Assembly (NCBI GenBank): GCA_033297075.1
Contig: MU858046.1
Coordinates: 186,001-250,000, forward strand
DNA length: 64,000 nucleotides
Origin: Rhypophila decipiens
Lineage: Eukaryota > Ascomycota > Sordariomycetes > Sordariales > Naviculisporaceae
Direction: 5' to 3'
Shown: positions 1 through 64,000 of the stretch, piece by piece
Layout of the letters: every line of letters begins with the position of its first letter
Numbering within the stretch: the stretch's first letter is position 1
Position numbers and translations under genes: made by a program
The notes under the pieces: model-generated
Databases searched by the model: none
Told to the model about the DNA's origin: nothing
What the model saw: only the letters and a program-made list of their open reading frames with translations

Positions 1-3000
1 CTTCCACTGAAGACGAACAGCAATTGACCAGTCTCAGACGACGAAATTCTGCTGCCTTGACACTAGTGAACAGCACCCAAGAGCTACGATGAACTGGACT
101 CTCAACAGCTTCGAAACTTTAGAGTCGGAATGAGATGCATTGAAACATCGTGGCGTGTCTCTGGGTCCGTCCCTGCTTCCGCCTTTTCATCGGGACGAAC
201 ATCTCTCGTCATTCATGCGCTCCTTTGGCCCCGACACGGACTCGACAGTCTCAGCGGCAACTCTTCAAAGGACCAACAACAACGACAACATCGATTTCTC
301 ATCAAGACTAGTCCATCAGTCAAATCTCGGATACATCCGAGAACCAAAGACATACTCTCTGGATATCGGATTTTTCGTTCTGCTGGATCGCTCAGTAATC
401 TGGCATGTTCCAGATCCACAAGTGTCGGCATCACTGCATAACCCGTACCCTGGTCCAGTCTGGACGGGAAGGGTAATAACTTTTGTGATCCTTCTGCCCT
501 ACGAGCAAACCACAATATTATGTCATCTTGCCAAGCCCAGGATCCAGGAGATTTGGACCCCTGGATAGGCAAACGGAGAGGCATCAAGGTGTGATGCTCC
601 TGTGCAGCTCTCCTGCAGCCCCCTCTCTCACGCCTCTCTGCCGGTCAGGCTAGAGAGACCGTTGAAGAGTTGATGATGCCGAGGGAAGCCAGTTGATCGA
701 TTAACGGCTTTACAATTACAGTTCTTTTCATGTGGCAGTTCAACCACTCGGCTTGAGAGTTCAAGCAAAGACGTCTTTTCCAAACCTCTGCCCATGCTCG
801 GGTCCAATCATCAAGGGCAGTTCGTAACCAGAGACGTCGGCTTGACGGCGCAATCTCGACCTCATCTCGGCTCCTTGTGTTGTCCTGATCCGTTTTCACG
901 GGACAGGCTGGAGATGGACGCAGCCCGTCATAGCTGGCCAGCTGAAAGCATGCGCCTCTGTATTACTGGCACGACCACGTTGTCGACGCCATCAAGCAGC
1001 CACGGACTTGGGTCACCTTGTTTCCCACATGCCGCACCCCCATCTAGCATACCTCCGCATCCGGGCCTCAGCCTTACAGCTCCAGCTTTTGTCGGTAGCA
1101 TGGTTCCCGCTTCTTTAGGGCCTAAGAGCCGGAGCGTCAGGAAAGCAGCGAGCTGACCCCCGAGAGACAGCCCTCCATCATCGGAGGCTGAGGCACGGCC
1201 GATGTATCGTGTTCCATCGAGGAACGCCCTCCCGGGTGGACTCCCTTTTTTCCGTACACCGCACCATAGCATCATCTCACCTACATTGCACTAGCCCCCA
1301 GGCACCAGTTTTTGCCAACTCGTTCCGCAGAAGAATTTGTTTATCGATCCCTGAATATAGCATCACTTGGGTCACTGCGCACGAAACGAGAGTCTCGCAT
1401 TCGTCTATTCTATGCCCCTGCTCCTGTTCATGTTGTTTTTTTGCGAGGCCGCCTCCAGTTTGTTTGCTCCGTCCCTGGCCTTACACAATGCCCTTCCTAT
1501 CACCACCACGGGCTCTATCCTTGGCGGGAAACATTTCCAGATTAGGAGATATGCCTGGGCATCTGTTTCTTTTCAGACTTGGTCTCTCCGGTGTTCCAGT
1601 CTTTGCATGTTCTCTTTGGTTTTGCTACTGCCTAACGAGTGTTTCTGTTGGAATTGATGGAACCCATTGTAAGATTTTCTTACCAACCTGGTTTATCATC
1701 ATCTTGTCGGCATCACTGGACAGTCACGTACCGCTGACGGATAGAAGCTGGGACATTACCTAGGATTTGGTCTTCGTTTGGGCTTCTCGAAGCCTTCTTC
1801 AAGGAGCAAGCTTTCCTGATCGGGCCATGACAGCAACGTCTGGGAGCAGCTATCTCGCCCCGATCAGGTCATATTATTCTTGACTTCATCTACCACATGC
1901 ATACATGCCCTCACTGAAACCAAATCATAAACGGCGCCCAATCAGGAACGCTGATGATTGGTTCTCTCGCCAGAGATGGAAAGTCGTTCTCTTCAGGCCT
2001 CACTACACCGCTCTGATAGGATGGGCTTGACGGATTGCGGCTAGCTAGTAGCCGTGCATACATGGCATTCTGGTTACGCCCAAGGCATCCATTCTGCATT
2101 CCCAGGAGCTGGGGTGATGACACCCACACCTCGCCTCTCCAGCTCGTTTGGGATACCTCCCATTGTTTAATTTGCCCGAATGGCTGGCTTGAGGTGGGCT
2201 GCATGGTGGTTCAGGAGTTCCAGACCCCTTGGACATCTGCAAAGTCTATAGGGCCAAGGCCGCTCATCTGCACCGCTGGTCTCTATCCTCATCCGGAAAC
2301 TGCGAATACACGTGGCGGGTCGTCTGGATGGTCATCTTTCTATCCTTGAGCCGCGTACGGCAGGGCATATCTTAACTCTGCTTCATACGCCCCATCAGGT
2401 GAGGAAATGTTTCTTGTTCAGAGCCAACCTAGGTCATTGGGTCGCGGGTATGAGGCTATCCGTACCATGTGTCTATGAGACCGTCTCATAGGCGGTCGAC
2501 CCAGCGTCTCTGCCACTATTTTCGGCACATTTCGAGTGAAATCACGGGAGGCAGTGCTTGCTTGCTTGCGTGTGTCTTGGGGGAAATATGTACCGATCTG
2601 TCTTGGAGTATCTGTCCGAAGACGTGATCTTGTTCAAATTTACTGGCCCGCTCGTAACGCGGTGGGATATAAATGTCGAGGAGGAGGTAGCATTCTTGAT
2701 TACAATGAACGTTCTGAAACACAGATAAAGAGGTGAAATTAGAACAATTTGATACGCAGATTGGTGTTTATGTTGGGTAGGGAGGCAGTCAGATAGACTG
2801 GATGAATCCTTGGGATGTTGATATTATATTCTTTTCTGACTGTCATGCCCTATCCCGCCCCTTCAGCTTGGCTCCGTTGTTTCGAATCGGACGGCAGTTG
2901 GAGAAGTCGAAACATATCGTTCATTATCTTTAGTTATATGTCTTCTCTTGGCGGCATCAAATGGAGGGATGGACCCTCGACGTCTTCACCATTCGTACAT

Positions 3001-6000
3001 ACCTGTAAGATTGGTCAGGTTGTCTCAAGCCATACAGACCCGAGGCAGTGGTTGCCGGCGGCGGCCCTTTGGATGCCTCCTCCCTCTTCGGGATCAGCAC
3101 TAGCTTACTGTGATGATGGATATATTGCACTAGATCTCATTATACAGAATCTGTCATTCCCGTATAATATAATCCGTCTATCAGATCTTGGCATCGGGTA
3201 AGGGGAAAGGATGAGACCTTTTGGAAAAAGCATGACGGTCGGCTGCTACACGTAGTAACTCACCTAGAATGGCACTTGTGATGCCGAGAAAGTTATTGAC
3301 AAGATGGTCAAGTGCGGGCGGAGACATGAGGTGAGATGCTCAAAATCCATAGATAGTTCTTGCTACCATAATATTACGGGTATGCAGTCGCCGTCTATCC
3401 ATCCGTACATATGCACTGGTTTCTGGCAAAACTGTCTAGAGCTTACATGTAGTCACTCTGGTTTTAGCCCGCCATCTTTTCTAAACGGCTGGCTGTTTGG
3501 AGTCCTCATTCTCAAGTTCATCCTTATAGGGCTGTGCTGAGGGGCTGCTTATTCTTTTGGAGAACACATGTCTTGCATTCCTTGGTGTTTTGCGGGCTTT
3601 CTCTTTTGGACTACTCCGCATGTTTTTCCGCACTCGGACCGAGGTAATGCGTATAGCTTGAAGATGTTGCTGGCTGTCGTTAACATTTGGACAAACGATG
3701 GCTTACATCGCCAAGATGAGGAGATAAACTCGGAGGATCTTTTCCGGCCAAAGTTAACTCCTAACTCCTAAAAGCATATACACACTTGGCTGGCCAAATG
3801 TTGTTGGTAGTCCCCGTCTTGGCTTGTCATTGATGTTGCTCGGTCCAAGGGGTATGATCATGATCATGATCAACAGACACCTCCGTTGCCAAGGTTACAA
3901 GCCTGAACCCCCTTTTCCCATTCAGCAAATGTCCAAAACATACACCGTTATCTTGACCGTTTCAAAGACTAAAAATCCAGAAACGCCACCATACCTGGCT
4001 GAAATAGGGCTGGCCGGGGTGGGCTGGCAGAAGATTGTTCCCTCATCCGGTTATATCTTCGGTCGCTGTGCCTTCTGGGCCCGACTCTTTTCCTCCTTGT
4101 CATCCCTACCGGACTTTATGCAAAGCTACAAAGTAGGTAACGCCTCCTTTTTTGCGTTCCAGAAAGTGGGAGATGAAATTTTCAGGGGTTTATTTTGAAG
4201 CCTGGCCGGCGATGGAGCCAGCCAGCCAGCATGGCTCATCCCAGAAAACCCGGACGGCATATCTGGCCGAGAGCTTCCGCTGATCTTTCCATCTGTCAGG
4301 GGTAGAGAGTCGTATTATCGTACTTTTCTGAACTGGTAGGGCTAAGGAATGTATTTCGTCTTGGAGTGGTGAAAGTGATATGGCACCCTCTAAACATGAC
4401 CATACGACCTGATACTATGTTCATATTTCGACCAACTCCACCAGAAGAGGAAGGAGACTGAGAAATAAACAATACAACTCTTATATGGAGACTGAACATC
4501 TGATACATACTAACGGTAGCAGCTAGAGCAGGCAGCAGTTATCAAGCCTCCACCTCACTCCACAAACGAAAATGGTACCAAGTGGTATCTAAATGAACGA
4601 GTTGCTTTCATTGCTCTGCCAAGTACACATATACGCTACATTGCCGATCGAGCCTTGAGAATAATTCAGGCGTCGATGTATGTTTCATCTTGGAAGGTAT
4701 TAGGTCCAAGGCAGGGTTCTTCTTGGTTTCATGGGGGTATTCAATATGTCCGTATTGTGACTGGATCAAAACCTACCGACATTGTGATATCCATCTTTGT
4801 AAGATTGATAACGGAACAGGAATTGTGTCCATTGTTTGCTTTGCCCCTTACTCGCTGCATCTAGAATCTCCTTGGTTACCTCGTAAACGGGTCGCAAAAC
4901 TCACGTGCCAGTCTTTTAACGTCAATCGAGGCTCTACTGCATCTTTGTTGAAACAAATCTCAGAAACAAATGGAGAGAATGTTGGCCGTTCAACCACACC
5001 AGTTCTGCTTCCGTCTCAGGTCTTTCTTTCACCTGAAAAAGCTATTCACAGAATAGAAACATAATCCGCATGCTGCCATGGCGAATGGTCACTTCGTAAG
5101 AACGACGAAACAAACCGTACCTAGAGTAAACAAGGAGAAAAGACGGCAAAGTGGACGCATGTCAGAACCTAAATCGGCAACAGCACGGAGGAACAAGGTC
5201 AAATAAAACGGCCGGCAGAAAGTCCCGGGACCAACAATTTCCGGCGTAGCTTATCCAGCTCAGCCCAGTTGAGCTTACGATGCCGACTGGCGGGCCGGTG
5301 CTTGCCCAATCCCGTGAGCCACGTCAACCCCAGCCCCGAGACCCGGAGGTATCAGCTTCCGGTGTATATAAAAAAGAACACGCATGGAACCTTCCATGGT
5401 GATTCTACTCTCTTTCGGTCGGTACACAACACGAATACTACCCAGAAAAGAGACGGTGAACAGTACAAAGATAGAAACAGAGCAATAGAGTGACAGAGAG
5501 CCAACTTGGCTAAGGTCACTCACCTACAATAGGTGCCAGGCCATCTCACGTACCCTCCTCCCCTAATTAATACACCTGAGACCGTTCCCTTCACTTCCTT
5601 GAGTGACGGCCTAGATTTCAGCCTCATGGCCAATCATCACCCATTCCCGTACCCATAGATCTAATCACGCCGCCGTCAAGTGTCAACTTGGGCACTCAAA
5701 CCGAACCGTCTGCTGCCGGACTGACAAGAATGAAAAAGGCTGATAAACATACCCCGTACCTCCATGCCACATATTCGCCTCCGCCACCCACGTTTGGATG
5801 CCGACCTGAGGGTCCATCCAAGCTTTCCTATTCCTCACCTCGTAAAAGACCCCAAACCACCCTTCCCCGTATTACAGCCCGAATTGCGGGTCCGGGGAAC
5901 ATATCAACCATCACAGACCGGCCTCACTTGCTCCATGATCCATCTCGGCGGGTTTTGGTTTTTTGCGCATAACAGAAACACGCGGCCATCTAGACGGACC

Positions 6001-8869
6001 CACAAACCAAAATGGCATAGTACAAAGAAGGAAATAGAGAGAGAGAGATGTGTGAAAGAAGCATGAAACCAACAAGTTCACATAAAAAAGAAAGTATCAG
6101 AGATTGAGTGTAAAGAACTCCAAAAATATAGAAGGCAACGAAAACAAACAAACAAACCAAACCTACAAGATGTCGTTGACAACAACATGAAACCATTATC
6201 CTGTATGTACACTCGTATTACTCGGTAGGGAATGCCTGCTTTAGGAAACTTGCCCATATCAACAAGCTCCTTTTCACTTCTGCAGGTGGGATCTTCCCCC
6301 CGAACAGACGAGCTGAAGCATAAACAACAACAACAACACCTAGCCAAACATCTCCATCAATGAATGTAACGATACAAGCAAGACAAGACAGCCAGACCAC
6401 CAGTCATCAAGCCAAGTAAGTAGCCCATCTCCACAAGGCCAACCAAGCAGCCTGGCCCCTCTGGGAGTCCTCCTGGATTATATCACCCCCGGCCTAATTA
6501 CTTGAGACAGGAAAATAAAAAAGACCTCGCGTTGCCATCTCCACAACTACACTGGTAGTATCTGCAACATCATCCTCTTCAAAATTCCCTCCAGTGGGGC
6601 AGTGGGTAATAAGTACAGTACCCTATTTTATCTGTTTCTAGTGTACTTGGCTGATAAAGATAGAGATATTCCCGTCTCACTCCTCTCTTGGCGGTGAATG
6701 AATGGTATACAGCTGCAGTGTCGTTGACAAATAAACGGATCGTTAGCTTTCCTGCTCAGCCCAGTTCATCAACTTACGCCTTTCCTCGACGAACGACGAA
6801 CGACGACATCCGACATCCGGGAACTAGCACCTAATATTTCCCAAGAAAGACCAGATCCATCTACGATACTACTCTTGTATGACAGATACCCACAGTGAGA
6901 GAGCTAAAGGACTTACCGAGCACCCGGAACGGCAAGGGCTACAAGTCTAATGTAACTGTTGAGGCCATGATTCTCGTTCTAGAAATCCTTTACATGTAGT
7001 TACATAGTTCCCAACGGTGAGCAAGCGGATATGCAAGTCATCCAGTTGACAAATACTTGGTGCATACGTACATGCGTACATACTGCAGTATCTCCATAAT
7101 TTGAGTTTTGGTTACATAGTTTGAAAGCGGAAATAAACCCCGGTGTAATCGCCGATAGACACATTTGGCAGATACGGGTTTTACCAAGAAGGAATTTTCT
7201 CGGAATTCGTGACTCTCATTATCCTACCGTAGGTAGGTTAACCACCTAATTCCGATGGCTGCTGCTGCAATAGCAATACGCATGTGCGTCTATTGTAGAC
7301 AAGGTCAAGATGGCTCTAGACCGGCCATAACTGCAGCTGCTAGATAATCAGTTCGGTTCGTCAGTTAGTCAGTCAGTCATCCGTCCCTGCCTGACAACTG
7401 ACCAACCAAATCCTCCTGTAATGGATCGATATGATTATGCGGACGGGCATGTAGGTATGTCATGGAACCCGACCCGTGCAGGACAGACACAGACACAGAC
7501 CGGAAACGAGATATTGGTGGTGTGAGGGGATATATCAGTGAGGCTGCGGCGAGGGCCACGTTTTTTTTCTCTTCGCAATGCAGCAAGATTCAGGGGAAGT
7601 AGGATCGATGAGTGCAATGCAAAGTAGGCCGAAGGGCGCAACGAAATAATTCGCCATTCACCGTGAGGACGGGAAGAGTGAGAGAGCTGCCCGGCACTTG
7701 TCAGCAAGGGGGATAGGAAAATTACCCTGAATATTCTCAACAAGTCAAAAGGAATAAGAAACGCCCTGGTATGTACATAGCATCCAGAAGCTAACAAACA
7801 AGGGGAACTGAAGCTATCGAGTCTCTGCTCCTCACTTTGGGTCCCCAAAACAACACTTTGCTCGGTGCCACCCTGTGCCTGACCTCGCTGCAACGAGATC
7901 CCAAGCATACGCCATCGGGCCGTTCGCTCCAGGCATCGATTTCGGTGACAGCCTTGTCGTCTTGGAACCACCGTCCAGAAGAGGGAATTCGCGGTTAGCT
8001 CATTAGAAGCCTCGAAAAGAAACCCCCGTGGGCACTCCCCCGTTTACCGGAAACGAAGGCAGCAACTTAACCCGCACATCTCCATCATATCAAACCCATG
8101 CCAACAAGTCCCATACTTCTTAGCCGCAACCAACATGGACAAGTCCCCCACCCCCTGATATCGTTCGACCCCAAACTTGGCGCCAGAAGCGACAAGACGT
8201 TCAATAAAAGTGGTGGGTTACTAAGCGTCAGATACGATCGACCTCGAGCTTAATAAGTGGTGTGCCACACCATTACAAGGGTTTCTTGGACGATGGGACC
8301 AATCATGCCTCGTTCTCTCGCTTCCCTCAAGTGCGGTGTGGGTAGGGATATCGGGAGCGCGAGGCCGAAAGGTGGGCAAAATACCTGTTTTTGGAAGTGT
8401 GCTACTTTTGGCACAGCCAATGGTTGCAGTGGAAGTTGGGACCCCACCAGCCCTCCGTTTTTGGAGAAGAGAGGTGAGGTTCTCGCCAAACGGACCCTAC
8501 AGATATACCTTCCATCGAATACCCCGTGGAACCGGGCTGTGCTCTGAGCCTTGTGTCCCAAGCAGCACCGCACAATTTTAAGGATACTCCATACCCGTAT
8601 GTACATACATACGAGCAGGATAAACCCCGGCGGACAGGGACCTTTGCGCAATCTGCTCAGATGGTATTTCATTTTCAGTGAAACGACCAGAGTCAAAGAA
8701 TATCTGGAACTTTTCGGGAAAGGATACGGTGGTGCCCGCTAGAGCTGGAAAAGACGCCGAGAGATGTCGAAATGTCGTAGCCTAGCCCCGAAAAGCTTGG
8801 CTATAGAGACCCCGGGCGCATCAATAGAGTGTGCCATCAAGATAATTATGTACCTTAAGGTGTGTACCC

Positions 8870-8909
8870 AGTACTGTATGTACGCGTACAGTACATGCTG
8901 TACTGTACT
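8870..8909. repeat. GTAC-rich palindrome cluster
   Basis: Three overlapping inverted repeats lie within about 40 bp. GTACTGTA at 8871-8878 pairs with TACAGTAC at 8887-8894. The core TGTACGCGTACA is itself a palindrome. AGTACA pairs with TGTACT across a three-base spacer at 8890-8904. It could be a cruciform-prone sequence or a cluster of sites for a dimeric DNA-binding protein. No gene lies close by to suggest a regulatory role. Confidence 0.6.
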
Positions 8910-11900
8910 CCATACCATAATCTTGTCATCCTTCTGCATCCGTAGGGCTGGCAGCGTTCACCCCCAAGAAGCGGCCCCGCGACCCCAACTTTCCCAACGG
9001 CTCACGTTGGAAACTCTTGCAGCACCTGAGGCGAGCCACTGGTATCATGTTGATCATGATGGTTGGTTCAGCGAAAACATGGCCAGACATACAGACCGAG
9101 AAAATGGAACGAGCGAAATAAACACAAGGTCGAAGCAATACTCCGTACTCCGTACATTACCGCGCGTTGGTTCACTAATCTTTGACGAGCTCCGAGCTTC
9201 CCGTGTCTTTGCTTGATAATAGGGAAGGCACTTTATGCATGGGTCAAAGGACCGAGCAGTCAGTCGGTCGCCTTGGGAAACTATCGCGAATTGTTCACGT
9301 GGTGGGCTGAACCAGACACCAGCAATGGTCGGGGTGGGATTTTTTTGGTTTGGCGGTGAGCAAGTAAGTACTGTACACAACTCTCCGTCCGTATCCGTCT
9401 AATCTTGTGCCCGTGCAGGGCGGAGGCAAGCCGCGCTCGTGGGTGATTTGCAAGCCTCGGGCGATCCTCACGTTCCCGCCCATTGATGATTTGTATCCGT
9501 ATAGCGCCGAACACCACCTTGTCCCCGTCCCCAAGGGTTGGTAATTGCATGTATCTAATACATACGCAGCAGCAGCGACGTGAAATACAAGTGCCCCCTA
9601 TGCAGAGAACTCGGAATGGGTGGTATCGATGGGACGAAACTGCGACTATGTGCGACGTTGGGACTCGTGGCAGACGGCTGTCTCTGCTGCATGCTGTGCG
9701 CCAAGACTTGATTCCCCGTTCCCCCGTCTCCCGTCGGTCTTTCCGCAAGGAGCACTATAGCCCCGCTGCGCTGGGCTCTGGTGATGCCAGACTGTGCACG
9801 TATCCGCCGGCCTTGGGCTTCTGTGCACAAGTTATAGTGCATAGGGCTGAGGAAGCTTCCCCTCACCCAGGCTTCTCCAAGACAGTACTGTACATACCCT
9901 GGGCGGGCGCCAGGTATGCCGGCATGCACGGAGTATAGCTCCCCTTTCTGTATCAGAGTCTCGGAAGACATGGCATATACGGTCCATGGTATGCGGTTGA
10001 TGGGCGGTGACCTGTGTGAAATCGACCGAGCTCCCTAAACGGGTGCCTAGTTATTTGTCCGAGGCGTCATGTTGCAAGGCTAACCGCCCGTTGCATATCC
10101 AGAGTACCGTCCACGTCTTCGGGCGACGATACTAGAAGCGGTCAGGAAGGGACACGGAGCGGTACGCCAAGACCCGCCCGCCCGGACGCGGAATGGAGTC
10201 AGGACAGAATCCAGCAAAAGTCATATTCGCCAGGGTGAAGTCGGTAGTATTGAGCAGCGCTGGAGGCAAGCCGGCGTGTTTCAAAGGTGAGGATCGGCTG
10301 TCTGTGATCTACCACAGTCTGTGTTTGCCGATATGGATCTCGGTGGCTGCAAGCCAGTCGTCAATATTTACCACGTCTGTCCAGGTTTGAATTGCATCAA
10401 TGCTATGTGTGCAACGATTGAATAGGACCACAAGGTCAAATAAGACCCCTCGGTTATCTGGAGTCCGCCAGTTGTTGGTAGGAAAGTGAGGGACACCACC
10501 ACAAAAGAGCGGACATTGGAAATGTGCTCACTGCTTCAGTCGCCAAGGTCCACCCACTGTGACATCACCCGAAGCAGCACAAAAAGGGGCTTAATTGGCG
10601 GCTGCCTGGCTGCAGTTTCACACAGCACTGTCCTTCTCTCAATATTGGATTGTGCGCTAACAGCCGGTCTCAGCATGTCTTGCCCACCATCACGGCAACA
10701 ACAACAGAAACACGAGCGTCATGATCTTCACGATAATCGCTAAATCGATAATTCGTTCTCGAATCTCCACCAACAAGAGGACAAGATGCTGGGCATCCCG
10801 CTCCCGCACACCCGTCAGTCAGGTCCCGTTTCGATGCGTGATGCAAAGGAGAAGATCCGATTAGAACCTTGCATATCGCATAACCGCAAAACTTGCAGCT
10901 TCAGAAGTACTGGCATCATGACACCGAGTCTGGGCGCCAACAACTGGAAAGACGGCTGCCGTTGGAAAAGTCAATCTGTGGCCGAAGGAAAATTCTCAAG
11001 CCGAGAGCCGGTTTTTGGCCGGGTGTCCGGACCCATTTTCGCTTGGCACCCCGGTCTCCGTATTTCAGAGGAGCCGGACGTGGCCCGGCTTTCTTAGTGG
11101 GTCCCGGGTACGGGCGTGCTTCCAGTCAGTGGACTTCACATCGCTATTTTCATCCAACAACCAACAGGCATAACTTGATCATTGCAATTGGAAAGCGAAG
11201 GCGCGCGCTCCGTGCAGCGTTGTTGGTGTCGGACAAGCAAACCAAAATTTCTCTCACATCCACCCTCGACCAACTAACTCAATGCAAAACCTCCCAACAT
11301 TTACGTGTTGATCCCTTTCGCATGCAGGTTCCCAAGGACCCAACTTACATCGAGTTTTCGATACTGTCAAGGATTTACACACAGTTCCAAACGGCACAAT
11401 CGTCGCGCTGGCCCCGCTTCCTCCGCAGATGTTCGGCACCTTCGGCACTCTCAATTGTCAATCCTGTACCGAATACGCTGATCGACCCCTCTGCGCCGTA
11501 CTTGTGACAATATCAAGTCTCGGCGATTTGGGCGGACCAACCGAACAAGTCTCGGTTCTGCCACGTCGGCAGTCTGATAGGTGCACATCTCTTCTTCACT
11601 CAGCCAGCCAGGAGGCTGCACTATGCTATTAAGAGGAATTACCAAGACCAGAAGGACCCTTCACGAATACGCGGCCAGTGGGACATATCATCTGATGGTC
11701 CTTGCAAGGTCATCTCGTTTCTTGCTTCACTCCCGTGAGGTGTAATGCGTATCACGGCGGACACACTCGGGTATCACGGGAAAGTCGAGGTCATGGCCGA
11801 TGGTAGCAGCGGTGTGCGGAGTGACGTACCACGTCCTCTACACACAACCTCTGCACCGCCTCAATGAATTCGCCGAAGAAGATGCGGGGGAGCAACCAAC

Positions 11901-12490
11901 GAGAGTTGGTCTGTTGGCCACGGTCACACCCATATCAAACCTTCAGCCCGCCCGTCGACAGATCAGTGGGTTCCAAGTTCTCGCGTTGGCCTTCCAGCAA
12001 CGGCAACCAGGACGATTCGGGTGGAGCTGTAAGGAAGGAGTGAATTTGGTCCGACTTGGCTACGCACGTCTCTGAGGCCGATGCAGTCGTTTTTGAGCCA
12101 GCCACTATCATCACCGCCTCAACCCTCGCACGGCGATGGACCCGTTCGAGGTTTTCAGTGCAGTGCTGTACGAGTCGCCGAGTAATCCGTACAGGGGGAA
12201 TTGCAAAGATCATCGAACCCAGTGGGGCCACATCACGATGCCCAACTGGCGACACTGTGCCTCCAAAAGGATACGCACTCCTTGTCGGTGGGATGTGGAA
12301 ATGAAGGAAACGGAGAAGAGCATTGCAGTGCCTCTTCCTCCTTGACTGGGTCTCAACTTCTCGGACGACGTGAACCGGCGTGTTTGTGGTTGTACTGTGC
12401 ATCCGTGGAGGAGGCTCGGCGCCAACAATCATGAACATTCGCGGACCAAATGAAGCAGAGATCCCCCTCTGAGATGGCCCATTTACCTCT

Positions 12491-12713
12491 CCCCAAAGAT
12501 TGCTGAGGAAGTCGTCACGCTCGCATGCAATAAGCACGTACAAGTACTAACTTGTTTCTAGAAACGTTCGATGATGAGACAGCCATCTTGGTGTCCCAAA
12601 ACTGCGGAACGCGGCGTTTTGAGTCAGCACCCTATCGATGCTTATGCTCATAGGGCTGAGGAGATTCTGACCCCTATCAACACCTGTGACGACTTCCTCA
12701 GCAATCTTTGGGG
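12491..12713. repeat. Perfect 28-bp inverted repeat with 167-nt spacer
   Basis: The left arm at 12491-12518 begins CCCCAAAGATTGC. The right arm at 12686-12713 is its exact reverse complement and ends GCAATCTTTGGGG. The arms cannot be extended on either side. The spacer carries smaller palindromes, including TTTCTAGAAA and CAAGT/ACTTG. A 28-bp perfect match is far beyond chance in 64 kb. It could be the ends of a small non-autonomous element, a local inverted duplication, or the stem of a long hairpin RNA. No transposase or clear target-site duplication is visible, so the type is unassigned. Confidence 0.75.
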
Positions 12714-14380
12714 TATGTATCTCTTGTGCCATTCTCGAGGCTCAGATGGACGGGATACAAATTACACTGCATATTTGACCGCTCTTTCATTCTCTTTCAA
12801 TCTGAACGTAACCCCATTTCATCAAGTGACGAAACGGAAAAATGTAATGTGCGATTATCGCTTGGGATTCATGTTCAGCCTTCGGCGCAATGATTCGCTG
12901 TTGCCGAGGTGGGGAAGTTGCAGCACACAGCCCTCTCTCTGTCTCTTTCACAGTGGACAACAGCAGGCTGTTTACCGTTGTTGGATTTTCAGGGTTTCGT
13001 CTCGAGAGGGGGGGATGCCGTGCGACATCATGTTGCGCAATGCTGCCTTGTGACTTCGGAGTGCAACTTCCTAGCTTTGACATGTTCTCCGTGCTTCTTT
13101 TTCTCCAACATGTATCGTGTACTGGTTGTTGTTGTACACGGAATTATCGCTGGCGCACGAGGCAGTGCGGATGGTATGTATGTACAGTCTGGCGGTCTGG
13201 GGATTGAAGTACTCTACTTTTGCTGTGAGTACATGGTGATGGTGGTACATGTTGTATTCATCTTTCTTGGTGACATATGTATCGCAGTCTGGCTAAAATG
13301 CGAGATTCATCACAGGAAGTGGTTACACAAGCAGAGGACCGGCCACATTACCGTCGGATCATCTGCCGAGCAGGCTCGGCTTTTTGGATTTCATGGAAGA
13401 GGAAGGTTGCACAGTTTATTTTCTCAATTTCTCTCGTTGACCTCTTCGCATTCCACTTTGCATTCACACATACCGTGTATCATCACATTGGGTCACGTTA
13501 CATGTACCCACTTTCGTTTTGCGATTAGGTCGTTCTCGCAATCGCATTGATCGGGTGCCAATCCAATGTATGTGGGCATAAATCCTACCTAGGTACGGAT
13601 AGGGATGTGCCATACTGCAGGCATATCACGAGGCTCTGCTTGGCTCTGGACCTGGTCTAAGCGGGCACAAATCAAATCTATCAGTCTCGCAAACTGTTCA
13701 ATGATGTTTCAAGGATTTTGGTGGACCGATGAGATATGGAGGATTGGATGCCTATGGATAGGACGGCTAGTTAAGGTATCAGCCTTGGTAAGTACCGACT
13801 TTGTTGATCATTTATTTACACAGTAGATATCACCGTACGGTAGATGGGGAAGATACCTAGTTTATTTTAGTTCTATTAGTGGCGGGCTTCTTGGCTAGTA
13901 AAGTAATACGGATAGTCGGTCAGGTGTTTATGTAGTGTTGTGCTGGTGGATTCATTCCTTATTTTCTAGGAGTCTTTACCTTCCATCTTACTTGCCTTGT
14001 TGATCTTTGGTTGGGTCACCATTCCATTCAGCATGGGTCTTGGGAAGCATGGGGGGGGGGAGGGAAGAAATGTCAGATTGGAGATACATGGCCGAGGTTA
14101 CTTGGGATGTACTTCAGGTGTGTAATGTACTAGACACATACGTACTGCCTAGATGTCATGTTATGGTTTCGGTAGAGGGAGGTGGTGGTGGTGGATATCT
14201 CGGACAGTATTCGGACGGTATTCGGATGGATGGTAGGGGATTTTCACATCACAGACTCACTGTGAATCATGGATGTTCTTTTTTGTGGAGGATATCTGAC
14301 CGATCTGCTACCCCATTTCTCTGGATATCTCTGCCCTAATTAGAATCTAGAGAGGCAGAGTGAGAATGAATTGATAGAAT

Positions 14381-14420
14381 AGAGAGAGAGAGAGACTAAG
14401 GCATGTATGTATGTATATAT
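14381..14420. repeat. AG and ATGT simple repeats
   Basis: A short (AG)7 run is followed within a few bases by (ATGT)3 grading into TATATA. This is an ordinary microsatellite in intergenic DNA. Confidence 0.7.
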
Positions 14421-16065
14421 GCCTTGGGATTAAGCCAGCTCAAAGAATGTATACGTAGATCTGTTTGGTTTTCTTTGGTGGCTTATTTGACCAGCCTCTT
14501 GGGTAGGCGTGCATCTAGGTAACTTGGCGCCTCGCCGAGTTAATTAGAGTGTATAATCCGAACTGTTTCAACGGGTCAACAGTCACGACCGACACTAGCA
14601 TGTCTTCCACCTTATCTTGGTCAAGGACCACTTGAACTGGGTGGCCCTGTCATGGGAATTAAGGTACTCTTGTCATAGGAGTGCCCTGTGGGACTGTTAA
14701 TCATGAAGCTCGCATGTCGAAACCGAGTAGCTCTTTCTCCAAGAACGTCAGTCCAGGGACTTGAGACATGAGCTGCATACTTGACCTTTGATCAGATTTG
14801 GAAAAGAAGGAATGTAGGTGTTCTTGTTCGCATATTTGTTGGTGGTGCTGGTCTTTTGCTTTTTCACGCTCATGACTTTATTCCCCCCCAAGAGGATTGT
14901 CCTAGAATGTGTCTGTCCCAACTGCATAGTCTAGGTATGAGCAAACAATACGAATGCTCCCGTTATTATTGTTCAGAAAAGGGGTACATACCTATAATAC
15001 CTTACACCGTAGGAAAGAGGCTATCAGAGCAAGTTGATAGATCCCTGTATCTACCAGATGAAGAAAGAACAGCACTTACCGGCGTAGCTACCACACATAT
15101 TAAAGGCTTTTTTATATCTGATACACGAGGCTAGTATCTGCGCAATATAAAACACCCCCCCAAAATTGGGAAGCAACTATCCGTATCTGGTGCCTTTTCT
15201 ATGTCGGCTAGTTAACCGCAATAGGGCATCGTTATCTTGACTTTGCCGCAGTGCCGCATGGACAAGTAGGCACATGTTCATCCTCATGACCTAGGCTCGC
15301 ACCATCCATGATGCATGCATGGGTTTCAGTCACCATCACATAACATGTATCACATACTGAATATGCAAAGATATCACAAACGTATACGGTAGATATATAC
15401 CATGTGGCTTTATCCCTAATGAGGGACCTTAAAGAAACATCAACATGCTGTGATATCCCTTGGAATAGCGCAAAACCAACCAACTCCCCTTACGGTAATG
15501 ACACTGACCGAAAATATCCAAGCCAGAGAGAGAGAGATGCTTGATAACGTCTTCCCTTTCAGGTTATCGAGTGAGTACTTTGCTTAGATCTGACTCGTGA
15601 ATGCAGTAGATTTCACCCCTCTTATCAAGTATGTAAATACCTCGAGCACTTGACTGTAAAATGAGAGCTAACGTCTGTCTTGTCCAAGCTAGGTAGTTAG
15701 TTCTGTATGAGTGCCATCTATAAATGTTTCCTCAAAATATAATCACTCCAAGGAAAAGAGATCATTTCCAGTGAAGAGCCTAAGAACTAATTACATACTT
15801 GCGTATCAAGGGCAAACTTTTACCTACTTACCTAACTAAATTGCCATCCCTTTCCTTTATGGAATCCTTCTTTAATGTCTCTCTTACAAGTAAAAGAATG
15901 TTAGAAATCGAACTGACAGGAAAACAAGGAGCTCTTACGGTTAAGTTCAAATTTCCATACAGACGACACCCGTACGTACTCTACTCCACTAACTTGTCAA
16001 AAACCCACTCAACAAAAAGAAAATGCTTGCTTGATAAGAAAAACAACAAAAAAGAAAAGTACGTT

Positions 16066-16154
16066 TCCCCTCGACCGGAATCGAGCCGGTGACCTTTCGG
16101 TTTATGATTGAGACAATTACAGCCGAACGTGATAGCCAACTACACCACAAGGGG
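16066..16154 (-). tRNA. tRNA-Tyr (GUA) with 15-nt intron
   Basis: Read on the minus strand, the acceptor arms CCCCTTG and CGAGGGG pair fully (one G-U), with C1-G72 as expected for a eukaryotic tRNA-Tyr. The discriminator base is A. The anticodon stem TTCGG/CCGAA frames the loop C-T-GTA-A, giving anticodon GUA. About 15 nt separate base 37 from base 38, the normal position of the nuclear tRNA-Tyr intron. The T arm ACCGG-CTCGATT-CCGGT contains the B box. This gene delivers tyrosine at UAU/UAC codons and needs the tRNA splicing endonuclease and ligase. Flanking DNA has no protein gene within about 1 kb. Confidence 0.93.
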
Positions 16155-17240
16155 GTTTCCTTCTTTCTTTCTTGTTCCACAGATGTTTGCTGTGGAATTT
16201 TCTGCTTGGTTGCTGCTGTGGGTGGATAGGATCCATCCGCTGCGCTGTGGCTCCATTGAGTCTGACTCTTCTCTGGGCTTGAACCTTCTCGAAATGAATG
16301 CTTATCTGGAGACTCCATCCTGGTGGAAGAGGAGGTGCGTGATTAAGCAGCGGATACATAATGTAAGCTCCAAACTGAGCAGCAAGCCCCCCGCGGCTGA
16401 CTGGATGATGCATACACTAGATTTATGCTTACAGGACAAGAGCATTATTACACTAAACTTTGTTGTGGCAAATTCTCTGAGTGCGACAGTTAGTTAGTTA
16501 GGCAGAGAGGGACAAAAATTGTCAACAGGTTGGTTGGCTGTTGGTTGAGTGCGGTTACCGCAGCGGTGGGATTGATTGTTTACTTTGAATAGGGGTTGCG
16601 CAGCGAGCCGAATACGATCCACTCACAAGGAATGGCTTGGCCTCAAACCCACCAAGCATCTCCATCCAGAATATACCTACCTACCTAACCCTCTTCAGCA
16701 GATATTCTGCAGTGGCGAGGCAGCTAGGTAGTATAAACAGCGTGTATACATACAGGCCGATTGCAAAAGAATATCGAATCAATTCTTCACCACCTGCGGG
16801 CGTGAAAGGAGAAAAGTAAGGCCAAGTAAGGGGCAGTCATCAATTGGTTCACTGCTATGAATCAGCAAGAAAAACCTGTACATACATGGAATAGGCAGTC
16901 AGTCATCAATGCAATCTTTTTGTTTAATTCTCATAAATTATATCCATGAATCGCAACGTTGTCAAAGATTCACAAGTCTGAACACCACAACCAACAAAAA
17001 AGGACAGCCCCCTGTTCTCCGGCTTTCTAAAATCCCAACTTGGAGATCCATACCGCTAAAGCCAGTCTCCTCTGAACTTTTACATCTGAAATGGAAATGG
17101 TATCATACACAAACAAACAAACAAACAAATACTGGTACCACTTCCGGCCTCTATGTACTTACTCCACGCTTGACAATGAAATGCTTGCTCACACATACAC
17201 ATGCTAATACCATCCAGTCCCTGAACCGTTCAGGCCATCA
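16155..17240. other. Intergenic, tRNA-Tyr to surface-protein gene
   Basis: This stretch contains the 5' flank of tRNA-Tyr and the 3' flank of the minus-strand cysteine-module gene. I see no coding frame, only short CAAA-type simple repeats near 17110. The polyadenylation region of the gene ending at 17241 should lie here. Confidence 0.6.
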
Positions 17241-19735
17241 TCACCTCGCGTGACCTGAAGGTGGCCCACGGGGATTGGCAGCATCCATCTCGTGCAGCCC
17301 CGGGACTGGACCCGAGTGCCAGCTCATGGGGGACAGCTCTATCGGCGGCTGTTGTTGTTGCCCATGCGCTGCTGCTAAATGTGGTGGGATATTCTGAGGA
17401 GAATGGCTGCTGTACACATGCTGCTGTTGATAACCTTGCATAGGTGGCATCTGTTGCATGGGTATCTGCAGTGGTTGTTGTTGTTGTTGTTGCTGTTGTT
17501 TCTGTGGATAATAATATCCTGCCAGCTCGGGTCTATTATGTGATGGCGAAAATTGTGGCGATCCTTGACCTTGTAACTCTTGCCGGTTTGGCGGAGGATA
17601 TAATGGGCCTTGACCTTGTAACTCTTGTCGGTTTGGCGGGGGAGGATATAATGGACCTTGGCCTTGTAACTCGGGTCTGTTGTTTGGTGGCGGATAGACA
17701 TTACCCTGCGCATACAACTCGGCACTATTTGGCATGTGAGGAGAATAAGGAGACGACGTCGTCTGGCCTTGTAGTTCGGCGCTGTTGGGCATGGGAGGGT
17801 ATGGTGACGGCTGTCCGTGGAGCTCGGCTTGTTGAGGAGGTGGCGGCGTGAAGGCGCTGGCATGATGGGCCGAGACGGGTGAAACGTTGTCCAGACGTCC
17901 AGGAGCGCCAACCTTGAGCGTGCTCGGGGATGGACTGGGCGGAGCATGGGGAAAAGCGGAGACCTCGTTTGCGGCGAGCTCTTGCTTTCCGTTAAAGTAG
18001 TCAGGCATGCCGTTGGCAGGAGTCGGGTTGTCCGGAATCGCTTGTTGTGCGTTGGCCGAGCGCCTCTTGGAGCGGATAATGAAGAAGATGACGGCGGCCA
18101 GGATAATAAACACCGCCACGACTCCGACCACGATGCCAACAATGAGCCCGATGCTTGGTCCAGTGGAGGCTTTGTTCTTCTCTTTCCCGACATCTCCTTC
18201 GTTCGCACCTCCGTTGACACCTCCGTTGGACCCGCCACCTGTTTCTTGAGGGCCACCACCAGTTCTACTTCCACCAGGCGCTCCGTTGTTCCCTCCGTTT
18301 CCGCTGCCGCCGCTGCCTCCATTGGCTCCTGCGGGGTATGTCTGCGTTACCGAATTCGTGACGCCCGCAGGAGTAACACTTCCCTTGACGGCACTGCAAT
18401 ATACATCGAAGACCTACAACCGGTTAACATGACGCATATGGGAACGGGGAGCTGCTAACGCATACCGAGAAGGCAGATGAGATATCCTCTGTCCCAGGGG
18501 CGCCGCAGCCATCCTTGACGGATGACCTAATGATGCTCGAGATATCTGTCGAGAGTCCCTCCTTCAGACAAGCGCACGACCCGAGCGCTTTTGGTCCCTC
18601 GGGACACAAGTAGTAGGTTTGCTGATGTCTATGTGTTAGTTATTCCACATATATTGACCAGATTCGCGCCCCAAGAAATATAGGCTTACCCCTTGAACTG
18701 CGTAGGAGAGAGCCCGAGAGGCGCAAGGAGCTAGCGAGCTGTACCCCGGCAAGTCGGTGATGTAATATGTCACTGCAAACGTGTTAGCCTTATCTTGGAT
18801 CTCTCGGGCTCTTTGTTCCATTGTACAATGTGCACATACTGTCTCCTGGTGGCTCGACGAATTGAGGGAAGGATGAGGTGCCATTGTTCAAGTTGCAATA
18901 CGCATTGAAGAAAGCCTGAGCTGATGTGACATCGGCGGTATGTCCGGAACAAGACGACTTGGCAGACGTGTTGATCACCTGGCTGATGAGCAACGAGTTC
19001 TGATTCTTGGAGCATGCGCAGGTGGCGAGCAGTGGAGCATCGGATGGGCAGTTGTAGTACGTCTGGGCTCCTGGTCAGTAACGGGCGTATACGGTCGGCA
19101 TGAGAACAGCATCGATAGACTAACCATGGAGCTGACGCGAGTTAGCGTGTGTGTTGGGTCTCCGAGGGGGGACGGACGACTTACTTCATAGCATAAGATA
19201 CCGCAGACGCAGCACACGGTGCGAGAAACTCGAACTCTGGGATGTCGGTGATGTACACAGATACTGGAGTCGCAGGTCCGGGGAAGGAAAAGGACTCGTC
19301 TTGGTTGCAATACGCGCTGAGAACCTGGGAGGAGTCAATTATGTGTGTCTTGTAACATTTGTCTTGCGAGTCCGTACTGTTGTCGCCGAGGCCTGATCCT
19401 CACTCGCCGTGCTGCCACAGGAATAGCTAACGGATGACGAGAGATCTTTCTGGACGGATGCTAGGTTGCCGCCCTTGGTACACACGCAGTTTTTGAGCTC
19501 GGTAACCGCCTCGGGACAGAGGTTGTAGGTCATGTACATGACATTGTAGGATAGAGCCGATGCCGCACATGGTGCCTGTGAGTTCGAGCAGTCAATATGG
19601 TGTCGCCAGTTCTTGCCTCGGTCTAATACATACAAGCGAGGTAAAGATGGCGAGATCGGTAACATAGACGATGTCGGCAGCAAGGGCAGATCCGATTAGG
19701 AGGGACAAGGGAAGGAATGAGCGTATTTGTCGCAT
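17241..19735 (-). CDS. Single-pass cell-surface protein with three six-Cys modules and Pro/Gln-rich tail
   Basis: Function is unknown; the architecture suggests a wall or surface sensor or adhesin. I infer eight exons: 19735-19634, 19575-19378, 19324-19185, 19131-19125, 19062-18840, 18772-18690, 18621-18466 and 18413-17241. They total 2082 nt, encode 693 residues, and keep frame through every junction. The start gives a signal peptide (MRQIRSFLPLSLLIGSALAA). Three tandem modules follow, each with motifs of the form (Y)ITDxPxxxxLAPCA, ALSY...TYxxCP, CxC, a single C, then AYC, giving six cysteines each. A Gly/Asn-rich linker leads to one membrane helix (SIGLIVGIVVGVVAVFIILA...FFII) and a basic stop-transfer RSKRR. 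The cytoplasmic tail is rich in Pro, Gln and Tyr, with 15-16-residue repeats and a polyglutamine run. Module length and cysteine count do not match the eight-Cys CFEM domain. Gene model confidence is good; function is not assigned. Confidence 0.82.
17520..17830 (-). repeat. Coding minisatellite in the surface-protein tail
   Basis: Within the last exon of the cysteine-module gene, units of 45-48 nt begin near 17563, 17608 and 17656. They encode repeats of the form RQELQGQGPLYPPPN, with more diverged copies upstream in the protein (NSAELQGQ..., NSAELYAQG...). The adjacent stretch at 17473-17502 encodes a polyglutamine run from CAA/CAG codons. All unit lengths are multiples of three, so unit gain or loss would keep frame. 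Confidence 0.85.
19125..19131 (-). other. Seven-nucleotide microexon
   Basis: On the minus strand, CTCCATG sits between an acceptor (GCTAAC...GTCAG) and a donor (GTTAGT). Including it gives the reading SYAMNSMTYYNCP, which aligns residue for residue with SYNVMYMTYNLCP of module 1 and SYAVQGQTYYLCP of module 3. Skipping it would shift the frame. Conserved module spacing and the divisible-by-three total of the gene support it. Confidence 0.75.
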
Positions 19736-21426
19736 ATTGAAGCTCTGATGGATGAAATCAAGTGACAAGTAAATAGCCGGTAACTCAGAATTGTAGCAAA
19801 GAAGCAAAAGAATGTGTAAAGTCTCGTCGAGACTGCTTTGGGAGTAACTCGGCCACAAACAGTACCACGGCACGAGACTTTGCAAGATAGATTGAAGGCA
19901 AGACCGGCTAAAAGAAGTGAATGGAAGACGGCAACGGGAAGAGCGAGAGAGACAGAGCACCATGAGCCAGAAGTCATGGCCGCCGGTGGCTTGCCCACCG
20001 ACGAGGATTGAGGACATGAAGATACATTCCCGCAGGACTGAGGCGGTCCTGTCCCTATTGCTGTTGACACAGAAGATGTGTGGTAGACCATCATCGGGTC
20101 AGCCACTGTCCGGTCTGGCTGAATTGGTTCCAGGACCTGGTCGAAAAGAAGTCAACCCCTGGATCTTCACGAGATTTTGTCTGAAGAAACCCCTGCAGCT
20201 GAAAAGAGGCACCCAGAGCGTGTAGTTGGCACCGACCAATCAGAATCTTTGGTAACCACAGAAAATGGCTCGATCAGGAAAAGAGCAAGATGGTCTTGCG
20301 GGAGAGAACTTGAGAAGGGACCCTAGATCCACACATGGTTCTAGCTTCTTGTTACGTTCTTGTTGAACGGGGAAAGCAGTGCGACAAGTTTTCGGTTCCC
20401 TCTTTCCTCGTTGCTATCCAACCCCTGGAAGAGAAGGCGCGAGGTAGCTTCCATCATACGGATAACGGGGGAAACAGCCAGCCATCCGTACCTATCGTTC
20501 ACTGATGCCAAGACTTGTTCCGTGCGTGTTGACATCCACCATCCCCTGCATCGTCAGCCGCGGCGAAACTTGACGCCGTCCAGATCTGGGATAAACAGTA
20601 TGGTCCCTCGTGGAAATACAATCAACGACTTGGAGGACGAATTTCTTGACTTGTCCCACTTGTCCTGGCTACTCACCATGAAGCTTAAGAATTGGGGAGG
20701 TAAAAAGGTGCACATCTGTACCTGCATGGGGAAATGATCAAAGGGGTTTCGAGGCAAGCCACAAACGCCATGACGCGCTTAGGATAGGGGTCAGCCAGAT
20801 AGTTGATTGGTGAGGTCGGTATCCGTCATTCTGTGCTTGTGTATCCCCAGAAGCACGGGAGCGGCTGAAAGTCAAGGAACTGGCCTCCTTTTCACTCGTG
20901 TACCTGAGCGGGAATCTTTTCTTTGGGTGGTGCCTCACTGGGTCGCTCGGAATTGATGTCATCACCAGCTGTAGGCATCCTCTATCATGAACGCATATTC
21001 TGACGGCGTAGTAAAACATGAAAACGATGAAATGATGTTTGAGCATGTTAATAACTCTGTCTGTCTGTTTGTATATGTACATAACCGATACAATACTATT
21101 ACACACCCAGCGTAGCATATCCACGATAAAAAGAGAAAAGAAAGATACCAAGCAAGGATATAATGAATAAAAGGCGACAGAAAATGAGACCAACAAAGAA
21201 AGAAAATGGTGAAATCAGCCTTGATCAACTAAGTAAATAGGTAATAAAACACAAGAAAAACAAGAGATGGCCAAGTCAACGCCCAAACCACTGTCTGTCA
21301 GTTCATCATAATCTTTTCCATCTTTCAGTACTTCGGTCTGCCCCCAAAAAGACACCCACACCCACACACAGTATAACAAGGTCAACACTTTTCCCGACCT
21401 TCAACTGTCTTCCGACCTCAGTCAAA
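19736..21426. other. Intergenic, promoter of surface protein and 3' flank of TPR
   Basis: Both neighbours are on the minus strand, so this holds the upstream region of the cysteine-module gene and the 3' flank of the TPR gene. I see no coding frame with convincing features. Confidence 0.6.
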
Positions 21427-24400
21427 TCACTGTCCTCCACCTCCACCACGCTGCCTCTTCCCACCACGATCCGCAGCTCCTTCATTATCACCACGCGGGC
21501 GCTTATTGCCAGCACCACCACCACCAGGCGTGAAATCTCCAGCGTTGGGGTTCATACCGGAGCCTCCACGACCAAATCCACCACGGCCGCGCTGTCCCTG
21601 ACCGCCACGGCCTCCTTGCTGGAAATTGCCCCTTCCTCCGGCTCCACCTCCACGACCCATATTTCCACCGCCCCTAGGGAGCGGGATACCCGTGCGTCCG
21701 GGCGGCACAGGCAGCTGGCTCTGAGGTTGCTGTTGGGCAGCTTGTCCCTGGATATGCTGCTGAATCTGCTGGAACGGGTGGCCCGGGTGGGCCGGCAATG
21801 ATGACGGCGTAGGTGAAGGAGCAGCAGGCGTAGTAGGGAGCGGTCCGCCGGGCTGTCCAAAGGGATTAGCTAGAGGTGATGGCACCGGCTTGGCCGTCGC
21901 TACTTGTGGCGGAGGGATGCCGCTCTGTACTGAGGGCTTCGTCTCCTCGGGAATCGTAGCGACTGATGGAGTGCCAACAGGCACTGCCGGGGCTGCGATC
22001 GGAGAGGAAGCGGCAACAGCTGCTGCAGTAAATTTGTCAGTCAATGTTCGTGGAGCTTCTGACAAATTCTCGTCTTCTCGGAACATACCTGTGACCATCG
22101 CACCGGCAGGGGTCTTCACTGCCGAAGACGGCGGCGCGGGGGTACCGCTGGCGGGCGTCGTCGCAGCCGGAGTGGGAGGTTTGGCTTCCTTAGCGATTTC
22201 CCAGACCTCGCCTACAGGCTTTTCGGGCGTTTCCTTGGCGGCCTTCTCAACAACTGCAATCTTGGCCTGGGCATTCTTGGATTGCTTGTCCAAGATGTTG
22301 ATCCTAAGCGCCGACTTCTTCTCCGACATGGCTGAAGCCTGCTCGCGAGCGTTGTTGATCTTCTGCTCGTACTCCGTCTTGACCGTCGCCTCCACTTCGT
22401 CACGCATCTTCTTAACCTGGGTGGTCACGTTTGCCCTGATGATGTTCTTGGCAGTTGTGCTGTTATTGATAAACGCTCTGACTTCGTCGACGGATAATTT
22501 GCCGAGCTCGCCAACACTCGGGGTCGCTGCAGTGGGGGTTGGTGGAACATCATTGCTGCTGGCCTTGACCGGGGTGGCCGGGATGCCGTTTGCCGACGCC
22601 GTGATGGCCTGCTCAGCCTTCACAATGGCCAGCTCCTGTTGAAGCTTGAGCTCATAATCCGCCTTCAACTTCTCCTTCTCCTGCTCTATCTTCTGCCTTT
22701 CCTCCTGGACCTCCTTCTGAATGGTCTCCTTCATATCGGCGAGCCTCTTGTTGAGTGCCGTCTTCATCTTGTCTGACCGTTGCTTGACGATGCTGTCGGC
22801 ATGCTCTTCAAGCTCCTTCGCCTTCTGCTCAAACTCAGCCGCCCTCGCCTCCGCTGCGGCAATCCTCTCCTCCAAAGCACGGCGTTCCTCGTCGGACAGC
22901 CCGGTAGAGGGTTGAACAGGTGTGACCTGCGAGGCAGCGCTGGTCTCCTGCATCTCCACATCACCACTGTTGGCTGCAAGCTTCGCCGTCTGGGCATCGG
23001 CCTGGGCAGCGTCACGTTCCGCCAAGGCAGTAGCAAGCTCAGCCTTGAGACCTGCAACTTCATTCACAAGAGCCGCCTTCTCCGACTTGACTGTTTCAAG
23101 CTCTTGTTTGAGAATCTCCAGGTGTTCAGAAAGCTCCGAATCCGGCTGGGTGGCCGCGGGAGCAGTGTCATTTTCAACCGGTGCCGATGCCGCAGCTGCA
23201 GCTTGTTGTTCGAGTTGGCTGCTCCTCTGCTCGAGACTGGCCAAGCTCTGTCTCGCCTCCACCAGCTCTTTTTTGACACTGCCGAGTTCTGCGATCCTCG
23301 CATCTAGGTCAGTTTGAAGCGCCGACTTCTCTGAGATGGCTTCATCTCTCTGTGTCTTGACCGCCCTGAAGCGACCCTTGAAGTCGACTTCTAGCTTCTC
23401 TCTAATTTGCTTCCAGGTGGTCCTCTCATTTCCAAACGCTGTCTCGGCTTCCGTGATCTTCGCTTGTAGAGCATCTCGCTCGGCTTCAAGGGACTGGATC
23501 GTGGTCTTTAGTTGTTCGACTTCGTGCGGATCGGGCTCGCCACGTCTGGTGAGGATATCCTCGATTCTCTTTTGCAGTCCGTCACGAGCTTCCTGAAGCT
23601 GCTTGATCTCGACTTCCTTGAAACCCTTGTCGATCTCAAGTTCCGAAACGCGGGCTTCCAGGGGTTGTATCTTGGCTTCCAGCACTTGGATCCGTTGGTT
23701 CTTTTGCTCGAGCTGCGCCTGGGCTCGCTGATTCTCGTTCCTCAGGGTAACATTGCTCTCGCGGATAAGGTTGAGCTCGTTGAGCTTGTCCATGAGCTCC
23801 TTGTGTGTGAGCGAGTTTCTCGCGCTATCGGATTGCGATCTCCGCTCTTGGTCGAGTTTGAGACGGGCCTCGTCGAGTTGTGACTGGGAATACTGGAGTT
23901 GCTGCTGCAACCTTCTGGTCTCCTGTAGCTTCAAGTCGTATTGGACTTCCAGGATCTCCTTCTCGCGACGCAGGTAGTTGTTGAGCTCACGCAGACCCTC
24001 AGCCGCGGCATCTGCGCCCACTCCAGGCTGGCCTTCGGCAGAGATATCCGCCGCAGAGCGGTTTTGTTGCAAGGATGAAATCTGGGCCGTTACGTTGTCC
24101 AGCTGTTGGAGAAGAAGCTTGTTCTGTGCGTTGACATCCTCACGTCTTGTCGTGACTTCGGCGATCTCCTGCTCAAGCTGCTGACGTCGCTCTTCCCAAG
24201 ACTGCTCGCCCTGTGCAAGCGACAACCTGGCTGAATCGGCCTCGGCCTTCCATGCCGCAGCTTGCGTCTTGAGTTCATTGTGTTCCATGCGGATTTGCTG
24301 CAACTGCTTGGCAGCCTCAGCGTGCCTGACGAGTTCCTGCTCGTAGTCTTGTTGAGCTTTGGTGGCAATCTCAGCCTGCGCCCGCAAGTCCTGCTGGTGG

Positions 24401-27400
24401 AGACGGTTGGCCTCCTTGTAGCGCTGCTCCTCGTCTTTGAGGCGGGCGATGTCGTTCTTCAAGGACTGCTCCCTCTCGTCATGCCGGCGAATTATGTCGT
24501 TCTGGGAATCCCGAAGCTCGTTAAGCTCGGTATTCGAAGTCTTGAGCTCGTTGGTAAGGCCTTCGACCCGTTGGTTAAGTTCGGTGATTTCCCGCTCCTT
24601 GCCCGCGATAACCTCGTCCATGTTGTTTCGGAACTGTTCCTGAGTCTCATGCAGAGTATTCAGGTCATCCTCCATCTCCTGGGACAGCTGCGTGAGGCGT
24701 GCCTTCTGTTGGTTCGCGTTGTCGAGCTGGGACCTCACAAGTTCCAGGCTGGACTTGAGATTTTGAACTTCATTCTCCAGTTCCTCGATGCGCGCCTGAG
24801 CCTCCTCGTCCTGCTCAGCCCCGGGCGCAAGTTGCGTCCTGGGTGTAGGGAGGGGCCGAAGTCGCTCAGCTCGCTCTTGGGCATTCCGGAGCTCGATCTC
24901 CAGCTCGCTGACGCGTGCTTGGAGATGATCCCTCGTAGTCTTTATGGCGGCATTCTCCTCCTTGACTTGACTGATTGTTGATGTGAGTTCTTCGATCCTC
25001 TTCTGGAACTGCTGAGCATCGAATTCCTTCCTGAGTTGAAGCTTCTTGCCCTCCTCAGCTTCTTCTGCAAGTTTCCGCTTGGTGGATGTGAGCTCGGCTT
25101 CGAGGGAATCGACCTGGCTCTGCAACCGTCGCTTCGTCTCAGACTCGCTCAGCTCGCGTTCGTTAAGGAGAGACTGCTGACTGGACATGAGGTTGTTGAG
25201 TCGTGTTCGCTCTTGTGCCAGATTCTCGTTGTCTTGGCTGAGACGGTCCTGAATACTCTTCCATAACGTCTTTTCGGCCTTGAGATTGGCATTCTCACTG
25301 CGCAAGCTCTCGGTCAAGGCTCTGGCTTCTACGAGGTCTTCGGCCACTTGCTGGGTTCGCATGTCTTGCTTGGCTGCAGATTCGGAGAGAATCTGACTTC
25401 TCTTTTGCAGTTCTTGATTTTCGACCTGGGCAGCCTTGAAGTTGGACTCGAGCATGTTGTACCGCTCAGTGGCGAGCGTGAGTTGGCTAGAAACCCGCGA
25501 GATCTCGCTCTGGAGGCGAGACTTCTCATCGGACAGCGTGTCGATCTGGGACTTCATGGATTTCCTGTCGACATTCTGGTCATTTCTATACGAGTCGAAC
25601 TGAGCCTGCAGTTCTCGTAGCGCCGCAGTTAGGTCCACGTCAGCCGGTTGTTCGATGCTGGCGAGCACTTCGCGTTGGCCGGGGGCGCCGGATGAGCCCA
25701 AAGCTTCGTGGATTTCAGATGAGTGGGCCTTCTGCTGCAACATGCGGCAGAACATATCACGCTCGTTCATGTAGCTCTTCATCCGTGCCGTTATCGATCT
25801 GACTTCATCCTGAAGCATCCCCACCGTCGCACGCAGCTCCTCGACTTCCTCGTGGTCCTTCACAGCCTGTTGCTTGGCAGCAAGAGCTTCCTCGCTCTCC
25901 ATCTTGTCGGCAAGCTCTCTGGTGACTCTCAAGAGCTCCTGGTTCTTGGCTTGTAGTTCGTAGATATCCTTGAATGCAACAAACTTCTGAGTGATGAATT
26001 GATGTGTGTCGGACATGTCGTCAAGTGCGTCTTCTGCGATCTCGCCTCTTTGGAGTCGTTCGAACTTTTCTGCCTCCTCTTCTGTCAATTGATCCAGACC
26101 CTTCTCCTGGGCATGGATGTTGAAAATAAGGACGTGAACTTGGGTGCTGAGATCCCGCAACTGTGTCTTGAGAATCTGGGCCTCGGTTTGATGCTTCTTC
26201 GCAAGCATCTCAGCCTTTCGCTTCTCCCTCATGGCAATTTCACGCTCCTCAAATGATTCCTCCATCAACTTGGACATCTCAATGGCATCGGCCTTCAGCC
26301 GCTCGGATTCGGCGTTGAGCTCGTTAACCTCGGGAGCCTTGGATTCCAATAGGCCGACAACTTCATCCAGATCCTCCTGAAGCTTCTTCCGCAGACGTTG
26401 CTCATTAGCAAGCTGGGATTTCACATTGTATAACTCTTCCAGTGCTTCGGCGGCGCGGAGTCCCCCCTTGCCACGGATGCTAGCCGGTGTACCAAATGGA
26501 GACGAGGGCCGGGCCAAGTACGAGCCGTTAGGTCTGGGTGTCTGAGGGGTGGAGCCAGGAAGCGCGGCGTTGACCTCGAATTTGGCTTTGGATCGGTCGA
26601 GTTCATTTTGAAGTTCTTGCACTTGTTGCTCGGTCTGGGCGTGGTCCTGCTTTTCCTGTTCCAGCTCGAGACGAATGCGTCGAACTTCGTCGGCGTTGTC
26701 ATCTTTAACCTGCTCCAGCCGGAGCTCAACCTCCTTGAGTCTGGAGCGATGGGTCTCGGCTTGCTGATCTTTGAGCTCGACAAGGCGCCTAGAAGCCTCC
26801 AATTCCTGGTTGAAGTTTTCTTCGGCACGTGCCGCGGCCTCTTGCAGCTGCTGAACCTTCATCAAAGACTCATCGGCCTTGCTTTGAGCCTCGCTCAATC
26901 TCTTTCGAAGTACTTGCTCGCTCCGGGTGAGCGACTCAATATTTGAGTTGAGGTCATCGTTCAACCGCTGTAGTTCGGCGATGCGAGCACCCTTCTCCTT
27001 CCGGTATTTCAAAGCCTCGGCACTCTTGTTCTTGAGCTCGGTATCCAGCCATTCGTTGTTCCGCTTGGCGAGTTCCAGCTCTTGTTTTACCGAGTCCTCG
27101 CGGTATTTGGCCGAATTCGCGGCGGTCTGCGCAGATTGGACGGCTTGGTTCAAGGATGTGATTTCCTGGTTTAGCTTGAGGATTTTTTGGTGCTGCTTCT
27201 GGAGATCCTCGGAGAGCGAAGCATTGGCTTGTGTCTTGGAGTCGACAATGGCGAGCGTCTCTCTGTTGGATGTCTCGAGGGAAGCAATGCGCGCGCGAAG
27301 GGTTTCGATTTCAGAAGCTGACGTCGAGCCGGAGGACTTGAGGGTGTGGAGTTCATTCTCAAGGGATTGACGTGCGTTTTCTGATAAAAGCAGAGTTAGC

Positions 27401-27759
27401 AGGATGACAGAAAAATTAAAAAAAAGGATCGAAGCAAATGGAACTAGAACCATTCATAGATTTGGGGTTCCCGTACCTTCATTCTGAAGCTTCTGGCGCA
27501 GTTCGTCCACTTCCTTGAGGGCCTTGTCACTGGTGAGTTTGAACTGTTCGCATCGCGCCTCGGAGCTGCGAATCGCGCTCTCGAGCTCGACACCAAGCTG
27601 GAATTTTTCCTGTTCAAGGTCCTGGACCTTTGTGATGATTGCTGCAAGGACGGCCTTCACCAAGTCTGGGGTCGGGGCCGTGACGATTGTGCTCAAGTTG
27701 AGCTCCGGCACGCCCATGTGCGTGGCCAGGTAGCTCACGTCCACCTCTGCCGCCGCCAT
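21427..27759 (-). CDS. Nuclear pore basket protein TPR/Mlp1
   Basis: This is the large coiled-coil scaffold of the nuclear basket, which in other fungi anchors mRNA surveillance and spindle-checkpoint factors at the pore. Exon 1 is 27759-27477 and exon 2 is 27380-21427. The junction reads ...KLQNE|ENARQSL..., and unspliced exon 2 gives 2078 residues. Length and layout match fungal Mlp1/TPR. Heptad-rich coiled coil covers roughly residues 40-1700. A conserved basic segment with KKMRDEVEATVKTEYEQKIN follows near 1720-1800. Then come a Pro/Ala/Thr-rich linker and a Gly/Arg-rich tail with repeated RGG-type motifs from about residue 2000. A perfect-looking 66-nt intron (22088-22023) lies in frame inside exon 2. 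If spliced out, the product is 2056 residues. The identity is firm; the C-terminal splice form is not. Confidence 0.93.
22023..22088 (-). other. Candidate in-frame 66-nt intron in TPR
   Basis: Read on the minus strand, the segment begins GTATGT, has TTGACTGAC as a near-perfect branch site, and ends CTGCAG, all at normal fungal spacing. It is 66 nt long, contains no stop, and removal joins ...MVT to AAVAASS, dropping 22 residues (GMFREDENLSEAP...). Because it is divisible by three, an ORF finder would never reveal it. It could be constitutive or optional. Confidence 0.7.
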
Positions 27760-28703
27760 CCTGGTCGGGATGTGGTACTAGCAGCAGCGCATGTAGATGG
27801 AATTGTCGTCGGTCGATGGACTCTTTATCGCGATGACTAGAGAGAATCGGTATTTCTCGGAATTCGCAATTGTCGACAGCGTCGTGTAGGTTCTTCTGGC
27901 TGCCGCTAATCAAGTTGCGGTGTGAGGCAACCTCCAGATTGTTTAACGATCCTGATCAGTTCTGCTGTGGAGTTTGTTGGAGACTCAGGTTTGAGAAAGT
28001 GTTGACCACTGGACTTTGCGACCGACTGGTTGCACTTGCACTGTCTGCACTGTTTGCAGCGCGCCTGCCACTAGAAACACTGGATTTTTGTGGGTCCCGC
28101 AGTTTGTTTGTGAGCTCAGCAGCTCCCGGGTAACACAAAGTGGTCTGTGCACTGGTCTTGGGATTCACCAGCCCCTGAATAAAGTGTCGCCGAAAAAGAA
28201 AGTGGCGTCTACGGATCGAAGAACCCAAGTCACGGGAATACACATCAAACAAAGATAATCGGCAGGCGATGGGATGGTCAGTTCAAAGGTTCGAATACCA
28301 CATACGGGGTAGAAGGAACCTGGAATGATCCAATGGCCTTTGTTGAGAGTACCATACCTACAAAGTACATGACATTTACGCAACACATCTCCGCACGTTC
28401 ACATGTGTTCGTGCAACGAAACAAATTTCAACATCATCATGCAAAGTGCATGTATTCTCTGATGTACTAAGAATAAAAGGACAGCAGCTAGACTGTCGGA
28501 CAGATATATCTAGGGGCTGGAATTTTCCCTTTGTTGATAATCAATTACTAAAAAAATATCGCCCAACACTTGCTATAACCCAGCAAACCCAACAACAATG
28601 ACACTCAGCTCCAAGGACCAGCTTTTGTACCACCCGCCTTTACTCCATGTGGTGGAGGCGGTGTGTTCGTGACAGTTCTAAGTAGTGCACCCGACTCGGC
28701 ACT
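27760..28703. other. Intergenic, TPR promoter and beta-tubulin 3' flank
   Basis: Both flanking genes are on the minus strand. The region should hold the TPR 5' leader and promoter and the beta-tubulin terminator. I see no coding frame. A sequence resembling a tRNA B box at 28288 has no tRNA around it. Confidence 0.6.
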
Positions 28704-30510
28704 CTACTCCTCGCCCTCAACAGGAGCCTCCTCCTCGTACTCCTCCTCCTCCTCATCGACACCAGCATCCTGGTATTGCTGGTACTCGGAGACGAGATCG
28801 TTCATGTTGGACTCAGCCTCAGTGAACTCCATCTCGTCCATACCCTCACCAGTGTACCAATGCAAGAAAGCCTTGCGCCGGAACATGGCAGTGAACTGCT
28901 CACCGATACGCTTGAAGAGCTCCTGGATGGCGGTCGAGTTTCCGACGAAAGTAGACGACATCTTGAGGCCACGGGGAGGAATGGAGCAGAGAGCAGTCTG
29001 CACGTTGTTGGGAATCCACTCGACGAAGTAGGACGAGTTCTTGTTCTGGACGTTGCGCATCTGGTCCTCGACTTCCTTCATGGAAACCTTGCCGCGGAAG
29101 ATGGCAGAGCAAGTGAGGTAACGTCCGTTGCGGAAGTCGGAAGCGGCCATCATGTTCTTGGGGTCGAACATCTGCTGGGTGAGCTCAGGGACGGAAACCG
29201 CACGGAAAGAGTGAGCGCCACGGCTCGTAAGAGGCGCGAACCCGACCATGAAGAAATGGAGACGAGGGAAGGGAACCATGTTGACAGCAAGCTTGCGAAG
29301 ATCAGAGTTAAGCTGGCCGGGGAAACGGAGGGAGACAGTGACACCCGACATGACGGCGGAGACAAGGTGGTTAAGGTCACCATACGAAGGGTTGGAGAGC
29401 TTGAGGGTGCGCATGCAGATGTCGTAGAGAGCCTCGTTGTCAATGCAGAAGGTCTCGTCGGAGTTCTCAACGAGCTGATGCACGGAGAGGGTGGCGTTGT
29501 AGGGCTCGACAACGGTGTCGGAGACCTTGGGGGAGGGCACGACGGAGAAGGTGGCCATCATGCGGTCGGGGAACTCCTCGCGGATCTTGGAGATCAGGAG
29601 GGTACCCATACCGGCACCGGTACCACCACCGAGAGAGTGGGTGATCTGGAAACCCTGGAGGCAGTCGCAGCCCTCGGCCTCACGGCGGACGACGTCGAGA
29701 ACTTGGTCAACAAGCTCAGCACCCTCAGTGTAATGACCCTTGGCCCAGTTGTTGCCAGCACCGGACTGGCCGAAGACGAAGTTGTCGGGGCGGAAGAGCT
29801 GGCCGAAAGGACCGGCACGGACGGCGTCCATGGTACCGGGCTCCAAATCGACGAGGACGGCGCGGGGGACATACTTGTTGCCGGAAGCCTGCAAAGCACG
29901 CACGCATCAGCCATCTAATCCTCTATACTCCGTAGTTCCCGCGTTTATGTTGCTTACCTCGTTGAAGTAGACGTTCATGCGCTCGAGCTGGAGCTCAGAA
30001 GTTCCGTTGTACCTATCGGGCGGTGAGCTAAATGGTCGAGCCAAGACATCGCGTTTCTAGTGGGAAAGTCACGTACACGCCATTGCTGTCGAGGCCGTGC
30101 TCGCCGGAGATAGTTTGCCTGTGGAATATCTGTTAGCTTGAGGAGGTCTTCGAGGTGTTCCCATCGGGTGAACGAGGGCACATACCAGAAAGCAGCACCG
30201 ATTTGGTTACCCTGAGTTGTTGTGTGAGCCACTTTCTCCCATATCAAACAGCTCGGCTCGGGTCCATATTTATCGACTTACGCATTGACCGGTCTGAAGG
30301 TGAACCTGTACGAAGAAACGACCATGGTTAGCAAAGGCTATTTATTACTCGTGACCGTTGGGTTATCGATCTCGCCGTTGACGACGACGTGGCCGACGAC
30401 CTCTGAAGTCGTGAACGGCTAGGGCAGAGTGGGGTAGATCAGGGGCCGACGCCGCGTCGCGGAAAGTGGCATGTGCAAAGGGTAGAATCAAGACTTACAA
30501 TCTCACGCAT
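28704..30510 (-). CDS. tub2: Beta-tubulin
   Basis: This encodes the beta subunit of the alpha/beta tubulin heterodimer, the building block of microtubules. Exons are 30510-30499 (MREI), 30305-30282, 30211-30186, 30118-30077, 30012-29958 and 29888-28704. They total 1344 nt and encode 447 residues, the normal fungal length. The GTP-binding loop [10 protein letters not shown] and the acidic C-terminal tail ([17 protein letters not shown]) are intact. The autoregulatory N-terminal MREI is present. Positions linked to benzimidazole resistance look wild type: His6, Phe167 in MATFSVVP, and Glu198 and Phe200 in SDETFC. Codon use is strongly biased to C-ending codons, as expected for a highly expressed gene, and this creates a long antisense open frame. 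The first five exons are very short and clustered at the 5' end, as in other ascomycete beta-tubulins. Confidence 0.98.
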
Positions 30511-33500
30511 CTTGAATGTGTTTGTGTAGAATCAAAAAATCTGAAAGTACGAGAGGTTGCTGCGAGCGACGAAGCAAAAGGAGTCGGTATCACGACGATG
30601 ATAAAAACCAGGATGTGGTGGTTGGAGGAATTGTGGTGTGTGGTTCGGGAAGGGGAGATTTGTTGTTTTTTGGGGCGAGGAAATTCAAATGGAAGCCGTT
30701 CACCGCCGTCTGCCAAGTGGGGATCAGGCACCGCCAATCGAGTGGAAAGCTAAACCCCGGGACAGGGGTTGAGTGGTCCCTGCGCTCTCGCTTGTTTACC
30801 CTAACTTCTGGCACCGTCCAACCGGAACCCGCTCTTGAGGAAAAAGTGGGTGAAGGCGCGACGCGCTATGCCTGTCCTGGCTCAAATCAGCTATCCCAAA
30901 TTTATGTGGGGTAGCTATCACCGAAGCTCCACCTGCCAACCTTGTCGGCAGCCTGAGGTGCTTTCGCACTGCTCGCAGACAACAACTGCAGTCTGCAATC
31001 GTTGATGCCTGTATCCATGGATGCAGGAATTGAATGTTGTTCTTCAGACTCTAATCAGGAACAGGAACAGAGTGCAAACAAAAAGACGGGATGAAACATG
31101 ACGTTTTGGCCGAGGGGTCTCGTTCTTTTGTTCGGGCCCTTCCGCAGTGGCGCTGTCTGTGTCTCGATTGGTTCCCGGGACCCCTCCTAATGCAGTTTAG
31201 GGTCGCTTGCTTATCAAATCCCCTGAACCCCATCTGAGGAACTGCCTCTTCCCAGCAGCTGTCAAAATAGATTGCACTTCAGTATCAACCGGAAAGAACC
31301 CATGAGCACTCAACTGAACTTTGAGTAGTCTTTGATCTCGTATCCTCTTCTTCTGCAAAGCGTCGGGCATGTTGTTATGCTCATACCTTCCTTTACCCGC
31401 TGGACAACAGGCAACAACGGCCAGCGCTCGGCTCCGAGATGCTCATCTGAATCTCGTTGGCAAGACCGATGCATGAACAATCGGCGAGTATCAACTCGAT
31501 CCAAAAAAAAAAAAAAAAAAAAAAAAACCCGAGGCAGTACGTTCATTCTTCTGTTCTCTTGTCTCATTTCCAATAAACGGAAAACAAAAACACAGAAAGG
31601 TTCCCCCTGAGAGGCACAGAGGATAGCATGCTGGCCATGGCAATGCTCTTGACTACAATGTAGTCCCGCACCATATCCAGCGAGACCTTGACTTGACTTT
31701 ACGATTCTGCTTTCTTGTTTGTGAGGGCCACGCCGCATATATCTGACTTGCTTCCCGAACTTCAAACCATAGGATTCCTTCCCAAGTCCCGGTGTCCAGA
31801 TCGTTGTGGTGAGCTCTCTCATTGCGCAGTGATCATCCCACTACCCCGTACATGACCAGAAAGCAAGATAAAATCGCAACAAACACTCGCAATGCTCTAG
31901 ATTCAACGGATCAATCCCCGAGGTTTCCCGTTGAAGGACGGCAAAAGACTGGGCATCACCTGATGTCATCCTCATGCGGCCTGTCCCACACATACAACAA
32001 AGCAACAAACAGAATCCTCCACAATAACATCACTTATTATAACCTGTCAAGAAAACATATCTTGAGCTATATGAAGAATTAACCAGCTTGCACCTCCAAA
32101 CTTCAATCACGGTAATTGGCCACAGCTATGGAACAACCAGGCACCGAGGTCACATCAACAAGCTGCACAGCCCCTATGTTGGTGTTTCCAGCCCCTATCG
32201 TCACCCAACATCCCCCTTTTCCCCGAATGAAATGTTTACTTGCGCCACACTTGCACGAGCCTCATCTCAGCTCACCTTGTTCACCTCACCTCGTGTTCTA
32301 GACCGTGGGCAGACTCTGCCTAAGTAAGGTAATGGGATTTGTTCGTTTGATAGACGATCCACCGGTTGCTGAGCACTGTCTGCGATATGACATCCTCAAT
32401 AGGCATTATATCCGGCCTCAAATCAACGATGCACCGAAATCTCAGGTTCCCTCAGGCAACATGTTGGAACATAAGCTTGGAGTTTGGTGAGTATACGGCC
32501 CTGGAAGATGACAAAAATGTTAGTTTCCATTCACCTAGGTGTGGACTGGGTCAGGCAGAACGGAGATAGATGATCGCTTCAAAACCTCATGTAGATTTGG
32601 TTTCCAGTGCCCCGTTACAGGTCGTATATGGATGCCTGTTCGCCTGGTAGATGATGGGTCGATGATGCAAGCACGGCGGGCCCAGGAGCTGGATGATGAA
32701 TCAAATCTCTCGGGACTTGATTCGTGATGGTTCTTTTCACCATGTCTCTCGTCGATGGACAGGATCTAGCACTGCATATTCCCTTGCTCCAGAAACCGTC
32801 TCGCTCGCCTGAACGAGGGTTACAGTTACACTCGGTGTGTTAGGTAGACTGGTAGCCAGGACGCCTGTATCTGTCGGGGCAGCACAAGGAATTGCGACTG
32901 CGGGTACTTTGGGGCTAGAATCAACCTGGAGGACAAGAATCTTGTTCACTTTGGCAGTGCAGTGTAGCCCCCCGATCGACAGCCTCTGTCATAGCATATC
33001 ATGACAAGTGGCGTCTGAAAGTGCCTCCCAGCCATCTACTTGACACCTTACCCATCGCCCTGAGCCAGGAGGATTTTGGGAATGAGGGAGAAATGCAAGG
33101 CATATTGTCGCATTGCGTTCTTCCAGACCTTCCCAAGTCGAAGTGTTTGATTTCTCAGACCGCCATATGGTGCAATAGGGGATCGGAACTCTACCTAGGG
33201 CAGGCTGTGTCAAATCTCATCAGCGGGTCCTAGGTCTCACTGAGTTTCGGGTTCAGTGACGAAGGCCGGGAAAACAGATCCGGTGGACGAAGTGGCCTCA
33301 TAGCGGGGCCTTGTTAACGACTGTCGTCCAGAAAGATCAAAGTAGTGCTGTGAGATAGATACGATATGTCCAGGCAGTCAGAGGCGGAATTGGTGCTTGG
33401 ATAGAGTGGCCTGGGCAGGAAGCCTGGCTGATGATGACGGTGGAGACGAGTACCGACATGTTCCTCGAGGTGCCTTACACAGTGTTGTTTATGGAGTATG

Positions 33501-35577
33501 GGGAGCTCTTCAGAGGCGAGACCCCCCATTCTGTACTGGATCCCAGCCCGCAATTCGACGGGAACCTGGTTACGTTTGTGGCGGTGTATTTGGGTATCAT
33601 GAATCTGTGGAGAACACCCAAGAACTGTCAGGGCCGCCGTCCAGAATAATGGCCTTCTGGCAGCTGGTCTAATCTGGTTCCGGAATTTGTTGTGTTGAGG
33701 CGGCGAAACGACTCGGTGGGCTGACGTTCACTCAGAATATCACCATATTACAGCAGAATTCGTCCCAGCCGTGTGTGTCAACCAGACTTCTAGTCCATAG
33801 CCATATGGACAAGAGCTAGTATGTATCATGTTTGAGCCCAAACTTTCAGGTTCCCATGTATTAGTGAGTTGGATGCCTTGGTTGGATGCCTGATCGAGGT
33901 CAATAGATGTTCCGGGTCGGGGATATCGGTATGTTGTGCAGCCCGTAAATTTTGAGAACAAAATACTGTCTCGAGATCTGGAGATACTTTGGTAGTACGC
34001 CTGTTGGAAAGGCAGATCTGTGGCGTCTCTCGGATCTCTGGGAAAACTTAAAAGGGGAGGTTGACGAGCAGGTTCTCACCTAGGTGAACAACCCTAACCC
34101 TGATATGCTTTACCTTGACCAAACTTGCAGTGCAAGTCTTGGACCGCAAGATCCACCAATGTTGTGGCTGCACCCCAGAAATTCTCCCAGCGGTTGGAAT
34201 CACATCCCAAAGAGAGTGATTCGGATGTTACTGTTTCGAAATCCATGACTGGTTTTTTTTGTCGTGGAGGTAGGACCAGATGAGTTCGGACGAAAGGTGT
34301 AAGCGGCTCAACAGCCCTGAACTGTGGCTGACGCAGAGCCTATTGAGGCAGTAGGGCGTAGATATGGACCCAGGTACCAACCACGTGAAGAAAGTCCCCA
34401 TTTGGGTATGTGGCTGAGGTACCGAAAGGTCAGGTCAGAGCGGAGGTGATATACGCATATGGACGTCCATCTGGAGGGAACCGCTGAATCATGGTGGACA
34501 TGGCCAACTCCTGGGAGCCGGTGAAGCTCTCATGTCAGCAAGTGGTAAGTCTTCTGACAGCTCAAGTATATCAGGGAACTCGTGTTTGTCATGGCCCAAG
34601 AGATACACATGGCCGCCTGCGGTTTGTGGTCGGTTTTCTGACGGGTCTTTTAGTGGATCAGTTGCATCTTGTCATGAACGAATGCGCTGAGTTCCTTCTG
34701 ATGCCAAATGCTAAAACTGAGTAATGACGTTGCTTCCCAGGAGCTGCACCGACCGCGAAACCCAAAGTTCTGCGACAGTATAGGGGCTGTAAAGCAGCAA
34801 AACCGACAATTTCAACAACAAAGACTCAGACATCACATATAGAATGGACAGATAAAACGAAAAGATATATCCGTAAGGCTGTATCGCGTTCCGTAGGTGA
34901 GAGCGCCTGGTGGATGCCTTATTCGGCGAGAAGCCCCACAAAAAGCGCATACTGAACCAATCAGAGATCATCCATCGGGCAAGGGGTGCACAGACTCCGC
35001 CCTTCAATCGAAGGAATTGGCAGGTGCAGTCCGTCCTGCTTGCAGAACACCAACAAGCCCGAACAGAAGGTTGGTAGGGCAAGTGTGCCTGCGCAAGAGC
35101 TGCTGCTTGTCACTTTGAGCTCTTGAATCTGCATCCTGCTCTTTATCATACTGAACCAGGCTGCCAGCCCCTTCGCCGCAATTCCGATCACGACGGCCAC
35201 CTCGCCTTTGACCCGACTAGTTTCAACTTCATACCCAGTGATTGAAAATAGTTCGACTCATCTGCCAACACTTCTGCCTCATCCCCGTAATCCCCGCTAT
35301 ATTTATTCCTTCTGGTGCCTCCAACGTAAGCGCCTCCTTTGTCGTTCATGACTCCTGACCGTTCCCCGAATGCTTGATCGCCGGCGGCATTCCTCGTCGT
35401 CATTTATTTTCATTGTCCTTTAGAAGCCATCACGACCCAACTCATCATCCCCAGGGGCGCCTCATCTTTGTTCACCGTATTTACATCGGACCAACAAGAC
35501 GTTGCTTTCATCGTGCTCTCACAACCCGTGTGCCCCTCTCATTCACCCCTCGCTCCTTCTCACCTCACCTGGTCTGC
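30511..35577. other. Divergent intergenic region, beta-tubulin and adenosine deaminase
   Basis: About 5 kb separate the two divergent start codons. It should carry both promoters. CT-rich tracts just upstream of 35578 look like a fungal transcription start region. A 25-base A tract lies at 31503-31527. Frames of about 70-170 codons occur on both strands, but none shows a domain or splice-supported extension. I see no supported gene. Confidence 0.6.
31503..31527. repeat. Poly(A) tract, 25 bases
   Basis: An uninterrupted run of 25 A residues flanked by CC and CCC. No target-site duplication or retroelement body is evident next to it, so I treat it as a homopolymer tract rather than the tail of an insertion. 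Confidence 0.8.
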
Positions 35578-37808
35578 ATGGTTCGGTGGCCATTCACCAG
35601 TCGACGCGAACGGAAGCGCCGACCCATGGGTATAAATTGCAGCACCGTCCACGACGACTCAGATAGCAATGCCGAGAAAGATTCGAAAACTGCAGACCAG
35701 ACTCTCTCGGAAACAGTCAGGGTGCCCCACCACCATTGTCCGTCCAAAACCATGGCTGACGACCCCCGCAGAGCACCACCACCGCCTCCGCATGATGGGC
35801 CGGGTCCTGGTTCCGATCTCGTCGCTCGGAGTGGGAATCAGTATAGCCTGCTCGATGGCTATGACAGTGCTATCGACAGGAGGTTACAGACCCCTGGTCC
35901 AAAGGCTGATCTCCATCACAACAGCCAGAGTGAGTATTATGCTCAACGCGAGCTGCTCCAGAAACGGCAGGCTACTCTGGCGTTCGACTTTGTCTGCACA
36001 AGCAGGGCGAATGCCGCTGAGCGAAGGGCCAACGAAATCCTGCAAGCAGTCAAGAGGAAAGACATCAAGCTAGTCTACGAGGCAGCCGAGGCACGAACGG
36101 GTTATGGCGGCCAAAAGCACCCACGGTTTTTTGGCGACCACTTCTTGTCTAATGCCGACTTGATTGAAAAGACGGAGCTCTTCAATATTGCTCATTTAAT
36201 GCCCAAAGGCGCTCATCTCCACATCCATTTCAATGCCAACTTATTACCACACGTCCTGGTCGACATTGCCAAGAAGATGGACCACATGTACGTCATGAGC
36301 AACGTTCCTCTGATGACGGCGAATGGAGACTCTACTGGGTTCGATGGCTGCAAGATCTCCTTCAGCATAATAAGCGCAGATAACGTCAAGCAAAAACGAG
36401 AAGAAAACGGCGTACAGAGCCTCTTTGACGTGGCCTACATACCCAAGGAACCCATGCCATTCAAGGAATTCTGTCACAAATTTCAGAAATTCTACAACCA
36501 GTCACATGGCAAGGAGGAGCACGACGACACTGTGAATGTCGATAAATGGTTACATAAAAAGCTGGTGTTTCAAGAAGAGGAGACCTACAACCTACTCCAG
36601 ACCGCTGATGGGTGAGTACATGCGTTGGAAATAATAGAGACCGAGCTGACAGATGCTATAGCGCCTGGGAAAAGTTTAACGGCCGCACACAAATGATGAA
36701 AGGCCTCTTCAATTATGTGACTGCGTACAAGCGATATACCCGGAGTTGCCTGGAGGACTTTGTCGAAGACAACATCCAATATGTCGAAATTAGGCCAAAT
36801 TTCATGGCGACGAACCAAGTCTGGGAGGACGACGGATCATCTCAGCTGGACAACAAAGGTATAATGAAGCTCATCATGGATGAATATGACGCGTTCCAGA
36901 AGGAGCACAAGAAGCAGGTCCTTAAAGGGCTCAAAATCATCTACTGCACACCAAGGTCATTTGAGCCCTATCAGGTTAAAAAGTCTCTGAGAGAATGTCT
37001 AGAGTTCAAGATACTCTGGCCCGAGTGGATTGCGGGTAAGTCCTATCCCAGATCAGCTCAGATTGATGGGAATACTAATGTATTTGCCCAAAGGATTTGA
37101 CCTTGTCGGCGAGGAGAGCAAAGGAAGGCCTCTGAAGGATTTTGTCCCGGAGTTTCTCCAATTCAAGCAGGATTGTGCGGAGAAGGGAAAGAATATTCCC
37201 TTTCTTTTCCACTGCGGAGAGACGCTCTCTATCGGTGGCGAGACCGACGGGAACTTGTTCGACGCGTTGCTCCTCGGCTCAAAGCGAATAGGTCACGGCT
37301 TCGCGCTTCCCCGGCACCCTTATGTGATGGAGAAGATGAAGGCGCAGAATATTTGCATCGAGGTGTGCCCCATTTCCAACGAGATCTTGGGTTTGACGCC
37401 GAGGATGAATGGGCATGCGGTATACAGTTTACTGGCGAACAATGTGCACTGCACCGTAAGCACGGACAATGGGACATTATTCAGGTGCGGATCTATGCCA
37501 TGACCATCTTTCTGTTTGGGCTCTTTAACTAACAAGGCCGTCTCAGATCGCGCCTCAGTCATGACTTTTACCAGATGATGGCAGGAAAACCCGACATGAC
37601 TCTTCACGGATGGCGACAACTAATTGAATGGAGTATTGAACATTCTTGCACGGACGGTGATGAAAGGAAGGAGCTCTATGAGTCTTGGTTGGCCATGTGG
37701 GAGAAGTTCTGTCTGGACATGATTGCCCTCTACGAGGGTGAATTGGAACTTGAAGGATACCTCGAGCCGCGAAACGACCAAGACGAGAACATGCGTGATG
37801 TTTCATGA
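35578..37808 (+). CDS. ADA2/CECR1-family adenosine deaminase-like protein
   Basis: The family hydrolyses adenosine to inosine and ammonia; the natural substrate of fungal members is less certain. Exons are 35578-36611, 36662-37035, 37094-37484 and 37547-37808, giving 686 residues with frame kept at each junction. Counted from 35578, the metal and catalytic motifs are HLHIH at about residues 213-217, HCGET (His509, Glu512), RIGHG (His537) and STDN (Asp594). Asn595 replaces the second Asp of the classic SSDD/SSDDP motif. The N-terminal 130 residues are Pro/Ser-rich and look disordered. There is no signal peptide, unlike secreted animal ADA2. The start is uncertain: 35578 gives the longest form, 35626 starts MGINCS, and 35752 (MADDPRR) has the strongest initiation context with A at -3 and G at +4, giving 628 residues. 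Confidence 0.88.
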
Positions 37809-39237
37809 AATTGGGGTTCGCGGGGCAGCGTCACGGTTCTACGCAATCTTCTTCAGAAGGTTTTTTCACGGTTTTTACGGACGCCATCTTGATCTTTCTG
37901 ACACGATACCGATCAACTCCGTGGATAATTCTCGATAACGAAGAGCGGTGTTATGCAATTCGGACCGCCTCGGGACTGGGTTGGGACGGATTCGTGGAGC
38001 AAGACACAGAACTGAGGCGCCGAATGGCTTTATTGATGATGAATGGTTATGCGAATATGAGATTTTGGTTTACTTTTTTGATACCTTTGGGGACTTGGAA
38101 GGATACAGGTCATAAGAGGACTAGATATTTGACACTACAAACCAGAGCAGTACACTCAAATTATTGCTTGGAGTGTTCATTGTCATCTCTCAACGTCTGG
38201 TAATTGCCCCAGGAGATCAACGTTTCCTTCCTCAACCAGTCCATTCTCACGGGACATCGCCAACATGACTTCAGGACACATTTTCCACAAGTCTGCCTGT
38301 GAAACCACTTGCAATATCAACAGGCAGCCTTGGACAACCAAGCCAGCCAGAGCCTCGTTTCACAACTTCATCGTGAACCCGTCTCGTGCGGGGAAGGGGG
38401 CGGGCGGGCGGGCGACAGTGGCTCAGCCGCAATGGTGGTTGGACGACAAGCGGGCCAATTGGTTCCAGAAGAGGAAAAGCCGGGTGCACATCCAGGCTGT
38501 GTAACATGCAGCAAGTGGACCGATCCCTTTTTCATTGCTTGATCAGGCCGCCATCTTCAGGTGAATCGTGATTATGCATGAGAAACTGAGACAAGGAAGA
38601 AGGGAAGAAGCGCGGCTAGTCGAGCTGCTGAGAATCATCTTTGCTCAGTTCATGATGATATCTGTTATTCGGTTAAAGACGCGATATCATTAACTAATCT
38701 TGAGATTCTTGCGCGACCTTACACAGGTTGTGTAGTTCTGACAGTACGACCTGGAAATCTGGACCCATCTACGCGCTGCCGCGCAATTGATCGCGCTCAC
38801 GACGACTTGACAGAGACCTCTCCCGCAAGGCTTTCGCTGTCCCACGATCCACAAGTGAAAACTGCGGACCAGCCATACATAGCTACCCGCTTGGGCGGTT
38901 CGAGGACGGCACAGCGACAGGCGAACTGGGGGCTTTTTCCGCCTGGTACGTCAGCGGTGTTACTGACCAGACAAGGCTGGCACCCAAACAGGAGCTTGAA
39001 TCCCATAAGGGATTGAACTCTGGTTCGTTCCATTCAGCCATTTGCCACTTTGAGATTCGTGAGCAAGTTCCTTTTGAAGAGGAGTTCACTTCGCCGCCCT
39101 TTTTTTCTCAGAAGAGTTCAAACCAAGGATACGCCCATCAAACCAAACACCGACTACCAGCATTTATTCCCCTCGCCGCCCATAACATAGCTCCCTGCTT
39201 TTCCTACTGAGAACCGGGAGCCAAGCCAAAGGCAGCC
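37809..39237. other. Intergenic, between two plus-strand genes
   Basis: This holds the 3' flank of the deaminase-like gene and the promoter of the membrane-protein gene. Short frames of about 60-130 codons are present but lack domains or codon bias. I see nothing else definable. Confidence 0.55.
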
Positions 39238-41142
39238 ATGGCCGACGAAGAAGCCGATACTCTTCTTGGCAAGTTCCTTTCCTGGTTCCCTTCGGGCAAA
39301 GACGACCCGAAAGGATGGCGTTTCGACGTCATCACCCTTCTGGCCATCATCGGCGAGGGCAGCGTTGCTGAACACGCCCAAACCATCTCTGCGAGCTCAC
39401 TATGTCTGCTCCCACGGATCATCCCGGCGCCACAGGCCCTGCTCAAGCCCATCAGGCCTCAGAGACTGCCCGAAGTGACGGCCAAGATGGCGGGCGTGTA
39501 CGGCGGTGTCGTGCTTGACACGGTCGGTTTCTTTGCCAACATCATCCACCCTCTGGAGGACCTCAAGCCGTTTGCTTTCAAGGTGCTGGAGATCAAACAC
39601 AAGCATCTTATCGATGCACCCGAGACGCCCATGTCGCCGGGGTGGAAAAACTTGCCCTTTGGCCGCGGTGGTGGCTGGCGCAACTTTACCAAGAAGAGTC
39701 CGACCAAGAAACGGCATCCTCAAGGAGGGATTCCGACCAGCCCAGCGGGCACGGGGATAGGGTCGGCGCTGTTGCTCGCCACTGTCAAGGGGACTGTTTC
39801 AAAAGACGTGAAAGAACAAGCTCACGAGCAGGAGGATATCAAGCCAGAGACAACTCCCGCCCCTGCTCGCCATCCTCCTTCGTTCTCTCAGACTCCAACA
39901 CTCATCTCGGATCCCAAGCACCTCCCCATCAACGACAACAAAAAGCCACCAACAGAAACAGAGCCGGTAACAGCAACAACAAACCACAAAGAAGACACCT
40001 CCATCCTGACCCCAATCTCACCCGCCGCAAGACCTCCTCTTCCCTCCCCCATCCGCCCCTCAACAACCCCCCTACAAACAACAAACCTCCGTCCCCGAAA
40101 AACAACAACCTTCTCCGCCCAAGTCGACCTCCTCGAGCAAGGCCGCGCCCTGCACCGCTCCACAACCCTCGCAGAAAAATTCACAGACATGGTGACAAAC
40201 CCCACAATGGCCAACTCCCAAGACCGCTACACCGTCCCGCCAACCCTCTACTCCCCCTTGCACCTCATATCCCTTTTATCCTTCCTCCTCACAATCGCCC
40301 TCCTGATCTGCTCCATCCGCTGGAAAGACGGCACCGCCATCGTCGCAATTTCCCTGGTCTCTCTCGCGTCAAGCGTCATCGGCGCGGCATCCTGGTGGCG
40401 CCCGTTGTTAATGAATCGTCGGACTACGAATAAAGTACCGCGAGGGGACGTAGTCATCCGCACACGGGAAGGCGCGTTTGTGCTGATCAAGTGCACCGAG
40501 GAGGTCGCAAGGGAACTCTACTCTGGCACGGAGGAGTGCCAGTATGTGGTGGGGACCAAGTTTTACAGGGTCCTGATGGGTCTCGGCATGGTATTACTCA
40601 TGATCTCTGTCGTCTTGCTGGGAAACTGCGGATGGGAGTCGCAGGCGTTTATAGGCGCTTCGTATATCCTGCTGAACGGCGTGTACTGGGCGCTTGGGCT
40701 GTTACCGCATAAAATGTTTTGGGACCTCGGGAGATATGTATGTGTGGATATCACGCCTCACGATGCGAAAAAGGCCGATGAGCCGACGGGGGAGGATCCT
40801 AGAGAGGGGACGCCGAGTTTTACGCGGACTTTGTGGTTTGCGATTCGCGAGACGAAACATGGCGCTTGGGTGGAGCGCTCGGGGGCCCTCCCCGGCACGG
40901 AACAATGGCGGAGGTGGCTGAGGGAGAGTGTCCAGGCTGCGAGGAGGGGGGAGAGGGGGTGGAAGGCTGTTGGAAGGAAGAATGAGATTATGAAGGAGGA
41001 GATTGAGGCTTGGAGGGAGCAGCGGATTGGGGACGGGGAGGAGGGGGAGGAGGAGGAGGAGCAGGTTGGTTTTGATTTGGCTGAGCAGGAGGCGCCGCTT
41101 GTTCAGGTGCAGGGGCCGATTAGGGCGCCTACTTTTTCGTGA
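39238..41142 (+). CDS. Uncharacterised fungal membrane protein with four predicted helices
   Basis: I do not recognise the family. It is a single open frame of 634 residues starting in the favourable context GCAGCCATGGCC. The N-terminal 130 residues are mixed and probably folded (FLSWFPSGKDDPKGWRFDV...). Residues about 140-330 are Pro/Thr/Lys-rich and likely disordered. Four hydrophobic segments follow near 341-360, 367-388, 441-463 and 471-492, with a soluble loop of about 50 residues between the second and third. The C-terminal 130 residues are charged, with an acidic Glu/Gly run near the end. Base composition changes sharply within the gene: the coding strand is C- and A-rich with little G around 39880-40260, then G-rich from about 40800 to the stop. 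It could be a multi-pass plasma or organelle membrane protein; localisation is unknown. Confidence 0.85.
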   Translation: MADEEADTLLGKFLSWFPSGKDDPKGWRFDVITLLAIIGEGSVAEHAQTISASSLCLLPRIIPAPQALLKPIRPQRLPEVTAKMAGVYGGVVLDTVGFFANIIHPLEDLKPFAFKVLEIKHKHLIDAPETPMSPGWKNLPFGRGGGWRNFTKKSPTKKRHPQGGIPTSPAGTGIGSALLLATVKGTVSKDVKEQAHEQEDIKPETTPAPARHPPSFSQTPTLISDPKHLPINDNKKPPTETEPVTATTNHKEDTSILTPISPAARPPLPSPIRPSTTPLQTTNLRPRKTTTFSAQVDLLEQGRALHRSTTLAEKFTDMVTNPTMANSQDRYTVPPTLYSPLHLISLLSFLLTIALLICSIRWKDGTAIVAISLVSLASSVIGAASWWRPLLMNRRTTNKVPRGDVVIRTREGAFVLIKCTEEVARELYSGTEECQYVVGTKFYRVLMGLGMVLLMISVVLLGNCGWESQAFIGASYILLNGVYWALGLLPHKMFWDLGRYVCVDITPHDAKKADEPTGEDPREGTPSFTRTLWFAIRETKHGAWVERSGALPGTEQWRRWLRESVQAARRGERGWKAVGRKNEIMKEEIEAWREQRIGDGEEGEEEEEQVGFDLAEQEAPLVQVQGPIRAPTFS

Positions 41143-44100
41143 ATCTTCTTTTGAGTCTGTTTGTTTGGGCTGGTTGGAAAGAAATGGAAAGAAAGGTCCG
41201 GATAACATCATGACATGGTTGGAGACTCGGAGGTTTAATTTTGCAAGGTTTTTGGACACTGGGTACAAGGCCATAAATGGTATGGAAAAGGAACGGTTGG
41301 GTAATTAATACCATGGTGTTGCGGATATTGATCTTGTTGTTTTGTATATAGATACCCCTTTTGTTCTATTTGTTTGGACTGTTATAATATGAGGGTGTAA
41401 GAGACACTTGGTTACTACCGTAGGCAGCTAGCACGGGAAACGAATCTAGCTGCATCATTCTTCAGTAAATCTTGCTTTTGAGCTCCCTGAACAAAGTGGT
41501 GAACGCAGAGTTGGGCGAGCTCTGGATATCACGTATGGCGGATTTTCCTACTAATTCTTGCTAAAAAGGCGACCTCAAATGAAGCTGGGGTCTTGAGGTT
41601 AAATGTGAGCGAGGTCGCCTTCACTACTATATGTCGGTGTTTGGATATCCCTTTCTCGCTTCTTCCAAGCTTTAGTACTAGAATCAGTAGGAAACAGTGC
41701 GGTTGCATCTTCCGGTTGACGGAATTTCTAGGCCAAATAGTTTCTACATTACAGATACGTCTGCTGGTAGGAGTTGACCTGATATCCATCGACACCAGCC
41801 CGGATGTTGGCGGGAAGAAGCCGGATGGGACAGGACGAGTTCGGGATTGAAGTGAACAATACGACGGCAACGGCGGTGCGATCTTGTATCGCATTGGCTA
41901 TTTCAATGTCATGTGTGCTGGGCAGTGCGCAGTTGTGCAGTCCAGGCACGATGCTGATATAAAGCCGGATATGGCAGCTGGATCGTGAGCCTCGTCTCTC
42001 AAGGGAACCCCCACGTCAGATTCGGTCAAAGAGGTCACAAGCACAAGCCTTGTTGCCTTGAAATCTGACCCAAAGGTGATGATTCGATGAAAGTGAAGCC
42101 GACAAGCCTGAGAGCCAACCGGCAGGCATGCCAAATTCCGGTCCATCCCGGTAGACGACAAGAACACGGAGCGCAAGACGGGACAGCGATGGTGCCTGCC
42201 AGGTGCGTCTCAGCCTGGAACGAGGCTTGAACTAGGTGAACACAGTGGTGAAACCATGAAGCGGGAGACACCGGCGGTGGAGAACTTGTCCTCCTCGTAG
42301 ATCCGGCCGAACACGGCTCTCGTCGGCATCTCGTGCCTCCCGGCGAGTCCCGAGCCGCATCCGGGACCATCACCAACGAAACTTCGACTCACGATCGATC
42401 GAAAAGAAGAGGTGTGGATCCAATAAACCGGGAATCCTGCAGCACAATTGGTTTTGAGACTCGAGAGAGGAACTTCCAGAGGCTATCCGGCATGCAGGAA
42501 ATCCACAGGTTGAATCAGGACTTTGCATAGATGAGGACCACCTACTTCCGCGGCAATTGCAACGTGCGTACGGATATTGATACTAAGGAGTCCCGCAGCC
42601 TCCGGGCGTACCTGGTTTCTTTATCCCAGCATCCGGCAACAAATGCCTCTTTCTTGAATTCTTTGTTCCTTTCCTCTCAAAACTCGAGGCTGGGCAAGGT
42701 CGTCCCTCCAGAGCAATGCGGGTCAGACTTAATTACCCATCCAATAGTCCGTACGGAGGGACTTATTCCACAGTGCTTCACATGTTGCGTATCTCCCAGG
42801 TGGAGGCGCAATGCATTATATTTTTCCACGCTTTTCGAAGCACATGCAGGTCGTCCAAAGCCGGCAGCATTATTCCAGCGGAAAGGATCCAAATTCGATG
42901 CTGATTAATACCATATCCCACAGCAAGGCTTGAAGCAACTGCGCTGCACAGACCTCATGTAACCTCACGGACTTGAACATGAATTGAGAATGAGTCACAA
43001 AACTCAATTGCACAGTTTCCCGCTTCTTTATTGCATCCTTTGCTCGGTTTGCAAATCCAATTGAGCATTTTTATTCGACAGAACATGTCGATCACATTCC
43101 TTTGCCCTTTCCCGACTTTTCCAAGGTTGCGGTCCGAGATTGTGGAGTACACTGGAGACAGATCTTATCCACTTGGTGGGACAGTAGCGTCGTTTTCAAG
43201 TTTCTTGGTTTATTTTTTTTAGGAATTGCCTCATCAATTATGGGCTTTGGAGGGGGGCTCTTCCGGCTTGGAAGATTGTGGGATAAAAAAGTGCGAATTC
43301 CTTCAACCTCATCCTGATATTGACAGAAGCGGCGTCCCAGGCAGACCGATGATAGGGCTGGCCAAACAGAATCCGACGAATATCGGATCGTCTGCTGTGT
43401 GACAGGAGTTCAAGCATCATGACCATCCACCTGGGCCCATGTGTTTCGAACTCCTTCCCTTTTTCCCCTGTGGTGATCGGATTCCTCGTGTGGGTGAATT
43501 CGATCCAGGACAGGTATCCTCAGCAGGAGCTTACGAGTTACGAGCCCAGGAAGGGAACATCCCAGGCACGCGGACCGCAAGCCCCCATCAGCGAGGCGGG
43601 TCAATCCAACATTTGGTTACACACACACGGCTGGTCGGCAACGGCATTCACTGGTCTGGCATCCAGCCATCCCACTGTGTTTCGCAACCAAGTTGCGTGT
43701 CCCCAGAGTCCTGGCAACTGGTCCTGACGACTGAGGTTGCGAAGCCCGCTGCGTGTTCATCACATCTCTCTTCAACAGGCGACAGAGTCTAGGGCGCGAT
43801 TCGTAGTCCTATCCATCCCCCGTCAATGTGCCTCCTCTTGAGCGGTGTCCTGCATGTCGCGTCCCATCTGTAAAGTCGTAGACAAATTACCGTAGACTAC
43901 TGTACGGAGTAGCATTTTGACATTTGGACGTTTGGCAACGCCCTTGTGCGCGACATGGCAGGAGGCCTGGTCGCCGGCGCCAATTTGGGTTCGCTCCAAT
44001 TCGCAGGTCGCATCTGATTGGTCGACCACTTGAGGGGCTGACACCAAGTGGGGCTGTGCCTGGCATCCCTGCACATCCGAGGGAGAGCAGTACAGAAAAG

Positions 44101-44491
44101 TGAGAGTTTCACAAAGTTTGGGGTTTGCAGCGAACTTCATTTTTTGTGTGCAAAGCCTCTCTGAGCGTGTGACTCACACTTGCCGGATTTGGCTGGCCGT
44201 GCCTTGGGAGCAAATCAAACGGCCTGTCGCTCAAAATCCCGCCGTAGGTTTAGTGGTCCTAGCGGTCCTAGTGGAGCCGAGCAGGTGGGAAACTGCCCTG
44301 GAGCCTGTGGTTTGTGCTGCGGGGCGCACGCACCAACTCGAAAGCCATTCGGTCGCATCCTTTTTGGCTTTTGCTGCCTGATAAAACGGCCGTCCTCGCC
44401 CACTTTTTCCCGCTCACCTCTTCTTCTTTTCCTTCTTCAACCCAACCATTCTCCAACAAACGTACAAAAGCAACCCAAGGCATCCATCAAG
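41143..44491. other. Intergenic, 3' flank of membrane-protein gene and CPC1 promoter
   Basis: No coding frame is supported. The right part is the upstream region of CPC1, with a TGACTCA element at 44170-44176, a GATAAAA sequence near 44380, and a CT-rich tract from about 44400 to 44450 that looks like a fungal transcription start region. Confidence 0.6.
44170..44176. promoter_or_regulatory. TGACTCA element, candidate CPC1/Gcn4 site
   Basis: TGACTCA is the consensus binding site of Gcn4/CPC1 homodimers. It lies about 320 bp upstream of uORF1 and roughly 230 bp upstream of the CT-rich presumed start region. This position suits autoregulation, which is known for related fungal cpcA genes. Whether it is bound here is inferred from sequence only. 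Confidence 0.55.
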
Positions 44492-44500
44492 ATGCGTTAA
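44492..44500 (+). promoter_or_regulatory. CPC1 uORF1 (Met-Arg-stop)
   Basis: The reading is ATG CGT TAA with A at -3. A minimal first uORF is the hallmark of GCN4-type leaders, where ribosomes finish uORF1, stay on the mRNA and resume scanning. It is in the same frame as uORF2 and 226 nt upstream of it. Confidence 0.85.
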
Positions 44501-44549
44501 AGCACTCCCAGGCCCTCGTGTCCCCTCGACTTCAGAACAAGTCGCCACC

Positions 44550-45197
44550 ATTTCTTCCTCAAAGAATAACGTTCTCCCCACTCAATTTTCAACCTCAGTT
44601 CTTCCTGAAAAGGTCGATCTGAACTACAGCTTCCAGCTTCCCAGCTCGCGCTTCAGTTCTTCCAACACCGCCACCATTCACGGCCAAGACTTCCCAGTCT
44701 TCACCACGGATTCAAATCAGTCAACATGGCTTCCCTCCAGTTCACCGAGCCTGCCGGCACACTCCGCGCAACAGCAACAATTGCAGCACCTCAACTTGCC
44801 CAACAATCAGCAGGACTTCGTTCTGTTCGATCAGCCCATCAAGCGTCAACCTAACCGCTCTGTTTCTCAACCATCCGCCAACGGACGTGTAAACCAGACC
44901 AACCTGCTACAGCATCGTACCCAGCAGCTTTTCCCAACTAGTCAACTACAACAGCAGCAGGTTACTTCTCCGTCTGTCCAGCACCAACGGGTTTCCAGCA
45001 TCATCCAGGCCACAGGGCATAATACAACTTCTTCGGCTTTCACCAATCGGTTCAGCTCTTCTGCGCAGAACCAGCATCAGTTCTACGCTTCGTCCGCTCC
45101 CTCGTCAACAGTCGCTTTGAACCTGCAGAACAACCGGCCCGTTCGCCCGCCTGTTCCTTTGTTCACCCAAAGCACTGGTAATATACCACAAGGCAAA
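44550..45197 (+). CDS. Candidate non-AUG N-terminal extension of CPC1
   Basis: The CPC1 frame is open from 44385 with no in-frame AUG before 45198. Two in-frame AUU codons, at 44550 and 44676, each lie directly after GCCACC, an ideal initiation context. Starting at 44550 would give a 471-residue protein. The encoded stretch looks like real protein: Gln/Ser/Asn-rich with short hydrophobic-acidic motifs such as DLNYSFQLP, QDFPVF and QQDFVLFDQP, similar in style to activation domains. Published work on Neurospora cpc-1 and its Pezizomycotina orthologues describes conserved, stop-free, non-AUG-initiated extensions like this one. Which codons are used here is inferred. Confidence 0.65.
44726..44854 (+). 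promoter_or_regulatory. CPC1 uORF2 (42 codons)
   Basis: This AUG has A at -3 and G at +4, a strong context. The frame runs 42 codons to TAA and begins MASLQFTEPAG. Neurospora cpc-1 has a uORF2 of nearly the same length (41 codons). In GCN4-type control this uORF blocks reinitiation at the main start in fed cells and is bypassed when ternary complex is scarce. It overlaps, in another frame, the open CPC1 frame, so these bases could be translated twice. Confidence 0.82.
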
Positions 45198-45965
45198 ATG
45201 AATCTCCAAGGTAAGACGCTGCTCTTGAACCCACCAGCGTCTGGTTTCAATCGCTTACATGAATTGAAACATCAAGACCTAAGCGACTTGGAGGACTTCG
45301 TTGCCTTCGAGGGTGGCGCCTCCACGGCGTATTCTTCGCCCGCCATGCCATCCGTGTTTGACCTGAGCAGCAGTGTTACCAGCAACATGGGCACTGTCTC
45401 TCCCCAGGATCTGCTGATCCAGGATCCGTTCATGTCAGCACCCAACTCCACCGCCCTCACGGCGTTGACTTCCCCTTCGATATATAACGAGTCGCCCGAC
45501 TTTGGCGACAGTTTTGATGTCTCTCCCAACTTCGGAAGCAGCGATTTTGATGGTGGTAATGACGCTTGGTTCCCGCTTTTCCCTCCGTCGAACCCTCAGC
45601 CGGAACTTCCCAAGGCCTCGCCTGTGGAGAAGTCGCCCGCTGAGAAATCTGATGATCTCGAGGTTGCGGAACGCTCCCCGGGCCATCAGCGGCGCAAGTC
45701 GGGCAGCTCTCCTCCTACTGGTCGTCATTCTTCTATCTCTGGTGTCAATGCGCGCCATCGCAACAAGCCTCTTCCTCCTATCGTGGTTGAGGACCCGAAC
45801 GACACTGTTGCCATGAAGCGTGCTCGCAACACCTTGGCCGCTCGCAAGTCCCGCGAGCGCAAGGCCCAGAAATTTGAGGAACTGGAGGAGAAGATCGACA
45901 AGCTCACCGCCGAGCGTGATTATTGGAGAAACATGGCTTTGACACTAGGAGCAAAAAAAGAGTGA
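45198..45965 (+). CDS. cpc-1: CPC1/GCN4 bZIP transcription activator
   Basis: This is the activator of the general amino-acid (cross-pathway) control response, binding TGACTCA sites upstream of biosynthetic genes. The first in-frame AUG (context CAAAATGA) gives 255 residues, close to known CpcA/CPC1 lengths. The C-terminal bZIP is clear: basic region with AMKRARNTLAARKSRERK and a short leucine-zipper-like coil ending ALTLGAKKE. Mid-protein acidic/aromatic motifs (SDLEDFVAFEGG, DAWFPLFPP) fit activation domains. A possible in-frame 66-nt intron at 45211-45276 starts 13 bases after the AUG. If spliced, the AUG form is 233 residues beginning MNLQDLSDLEDF. The upstream frame is also open and may be translated from non-AUG codons. 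Expression is expected to be controlled mainly at translation through uORF1 and uORF2. Confidence 0.93.
   Translation: MNLQGKTLLLNPPASGFNRLHELKHQDLSDLEDFVAFEGGASTAYSSPAMPSVFDLSSSVTSNMGTVSPQDLLIQDPFMSAPNSTALTALTSPSIYNESPDFGDSFDVSPNFGSSDFDGGNDAWFPLFPPSNPQPELPKASPVEKSPAEKSDDLEVAERSPGHQRRKSGSSPPTGRHSSISGVNARHRNKPLPPIVVEDPNDTVAMKRARNTLAARKSRERKAQKFEELEEKIDKLTAERDYWRNMALTLGAKKE
45211..45276 (+). other. Candidate in-frame 66-nt intron in CPC1
   Basis: It begins GTAAGA after CAAG, has a branch-like CGCTTACAT, and ends CATCAAG. The length is divisible by three and free of stops, so retention adds 22 residues. The AAG acceptor is less common than CAG or TAG, which lowers confidence compared with the TPR case. 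Confidence 0.45.
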
Positions 45966-46677
45966 CTCCGGGGCAATTCGGCTCTCTGGACGATTTATGA
46001 TCCCTCAATGCTTTCTGCCATTGAGGAGGGGATTTTCTATCCTTAAAATTAATTAGTTTTTCGTTTCGTTTCTGTTTCATCTTTTCTTTTCCTAGTTATT
46101 ATTCTGAGGGCTCGCCGACAGGTCTCGACCTCGGCTTTGGGATGGTTTTATCTTGGGTTGCGTCTCCGTGCGCACTGGATTTCCTAGGGAGCGACTATAA
46201 TTCTCGTCTTTTCCTCTTGAGAATCCGGATTTCTTATTGTGCTACTAGCTATCATATTTACGGCTTTCAATAAATTCAGCGTCAACTACCACTTGATTTG
46301 CTCCGTCTGTGTCGTGAGCGTATCTGATGCTCTCAGCCATAGCTCATGATGTTGATCCTATCGTATTCATGTCACGACACGAAGGCTTCAGGCCCAAACT
46401 CAATCGGTTTCACAGATACATGATTGTTCATTAACCAGTGCATCCCTCTTCAACCAACCATAGGGACAGCATAATCAACTCACGTACTAAGCTTTACATG
46501 TACGGTGGGAATCGTGGGATACTCTCGAAAAGCAATCCAAGAAGAACGAGGATCTTGTATCTGTAAATTCTACCAACGCACCCGAGGTAAGCACTGCTTG
46601 CTATCACTGATATTTTGTACCTCGGAGTTCCGACTATGGACAAGATCTACCCCGTAGGTTGGTTTCTCCCGTTCACA

Positions 46678-46736
<59 letters not shown>

Positions 46737-47689
46737 TAGTCTGCCTGTCTTGATTTATCCTGCTTCACACCCCCCAGTCAGTCATCTTGCTGGATTAGAA
46801 AACACACAAGAATTTCAGAAATGATGTTAGGGATATAAAGTATTGATTTTCCTTGGTGGAATAAGAAATCTCGACTGCCTATAACTTGTCGGCGACAACT
46901 CGACTGAAGAGTTAGAGAAACCGAAACTTGGATCCGTGTTTTGGTGGTGAATATCCCACTCTCCCTCTGTCTGTCTGTCTGTTTGTCTACGTTTTACCTC
47001 GGGTGAGTTTTTACTGTTTCCTTCTGAAGTTTCGTCCTTCTCGGTGTGTTTAACGCTTGGATGGAGTGCATGCGGTGTTAGTTCCTCGTCTTGTTGCCGG
47101 TTGCTTTTTTGTCGTTAAAGCAAGCATGTTGAAGAAACTTGGCGGTACTGTCTGATTCGGAGTTAGATCTCTGGCTTGTCCATCTGTCTGGCTCTTCTTT
47201 CCTAGGAGATGTATGGCGATACTTGATGCTGGATTTATTATGGGTTGGTAACCTCCGAGGTTGTACAGTACGGAACATATGGGCTCGACCTTGTTGGATA
47301 ACATGCCGAACATTGACTTGGTGATCACCATGCTACCCTTTCAGTCATTGCTTGATGCTTCCGGAGAAAGATATCACGATAGAACTGGACGTACCTACTG
47401 TATCTACCAGTAAGTAAGAAGTAAGGTTAATTCCAGCATATCCCACGTGCCTGCCTTGATACTTGTCAGGCCATGGCCTGTATCCGTCCCACAACGTGAG
47501 GAGGTGGATACATCCAGCCAAAAGAATCCACAAGCCTCAATACCCACCAGGGCACACAACCACGGTCTTTTCCTACACATAGAGTCCAAGATAGGTCCAC
47601 CACCGTAAGAGTTTTTCTCGGTAATAAGCCTATTATTAAATAAACATTCACATGAATCATGTCAAGCAGTAACCAAGTAGCCCACAAAT
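45966..47689. other. Intergenic, CPC1 3' flank to tRNA-Leu
   Basis: T-rich DNA just after the CPC1 stop, with AATAAA-like sequence near 46270, is probably the CPC1 3' untranslated region. A long TGTC microsatellite lies at 46678-46734, with a shorter CTGT run near 46970. No coding frame is supported. Confidence 0.6.
46678..46734. repeat. (TGTC)14 microsatellite
   Basis: About 57 bp of uninterrupted tetranucleotide TGTC, followed by a diverged TATTAGTCTGCCTGTC tail. A similar but short CTGT run occurs about 240 bp downstream. It is not in a supported gene. Confidence 0.9.
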
Positions 47690-47831
47690 GGCTGGGTGGC
47701 CGAGCGGTCTAAGGCGGTAGACTCAAGAAGATACGGAATATATTATATTCCTTCTCCTTCTTCCTGGTATTCATAGTGCCTGGTGATTTCTACTCTCGAA
47801 AGAGGCGCGCGTTCGAATCGCGCCCCAGTCA
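47690..47831 (+). tRNA. tRNA-Leu (CAA) with 60-nt intron
   Basis: Acceptor arms GGCTGGG and CCCAGTC pair fully with one G-U, and the discriminator is A. The A box TGGCCGAGCGGT and B box GCGTTCGAATCGC are both present. The anticodon stem GTAGA/TCTAC frames loop C-T-CAA-G, giving anticodon CAA. A 60-nt intron (47728-47787) interrupts the gene after base 37, the standard site. The long variable arm expected of a class II tRNA-Leu follows. It decodes UUG. The intron is long for a tRNA but sits where eukaryotic tRNA-Leu(CAA) genes usually carry one. Confidence 0.93.
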
Positions 47832-49485
47832 TTTCTATCCTTTTTGCCTTCTTCTGGCTGGCTGGCCCTTTGCTATTTGATATCTTGGTGTTTTACTTTT
47901 TTTTCTTTCTCGTCATTTTCTCACCAAGGTTTAGTTAGTATTTAGACCTCTCTCATTTCTCTCCGGGTGCAACGGAAAGGTCGCTCATGGAATAGGTACA
48001 TACAGTCTAGTAATAGCCCTTACCTATATACCTACTTACATGTGGGTTCTTGATGCCCACAAGATCTATCTCTTTGTCTCCTCCCTAAAACTCTTACTCA
48101 TGTTTCGGCGGCTTGAAATCTATTTCTCTCTCTCTATACCTATTGCCACTAGATCCTAGAGAACCGGCTTCATTCTGGTCTGCTCAACTTCCAAGACCAT
48201 GACAAACAAAAAAGAAACAATGTGTTCTAAACGGTCTGGACAGAGAGACATTGTCAAGCAAACAACAACAACAATATTCGAGAGTCTATCGGGGCTTCGT
48301 CGCTAATTTTCATTCGCCGAGAACAATACCCGGCGTCTTGGTGTTGTCATTCATGTCCATAGCACAAGCCCCTTTTTTCATTCATTTCCTTCTTCTTTGC
48401 GGAATATTGTCAGGCTGTTTGGTTGGCTGGTATTAAGGGTTCCATACCTCTTTGGGATGTTATCTACACAAGCTTAGAAGAACTAGCTGGTTGTTTGGGA
48501 CGAGGTCATACACTAACACCACGTGTATACATACACCATGTAGGACATAATCATCACCCAGTCGAATCAACAGCTCAGTCAATCCATAAACATCACTTGT
48601 TTCTCTAATCATGAATCTGCGTTTCTTCCCAGCTCCAGTCGATCGATGAAGGAACAGTTGTGACAGTTGGTGGTGTGGGTCCATTTCCATTCCATTTGTA
48701 ATGTGGTTCCATGCCTGGTCCTCCTCAAACACAACTGATCTGCACCTGCCTACTATGTGGTGGTGGATGGAGAGACAGAAATCCCCTTAACTATCTATTT
48801 CTCCCTCTGACAAGCCACACAACCTCGCGTCAGTCGCCCAACCCCATTGATCGTATAAACTACCAACCATCCGTCCATTCAAACCGTTATCCACAAACAT
48901 ACATGACGTAAAACAGCGAAGGTCCTGTACCTGTCCAACTTATAAGTACCCATCAATCGCGTAGCATCGCATACCAAGCCCATCATCCATTGCCATCCAT
49001 CCATCCCTATCAGATTCCATCCATCATGTCATGCGTGGTGCAGAAACCATGCCATGCAGTATTCTAGCGAAAAAGCCGAGCAACGCTCAAGCTAGCCCCG
49101 AGAAAAAAAAAAAGAAAAGTGGACCATAGAAAGAGAGGGAGGAAAAAGTGTATCATACAATATACAAGGTCTCGAGAGTTTTGTGTGTGTATAAGCAAAG
49201 CCCTTCCGGAATCATGAAATGTGCTGTGCTTATACGCATTCAGCTTTTGGGAAAGAAAAATATGCCTTAATCGTTAATAATGATAAAGTAGAAAAGTGTA
49301 GAGGAAGAGAGAGAAAAAATGACATAATTAGTGACAAAGGAATCCTTGGTGTGTTTGTTTCGGGGTCTTGTTGCCGTCTGATACACAATGTGGTAATGGT
49401 AGGGTTGGTCGAATTAGGCGGGTAATCGTTAGGTATCGTGTGTCTAGTCTACTACAATGTGTTTTTCTTTCGTGATTATCTCGCC
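47832..49485. other. Intergenic, tRNA-Leu to unknown minus-strand gene
   Basis: The T-rich stretch after the tRNA is its terminator region. The right part should be the 3' untranslated region of the minus-strand gene ending at 49486. No coding frame is supported. Confidence 0.6.
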
Positions 49486-52400
49486 TTAGCTGACCGTCAT
49501 CATCTGCATTCGGGGCGAGTCGACCGATGTCTTTTTGCTCAGCACTGAGTTGGTGCTGTGGCTCTTCGGAAGCCGTCGTGGGGGGCTTGTGGCAGGGTCG
49601 GAGAAGACTCTTGTGAAGGCAGGACTCCCGTCAAGGTTGTTGTTGGGGCGGTGTCGCTCACGCCTGGGAGTTCTGGCAGGACTCTGTGTCAGGAGCTCTG
49701 CGCGGCGGACGGCATCTGCCAGTTGGTCTCGCAGGTGGCCCGCTCGTTTGACCAACTCCTGCAAGCTGTTGGTGTCGAAAAAGAGCTTGGAATTGGAGGG
49801 CTTATTAGGCGCAGGGCTTCTGACAGGATCAGAAATAGAACGTTGCTGCTGCATTGCTTCAATCACCGTAGCAAGCATCGCCGAGCTTTTGTTGGGGTTT
49901 CTTGGTGATTCCGGCGTGTGCGGGCGCGTGTTTCGCGTACTGCTGCTCTCCTCGGGTATTGGCCAGTTGTTGCCAAAGATGTCGTCGTCTGGCGAGAAAA
50001 CGGATCGGCGACGGACCACCTGGCGCTCCTTTACCACTGTCGTTCTGGACATCTCGCGGAGTTCGCGCTCTGGGGTTCCGAATGGACTGTCCAGGTCGAG
50101 AATAGAACTGTCGAAGCCCTCGTCCAGGAACCGGTCATCCATCTTGGACCGGTCAAGCTCCTCCGAGTGTCGAGCGCTTTGAGCTTCGTCGTCGCTGTCT
50201 TCATCCGGGGCCGCAAGGGCTATGATATTCTCAGCCTCAAGCCACTTTGGAGCGAGACTGCCCATTAGGATATCAAGCTCTTTGCCGTGGCGGCATAATC
50301 GCTTGAGATCGTTGACGAGTAGCGACAGCTCTCGGATCTGTCCCGAATGTGCCCTGACAGTAGGCTGCGTTGCCTGGATCGATGCCGGCACAACCATGGA
50401 GAAGCTGGTGGCAGAATCCTTTCCTCCTCCCGATAGATCGGGGACACCTTCCTCGAACTCGAAATCATCGTCCCAATCTTCGCTGGCCGTCTTGGTTCCT
50501 AAACCCCATGTTCCAAACTTGGGAGCAGGTTTGGAATTGTCCGACGGGTCTACAGCAAGCGGAACACTCTGACTCCGAATGTGGGCGGCACTCGGTCCTT
50601 TCCTGGTCACCGACCGTCCGACTCTCAAATCAAGCTCGTGCTTTCCATGCACAGTCTTGGGTCGAGCCGAGACACCATCATTGTCGAGTTTATCGAGCGC
50701 AGAGGGCTCGACCCAGTCGAAGATGTTGCTTCGTGGCCGGTCTTCCATTGCATCTCGTCGCAGATCGGCTGCCGCGTTTCCATTCAGACGAAGAAAGGCG
50801 TGTCGGAATGTTGGGCTGACACGCCTAGAGTTGGTGGAGCTCGAGGGTGGTGAAAGGTGGTTGCTCAGCGTGTTCTCGTCATCGCGCGCCCAATCATCAT
50901 CGTCATCTTCATCCAATGACATGCGGCTCGCGTCACGATTGGCTAGCTGTAGATCCGATGAGCTCTCAAAACTGAACCTCTCGCCATTTCCCTCACGCTG
51001 TGTAAACTCGACAGGCTCGCCAAGGCGCGAAGGGCGGATAGGTGTCGGTGCGCTCTCATCTTCCTCCATGATTTTGGTATCTCCATCCCAAGGTTGTCCT
51101 AATATTTCTTGGATCGACAAGCGCTTGGTCTTGGTGTTGTTGCCAGCTGTGCTCGGCGGGGACTCATCGAACATGGATTCTATAGGCGTTTCGACCGTTC
51201 GCAGCCTGCTCGAAGACGCAACGGTGCGGAACGAGTCAAACATGCCATCGCTCTTAAAATCAGTGTCTTCATCGTCCCCGGAAATGCCATCTCTTCCTTC
51301 AAAATCCGAGCTGCCTAAGGTAGACGTGTGCTCTCCCGAGCCGCCGCGGCTTCGTGGTAGACCTGCGAGGGTCAATGAGCCCGCCATGTAATTAATTGGG
51401 CTGTGGAAGTGCTGTCTCGTAGGGGTGGTGGACGATGGACTAGACTGGCCCAATCGCGCGACGTCGATGTTGAAACTAGACAGGCGGGAAATTGGGGGCA
51501 GCGGAGACGACGTATTTCTCTTGCGCCCCGGGTGGTAAGCTGTCGTTGGTGGGCTTGTTTCAGGTTCCGTGGTTCGAAGCTGCTGCGTTTGATGCGGCAG
51601 CTGTTGCCCGGAAGCTAGGGTATGCGCTGGCTCGACCGGATGAAAGATTTCGTCCAAAGTCGGTTTCGCTTCAGAATGCGTCTGCGTCGGGCTCGACGTA
51701 GCATTGACTGCTGCTGCCGCTGCCGCTGCCGCAGGGCGGCCGTTCCCGCTCTTGGCGTCGACCGTGCTCCGTCTCGCTCGCCGCATGCTCCCCGTTTTTG
51801 ACATCCAGCTTGTCGGCGAGCTGAAATGCATCGACATGGATTTTCGCGCCTTTTTCGATGGCGTCGATTCGGCTGAGTCTGACGAATTGCTTGCGTCTTG
51901 GGAAGCTTTGCGACTTCCTGGCACAATCTGCGGTGCCGGTGCCAGCGCCGGGATCATTGGTGACGCAACGTCTTCTGGCACCATCGTTGGGGAACCTGTA
52001 ATCCAAGCCGCCTTGGTCAGGTAGGGCCGAGATGCACTGCTAATGTGCACCGACACTCTCCGCTGGGGTAACGGAGAATTGCTGTTACCAGGGCTACTTT
52101 CGCTTGTACGCCCAGAAATTCCTCGACTTAGGAATGGTTTGGCAACCCGCGTGTTGAAATACGACGTCCACTTTCCAGGATTCCGCGCTGCCTCTGCCAC
52201 CACATCTACCTGTGGTAACATTAACGGCTCGATCGGCCTCAGTGGTCGTTCTATCGGGTACCCTTCCTCGGGCAGAGGAGGCGTCGAGAAGCCCTGCGTC
52301 TGAAATTGCTGAAGCGTCGCGGACCGTTGGTGGCTCGTAGCGGGCCGTCGGAGCAGTGGCATCTGTGATTTCGGGGGCCGTCCCGTCTGGGCATCCGGCG

Positions 52401-53297
52401 TGCCGTGATGGTGTGAAGGTGTTCTTTTGACCAGCTTGTTAGGCGCGGTATGTGACACTGGGGTTTTTTGTCCCAGGATCGGAACACCAGAACCATTGGA
52501 AAACGTCAGTGACGGTGAATCTGGTGGAGCCATGCTAGATCTCGGGCTTCCATGTTGCGAGATTGGTCGGATAGATAGCCGCCTTATCCACGAGTCCCTC
52601 GACGAGCCCGAGTCTCGCTGCGAGGATTCTGCGACGGGTTTCGAGGTAACGTCGCTCGGGCGAATGAACGAGTGCCGCCGGCCAGTGCCCTTCGAAGGTG
52701 CGACCTGAACGCTCAAAGGCCGTTGTGTAGCCGTCGCATGCGAAGGATGTGACGTGGGAGATCCAGGGGCTATGTCACCAAACTGGCGAAAGGAACCAAA
52801 GCTAAAGTCGTCCTGTGGTGACGCGCTCGAAGACGCTGCAGCACTTGTGCCGGGCCGCACCCGCAAACCGTCGTACCCGGGAACAAATCTCCTCTTGCTC
52901 GTGCTCGGTCTGGGCGGATCGGAGTCTGGTGGTTGGCCGAAGACCAGGCCTGCAGCCGCAGCCGCGACGACGGTGCCGGTTCCCACGAGCTGTAACCCGG
53001 GAGCGTTAGCATCAAAAGAGACGAGGGAGTACAGCATCAGCATCAAGCCTGATCTATAGCGTCGACCATGGGCATAGAAATCCAAATCCCTCCGCCACAA
53101 GTATATTTGGATCCTTCTTTTTGCTCTTGTTGCTTGGACGTCTTCCCAAATGGCATCATTGCATGCACCGCAAAGAGAGAACCGTCCCCATCGGATGTGC
53201 TTATGCGCCAAAGTTCAAACGTGGCTGGGGGAGGCGATATGGAGAAAGGGGCGTTGCTGATTTCGACGGACAGACTTACACTCGGCACGGCCTGCAT
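49486..53297 (-). CDS. Large Ser/Pro-rich protein of unknown function
   Basis: I do not recognise the family. The model is exon 1 53297-53280 (MQAVPS), a 290-nt intron with donor GTAAGT, branch GCTAAC and acceptor TTACAG, then exon 2 52989-49486, giving 1173 residues. Splicing creates an N terminus with a hydrophobic stretch (LVGTGTVVAAAAAGLVFG) that may be a membrane anchor. Most of the protein is low-complexity Ser/Pro/Arg with many potential SP/TP and RRxS phosphorylation sites. Three parts look ordered: an acidic motif SEDWDDDFEFEEG near residue 840, a helical stretch near 885-920 (RELSLLVNDLKRLCRHGKEL), and a C-terminal helix near 1070-1115 (SLQELVKRAGHLRDQLADAV). The pattern suggests a cytoskeletal, polarity or cell-cycle scaffold, but that is a guess. 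Without the intron, the same frame would begin with an unrelated stretch at 53211, which I reject. Confidence 0.82.
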
Positions 53298-56200
53298 CCT
53301 GGCAAGGGATGGTTATGTCGACGACAAGCGGCGGCCGCGAAAGGAGAGAGGGACGAGAGGGAATCCGGAGCTCGCTCGATTCGTGGTTTGCATCGTCAGG
53401 ACATTACGGAACAATCCTGTGTCTTGTGGGCAAATTGGGCTGAGGAATGCTGGCCACCCCAAGCACGCCCTGCTCCGAGACTCGAAGCGCACCTCGACGC
53501 TGTCCAGTGACGGGGACACTAGGCGTGTTTCCTCCCTCTACGCAGTAGGCTCTTGGGGCGCTATGTTGTTGTTATTTCGCGGTAAAGCGTACGTTACGGG
53601 CTGTCCGAGACAGGACCGATCGCGTTTCTGTCTGCTCGATTAAGGAGAGACAGGTCTCGCTCGAGGGGGGGTTCACTGGCGGTATGGAAAACGAAGAGGG
53701 AGAGGATCGAAGGTGAGAATAGGGGGAACCAATTCTCCAATGGCTTGTCGACAAAAAGATGGCAAGAAGAGAAAAAAGACCCAACAACCAAAACCCAAGA
53801 AAAGAAAGACAACAAAGCTTTGGAGGTCCCAAAAGCTGAGAAAGTCCAAGCAAGCAGTGCAAGGAACTCGCAGGAAATGGCGGCGGGACCAACGACGACT
53901 TTTGTTGCAGACAGGCGACGCGGGTGCGTGCGATTTTTCGTTACTCTGACGGTGGGCCAAGGCGGATTGGCTGCGTGGGTAATGCTGGATGAGATTGGAT
54001 TGCTCCAGATACAGACAGGGGGACTCTTGCCAGGCTCTTACCAGGACGGACAGGGGAGCTGTCAAGGAAGCGACAAGGCCTGTATTCAATACAGAACTGC
54101 AAATACCAAACGTGGGAGAGTGCAAGTCGCCTTTGCTAATAAAATTGACGGCAATGCGTTACTGCCAAAATGTAACCAGGCCCCAAAAATACCTGCGAGT
54201 CGTTAGGGGCAAGCGACAAGGGAACTTGCTGTCCAGGCAGATGCAACGACTGTTTTCTTGTCTTTGCAGTGAGGTTCAACTGTCATCGAGCAATATCATA
54301 TGGACGGCGGAATACCCGTATCAGTGAGGGAGATGGGAAAAACAACACAAACAAACAACAAAACCCCAGATACTTCATGAATTAGCCTAGAACCACAACG
54401 GCACTGCTGGGATAGGTATTGGCAAGTTTGCTCCGTCGGTTTGCGGGCGTTTCCCGTGGCTCATGTTGCTCGTCTGGCTGTCTCCCGTTGCCTTCTCCAG
54501 TTTGCTTGGAGCGTGCTTCCACCGCACTTGTCGCTTCTGGGCTACTCTCGATTCCTGTTTCTGGGGCTCCTAGATTCTAGGGGCGCGGCTTCCAGGTTAC
54601 AGGTTACAGTGCAAGGGGGGTTCAGCCCGGGACTGCAATAACTATGGAGCACGCTAGGATTGGCCTTTTGATTGTCGCTTGGATAAGGCCCGTCTTTGGG
54701 GGGCACTCAGCGACTCAGAGAGAGACCTGCTTGACGCTAGTGAGCGCACGGAAGATCGCCCTTCAGGTACTGACAACTGTACTCCGTCTGGTATCAAACC
54801 CGCCAGTGACAACTGTGACAGCACGAATCCGTTCTGACATTTGCATGCGTTTTGTTGGCAGCAGGTGCTTTGGTGGTTCCATAACCCATCTGAGCCAGAG
54901 TCTGCCAGACGTCCCATAATTTCTCGCTCTGTTTGAAACCAATCTTTCCTCGTTGGCAGCGTTGTTATTCGACGAAACAAGTCAACAAAGGCCCTAGCTA
55001 AGATCGGATAGTAATTACCGATGTCAAGAATGATGAAGTAACCCGTAAGCAGCCTCAAACAGCAGAAATATGCCTTCAAAAAGAAAGGGGAGAGAAAGAT
55101 TTTAATACAGGACAGAATAAACAGAAAAGAAGATGGTAAGACCTGTCATGAAATAAGAATTTAAAACGCAAGACGTAAAACCGTTGCCGCTTGTTTTGTC
55201 TTGACGCTATTTCAGCGATATTCGTTCCTGTGCTTCCACTGTTTTTCCATACAAATGCCGCTATCCGGGAAACCATGTCAACACAAGCGCCTCTCCATCC
55301 CTTCCCTTGCAACAAAAAGTGACGATGTCTTGCTTCCTGTGATCAGCCAAAACAGGCGTCAAGAACACGTTTTTGTCTTTTCTTTTTTTCCCTTTTCCTG
55401 GGGGCAGGCAAGATAGGGAATAGTGGGTGCCGACTGGGCAACCTAACTGGGCCGCTGTTTTCCAATCTATCGCGCCTTCTCTGCCATGGAATCTCATCAG
55501 TCATCCTGGACCTGGAGGAAGTCTCAGCTCTAATCTTGCTGTGTGGCAGGCGAGGCTCTTTCCCCATCAGGAACCTTTGCGACTTTTAACCTCAATACCT
55601 CATAGCAACGGAAGGATCGATCAGATCTCTTACGGTGCTAGCGCGTGTGGGATCGGGCGATGGCCTATCATTTTCCTTGCGTCAAATCAACCCCCTCGGC
55701 CTCTGTAAGGCCAGAAAAATAAAAGCAGGGACAGAGAATGAAACAACACGAATTCGAGATCACGCCTGACGCCTCCAACCACAGAACACACCCCAAGACG
55801 GGAGTCTTCCTAATCCACCTGCATTGACCGAATGAATTGACCACCAACGCCAACTATTTCTCCCTCTCCGGCCCTGATTTCTGGGAACGACCCCGGGCAC
55901 CACTGCAACCCTTCGCCTGCCGGCTCGGCCAATGGAACCCCGAGTGTGTTGCGAATTCGTGCCTGTATCGTCTGCGAGTGAGTGGTATTTCACCGCGTGT
56001 CGGGCAGATGCACTGGTATTCCGGCTGCCCGTGGATTTTCTCCGAAGCTGCGGGCATGCTACCCGACTCGGTAGTGGTAAGGCAAGGGAGGGAAAGTTGT
56101 CCGTATTTGTCGGTAGCGGGACGAAGAACTCACTGACGATCAGGGCTTCTCTACGAGCATCTTTTTGCTGTCTACGCCTCTCCATAAAAGCGAGATATGC

Positions 56201-57979
56201 AGGTTTGAGAAATGAAAGCTGCGGCACCTTCACCTGCAGTACATCACAATAATTCCCAGCCCCGACGCTGTGGTTCGCCGAGCTACCGTACACCGGAATT
56301 ATGTTCACCTTCTCTCCTTGTCAAAAACACAACATCTTATTTCCTTTCTTCTTTTGCAGTTATTAACATCAGATCTTGGTATGACGTGAGGTGAGCAACT
56401 CTCTATTCCTCATCCCACCCTAGATGTCCAGTGTTAAGCTTGGTAATAGTCTACTGTCCTTTTATACGGATAACCGAACCTCGCCCGGCCAACAAGTCAA
56501 CATCACCCATTCTTGCGCTTCAATGAAACGAAACGCCGGGACAATTCAAGACACGGGCGGAGAAGGCTCTCTTGTGCCCCTCGAAGGAAGCATCTCCGAC
56601 AGCTTACCGGTACCTCACGGGGCGTACTGTGCAGATTCAGAACTGACATCTACCAAGTCGGTGGATGAAACTCGGATTACGAAGATCTCTCATCACGCTT
56701 CTATTATACCTCTGGGGATGTATAACACCTGCAACCACACACGGGGCAGATATTGCATGCGTCCCGGCAAAGACAAGATTCTGTTTTCTTTCGGTTAGTT
56801 GAGTCAAAGCCCTCTGTGATAAATCCAGGTGCAACTCCGGTGTGCGATTCTACCCCCCTTGTTGGACGGCCGATGGTAAAAAGTTTACTGCCCTGATGCC
56901 TGCTCACCTTTCGATTATCCAAAGTCCAAACTGTCGACTTCGCTCCTCTTCTCCACTATTTTATTCACTCTTGTGGCGTAGGCTTATAGGGGGGAACAAG
57001 AGGAAAGTCCCAAATGCTGCTGCTTTCATGTTTTTTATTTCGTATTTACCGAGTATTGCTGGAAAGAATTTCTGGTCGCTGGAAGAGTGGTCTCTCACTT
57101 GTGCGAGTGCACTCCAATCGACTTCTCACACCGGTTACCTCGTCTCTTATTTTCTCAAGTCCGAGTCCAGAATACCAAGACAATAACAAGTGTTATTGTC
57201 GTTGTTGTTGACACTTGACATGTTGTCAATCGATATCCTTGAATCTTTGATGGGACCCGGCCGGGCCGGCTGGTGGGCTGGCCTCATCAGACCCGGCCAC
57301 CGATCCTCATCCATGTGATTCAACGACTTGACTGGCCAACTGAGCCTCATTGTTGGCCAAGGTCTGAAACGCGTCAACAAGAGCCCAACAAGGAAAGAAA
57401 CATAAATATTGATGTGTTGGATATATCGTGGCAGACCGTCAAAAAGTCGGGGGTCTATAAAACGGGCCTGGTTTAATATCGGACAGGTTACACACACCCA
57501 ATGGGGCCTTGTTGGAACTGTCAGTTGGTTTTCGAGATTACCGGGGGCTTTCGCTACTTGTCATGCCATGCCATGACCGCTGGTGAGAACGATCAGTTGG
57601 TTGACAAGCTCCAAGCTTGTTTTTTTCTTCCTCACAGCTTTCAACTTGTGTAATTCAGTACGGGCGTTCTATGGTTGCCCTGCTTGCTTCTGTACGAAGC
57701 AAGCCTCACCAAGGCAAAGGCGGGAAGGGTAAGGGCATTATCAGTTATGTTGTGTGTCATTGAGTGCCTGCTGCAGTCAGTATATTGTCAGTCACTGCAG
57801 TCAGTTTTTTTATATTAAATCGTCCAACTCGAGCTGGATAAAAAGTGCAAGCTATCGATGCAGCTAGGAAAGGCAGATCCTGCTTCCGTCTGTCTGCACG
57901 GGTATGTCCCCCTGATCTGGCGGAATATTCTACGTTTATAAATTGATTAGGCAGTTGGTTGCTGCTGTTGCTAGTTGAC

Positions 57980-58010
57980 ATATTGTACGTACGAACTGTA
58001 CATACAATAT
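57980..58010. repeat. Near-perfect 13-bp inverted repeat
   Basis: ATATTGTACGTAC at 57980-57992 faces GTACATACAATAT at 57998-58010 with one mismatch and a five-base loop. It could form a hairpin in RNA or be a dimer binding site. No gene lies close by. Confidence 0.7.
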
Positions 58011-61000
58011 AGCCCGGCCGGGTACGGATGGACGCCTTGAGCAGCACATCTGTGTGAGGGCACACGACTTATCTGTCCGGCTGTCTATCAGGTATTCATA
58101 TAGCTTTCCCGGCCTGATATATATATATTTCATTGAAAGTGCCCGCCTTTGCATTTCCGTACCTGCGTCTCTTTTCTTTCTCGCCTATTTTGCCTTTCTT
58201 TTGTGGCTTCTCGATGCCAGGTGGAATATGCCATACACATTACACGTTGTTGATGTGGTTGTTTCAACACACGTGCGGGCGGGCCGAGATGAAATATCTG
58301 CTCTTTTTTTTCTCGCAGGGACAACCTCACCTTTCCTCGGGGGCCTCACTCTGTCACTTGACTGATAGGCGGCAGCATGTCTACAGTACGGTACATGGTA
58401 ACACGACAACGGTTTTGTTTCAAGCACACCGCATACCTGAGTATTTTCACTCGGCACAAGAGACCATTAGAGTGTCTGTCTATGAATGGATGTTGTCGGT
58501 AAGTAATTAACTAGTCCGGGGCAGGGAACAAGATGTTTAGCAAAACTGAGAGATGTACGCCGTAATATAAAAGATAAGCACATTGTCTTTGCCACTTGTA
58601 ACTTGACTTGCTGGATCCTTGATCCCTCGCTCGCTTCTTGACCGTTCAAGAATCCTTTGTCATGTCTCTGGTTTATATTAAAGCTCAAGTTTGACAGTGG
58701 TGGCTGGCGGACGGGAAGTTGTTTTGTGTTCTTTGTCATCCGAGTGGTTCGTCTGGTTTGGAATTTGTGATGGCGGTTTTCTGGCTGAGTGGTTGTTTAC
58801 AAACCCGCTCCTCCCGACCCCTTACTTGATGTTTTATACATACATCACACGCGGGCCTATATAGAGGTTACGTACTGGTAGGAAAAAAGATGTTGATATT
58901 GCCCCGTCCAAGTCAAACTGTGGGGTTGAAGCTCGCTTTGCCTTGCCTTCCCGTCCCGTATCGGATGACCCCCAGGTACGGTAGGTATTTTGCCGTGAAG
59001 CTTGGGCACAGGTCTTGGGAATATCAAAGTCCCATTCGATGGTTAATATACGGGATATCGTGCTTGGGGTTCTTTCTCGGTGCTATTATCTTTTTTGCCC
59101 TATTGTTTTACTTAACCGTTGGCTGTTACTTACATGCATTAATTCTTGGCGGGATACCCAATCGACGGAGGAGGCTCAAGTGAAAGTCAAACATCGTCTC
59201 AAGCCACCCACCCGGCTCTGACTCCACGGCGTATTCCGTTATGGGTCGATCATCGTAGGTCCAGGTCCGGGAAACATGGCGGTCTCGTAATAATAAGTAA
59301 CGAATATTGAACACTTTCTGAAGTGGTTCTCCACCTGTCTCTTGAGTTGTTCTCAACTGTCTTGCATATGGAGAATCATGGCATGGCGGTGGCGGCGGCA
59401 GGTCATAGCAACGGATCAGACCGATCAACGGATTTCTTTCCATGTTGTGCGGACAGACGCCCGGACGATATGATGCACGTCGATATTCTAGATTCCATAA
59501 ATGACGCCTCTGGAAGCACACCGAGGGGCTCCAGGGACCAGACTTGCCGACCGGTTCCTTGAAGCCGTTGTCCGCGGTGAGCGCCACAAAACAGCCTCTA
59601 CGCCGGGTCTGAAACCTTTTTACTTTGCCTCCCTTTTCTCGCTATTTTGACGTTGGGGAGTTTCTCGTTCGTTCGTTCGGATTCCCATGGTAACACAATG
59701 TGACAAATCCATACAGTACAGTTCCTCGTAGAGTGGAAAATGTGTAAAAATGGTCCGTTAAATGGAACCCTCCTTTTGTGGGGTACAGTACAGGAGACTG
59801 ATCCGCCGTAAGCAAGGGCAATGACAGGCCATTGACAGCGCACAGTGGGCACCTTGACGAGCCGCCGTTACAGCGCAAATAGCAACTGAACCTTGGATCC
59901 ATTCTTGACGGGAATGACCCTCTTTGGGTAGACTGGGGAAACCGACGAGACGGTCAATGCTTTTGGGTGCTCGGGAGATTGTTAGGATCCCGAAAAGTAA
60001 TCGAACTGCCTTCTCTGTTGCCAGAGCTACCTGAAAGATATCCGTATGGAAGTTGACTCTGACGCCCAACTGTCAAGATGTGTTGCTAGATTTGGCCCCT
60101 GAACCGGGTAGTGCCCATGACAAGAAACAGGTGGGCAGTTTTATATACCTAGTGTACCAGAATTGTCAGCCCTGTATCTGATATAAAGACAATGCGATGA
60201 ATCTGTCTGAAACCGAACTTGACGGCAGAGTTGCCAGGTATGTACGATACGGTATGGATACTACCAACCTGGAAAGGTTAAAACCCTCCGGGTCGCCGGC
60301 TGGAGGCGGAGTCTGCCCAGACGGCACGAAAGAGATCGGGATACATGTAGGATAGGGCGGACCTTCCTGAGTATGAAGGATATCAAGCAGCCAAGTGCCA
60401 TCACCTTCGACATGTTACGTACATGATTATCTTCGCTCACTACTACCCCGGACCAGGCTGGATATCGTGTGATAGGACACCTTTTTGGATGTATCTCTTG
60501 CATTTTCTTCCCGGCATACGAATACACTGGACGGACTGTAGGTTTGCATGCAGAGTGCTGCATCAACATATCGTCCCGAGGAGAAGTCCGCGAATGTGTG
60601 GAAGATATGTATGAAACGAACCGATAGACGTCAATACTGTACGGGGTAGATATATATGGTTAAACCGATTACCAAGATCCTCTGGCAACTCGGCTTACAA
60701 CACCTCTCGACGAACGACGGGAGTGTATAAAGTTCTCAAAAGAAGACCATCGACGTTCATCAGGCAAACAGTTCGGGAATGGGGATTTCGGGAGCCACCA
60801 TCTTTGAAGAACCTGAAAGACTTTACGTACGGATATACGTGACAGGCCAATTCCTTCGAATCCTCGCAGGCCGATCGTCCGAAAAGGTGCTTACCTGTTA
60901 CTTACATGATGGCTGGCATAGGTATCCGCATCCTCACATATGACACTAGCAGGAAAGCAGGATTCCAACCATCGTCACTTACATGTGCATTTATGACGGA

Positions 61001-63339
61001 TGGTACGTATTCGTGTCAGAGAATATCATCCATCTGCGGGGCTGAACCCCTCATCAAGATGCTCCTCAAAGGATGAGGCTAAAAACTACAGATGCAGGTA
61101 GCTTTTTTTCCTCGAGCACCTTCCTGTACAATATCTCGACTCTGCTGAGGTCCGTGAGACATACGTAAGCCCAAGGTGAGATTTTCAACAAAGTACCCGG
61201 CGTGTGGGCTCTTGGTATACAAGAATCGGAAGCAATGTGCAAAGATAACGGCCGCCGCCGCCACCGCCGACATTACGGGCATTATGCTTCGAGGCCCCTT
61301 TTCAACCCGCCGCTCCTACCCGTCGGCAACGGGCATGTTTGGACGGTTTCGAGCATGGACGGTTTCTGTCCGGCGGCGAGCGCCGTCATTCTCTTGTCTG
61401 TGAGCCTCGTAAAAGAATCAGGGACTGCTTTCCCGGTAATGATTGCGGGCGCTGTGCTCTTGTGGCTTTTGACTTTGCTGTGTGTTTGATGCCCAAAGTC
61501 AAGAATAGTAACAAGATGTCAGGTTGGTGTAACATTAAAAAAAGCCGTTCATCTTGGGCACGTATAGGCATCCCTAACTCACCGAGGAAACATGTTTCCA
61601 GGCTCGGGGAAAGATGCTCATGTTTGATCAACAGGTCAGTATTCCTTGTGCTTCTGGAAACATTACAGCATAACCAATTCCAACTCCACGGAAGGCTTGT
61701 TTCGCAAAAGGACGATGGCATGAATAGAGATCATGGCGCATCTTTCACGCCCCCTCTTTCAGCTCCAAGCCCGCAACCAAGAAAACACTGTGCGGGTTCC
61801 ATGGAATGAGTGGTGGAATCCGGCAGATTGAGAATATCTTGACCAAGCCTGGCTGAGGCTTATCAAGCACAGCACGCACAAACAACTCTCTCGTGAAAAG
61901 AAGCCAAACCGCCACCGGTTGGCTGGATGAGACGGCAGACGCTCTCGAATCAAGAAAAAGGACTGGAGAACCATCTTCCACGCTCCTCTGATCAGCAGAA
62001 ACAAGAGCCCCGAAATCAGCACCATAAGCAAGGATTGGTGTAGTAACCAGTCCCGAGAGCGGTTGCAGAACCGAAAGACCAAACTTGATGGATAAGGATC
62101 AGGGTCCTATTCATTTTGCCTGTTTATGTCTCTTGGGTGTCAATCTGCAACAGACGCCATCAAGGGTGAAGAACCGTACGACGACAGATGCCGCCTCGTT
62201 CAGCTCGGGAACATATCCAACCATTGCACAGGAAGAGGGCCGTCCATCCTCTCCTTCACACCTCCTTTTTTTGCCCCTCTTCTGAGTTGCTCACCGACCC
62301 AACTCGGGATTCGGATCATGGGCCAACAAGGCGCATATACGGATAATTCGTGCAGCTCAAAGTTGCAAAGTTGCAGTCGGTGGAGATGGCGATTGGATTG
62401 GAGCCCAATTAAGGAATTTTAGCTGATGCCCAGTGACTGGAAATAGAGTGGTTTTGTCTTGTCATCTCTCTTCTTGACCTGTTCCTGGAAAGGAGAGAAC
62501 AAAAAATTCATGCATCGTCAGTCAATTCATCAAAAATGAAGCCAACTGGTTGGTTCTGCAGTTCTTAGGCATGGGGTCATGCGCAATGACGCGTTGCCAT
62601 TGGCCACGACACGCGACATGGCTTCTTGGGGACATCCAGAACTTCTTTCCCGCGCCGCAGCGCCGCATCGCGTCATTCATTCCCGCGGTTCATCCAACCC
62701 TCTTCAAGATCCTTGTCAAGGCCAAGAACAGATTGGCGATTTGAAGAGGGGGGGAAGGATTGACAAGACGGCAGCAGCCCAGGAAAGTTCTGCGGCCCAA
62801 TTTCTGTCCGCCTTGATGGCAAGGCAAGGGAGGCGGCCGCCATGGTAATTTCCAGCATGGATTGGGAGATCCTGTCAGCTTTGGCAGCTGAGAAGTGACG
62901 AGTGACGACCTGAAATGAATTGGTGACATGTCGACGGGTTTCGTTCCCGAACCGACGGAAATTCCTTCATCCCAAGGGTTACGAAATGGAAGAACCAAAA
63001 TTGGACTGCGCAGAAGCGAACTGGTTTGTCTTCAGAAGCTGGTACAAACACACATGTGGTTGCAAATTGCGGGGTTCAGCTCTCTGAAACAAACAGCTTA
63101 TCCATGCCAAGCTTCCAAATCGAAGACAGCAACCTGGAACCCCACTCTTGTCCGACCGGAACTGACACCAGCTGGTGCCATCAGTCGACCCCTGCAAAGA
63201 TGGGCGGCAAATCCCGTGTCACACAGACTGCAAGCAAGAACTCCGAGTTCACAGCTTGAACAGCCAGCTGCAATCGTCACTCACCAAAAGTAGCAAGACG
63301 GCGTCAAGCGTTCAAAATTGCATCCATATTACGATATTC

Positions 63340-63359
63340 AAATTACCGAGTGGTAATTT
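63340..63359. promoter_or_regulatory. Perfect 8-bp hairpin upstream of GCN20
   Basis: AAATTACC, a GAGT loop and GGTAATTT form a perfect short palindrome about 120 bp before the GCN20 start. It may be in the promoter or 5' leader. A role as protein binding site or leader hairpin is possible but unproven. Confidence 0.45.
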
Positions 63360-63477
63360 CACCACAAAAAGGAGGGTTACGCAATTTCGGCCCGTGCCTT
63401 TTTGTCCGCAGTCTTGAATCAAGCCACCAAATACTCCCCGGTCCGAAATCCTTGCCAACCCCCGGGTCCTCCGCAAG

Positions 63478-64000
63478 ATGGATGCCGAAATCCGGGCTGT
63501 GCTCCCGAACATCGATCCCGTGATCTCGGAGTATTCGGCCGGCTATTTGACCCACGCCTCCACGGCATGGTCCGATGAGGAGGAGGCTTCTGGGGACTCG
63601 CTGTCTCCTCTCGCCGAAGCCGCCAGCACCATCACCGAGCTGCTCCTTTCCGCTTCCGGTGAGCCCAGTGCTGCCGTCCAGGAGAAAATCAGGGGCTTGG
63701 TTGAGAAATGGGTCAACACTTATTCGGCCCAGAGCGCCGAGAGCCTGGACAGGAGAGGCCCGGCCGTCCGGCGTCTCGACCAGACCATCCAAGTGAGCGC
63801 CCAGAGGAACATGTCGTCCACATTGGCCGTCGCCACCGGAGGCGTTGATCTCGAGTCTGCCAATGTCCGCAAGGTCGAGTCCAAGGTCGACAAGAAGAAG
63901 CTGGAGAAGGCCGAGAGGAAGATCGCGGCCAAGCAGAGCAAGAAGGTCTTCAAGACTGTCGAGTACGAGGCTTCAAGACTCTTGAACCAGGCCGAGTCGG
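63478..64000 (+). CDS. gcn20: GCN20-type ABC-F protein, N-terminal part
   Basis: This is the 5' end of a gene that continues past the window, with 174 complete codons visible. GCN20 binds GCN1 on ribosomes and helps activate the eIF2-alpha kinase GCN2 under amino-acid starvation. The reading starts MDAEIRAVLPNIDPVISEYS, followed by GYLTHAS and a charged region with KVDKKKLEKAERKIAAKQ. This matches the N-terminal, GCN1-binding portion of GCN20/ABCF3 proteins. The ATP-binding cassettes would lie to the right, so the ABC-F call rests on the N-terminal pattern. The frame is open with no needed intron in the visible part. The start is the first AUG of the frame, with A at -3 (CAAGATGG). Confidence 0.87.
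   Translation, partial: MDAEIRAVLPNIDPVISEYSAGYLTHASTAWSDEEEASGDSLSPLAEAASTITELLLSASGEPSAAVQEKIRGLVEKWVNTYSAQSAESLDRRGPAVRRLDQTIQVSAQRNMSSTLAVATGGVDLESANVRKVESKVDKKKLEKAERKIAAKQSKKVFKTVEYEASRLLNQAES

What the first reader, a model, noticed from the sequence alone, without database searches (positions are those of the whole stretch)
44385..45197. CPC1 frame open upstream of its AUG, with two AUU codons in ideal context
The sequence shows the bZIP frame uninterrupted from 44385 to 45965, yet the first in-frame AUG is at 45198. In-frame AUU codons at 44550 and 44676 are each preceded by GCCACC. The encoded extension has protein-like, activation-domain-like composition. Conserved non-AUG-initiated CPC1 extensions are known in Neurospora and relatives. 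The specific codons and two matching contexts here look like a clear case in another species, and would give isoforms of up to 471 residues against 255.
Basis: partly seen in the sequence, partly recalled or inferred. Interest (0 to 1): 0.82.

Follow-up and report, generated by a model that had tools for sequence, protein, structure and literature searches.

The report
Known non-AUG extension of fungal CPC1
A dung fungus carries, in front of the gene for its amino-acid-starvation regulator CPC1, the same protein-coding extension with non-standard start codons that was described in 2017 for its Neurospora relatives, so the feature is real but expected.

Summary
The CPC1 frame is open from 44385 to 45965, its first AUG is at 45198, and AUU codons at 44550 and 44676 each follow GCCACC. 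The window encodes, letter for letter, the annotated CPC1 of Rhypophila decipiens.

The feature is already published. Ivanov et al. 2017 (PMC5487733) found it in 100 of 100 Pezizomycotina and saw initiation at four near-cognate codons (NCC5-8) in vitro. Here CUG 44619, AUU 44676 and ACG 44706 correspond to NCC6, NCC7 and NCC8.

Corrections and additions:
- The leader has GCN4-type uORF1 (44492-44500) and uORF2 (44726-44854).
- Openness alone is weak evidence (405 of 20,000 simulations); conservation in homologues is the strong evidence.
- The upstream AUG exon annotated in R. decipiens looks like an artefact.
- A 66-nt, stop-free, 3n intron (45211-45276) follows codon 4 of the main ORF, so spliced products would be 233 and up to 449 residues.

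One modest extra: Ile at 44550 is kept in 60 of 73 homologues with a residue there, wider than published for NCC5. No translation data for this species were available.

The parts
44170..44176 (+). TGACTCA, a CPRE / Gcn4-type site upstream of the gene (possible autoregulation)
   Evidence: 4 TGA[CG]TCA matches in the whole window; another lies at 42991; that CPC-1 binds TGA(C/G)TCA is from PMC7554675, passages; autoregulation here is inferred
44380..44386 (+). GATAAAA, TATA-like element at the 5' edge of the open frame; mRNA start probably shortly downstream
   Evidence: read; inference
44492..44500 (+). uORF1: ATG CGT TAA, offset +2 to the CPC1 frame
   Evidence: two uORFs in all 100 homologues of PMC5487733
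44550..44552 (+). AUU in context GCCACC; candidate start, in a position resembling NCC5 (assignment inferred); isoform 449 aa spliced / 471 aa unspliced
   Evidence: Ile in 60 of 73 homologues with a residue there
44619..44621 (+). CUG corresponding to NCC6 (VDLN motif); isoform 426 / 448 aa
   Evidence: Leu in 108 of 112; CUG/UUG in 77 of 100 species per PMC5487733
44676..44678 (+). AUU in context GCCACC corresponding to NCC7; isoform 407 / 429 aa
   Evidence: Ile in 114 of 118; AUU/AUC/AUA in 74 of 100 species per PMC5487733
44706..44708 (+). ACG with A at -3 and G at +4 corresponding to NCC8, the deepest-conserved start; isoform 397 / 419 aa
   Evidence: Thr in 118 of 118; paper quotes GTCTTC just 5' of NCC8 and the window reads GTCTTCACCACGGAT; ACG in 98 of 100 species
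44550..45197 (+). N-terminal extension of CPC1, 216 codons
44726..44854 (+). uORF2: 42 codons plus stop, ATG in context GTCAAC, -1 frame, overlapping the extension
   Evidence: all uORF2s of Pezizomycotina analysed are in the -1 frame per PMC5487733
45198..45965 (+). main CPC1 ORF from the first AUG; 255 aa unspliced, 233 aa spliced
45211..45276 (+). intron-like stretch, 66 nt, GTAAGA...CTTACA...CAAG, in frame and stop-free
   Evidence: removed in the annotated P0003, retained in P0002
45816..45914 (+). bZIP domain (PF07716 / PF00170; residues 423-455 of the 471-aa reading)
   Evidence: nearest solved relatives are GCN4

Best explanation
This is the cpc-1 (GCN4 orthologue) gene of Rhypophila decipiens with the architecture described for Pezizomycotina. 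uORF1 lets ribosomes resume scanning; uORF2 captures them when amino acids are plentiful and blocks the main AUG. A minority of scanning ribosomes start at near-cognate codons between uORF1 and uORF2 (AUU 44550, CUG 44619, AUU 44676, ACG 44706) in the CPC1 frame, read through the overlapping uORF2 region and make CPC1 with about 164-216 extra N-terminal residues, escaping uORF2 control. Shown here: the open frame, the codons, both uORFs, and conservation of the extension as protein. Shown elsewhere (Neurospora crassa): initiation at NCC5-8 in vitro and in-frame footprints in vivo. Inferred: that the same codons are used in this species, and what the extension does.
For: Frame, starts and uORFs. 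Only one match to CPC1 in the genome searched. Of the 154 homologues that I aligned (the capped lists; one search had 868 hits in all, one search had 739), the residues at the four starts are kept: Ile 44550 in 60 of 73 with a residue there, Leu 44619 in 108 of 112, Ile 44676 in 114 of 118, Thr 44706 in 118 of 118. The 10-residue stretches from 44685 and 44805 are 0.89 and 0.90 identical to the window in the 120 homologues, as high as parts of the main ORF. The distance from Thr 44706 to the main Met runs from 131 to 176 codons in 115 homologues without loss of frame. Codon usage from 44550 to 45197 favours this frame (+0.035 against -0.105 and -0.085 bits per codon in the other forward frames; main ORF +0.171). 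Proteins on 17 short database contigs (of 24 examined) lack the intron and so look cDNA-derived; 8 of these 17 run unbroken from the ACG position and 5 of 17 from the 44550 position. Literature: PMC5487733, abstract and sections 6-8.
Against: No orthologue DNA could be fetched, so no dN/dS or PhyloCSF was done. No ribosome profiling or proteome of this species was available. In N. crassa the in vivo reporter output from NCCs was below 1% of that from the main AUG, and toeprints did not show NCCs. The homologue list favours long proteins (length filter of the search), so frame-broken homologues would tend to be missed. The codon signal of the extension is weak, rests on 34 mechanically chosen ORFs, and between 44385 and 44549 another frame scores higher. 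The CUG 44619 has a poor context by that same model (42.6th percentile).
Confidence: 0.9

Rival explanations
1. An ordinary AUG on an upstream exon supplies the extension: the annotated R. decipiens protein starts at ATG 43419 and splices from 43599 to 44599.
For: P0003 (493 aa) is exactly that model, and the window encodes it letter for letter.
Against: The intron would be 999 nt with donor GTCAAT and would remove uORF1, which all 100 homologues of PMC5487733 have. The sister strain's protein P0002 has a different start, MFLPEKVDL. Of 39 N-terminal pieces of at least 15 aa taken from 50 NCBI-annotated homologues that I picked, 20 of 741 pairs were similar at E <= 0.01; 12 of those pairs lie within one genus, 8 between genera, and the R. 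decipiens piece matched none of the other 38. Several pieces look like promoter or uORF1 DNA read in frame (my reading).
Confidence: 0.05
2. The extension is read by +1 (or -2) frameshifting out of uORF2 rather than by near-cognate starts.
For: uORF2 here is in the -1 frame, the arrangement for which PMC5487733 itself keeps this option open.
Against: In N. crassa, mutating NCC5-8 singly removed specific products in vitro. Protein conservation here reaches upstream of the uORF2 AUG, to 44550-44706, which frameshifting inside uORF2 would not explain.
Confidence: 0.03
3. The leader is conserved as regulatory RNA (uORF1 surroundings, uORF2, start contexts) and the open CPC1 frame is a by-product in T/A-poor sequence.
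For: Openness alone happens in 405 of 20,000 simulations. Residues beside the 44550 start are conserved too (Val 46 of 70, Lys 50 of 71, Ser 60 of 73), as a conserved nucleotide element would give.
Against: Length differences across the extension keep frame in the 115 homologues measured. PMC5487733 reports dN/dS 0.348 for the extension, significantly below 1, and a positive MLOGD coding signal.
Confidence: 0.02

Closest known systems
Neurospora crassa cpc-1 with NCC1-NCC8 (Ivanov et al. 2017, PMC5487733)
   Same: Two uORFs, the second in the -1 frame; no in-frame stop from the leader into CPC1; CUG, AUU and ACG near-cognate codons in the same order upstream of uORF2; GTCTTC just before the ACG.
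   Different: Here uORF1 is also in the -1 (+2) frame, whereas in N. crassa it is in frame 2. Both AUU codons follow GCCACC. An AUU/Ile at the 44550 position is kept much more widely than the paper states for NCC1-5.
Saccharomyces cerevisiae GCN4
   Same: bZIP regulator of amino acid starvation with reinitiation-permitting and inhibitory uORFs.
   Different: GCN4 lacks the in-frame N-terminal extension (stated in PMC5487733).
Leptosphaeria maculans cpcA (PMC3199737, passages only)
   Same: Two uORFs mapped by 5' RACE; PMC5487733 lists it with the shortest extension, 160 codons.
   Different: Reported intronless, 246 aa; the window has an intron-like stretch near the start of the main ORF.
Mammalian C/EBP alpha and beta
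   Same: bZIP isoforms made by alternative, including near-cognate, starts around a short ORF (as discussed in PMC5487733).
   Different: Not orthologous to this arrangement; analogy only.

Membership tests
Pezizomycotina cpc-1 with NCC-initiated extension | bZIP protein orthologous to CPC1 | tested here: met
   Top hits named cross-pathway control protein 1; PF07716/PF00170 above cut-off; single match in the genome searched
Pezizomycotina cpc-1 with NCC-initiated extension | uORF1 of 3-6 codons and uORF2 of 35-70 codons, both AUG-initiated (stop included) | tested here: met
   uORF1 3 codons, uORF2 43 codons with stop
[quoted passage not shown]
Pezizomycotina cpc-1 with NCC-initiated extension | NCC6 CUG, NCC7 AUU and NCC8 ACG at conserved positions | tested here: met
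   44619, 44676, 44706; position matched through protein alignment and one quoted N. crassa hexamer, not by DNA alignment
Pezizomycotina cpc-1 with NCC-initiated extension | Purifying selection on the extension in the CPC1 frame (dN/dS < 1) | tested here: inconclusive
   No orthologue DNA; protein conservation and weak codon usage signal only
Pezizomycotina cpc-1 with NCC-initiated extension | Initiation at the near-cognate codons | not testable with these tools
   No profiling or proteome data for this species; shown for N. crassa in PMC5487733

The most novel reading that the evidence does not exclude
Two things go beyond the 2017 paper. First, the 5'-most start (AUU 44550) is an Ile codon with A at -3 kept across Sordariomycetes a short distance (roughly 35-56 nt) behind uORF1, so it may be a fourth deeply conserved start. 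Second, the extension frame and the main ORF both run through a 3n, stop-free intron whose retention adds about 22 residues, so start choice and intron retention together could make up to ten CPC1 forms (five starts, spliced or not).
Probability: 0.25. Interest if true: 0.45.

Novelty: already known. Interest (0 to 1): 0.22.

Why it matters
It confirms in Rhypophila decipiens (Naviculisporaceae) that the master regulator of amino acid starvation in filamentous ascomycetes has a long, conserved, mostly mis-annotated N-terminus reached from non-AUG codons. In this species the public annotation replaces those starts by an improbable AUG exon, a general hazard for genes of this kind. The function of the extended isoforms remains open in the papers seen.

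Tried and rejected
Fetching orthologue DNA for dN/dS: scans of viral contigs and genome contigs found no relative (4 and 34 pattern matches, none confirmed).

Start-context model: built from only 34 mechanically chosen ORFs and weak (A at -3 in only 35%), so its percentiles are indicative. They rank ACG 44706 and AUU 44550 high (100.0 and 99.7), AUU 44676 at 97.4, and CUG 44619 low (42.6). The uORF1 AUG, surely a real start, scores only 57.2, which shows the model's limits.

I considered whether conservation of Val-Lys-Ile at the 44550 column is only the stop codon of uORF1 read in frame (GTT AAG). In 20 of 73 homologues a motif that could be uORF1 read in frame lies 11-18 residues further upstream (no chance control was run for that motif), so I rejected it for those. 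In three Sordariaceae-like proteins (P0072, P0081, P0102) the aligner put Val at the column and the Val-Lys/Asn-Ile Ile two residues later. In the purine-at-minus-3 ranking 44550 is unremarkable (30th of 210 columns); in the A-at-minus-3 ranking it is 6th.

Chance openness as a full explanation: possible for the frame (2%), not for the protein conservation.

In one search the composition printed for 'mORF after intron' was read in a wrong frame and is not used; one search replaces it.

Structure prediction was not run: the extension is low in structure-forming composition and a model would not bear on initiation.

Full report
What is there. The bZIP frame is open from 44385 to 45965 and its first AUG is at 45198. 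In-frame near-cognate codons upstream of uORF2 are ATT 44448, ACG 44460, ATT 44550, CTG 44619, ATT 44676 and ACG 44706. Only the last four lie downstream of uORF1. The first two lie in the pyrimidine-rich stretch near the likely mRNA start and are unlikely starts (inference). Three ATGs lie between 44300 and 45210: uORF1 at 44492 (ATG CGT TAA), uORF2 at 44726 (42 codons) and the main ATG at 45198.

Which gene and organism. Homologues are cross-pathway control protein 1. The closest are Rhypophila sp. PSN 637 (98% identity over 96%) and R. decipiens (95% over 97%; the shortfall comes from its splicing). The window yields the R. decipiens protein P0003 letter for letter once its two annotated introns are removed. 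The genome searched holds one match. The bZIP domain matches Pfam above cut-off and the nearest solved chains are GCN4.

Is the extension real protein sequence? Openness alone is weak evidence: 405 of 20,000 simulations. Conservation is strong. I aligned 154 homologues, from two lists each capped at 120 rows (868 hits, 739). The encoded residues at the four candidate starts are kept in 60 of 73, 108 of 112, 114 of 118 and 118 of 118 homologues that have a residue there; the main Met is kept in 146 of 152. The stretches QDFPVFTTDS (44685), NQQDFVLFDQ (44805) and HQFYASSAPS (45075) reach 0.89, 0.90 and 0.92 mean identity to the window in the 120 homologues; the bZIP core reaches 1.00. Upstream of 44535 identity falls to 0.07-0.22 and few homologues have residues there, as expected if protein coding starts near 44550. 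The distance from ACG 44706 to the main Met takes 34 different values from 131 to 176 codons in 115 homologues. A caveat applies: the search admits only proteins of 0.55-1.75 times the query length, so homologues with a broken extension are under-sampled. The DNA survey of Ivanov et al. (100 of 100 open) does not rest on that length filter.

Is there a spliced upstream AUG? The public R. decipiens model starts at ATG 43419 and uses an intron 43600-44598 (999 nt, GTCAAT...CAG), which would delete uORF1. PSN 637, 98% identical, is annotated with an unrelated start. Among 39 N-terminal pieces from 50 chosen NCBI models, 20 of 741 pairs resembled each other, 12 of them within a genus, and the R. 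decipiens piece resembled none. Of 24 homologues on short contigs that I examined, 17 lack the main-ORF intron and so are probably cDNA; 8 of the 17 read unbroken from the ACG position and 5 from the 44550 position into CPC1. The AUG exon is most likely a gene finder's repair.

What is known. Ivanov et al. 2017 (abstract and sections 6, 7 and 8 read; supplementary figures not seen) reported exactly this: two uORFs and an extension in all 100 Pezizomycotina compared, NCC8 ACG in 98, NCC6 CUG/UUG in 77, NCC7 AUU/AUC/AUA in 74, dN/dS 0.348 for the extension, four NCCs active in vitro, in-frame footprints in vivo, and a rise of the uORF1-uORF2 footprint ratio under 3-aminotriazole from 0.11 to 0.24. 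They also reported results that temper it: under 1% reporter activity in vivo and no toeprints at NCCs. [quoted passage not shown] A commentary (PMC5676045, first of two parts read) summarises the same. Literature searches for follow-up were made; in the listed titles and abstract openings I saw no later study of the extension's function, and I opened only the papers named here.

What is slightly new. The paper says NCC1-5 are found only in close relatives of N. crassa. Here the Ile at 44550 is kept in 60 of 73 homologues from many Sordariomycete genera and is preceded in 59 of those 60 by Lys, Asn or Thr, whose codons start with A, the preferred base at -3. In 20 of 73 homologues a motif that could be uORF1 read in frame lies 11-18 residues upstream; in the window the uORF1 stop ends 49 nt before the AUU. 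All Ile codons are near-cognate. This is an amino-acid-level inference: neighbouring residues are conserved too, so a conserved RNA element or peptide is not excluded, and the equation of 44550 with NCC5 is my inference.

The intron. A 66-nt stretch 45211-45276 (GTAAGA, CTTACA, CAAG) follows the fourth codon of the main ORF, is a multiple of three and has no stop. Homologues either lack the matching segment or carry a poorly conserved insert at the same point: 41 of 120 lack it and 79 of 120 carry it. Among 88 NCBI-annotated homologues 36 read through and 52 lack it; 33 of 55 genus-level labels have at least one read-through (P0124, which starts inside the segment, is counted as lacking it). 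An annotated Neurospora intermedia protein of 270 aa lacks it. If lengths were free, I would expect roughly one in six or seven such introns to be both 3n and stop-free (my estimate, not computed), so the read-through share is suggestive of an optional in-frame intron, but annotation habits could cause it. A search for 'exitron' with 'filamentous fung' found no paper in the library.

Mechanism. Ribosomes that leak past or resume after uORF1 meet four near-cognate codons before uORF2. Starting there commits them to the CPC1 frame, so they pass the uORF2 AUG and stop while elongating and make an extended CPC1. Starvation, through eIF2alpha phosphorylation, lowers uORF2 use and raises main-AUG use. 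In N. crassa the near-cognate starts appear to rise as well. All of this is transferred from N. crassa; nothing was measured in this species.

Verdict. A correct and well-spotted observation of an already published, conserved feature; ordinary for its kind, with two small leads.

Noticed in passing
45211-45276: A 66-nt, 3n, stop-free intron-like stretch four codons into the main CPC1 ORF; homologues split between lacking it and reading through it (41 and 79 of 120; 52 and 36 of 88 NCBI-annotated). Possible optional in-frame intron (exitron-like).
   Followed up: partly
44550: Ile codon kept in 60 of 73 homologues with A-starting codons before it (59 of 60), a short distance behind uORF1; wider conservation than published for NCC1-5.
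   Followed up: partly
43419-43599: The public R. decipiens gene model uses this as a first coding exon joined by a 999-nt intron; probably an annotation artefact.
   Followed up: yes
42991-42997 and 44170-44176: TGAGTCA and TGACTCA, CPC1/Gcn4-type binding sites upstream of the gene, possible autoregulation.
   Followed up: no
46682-46735: A run of TCTG repeats downstream of the gene (seen).
   Followed up: no
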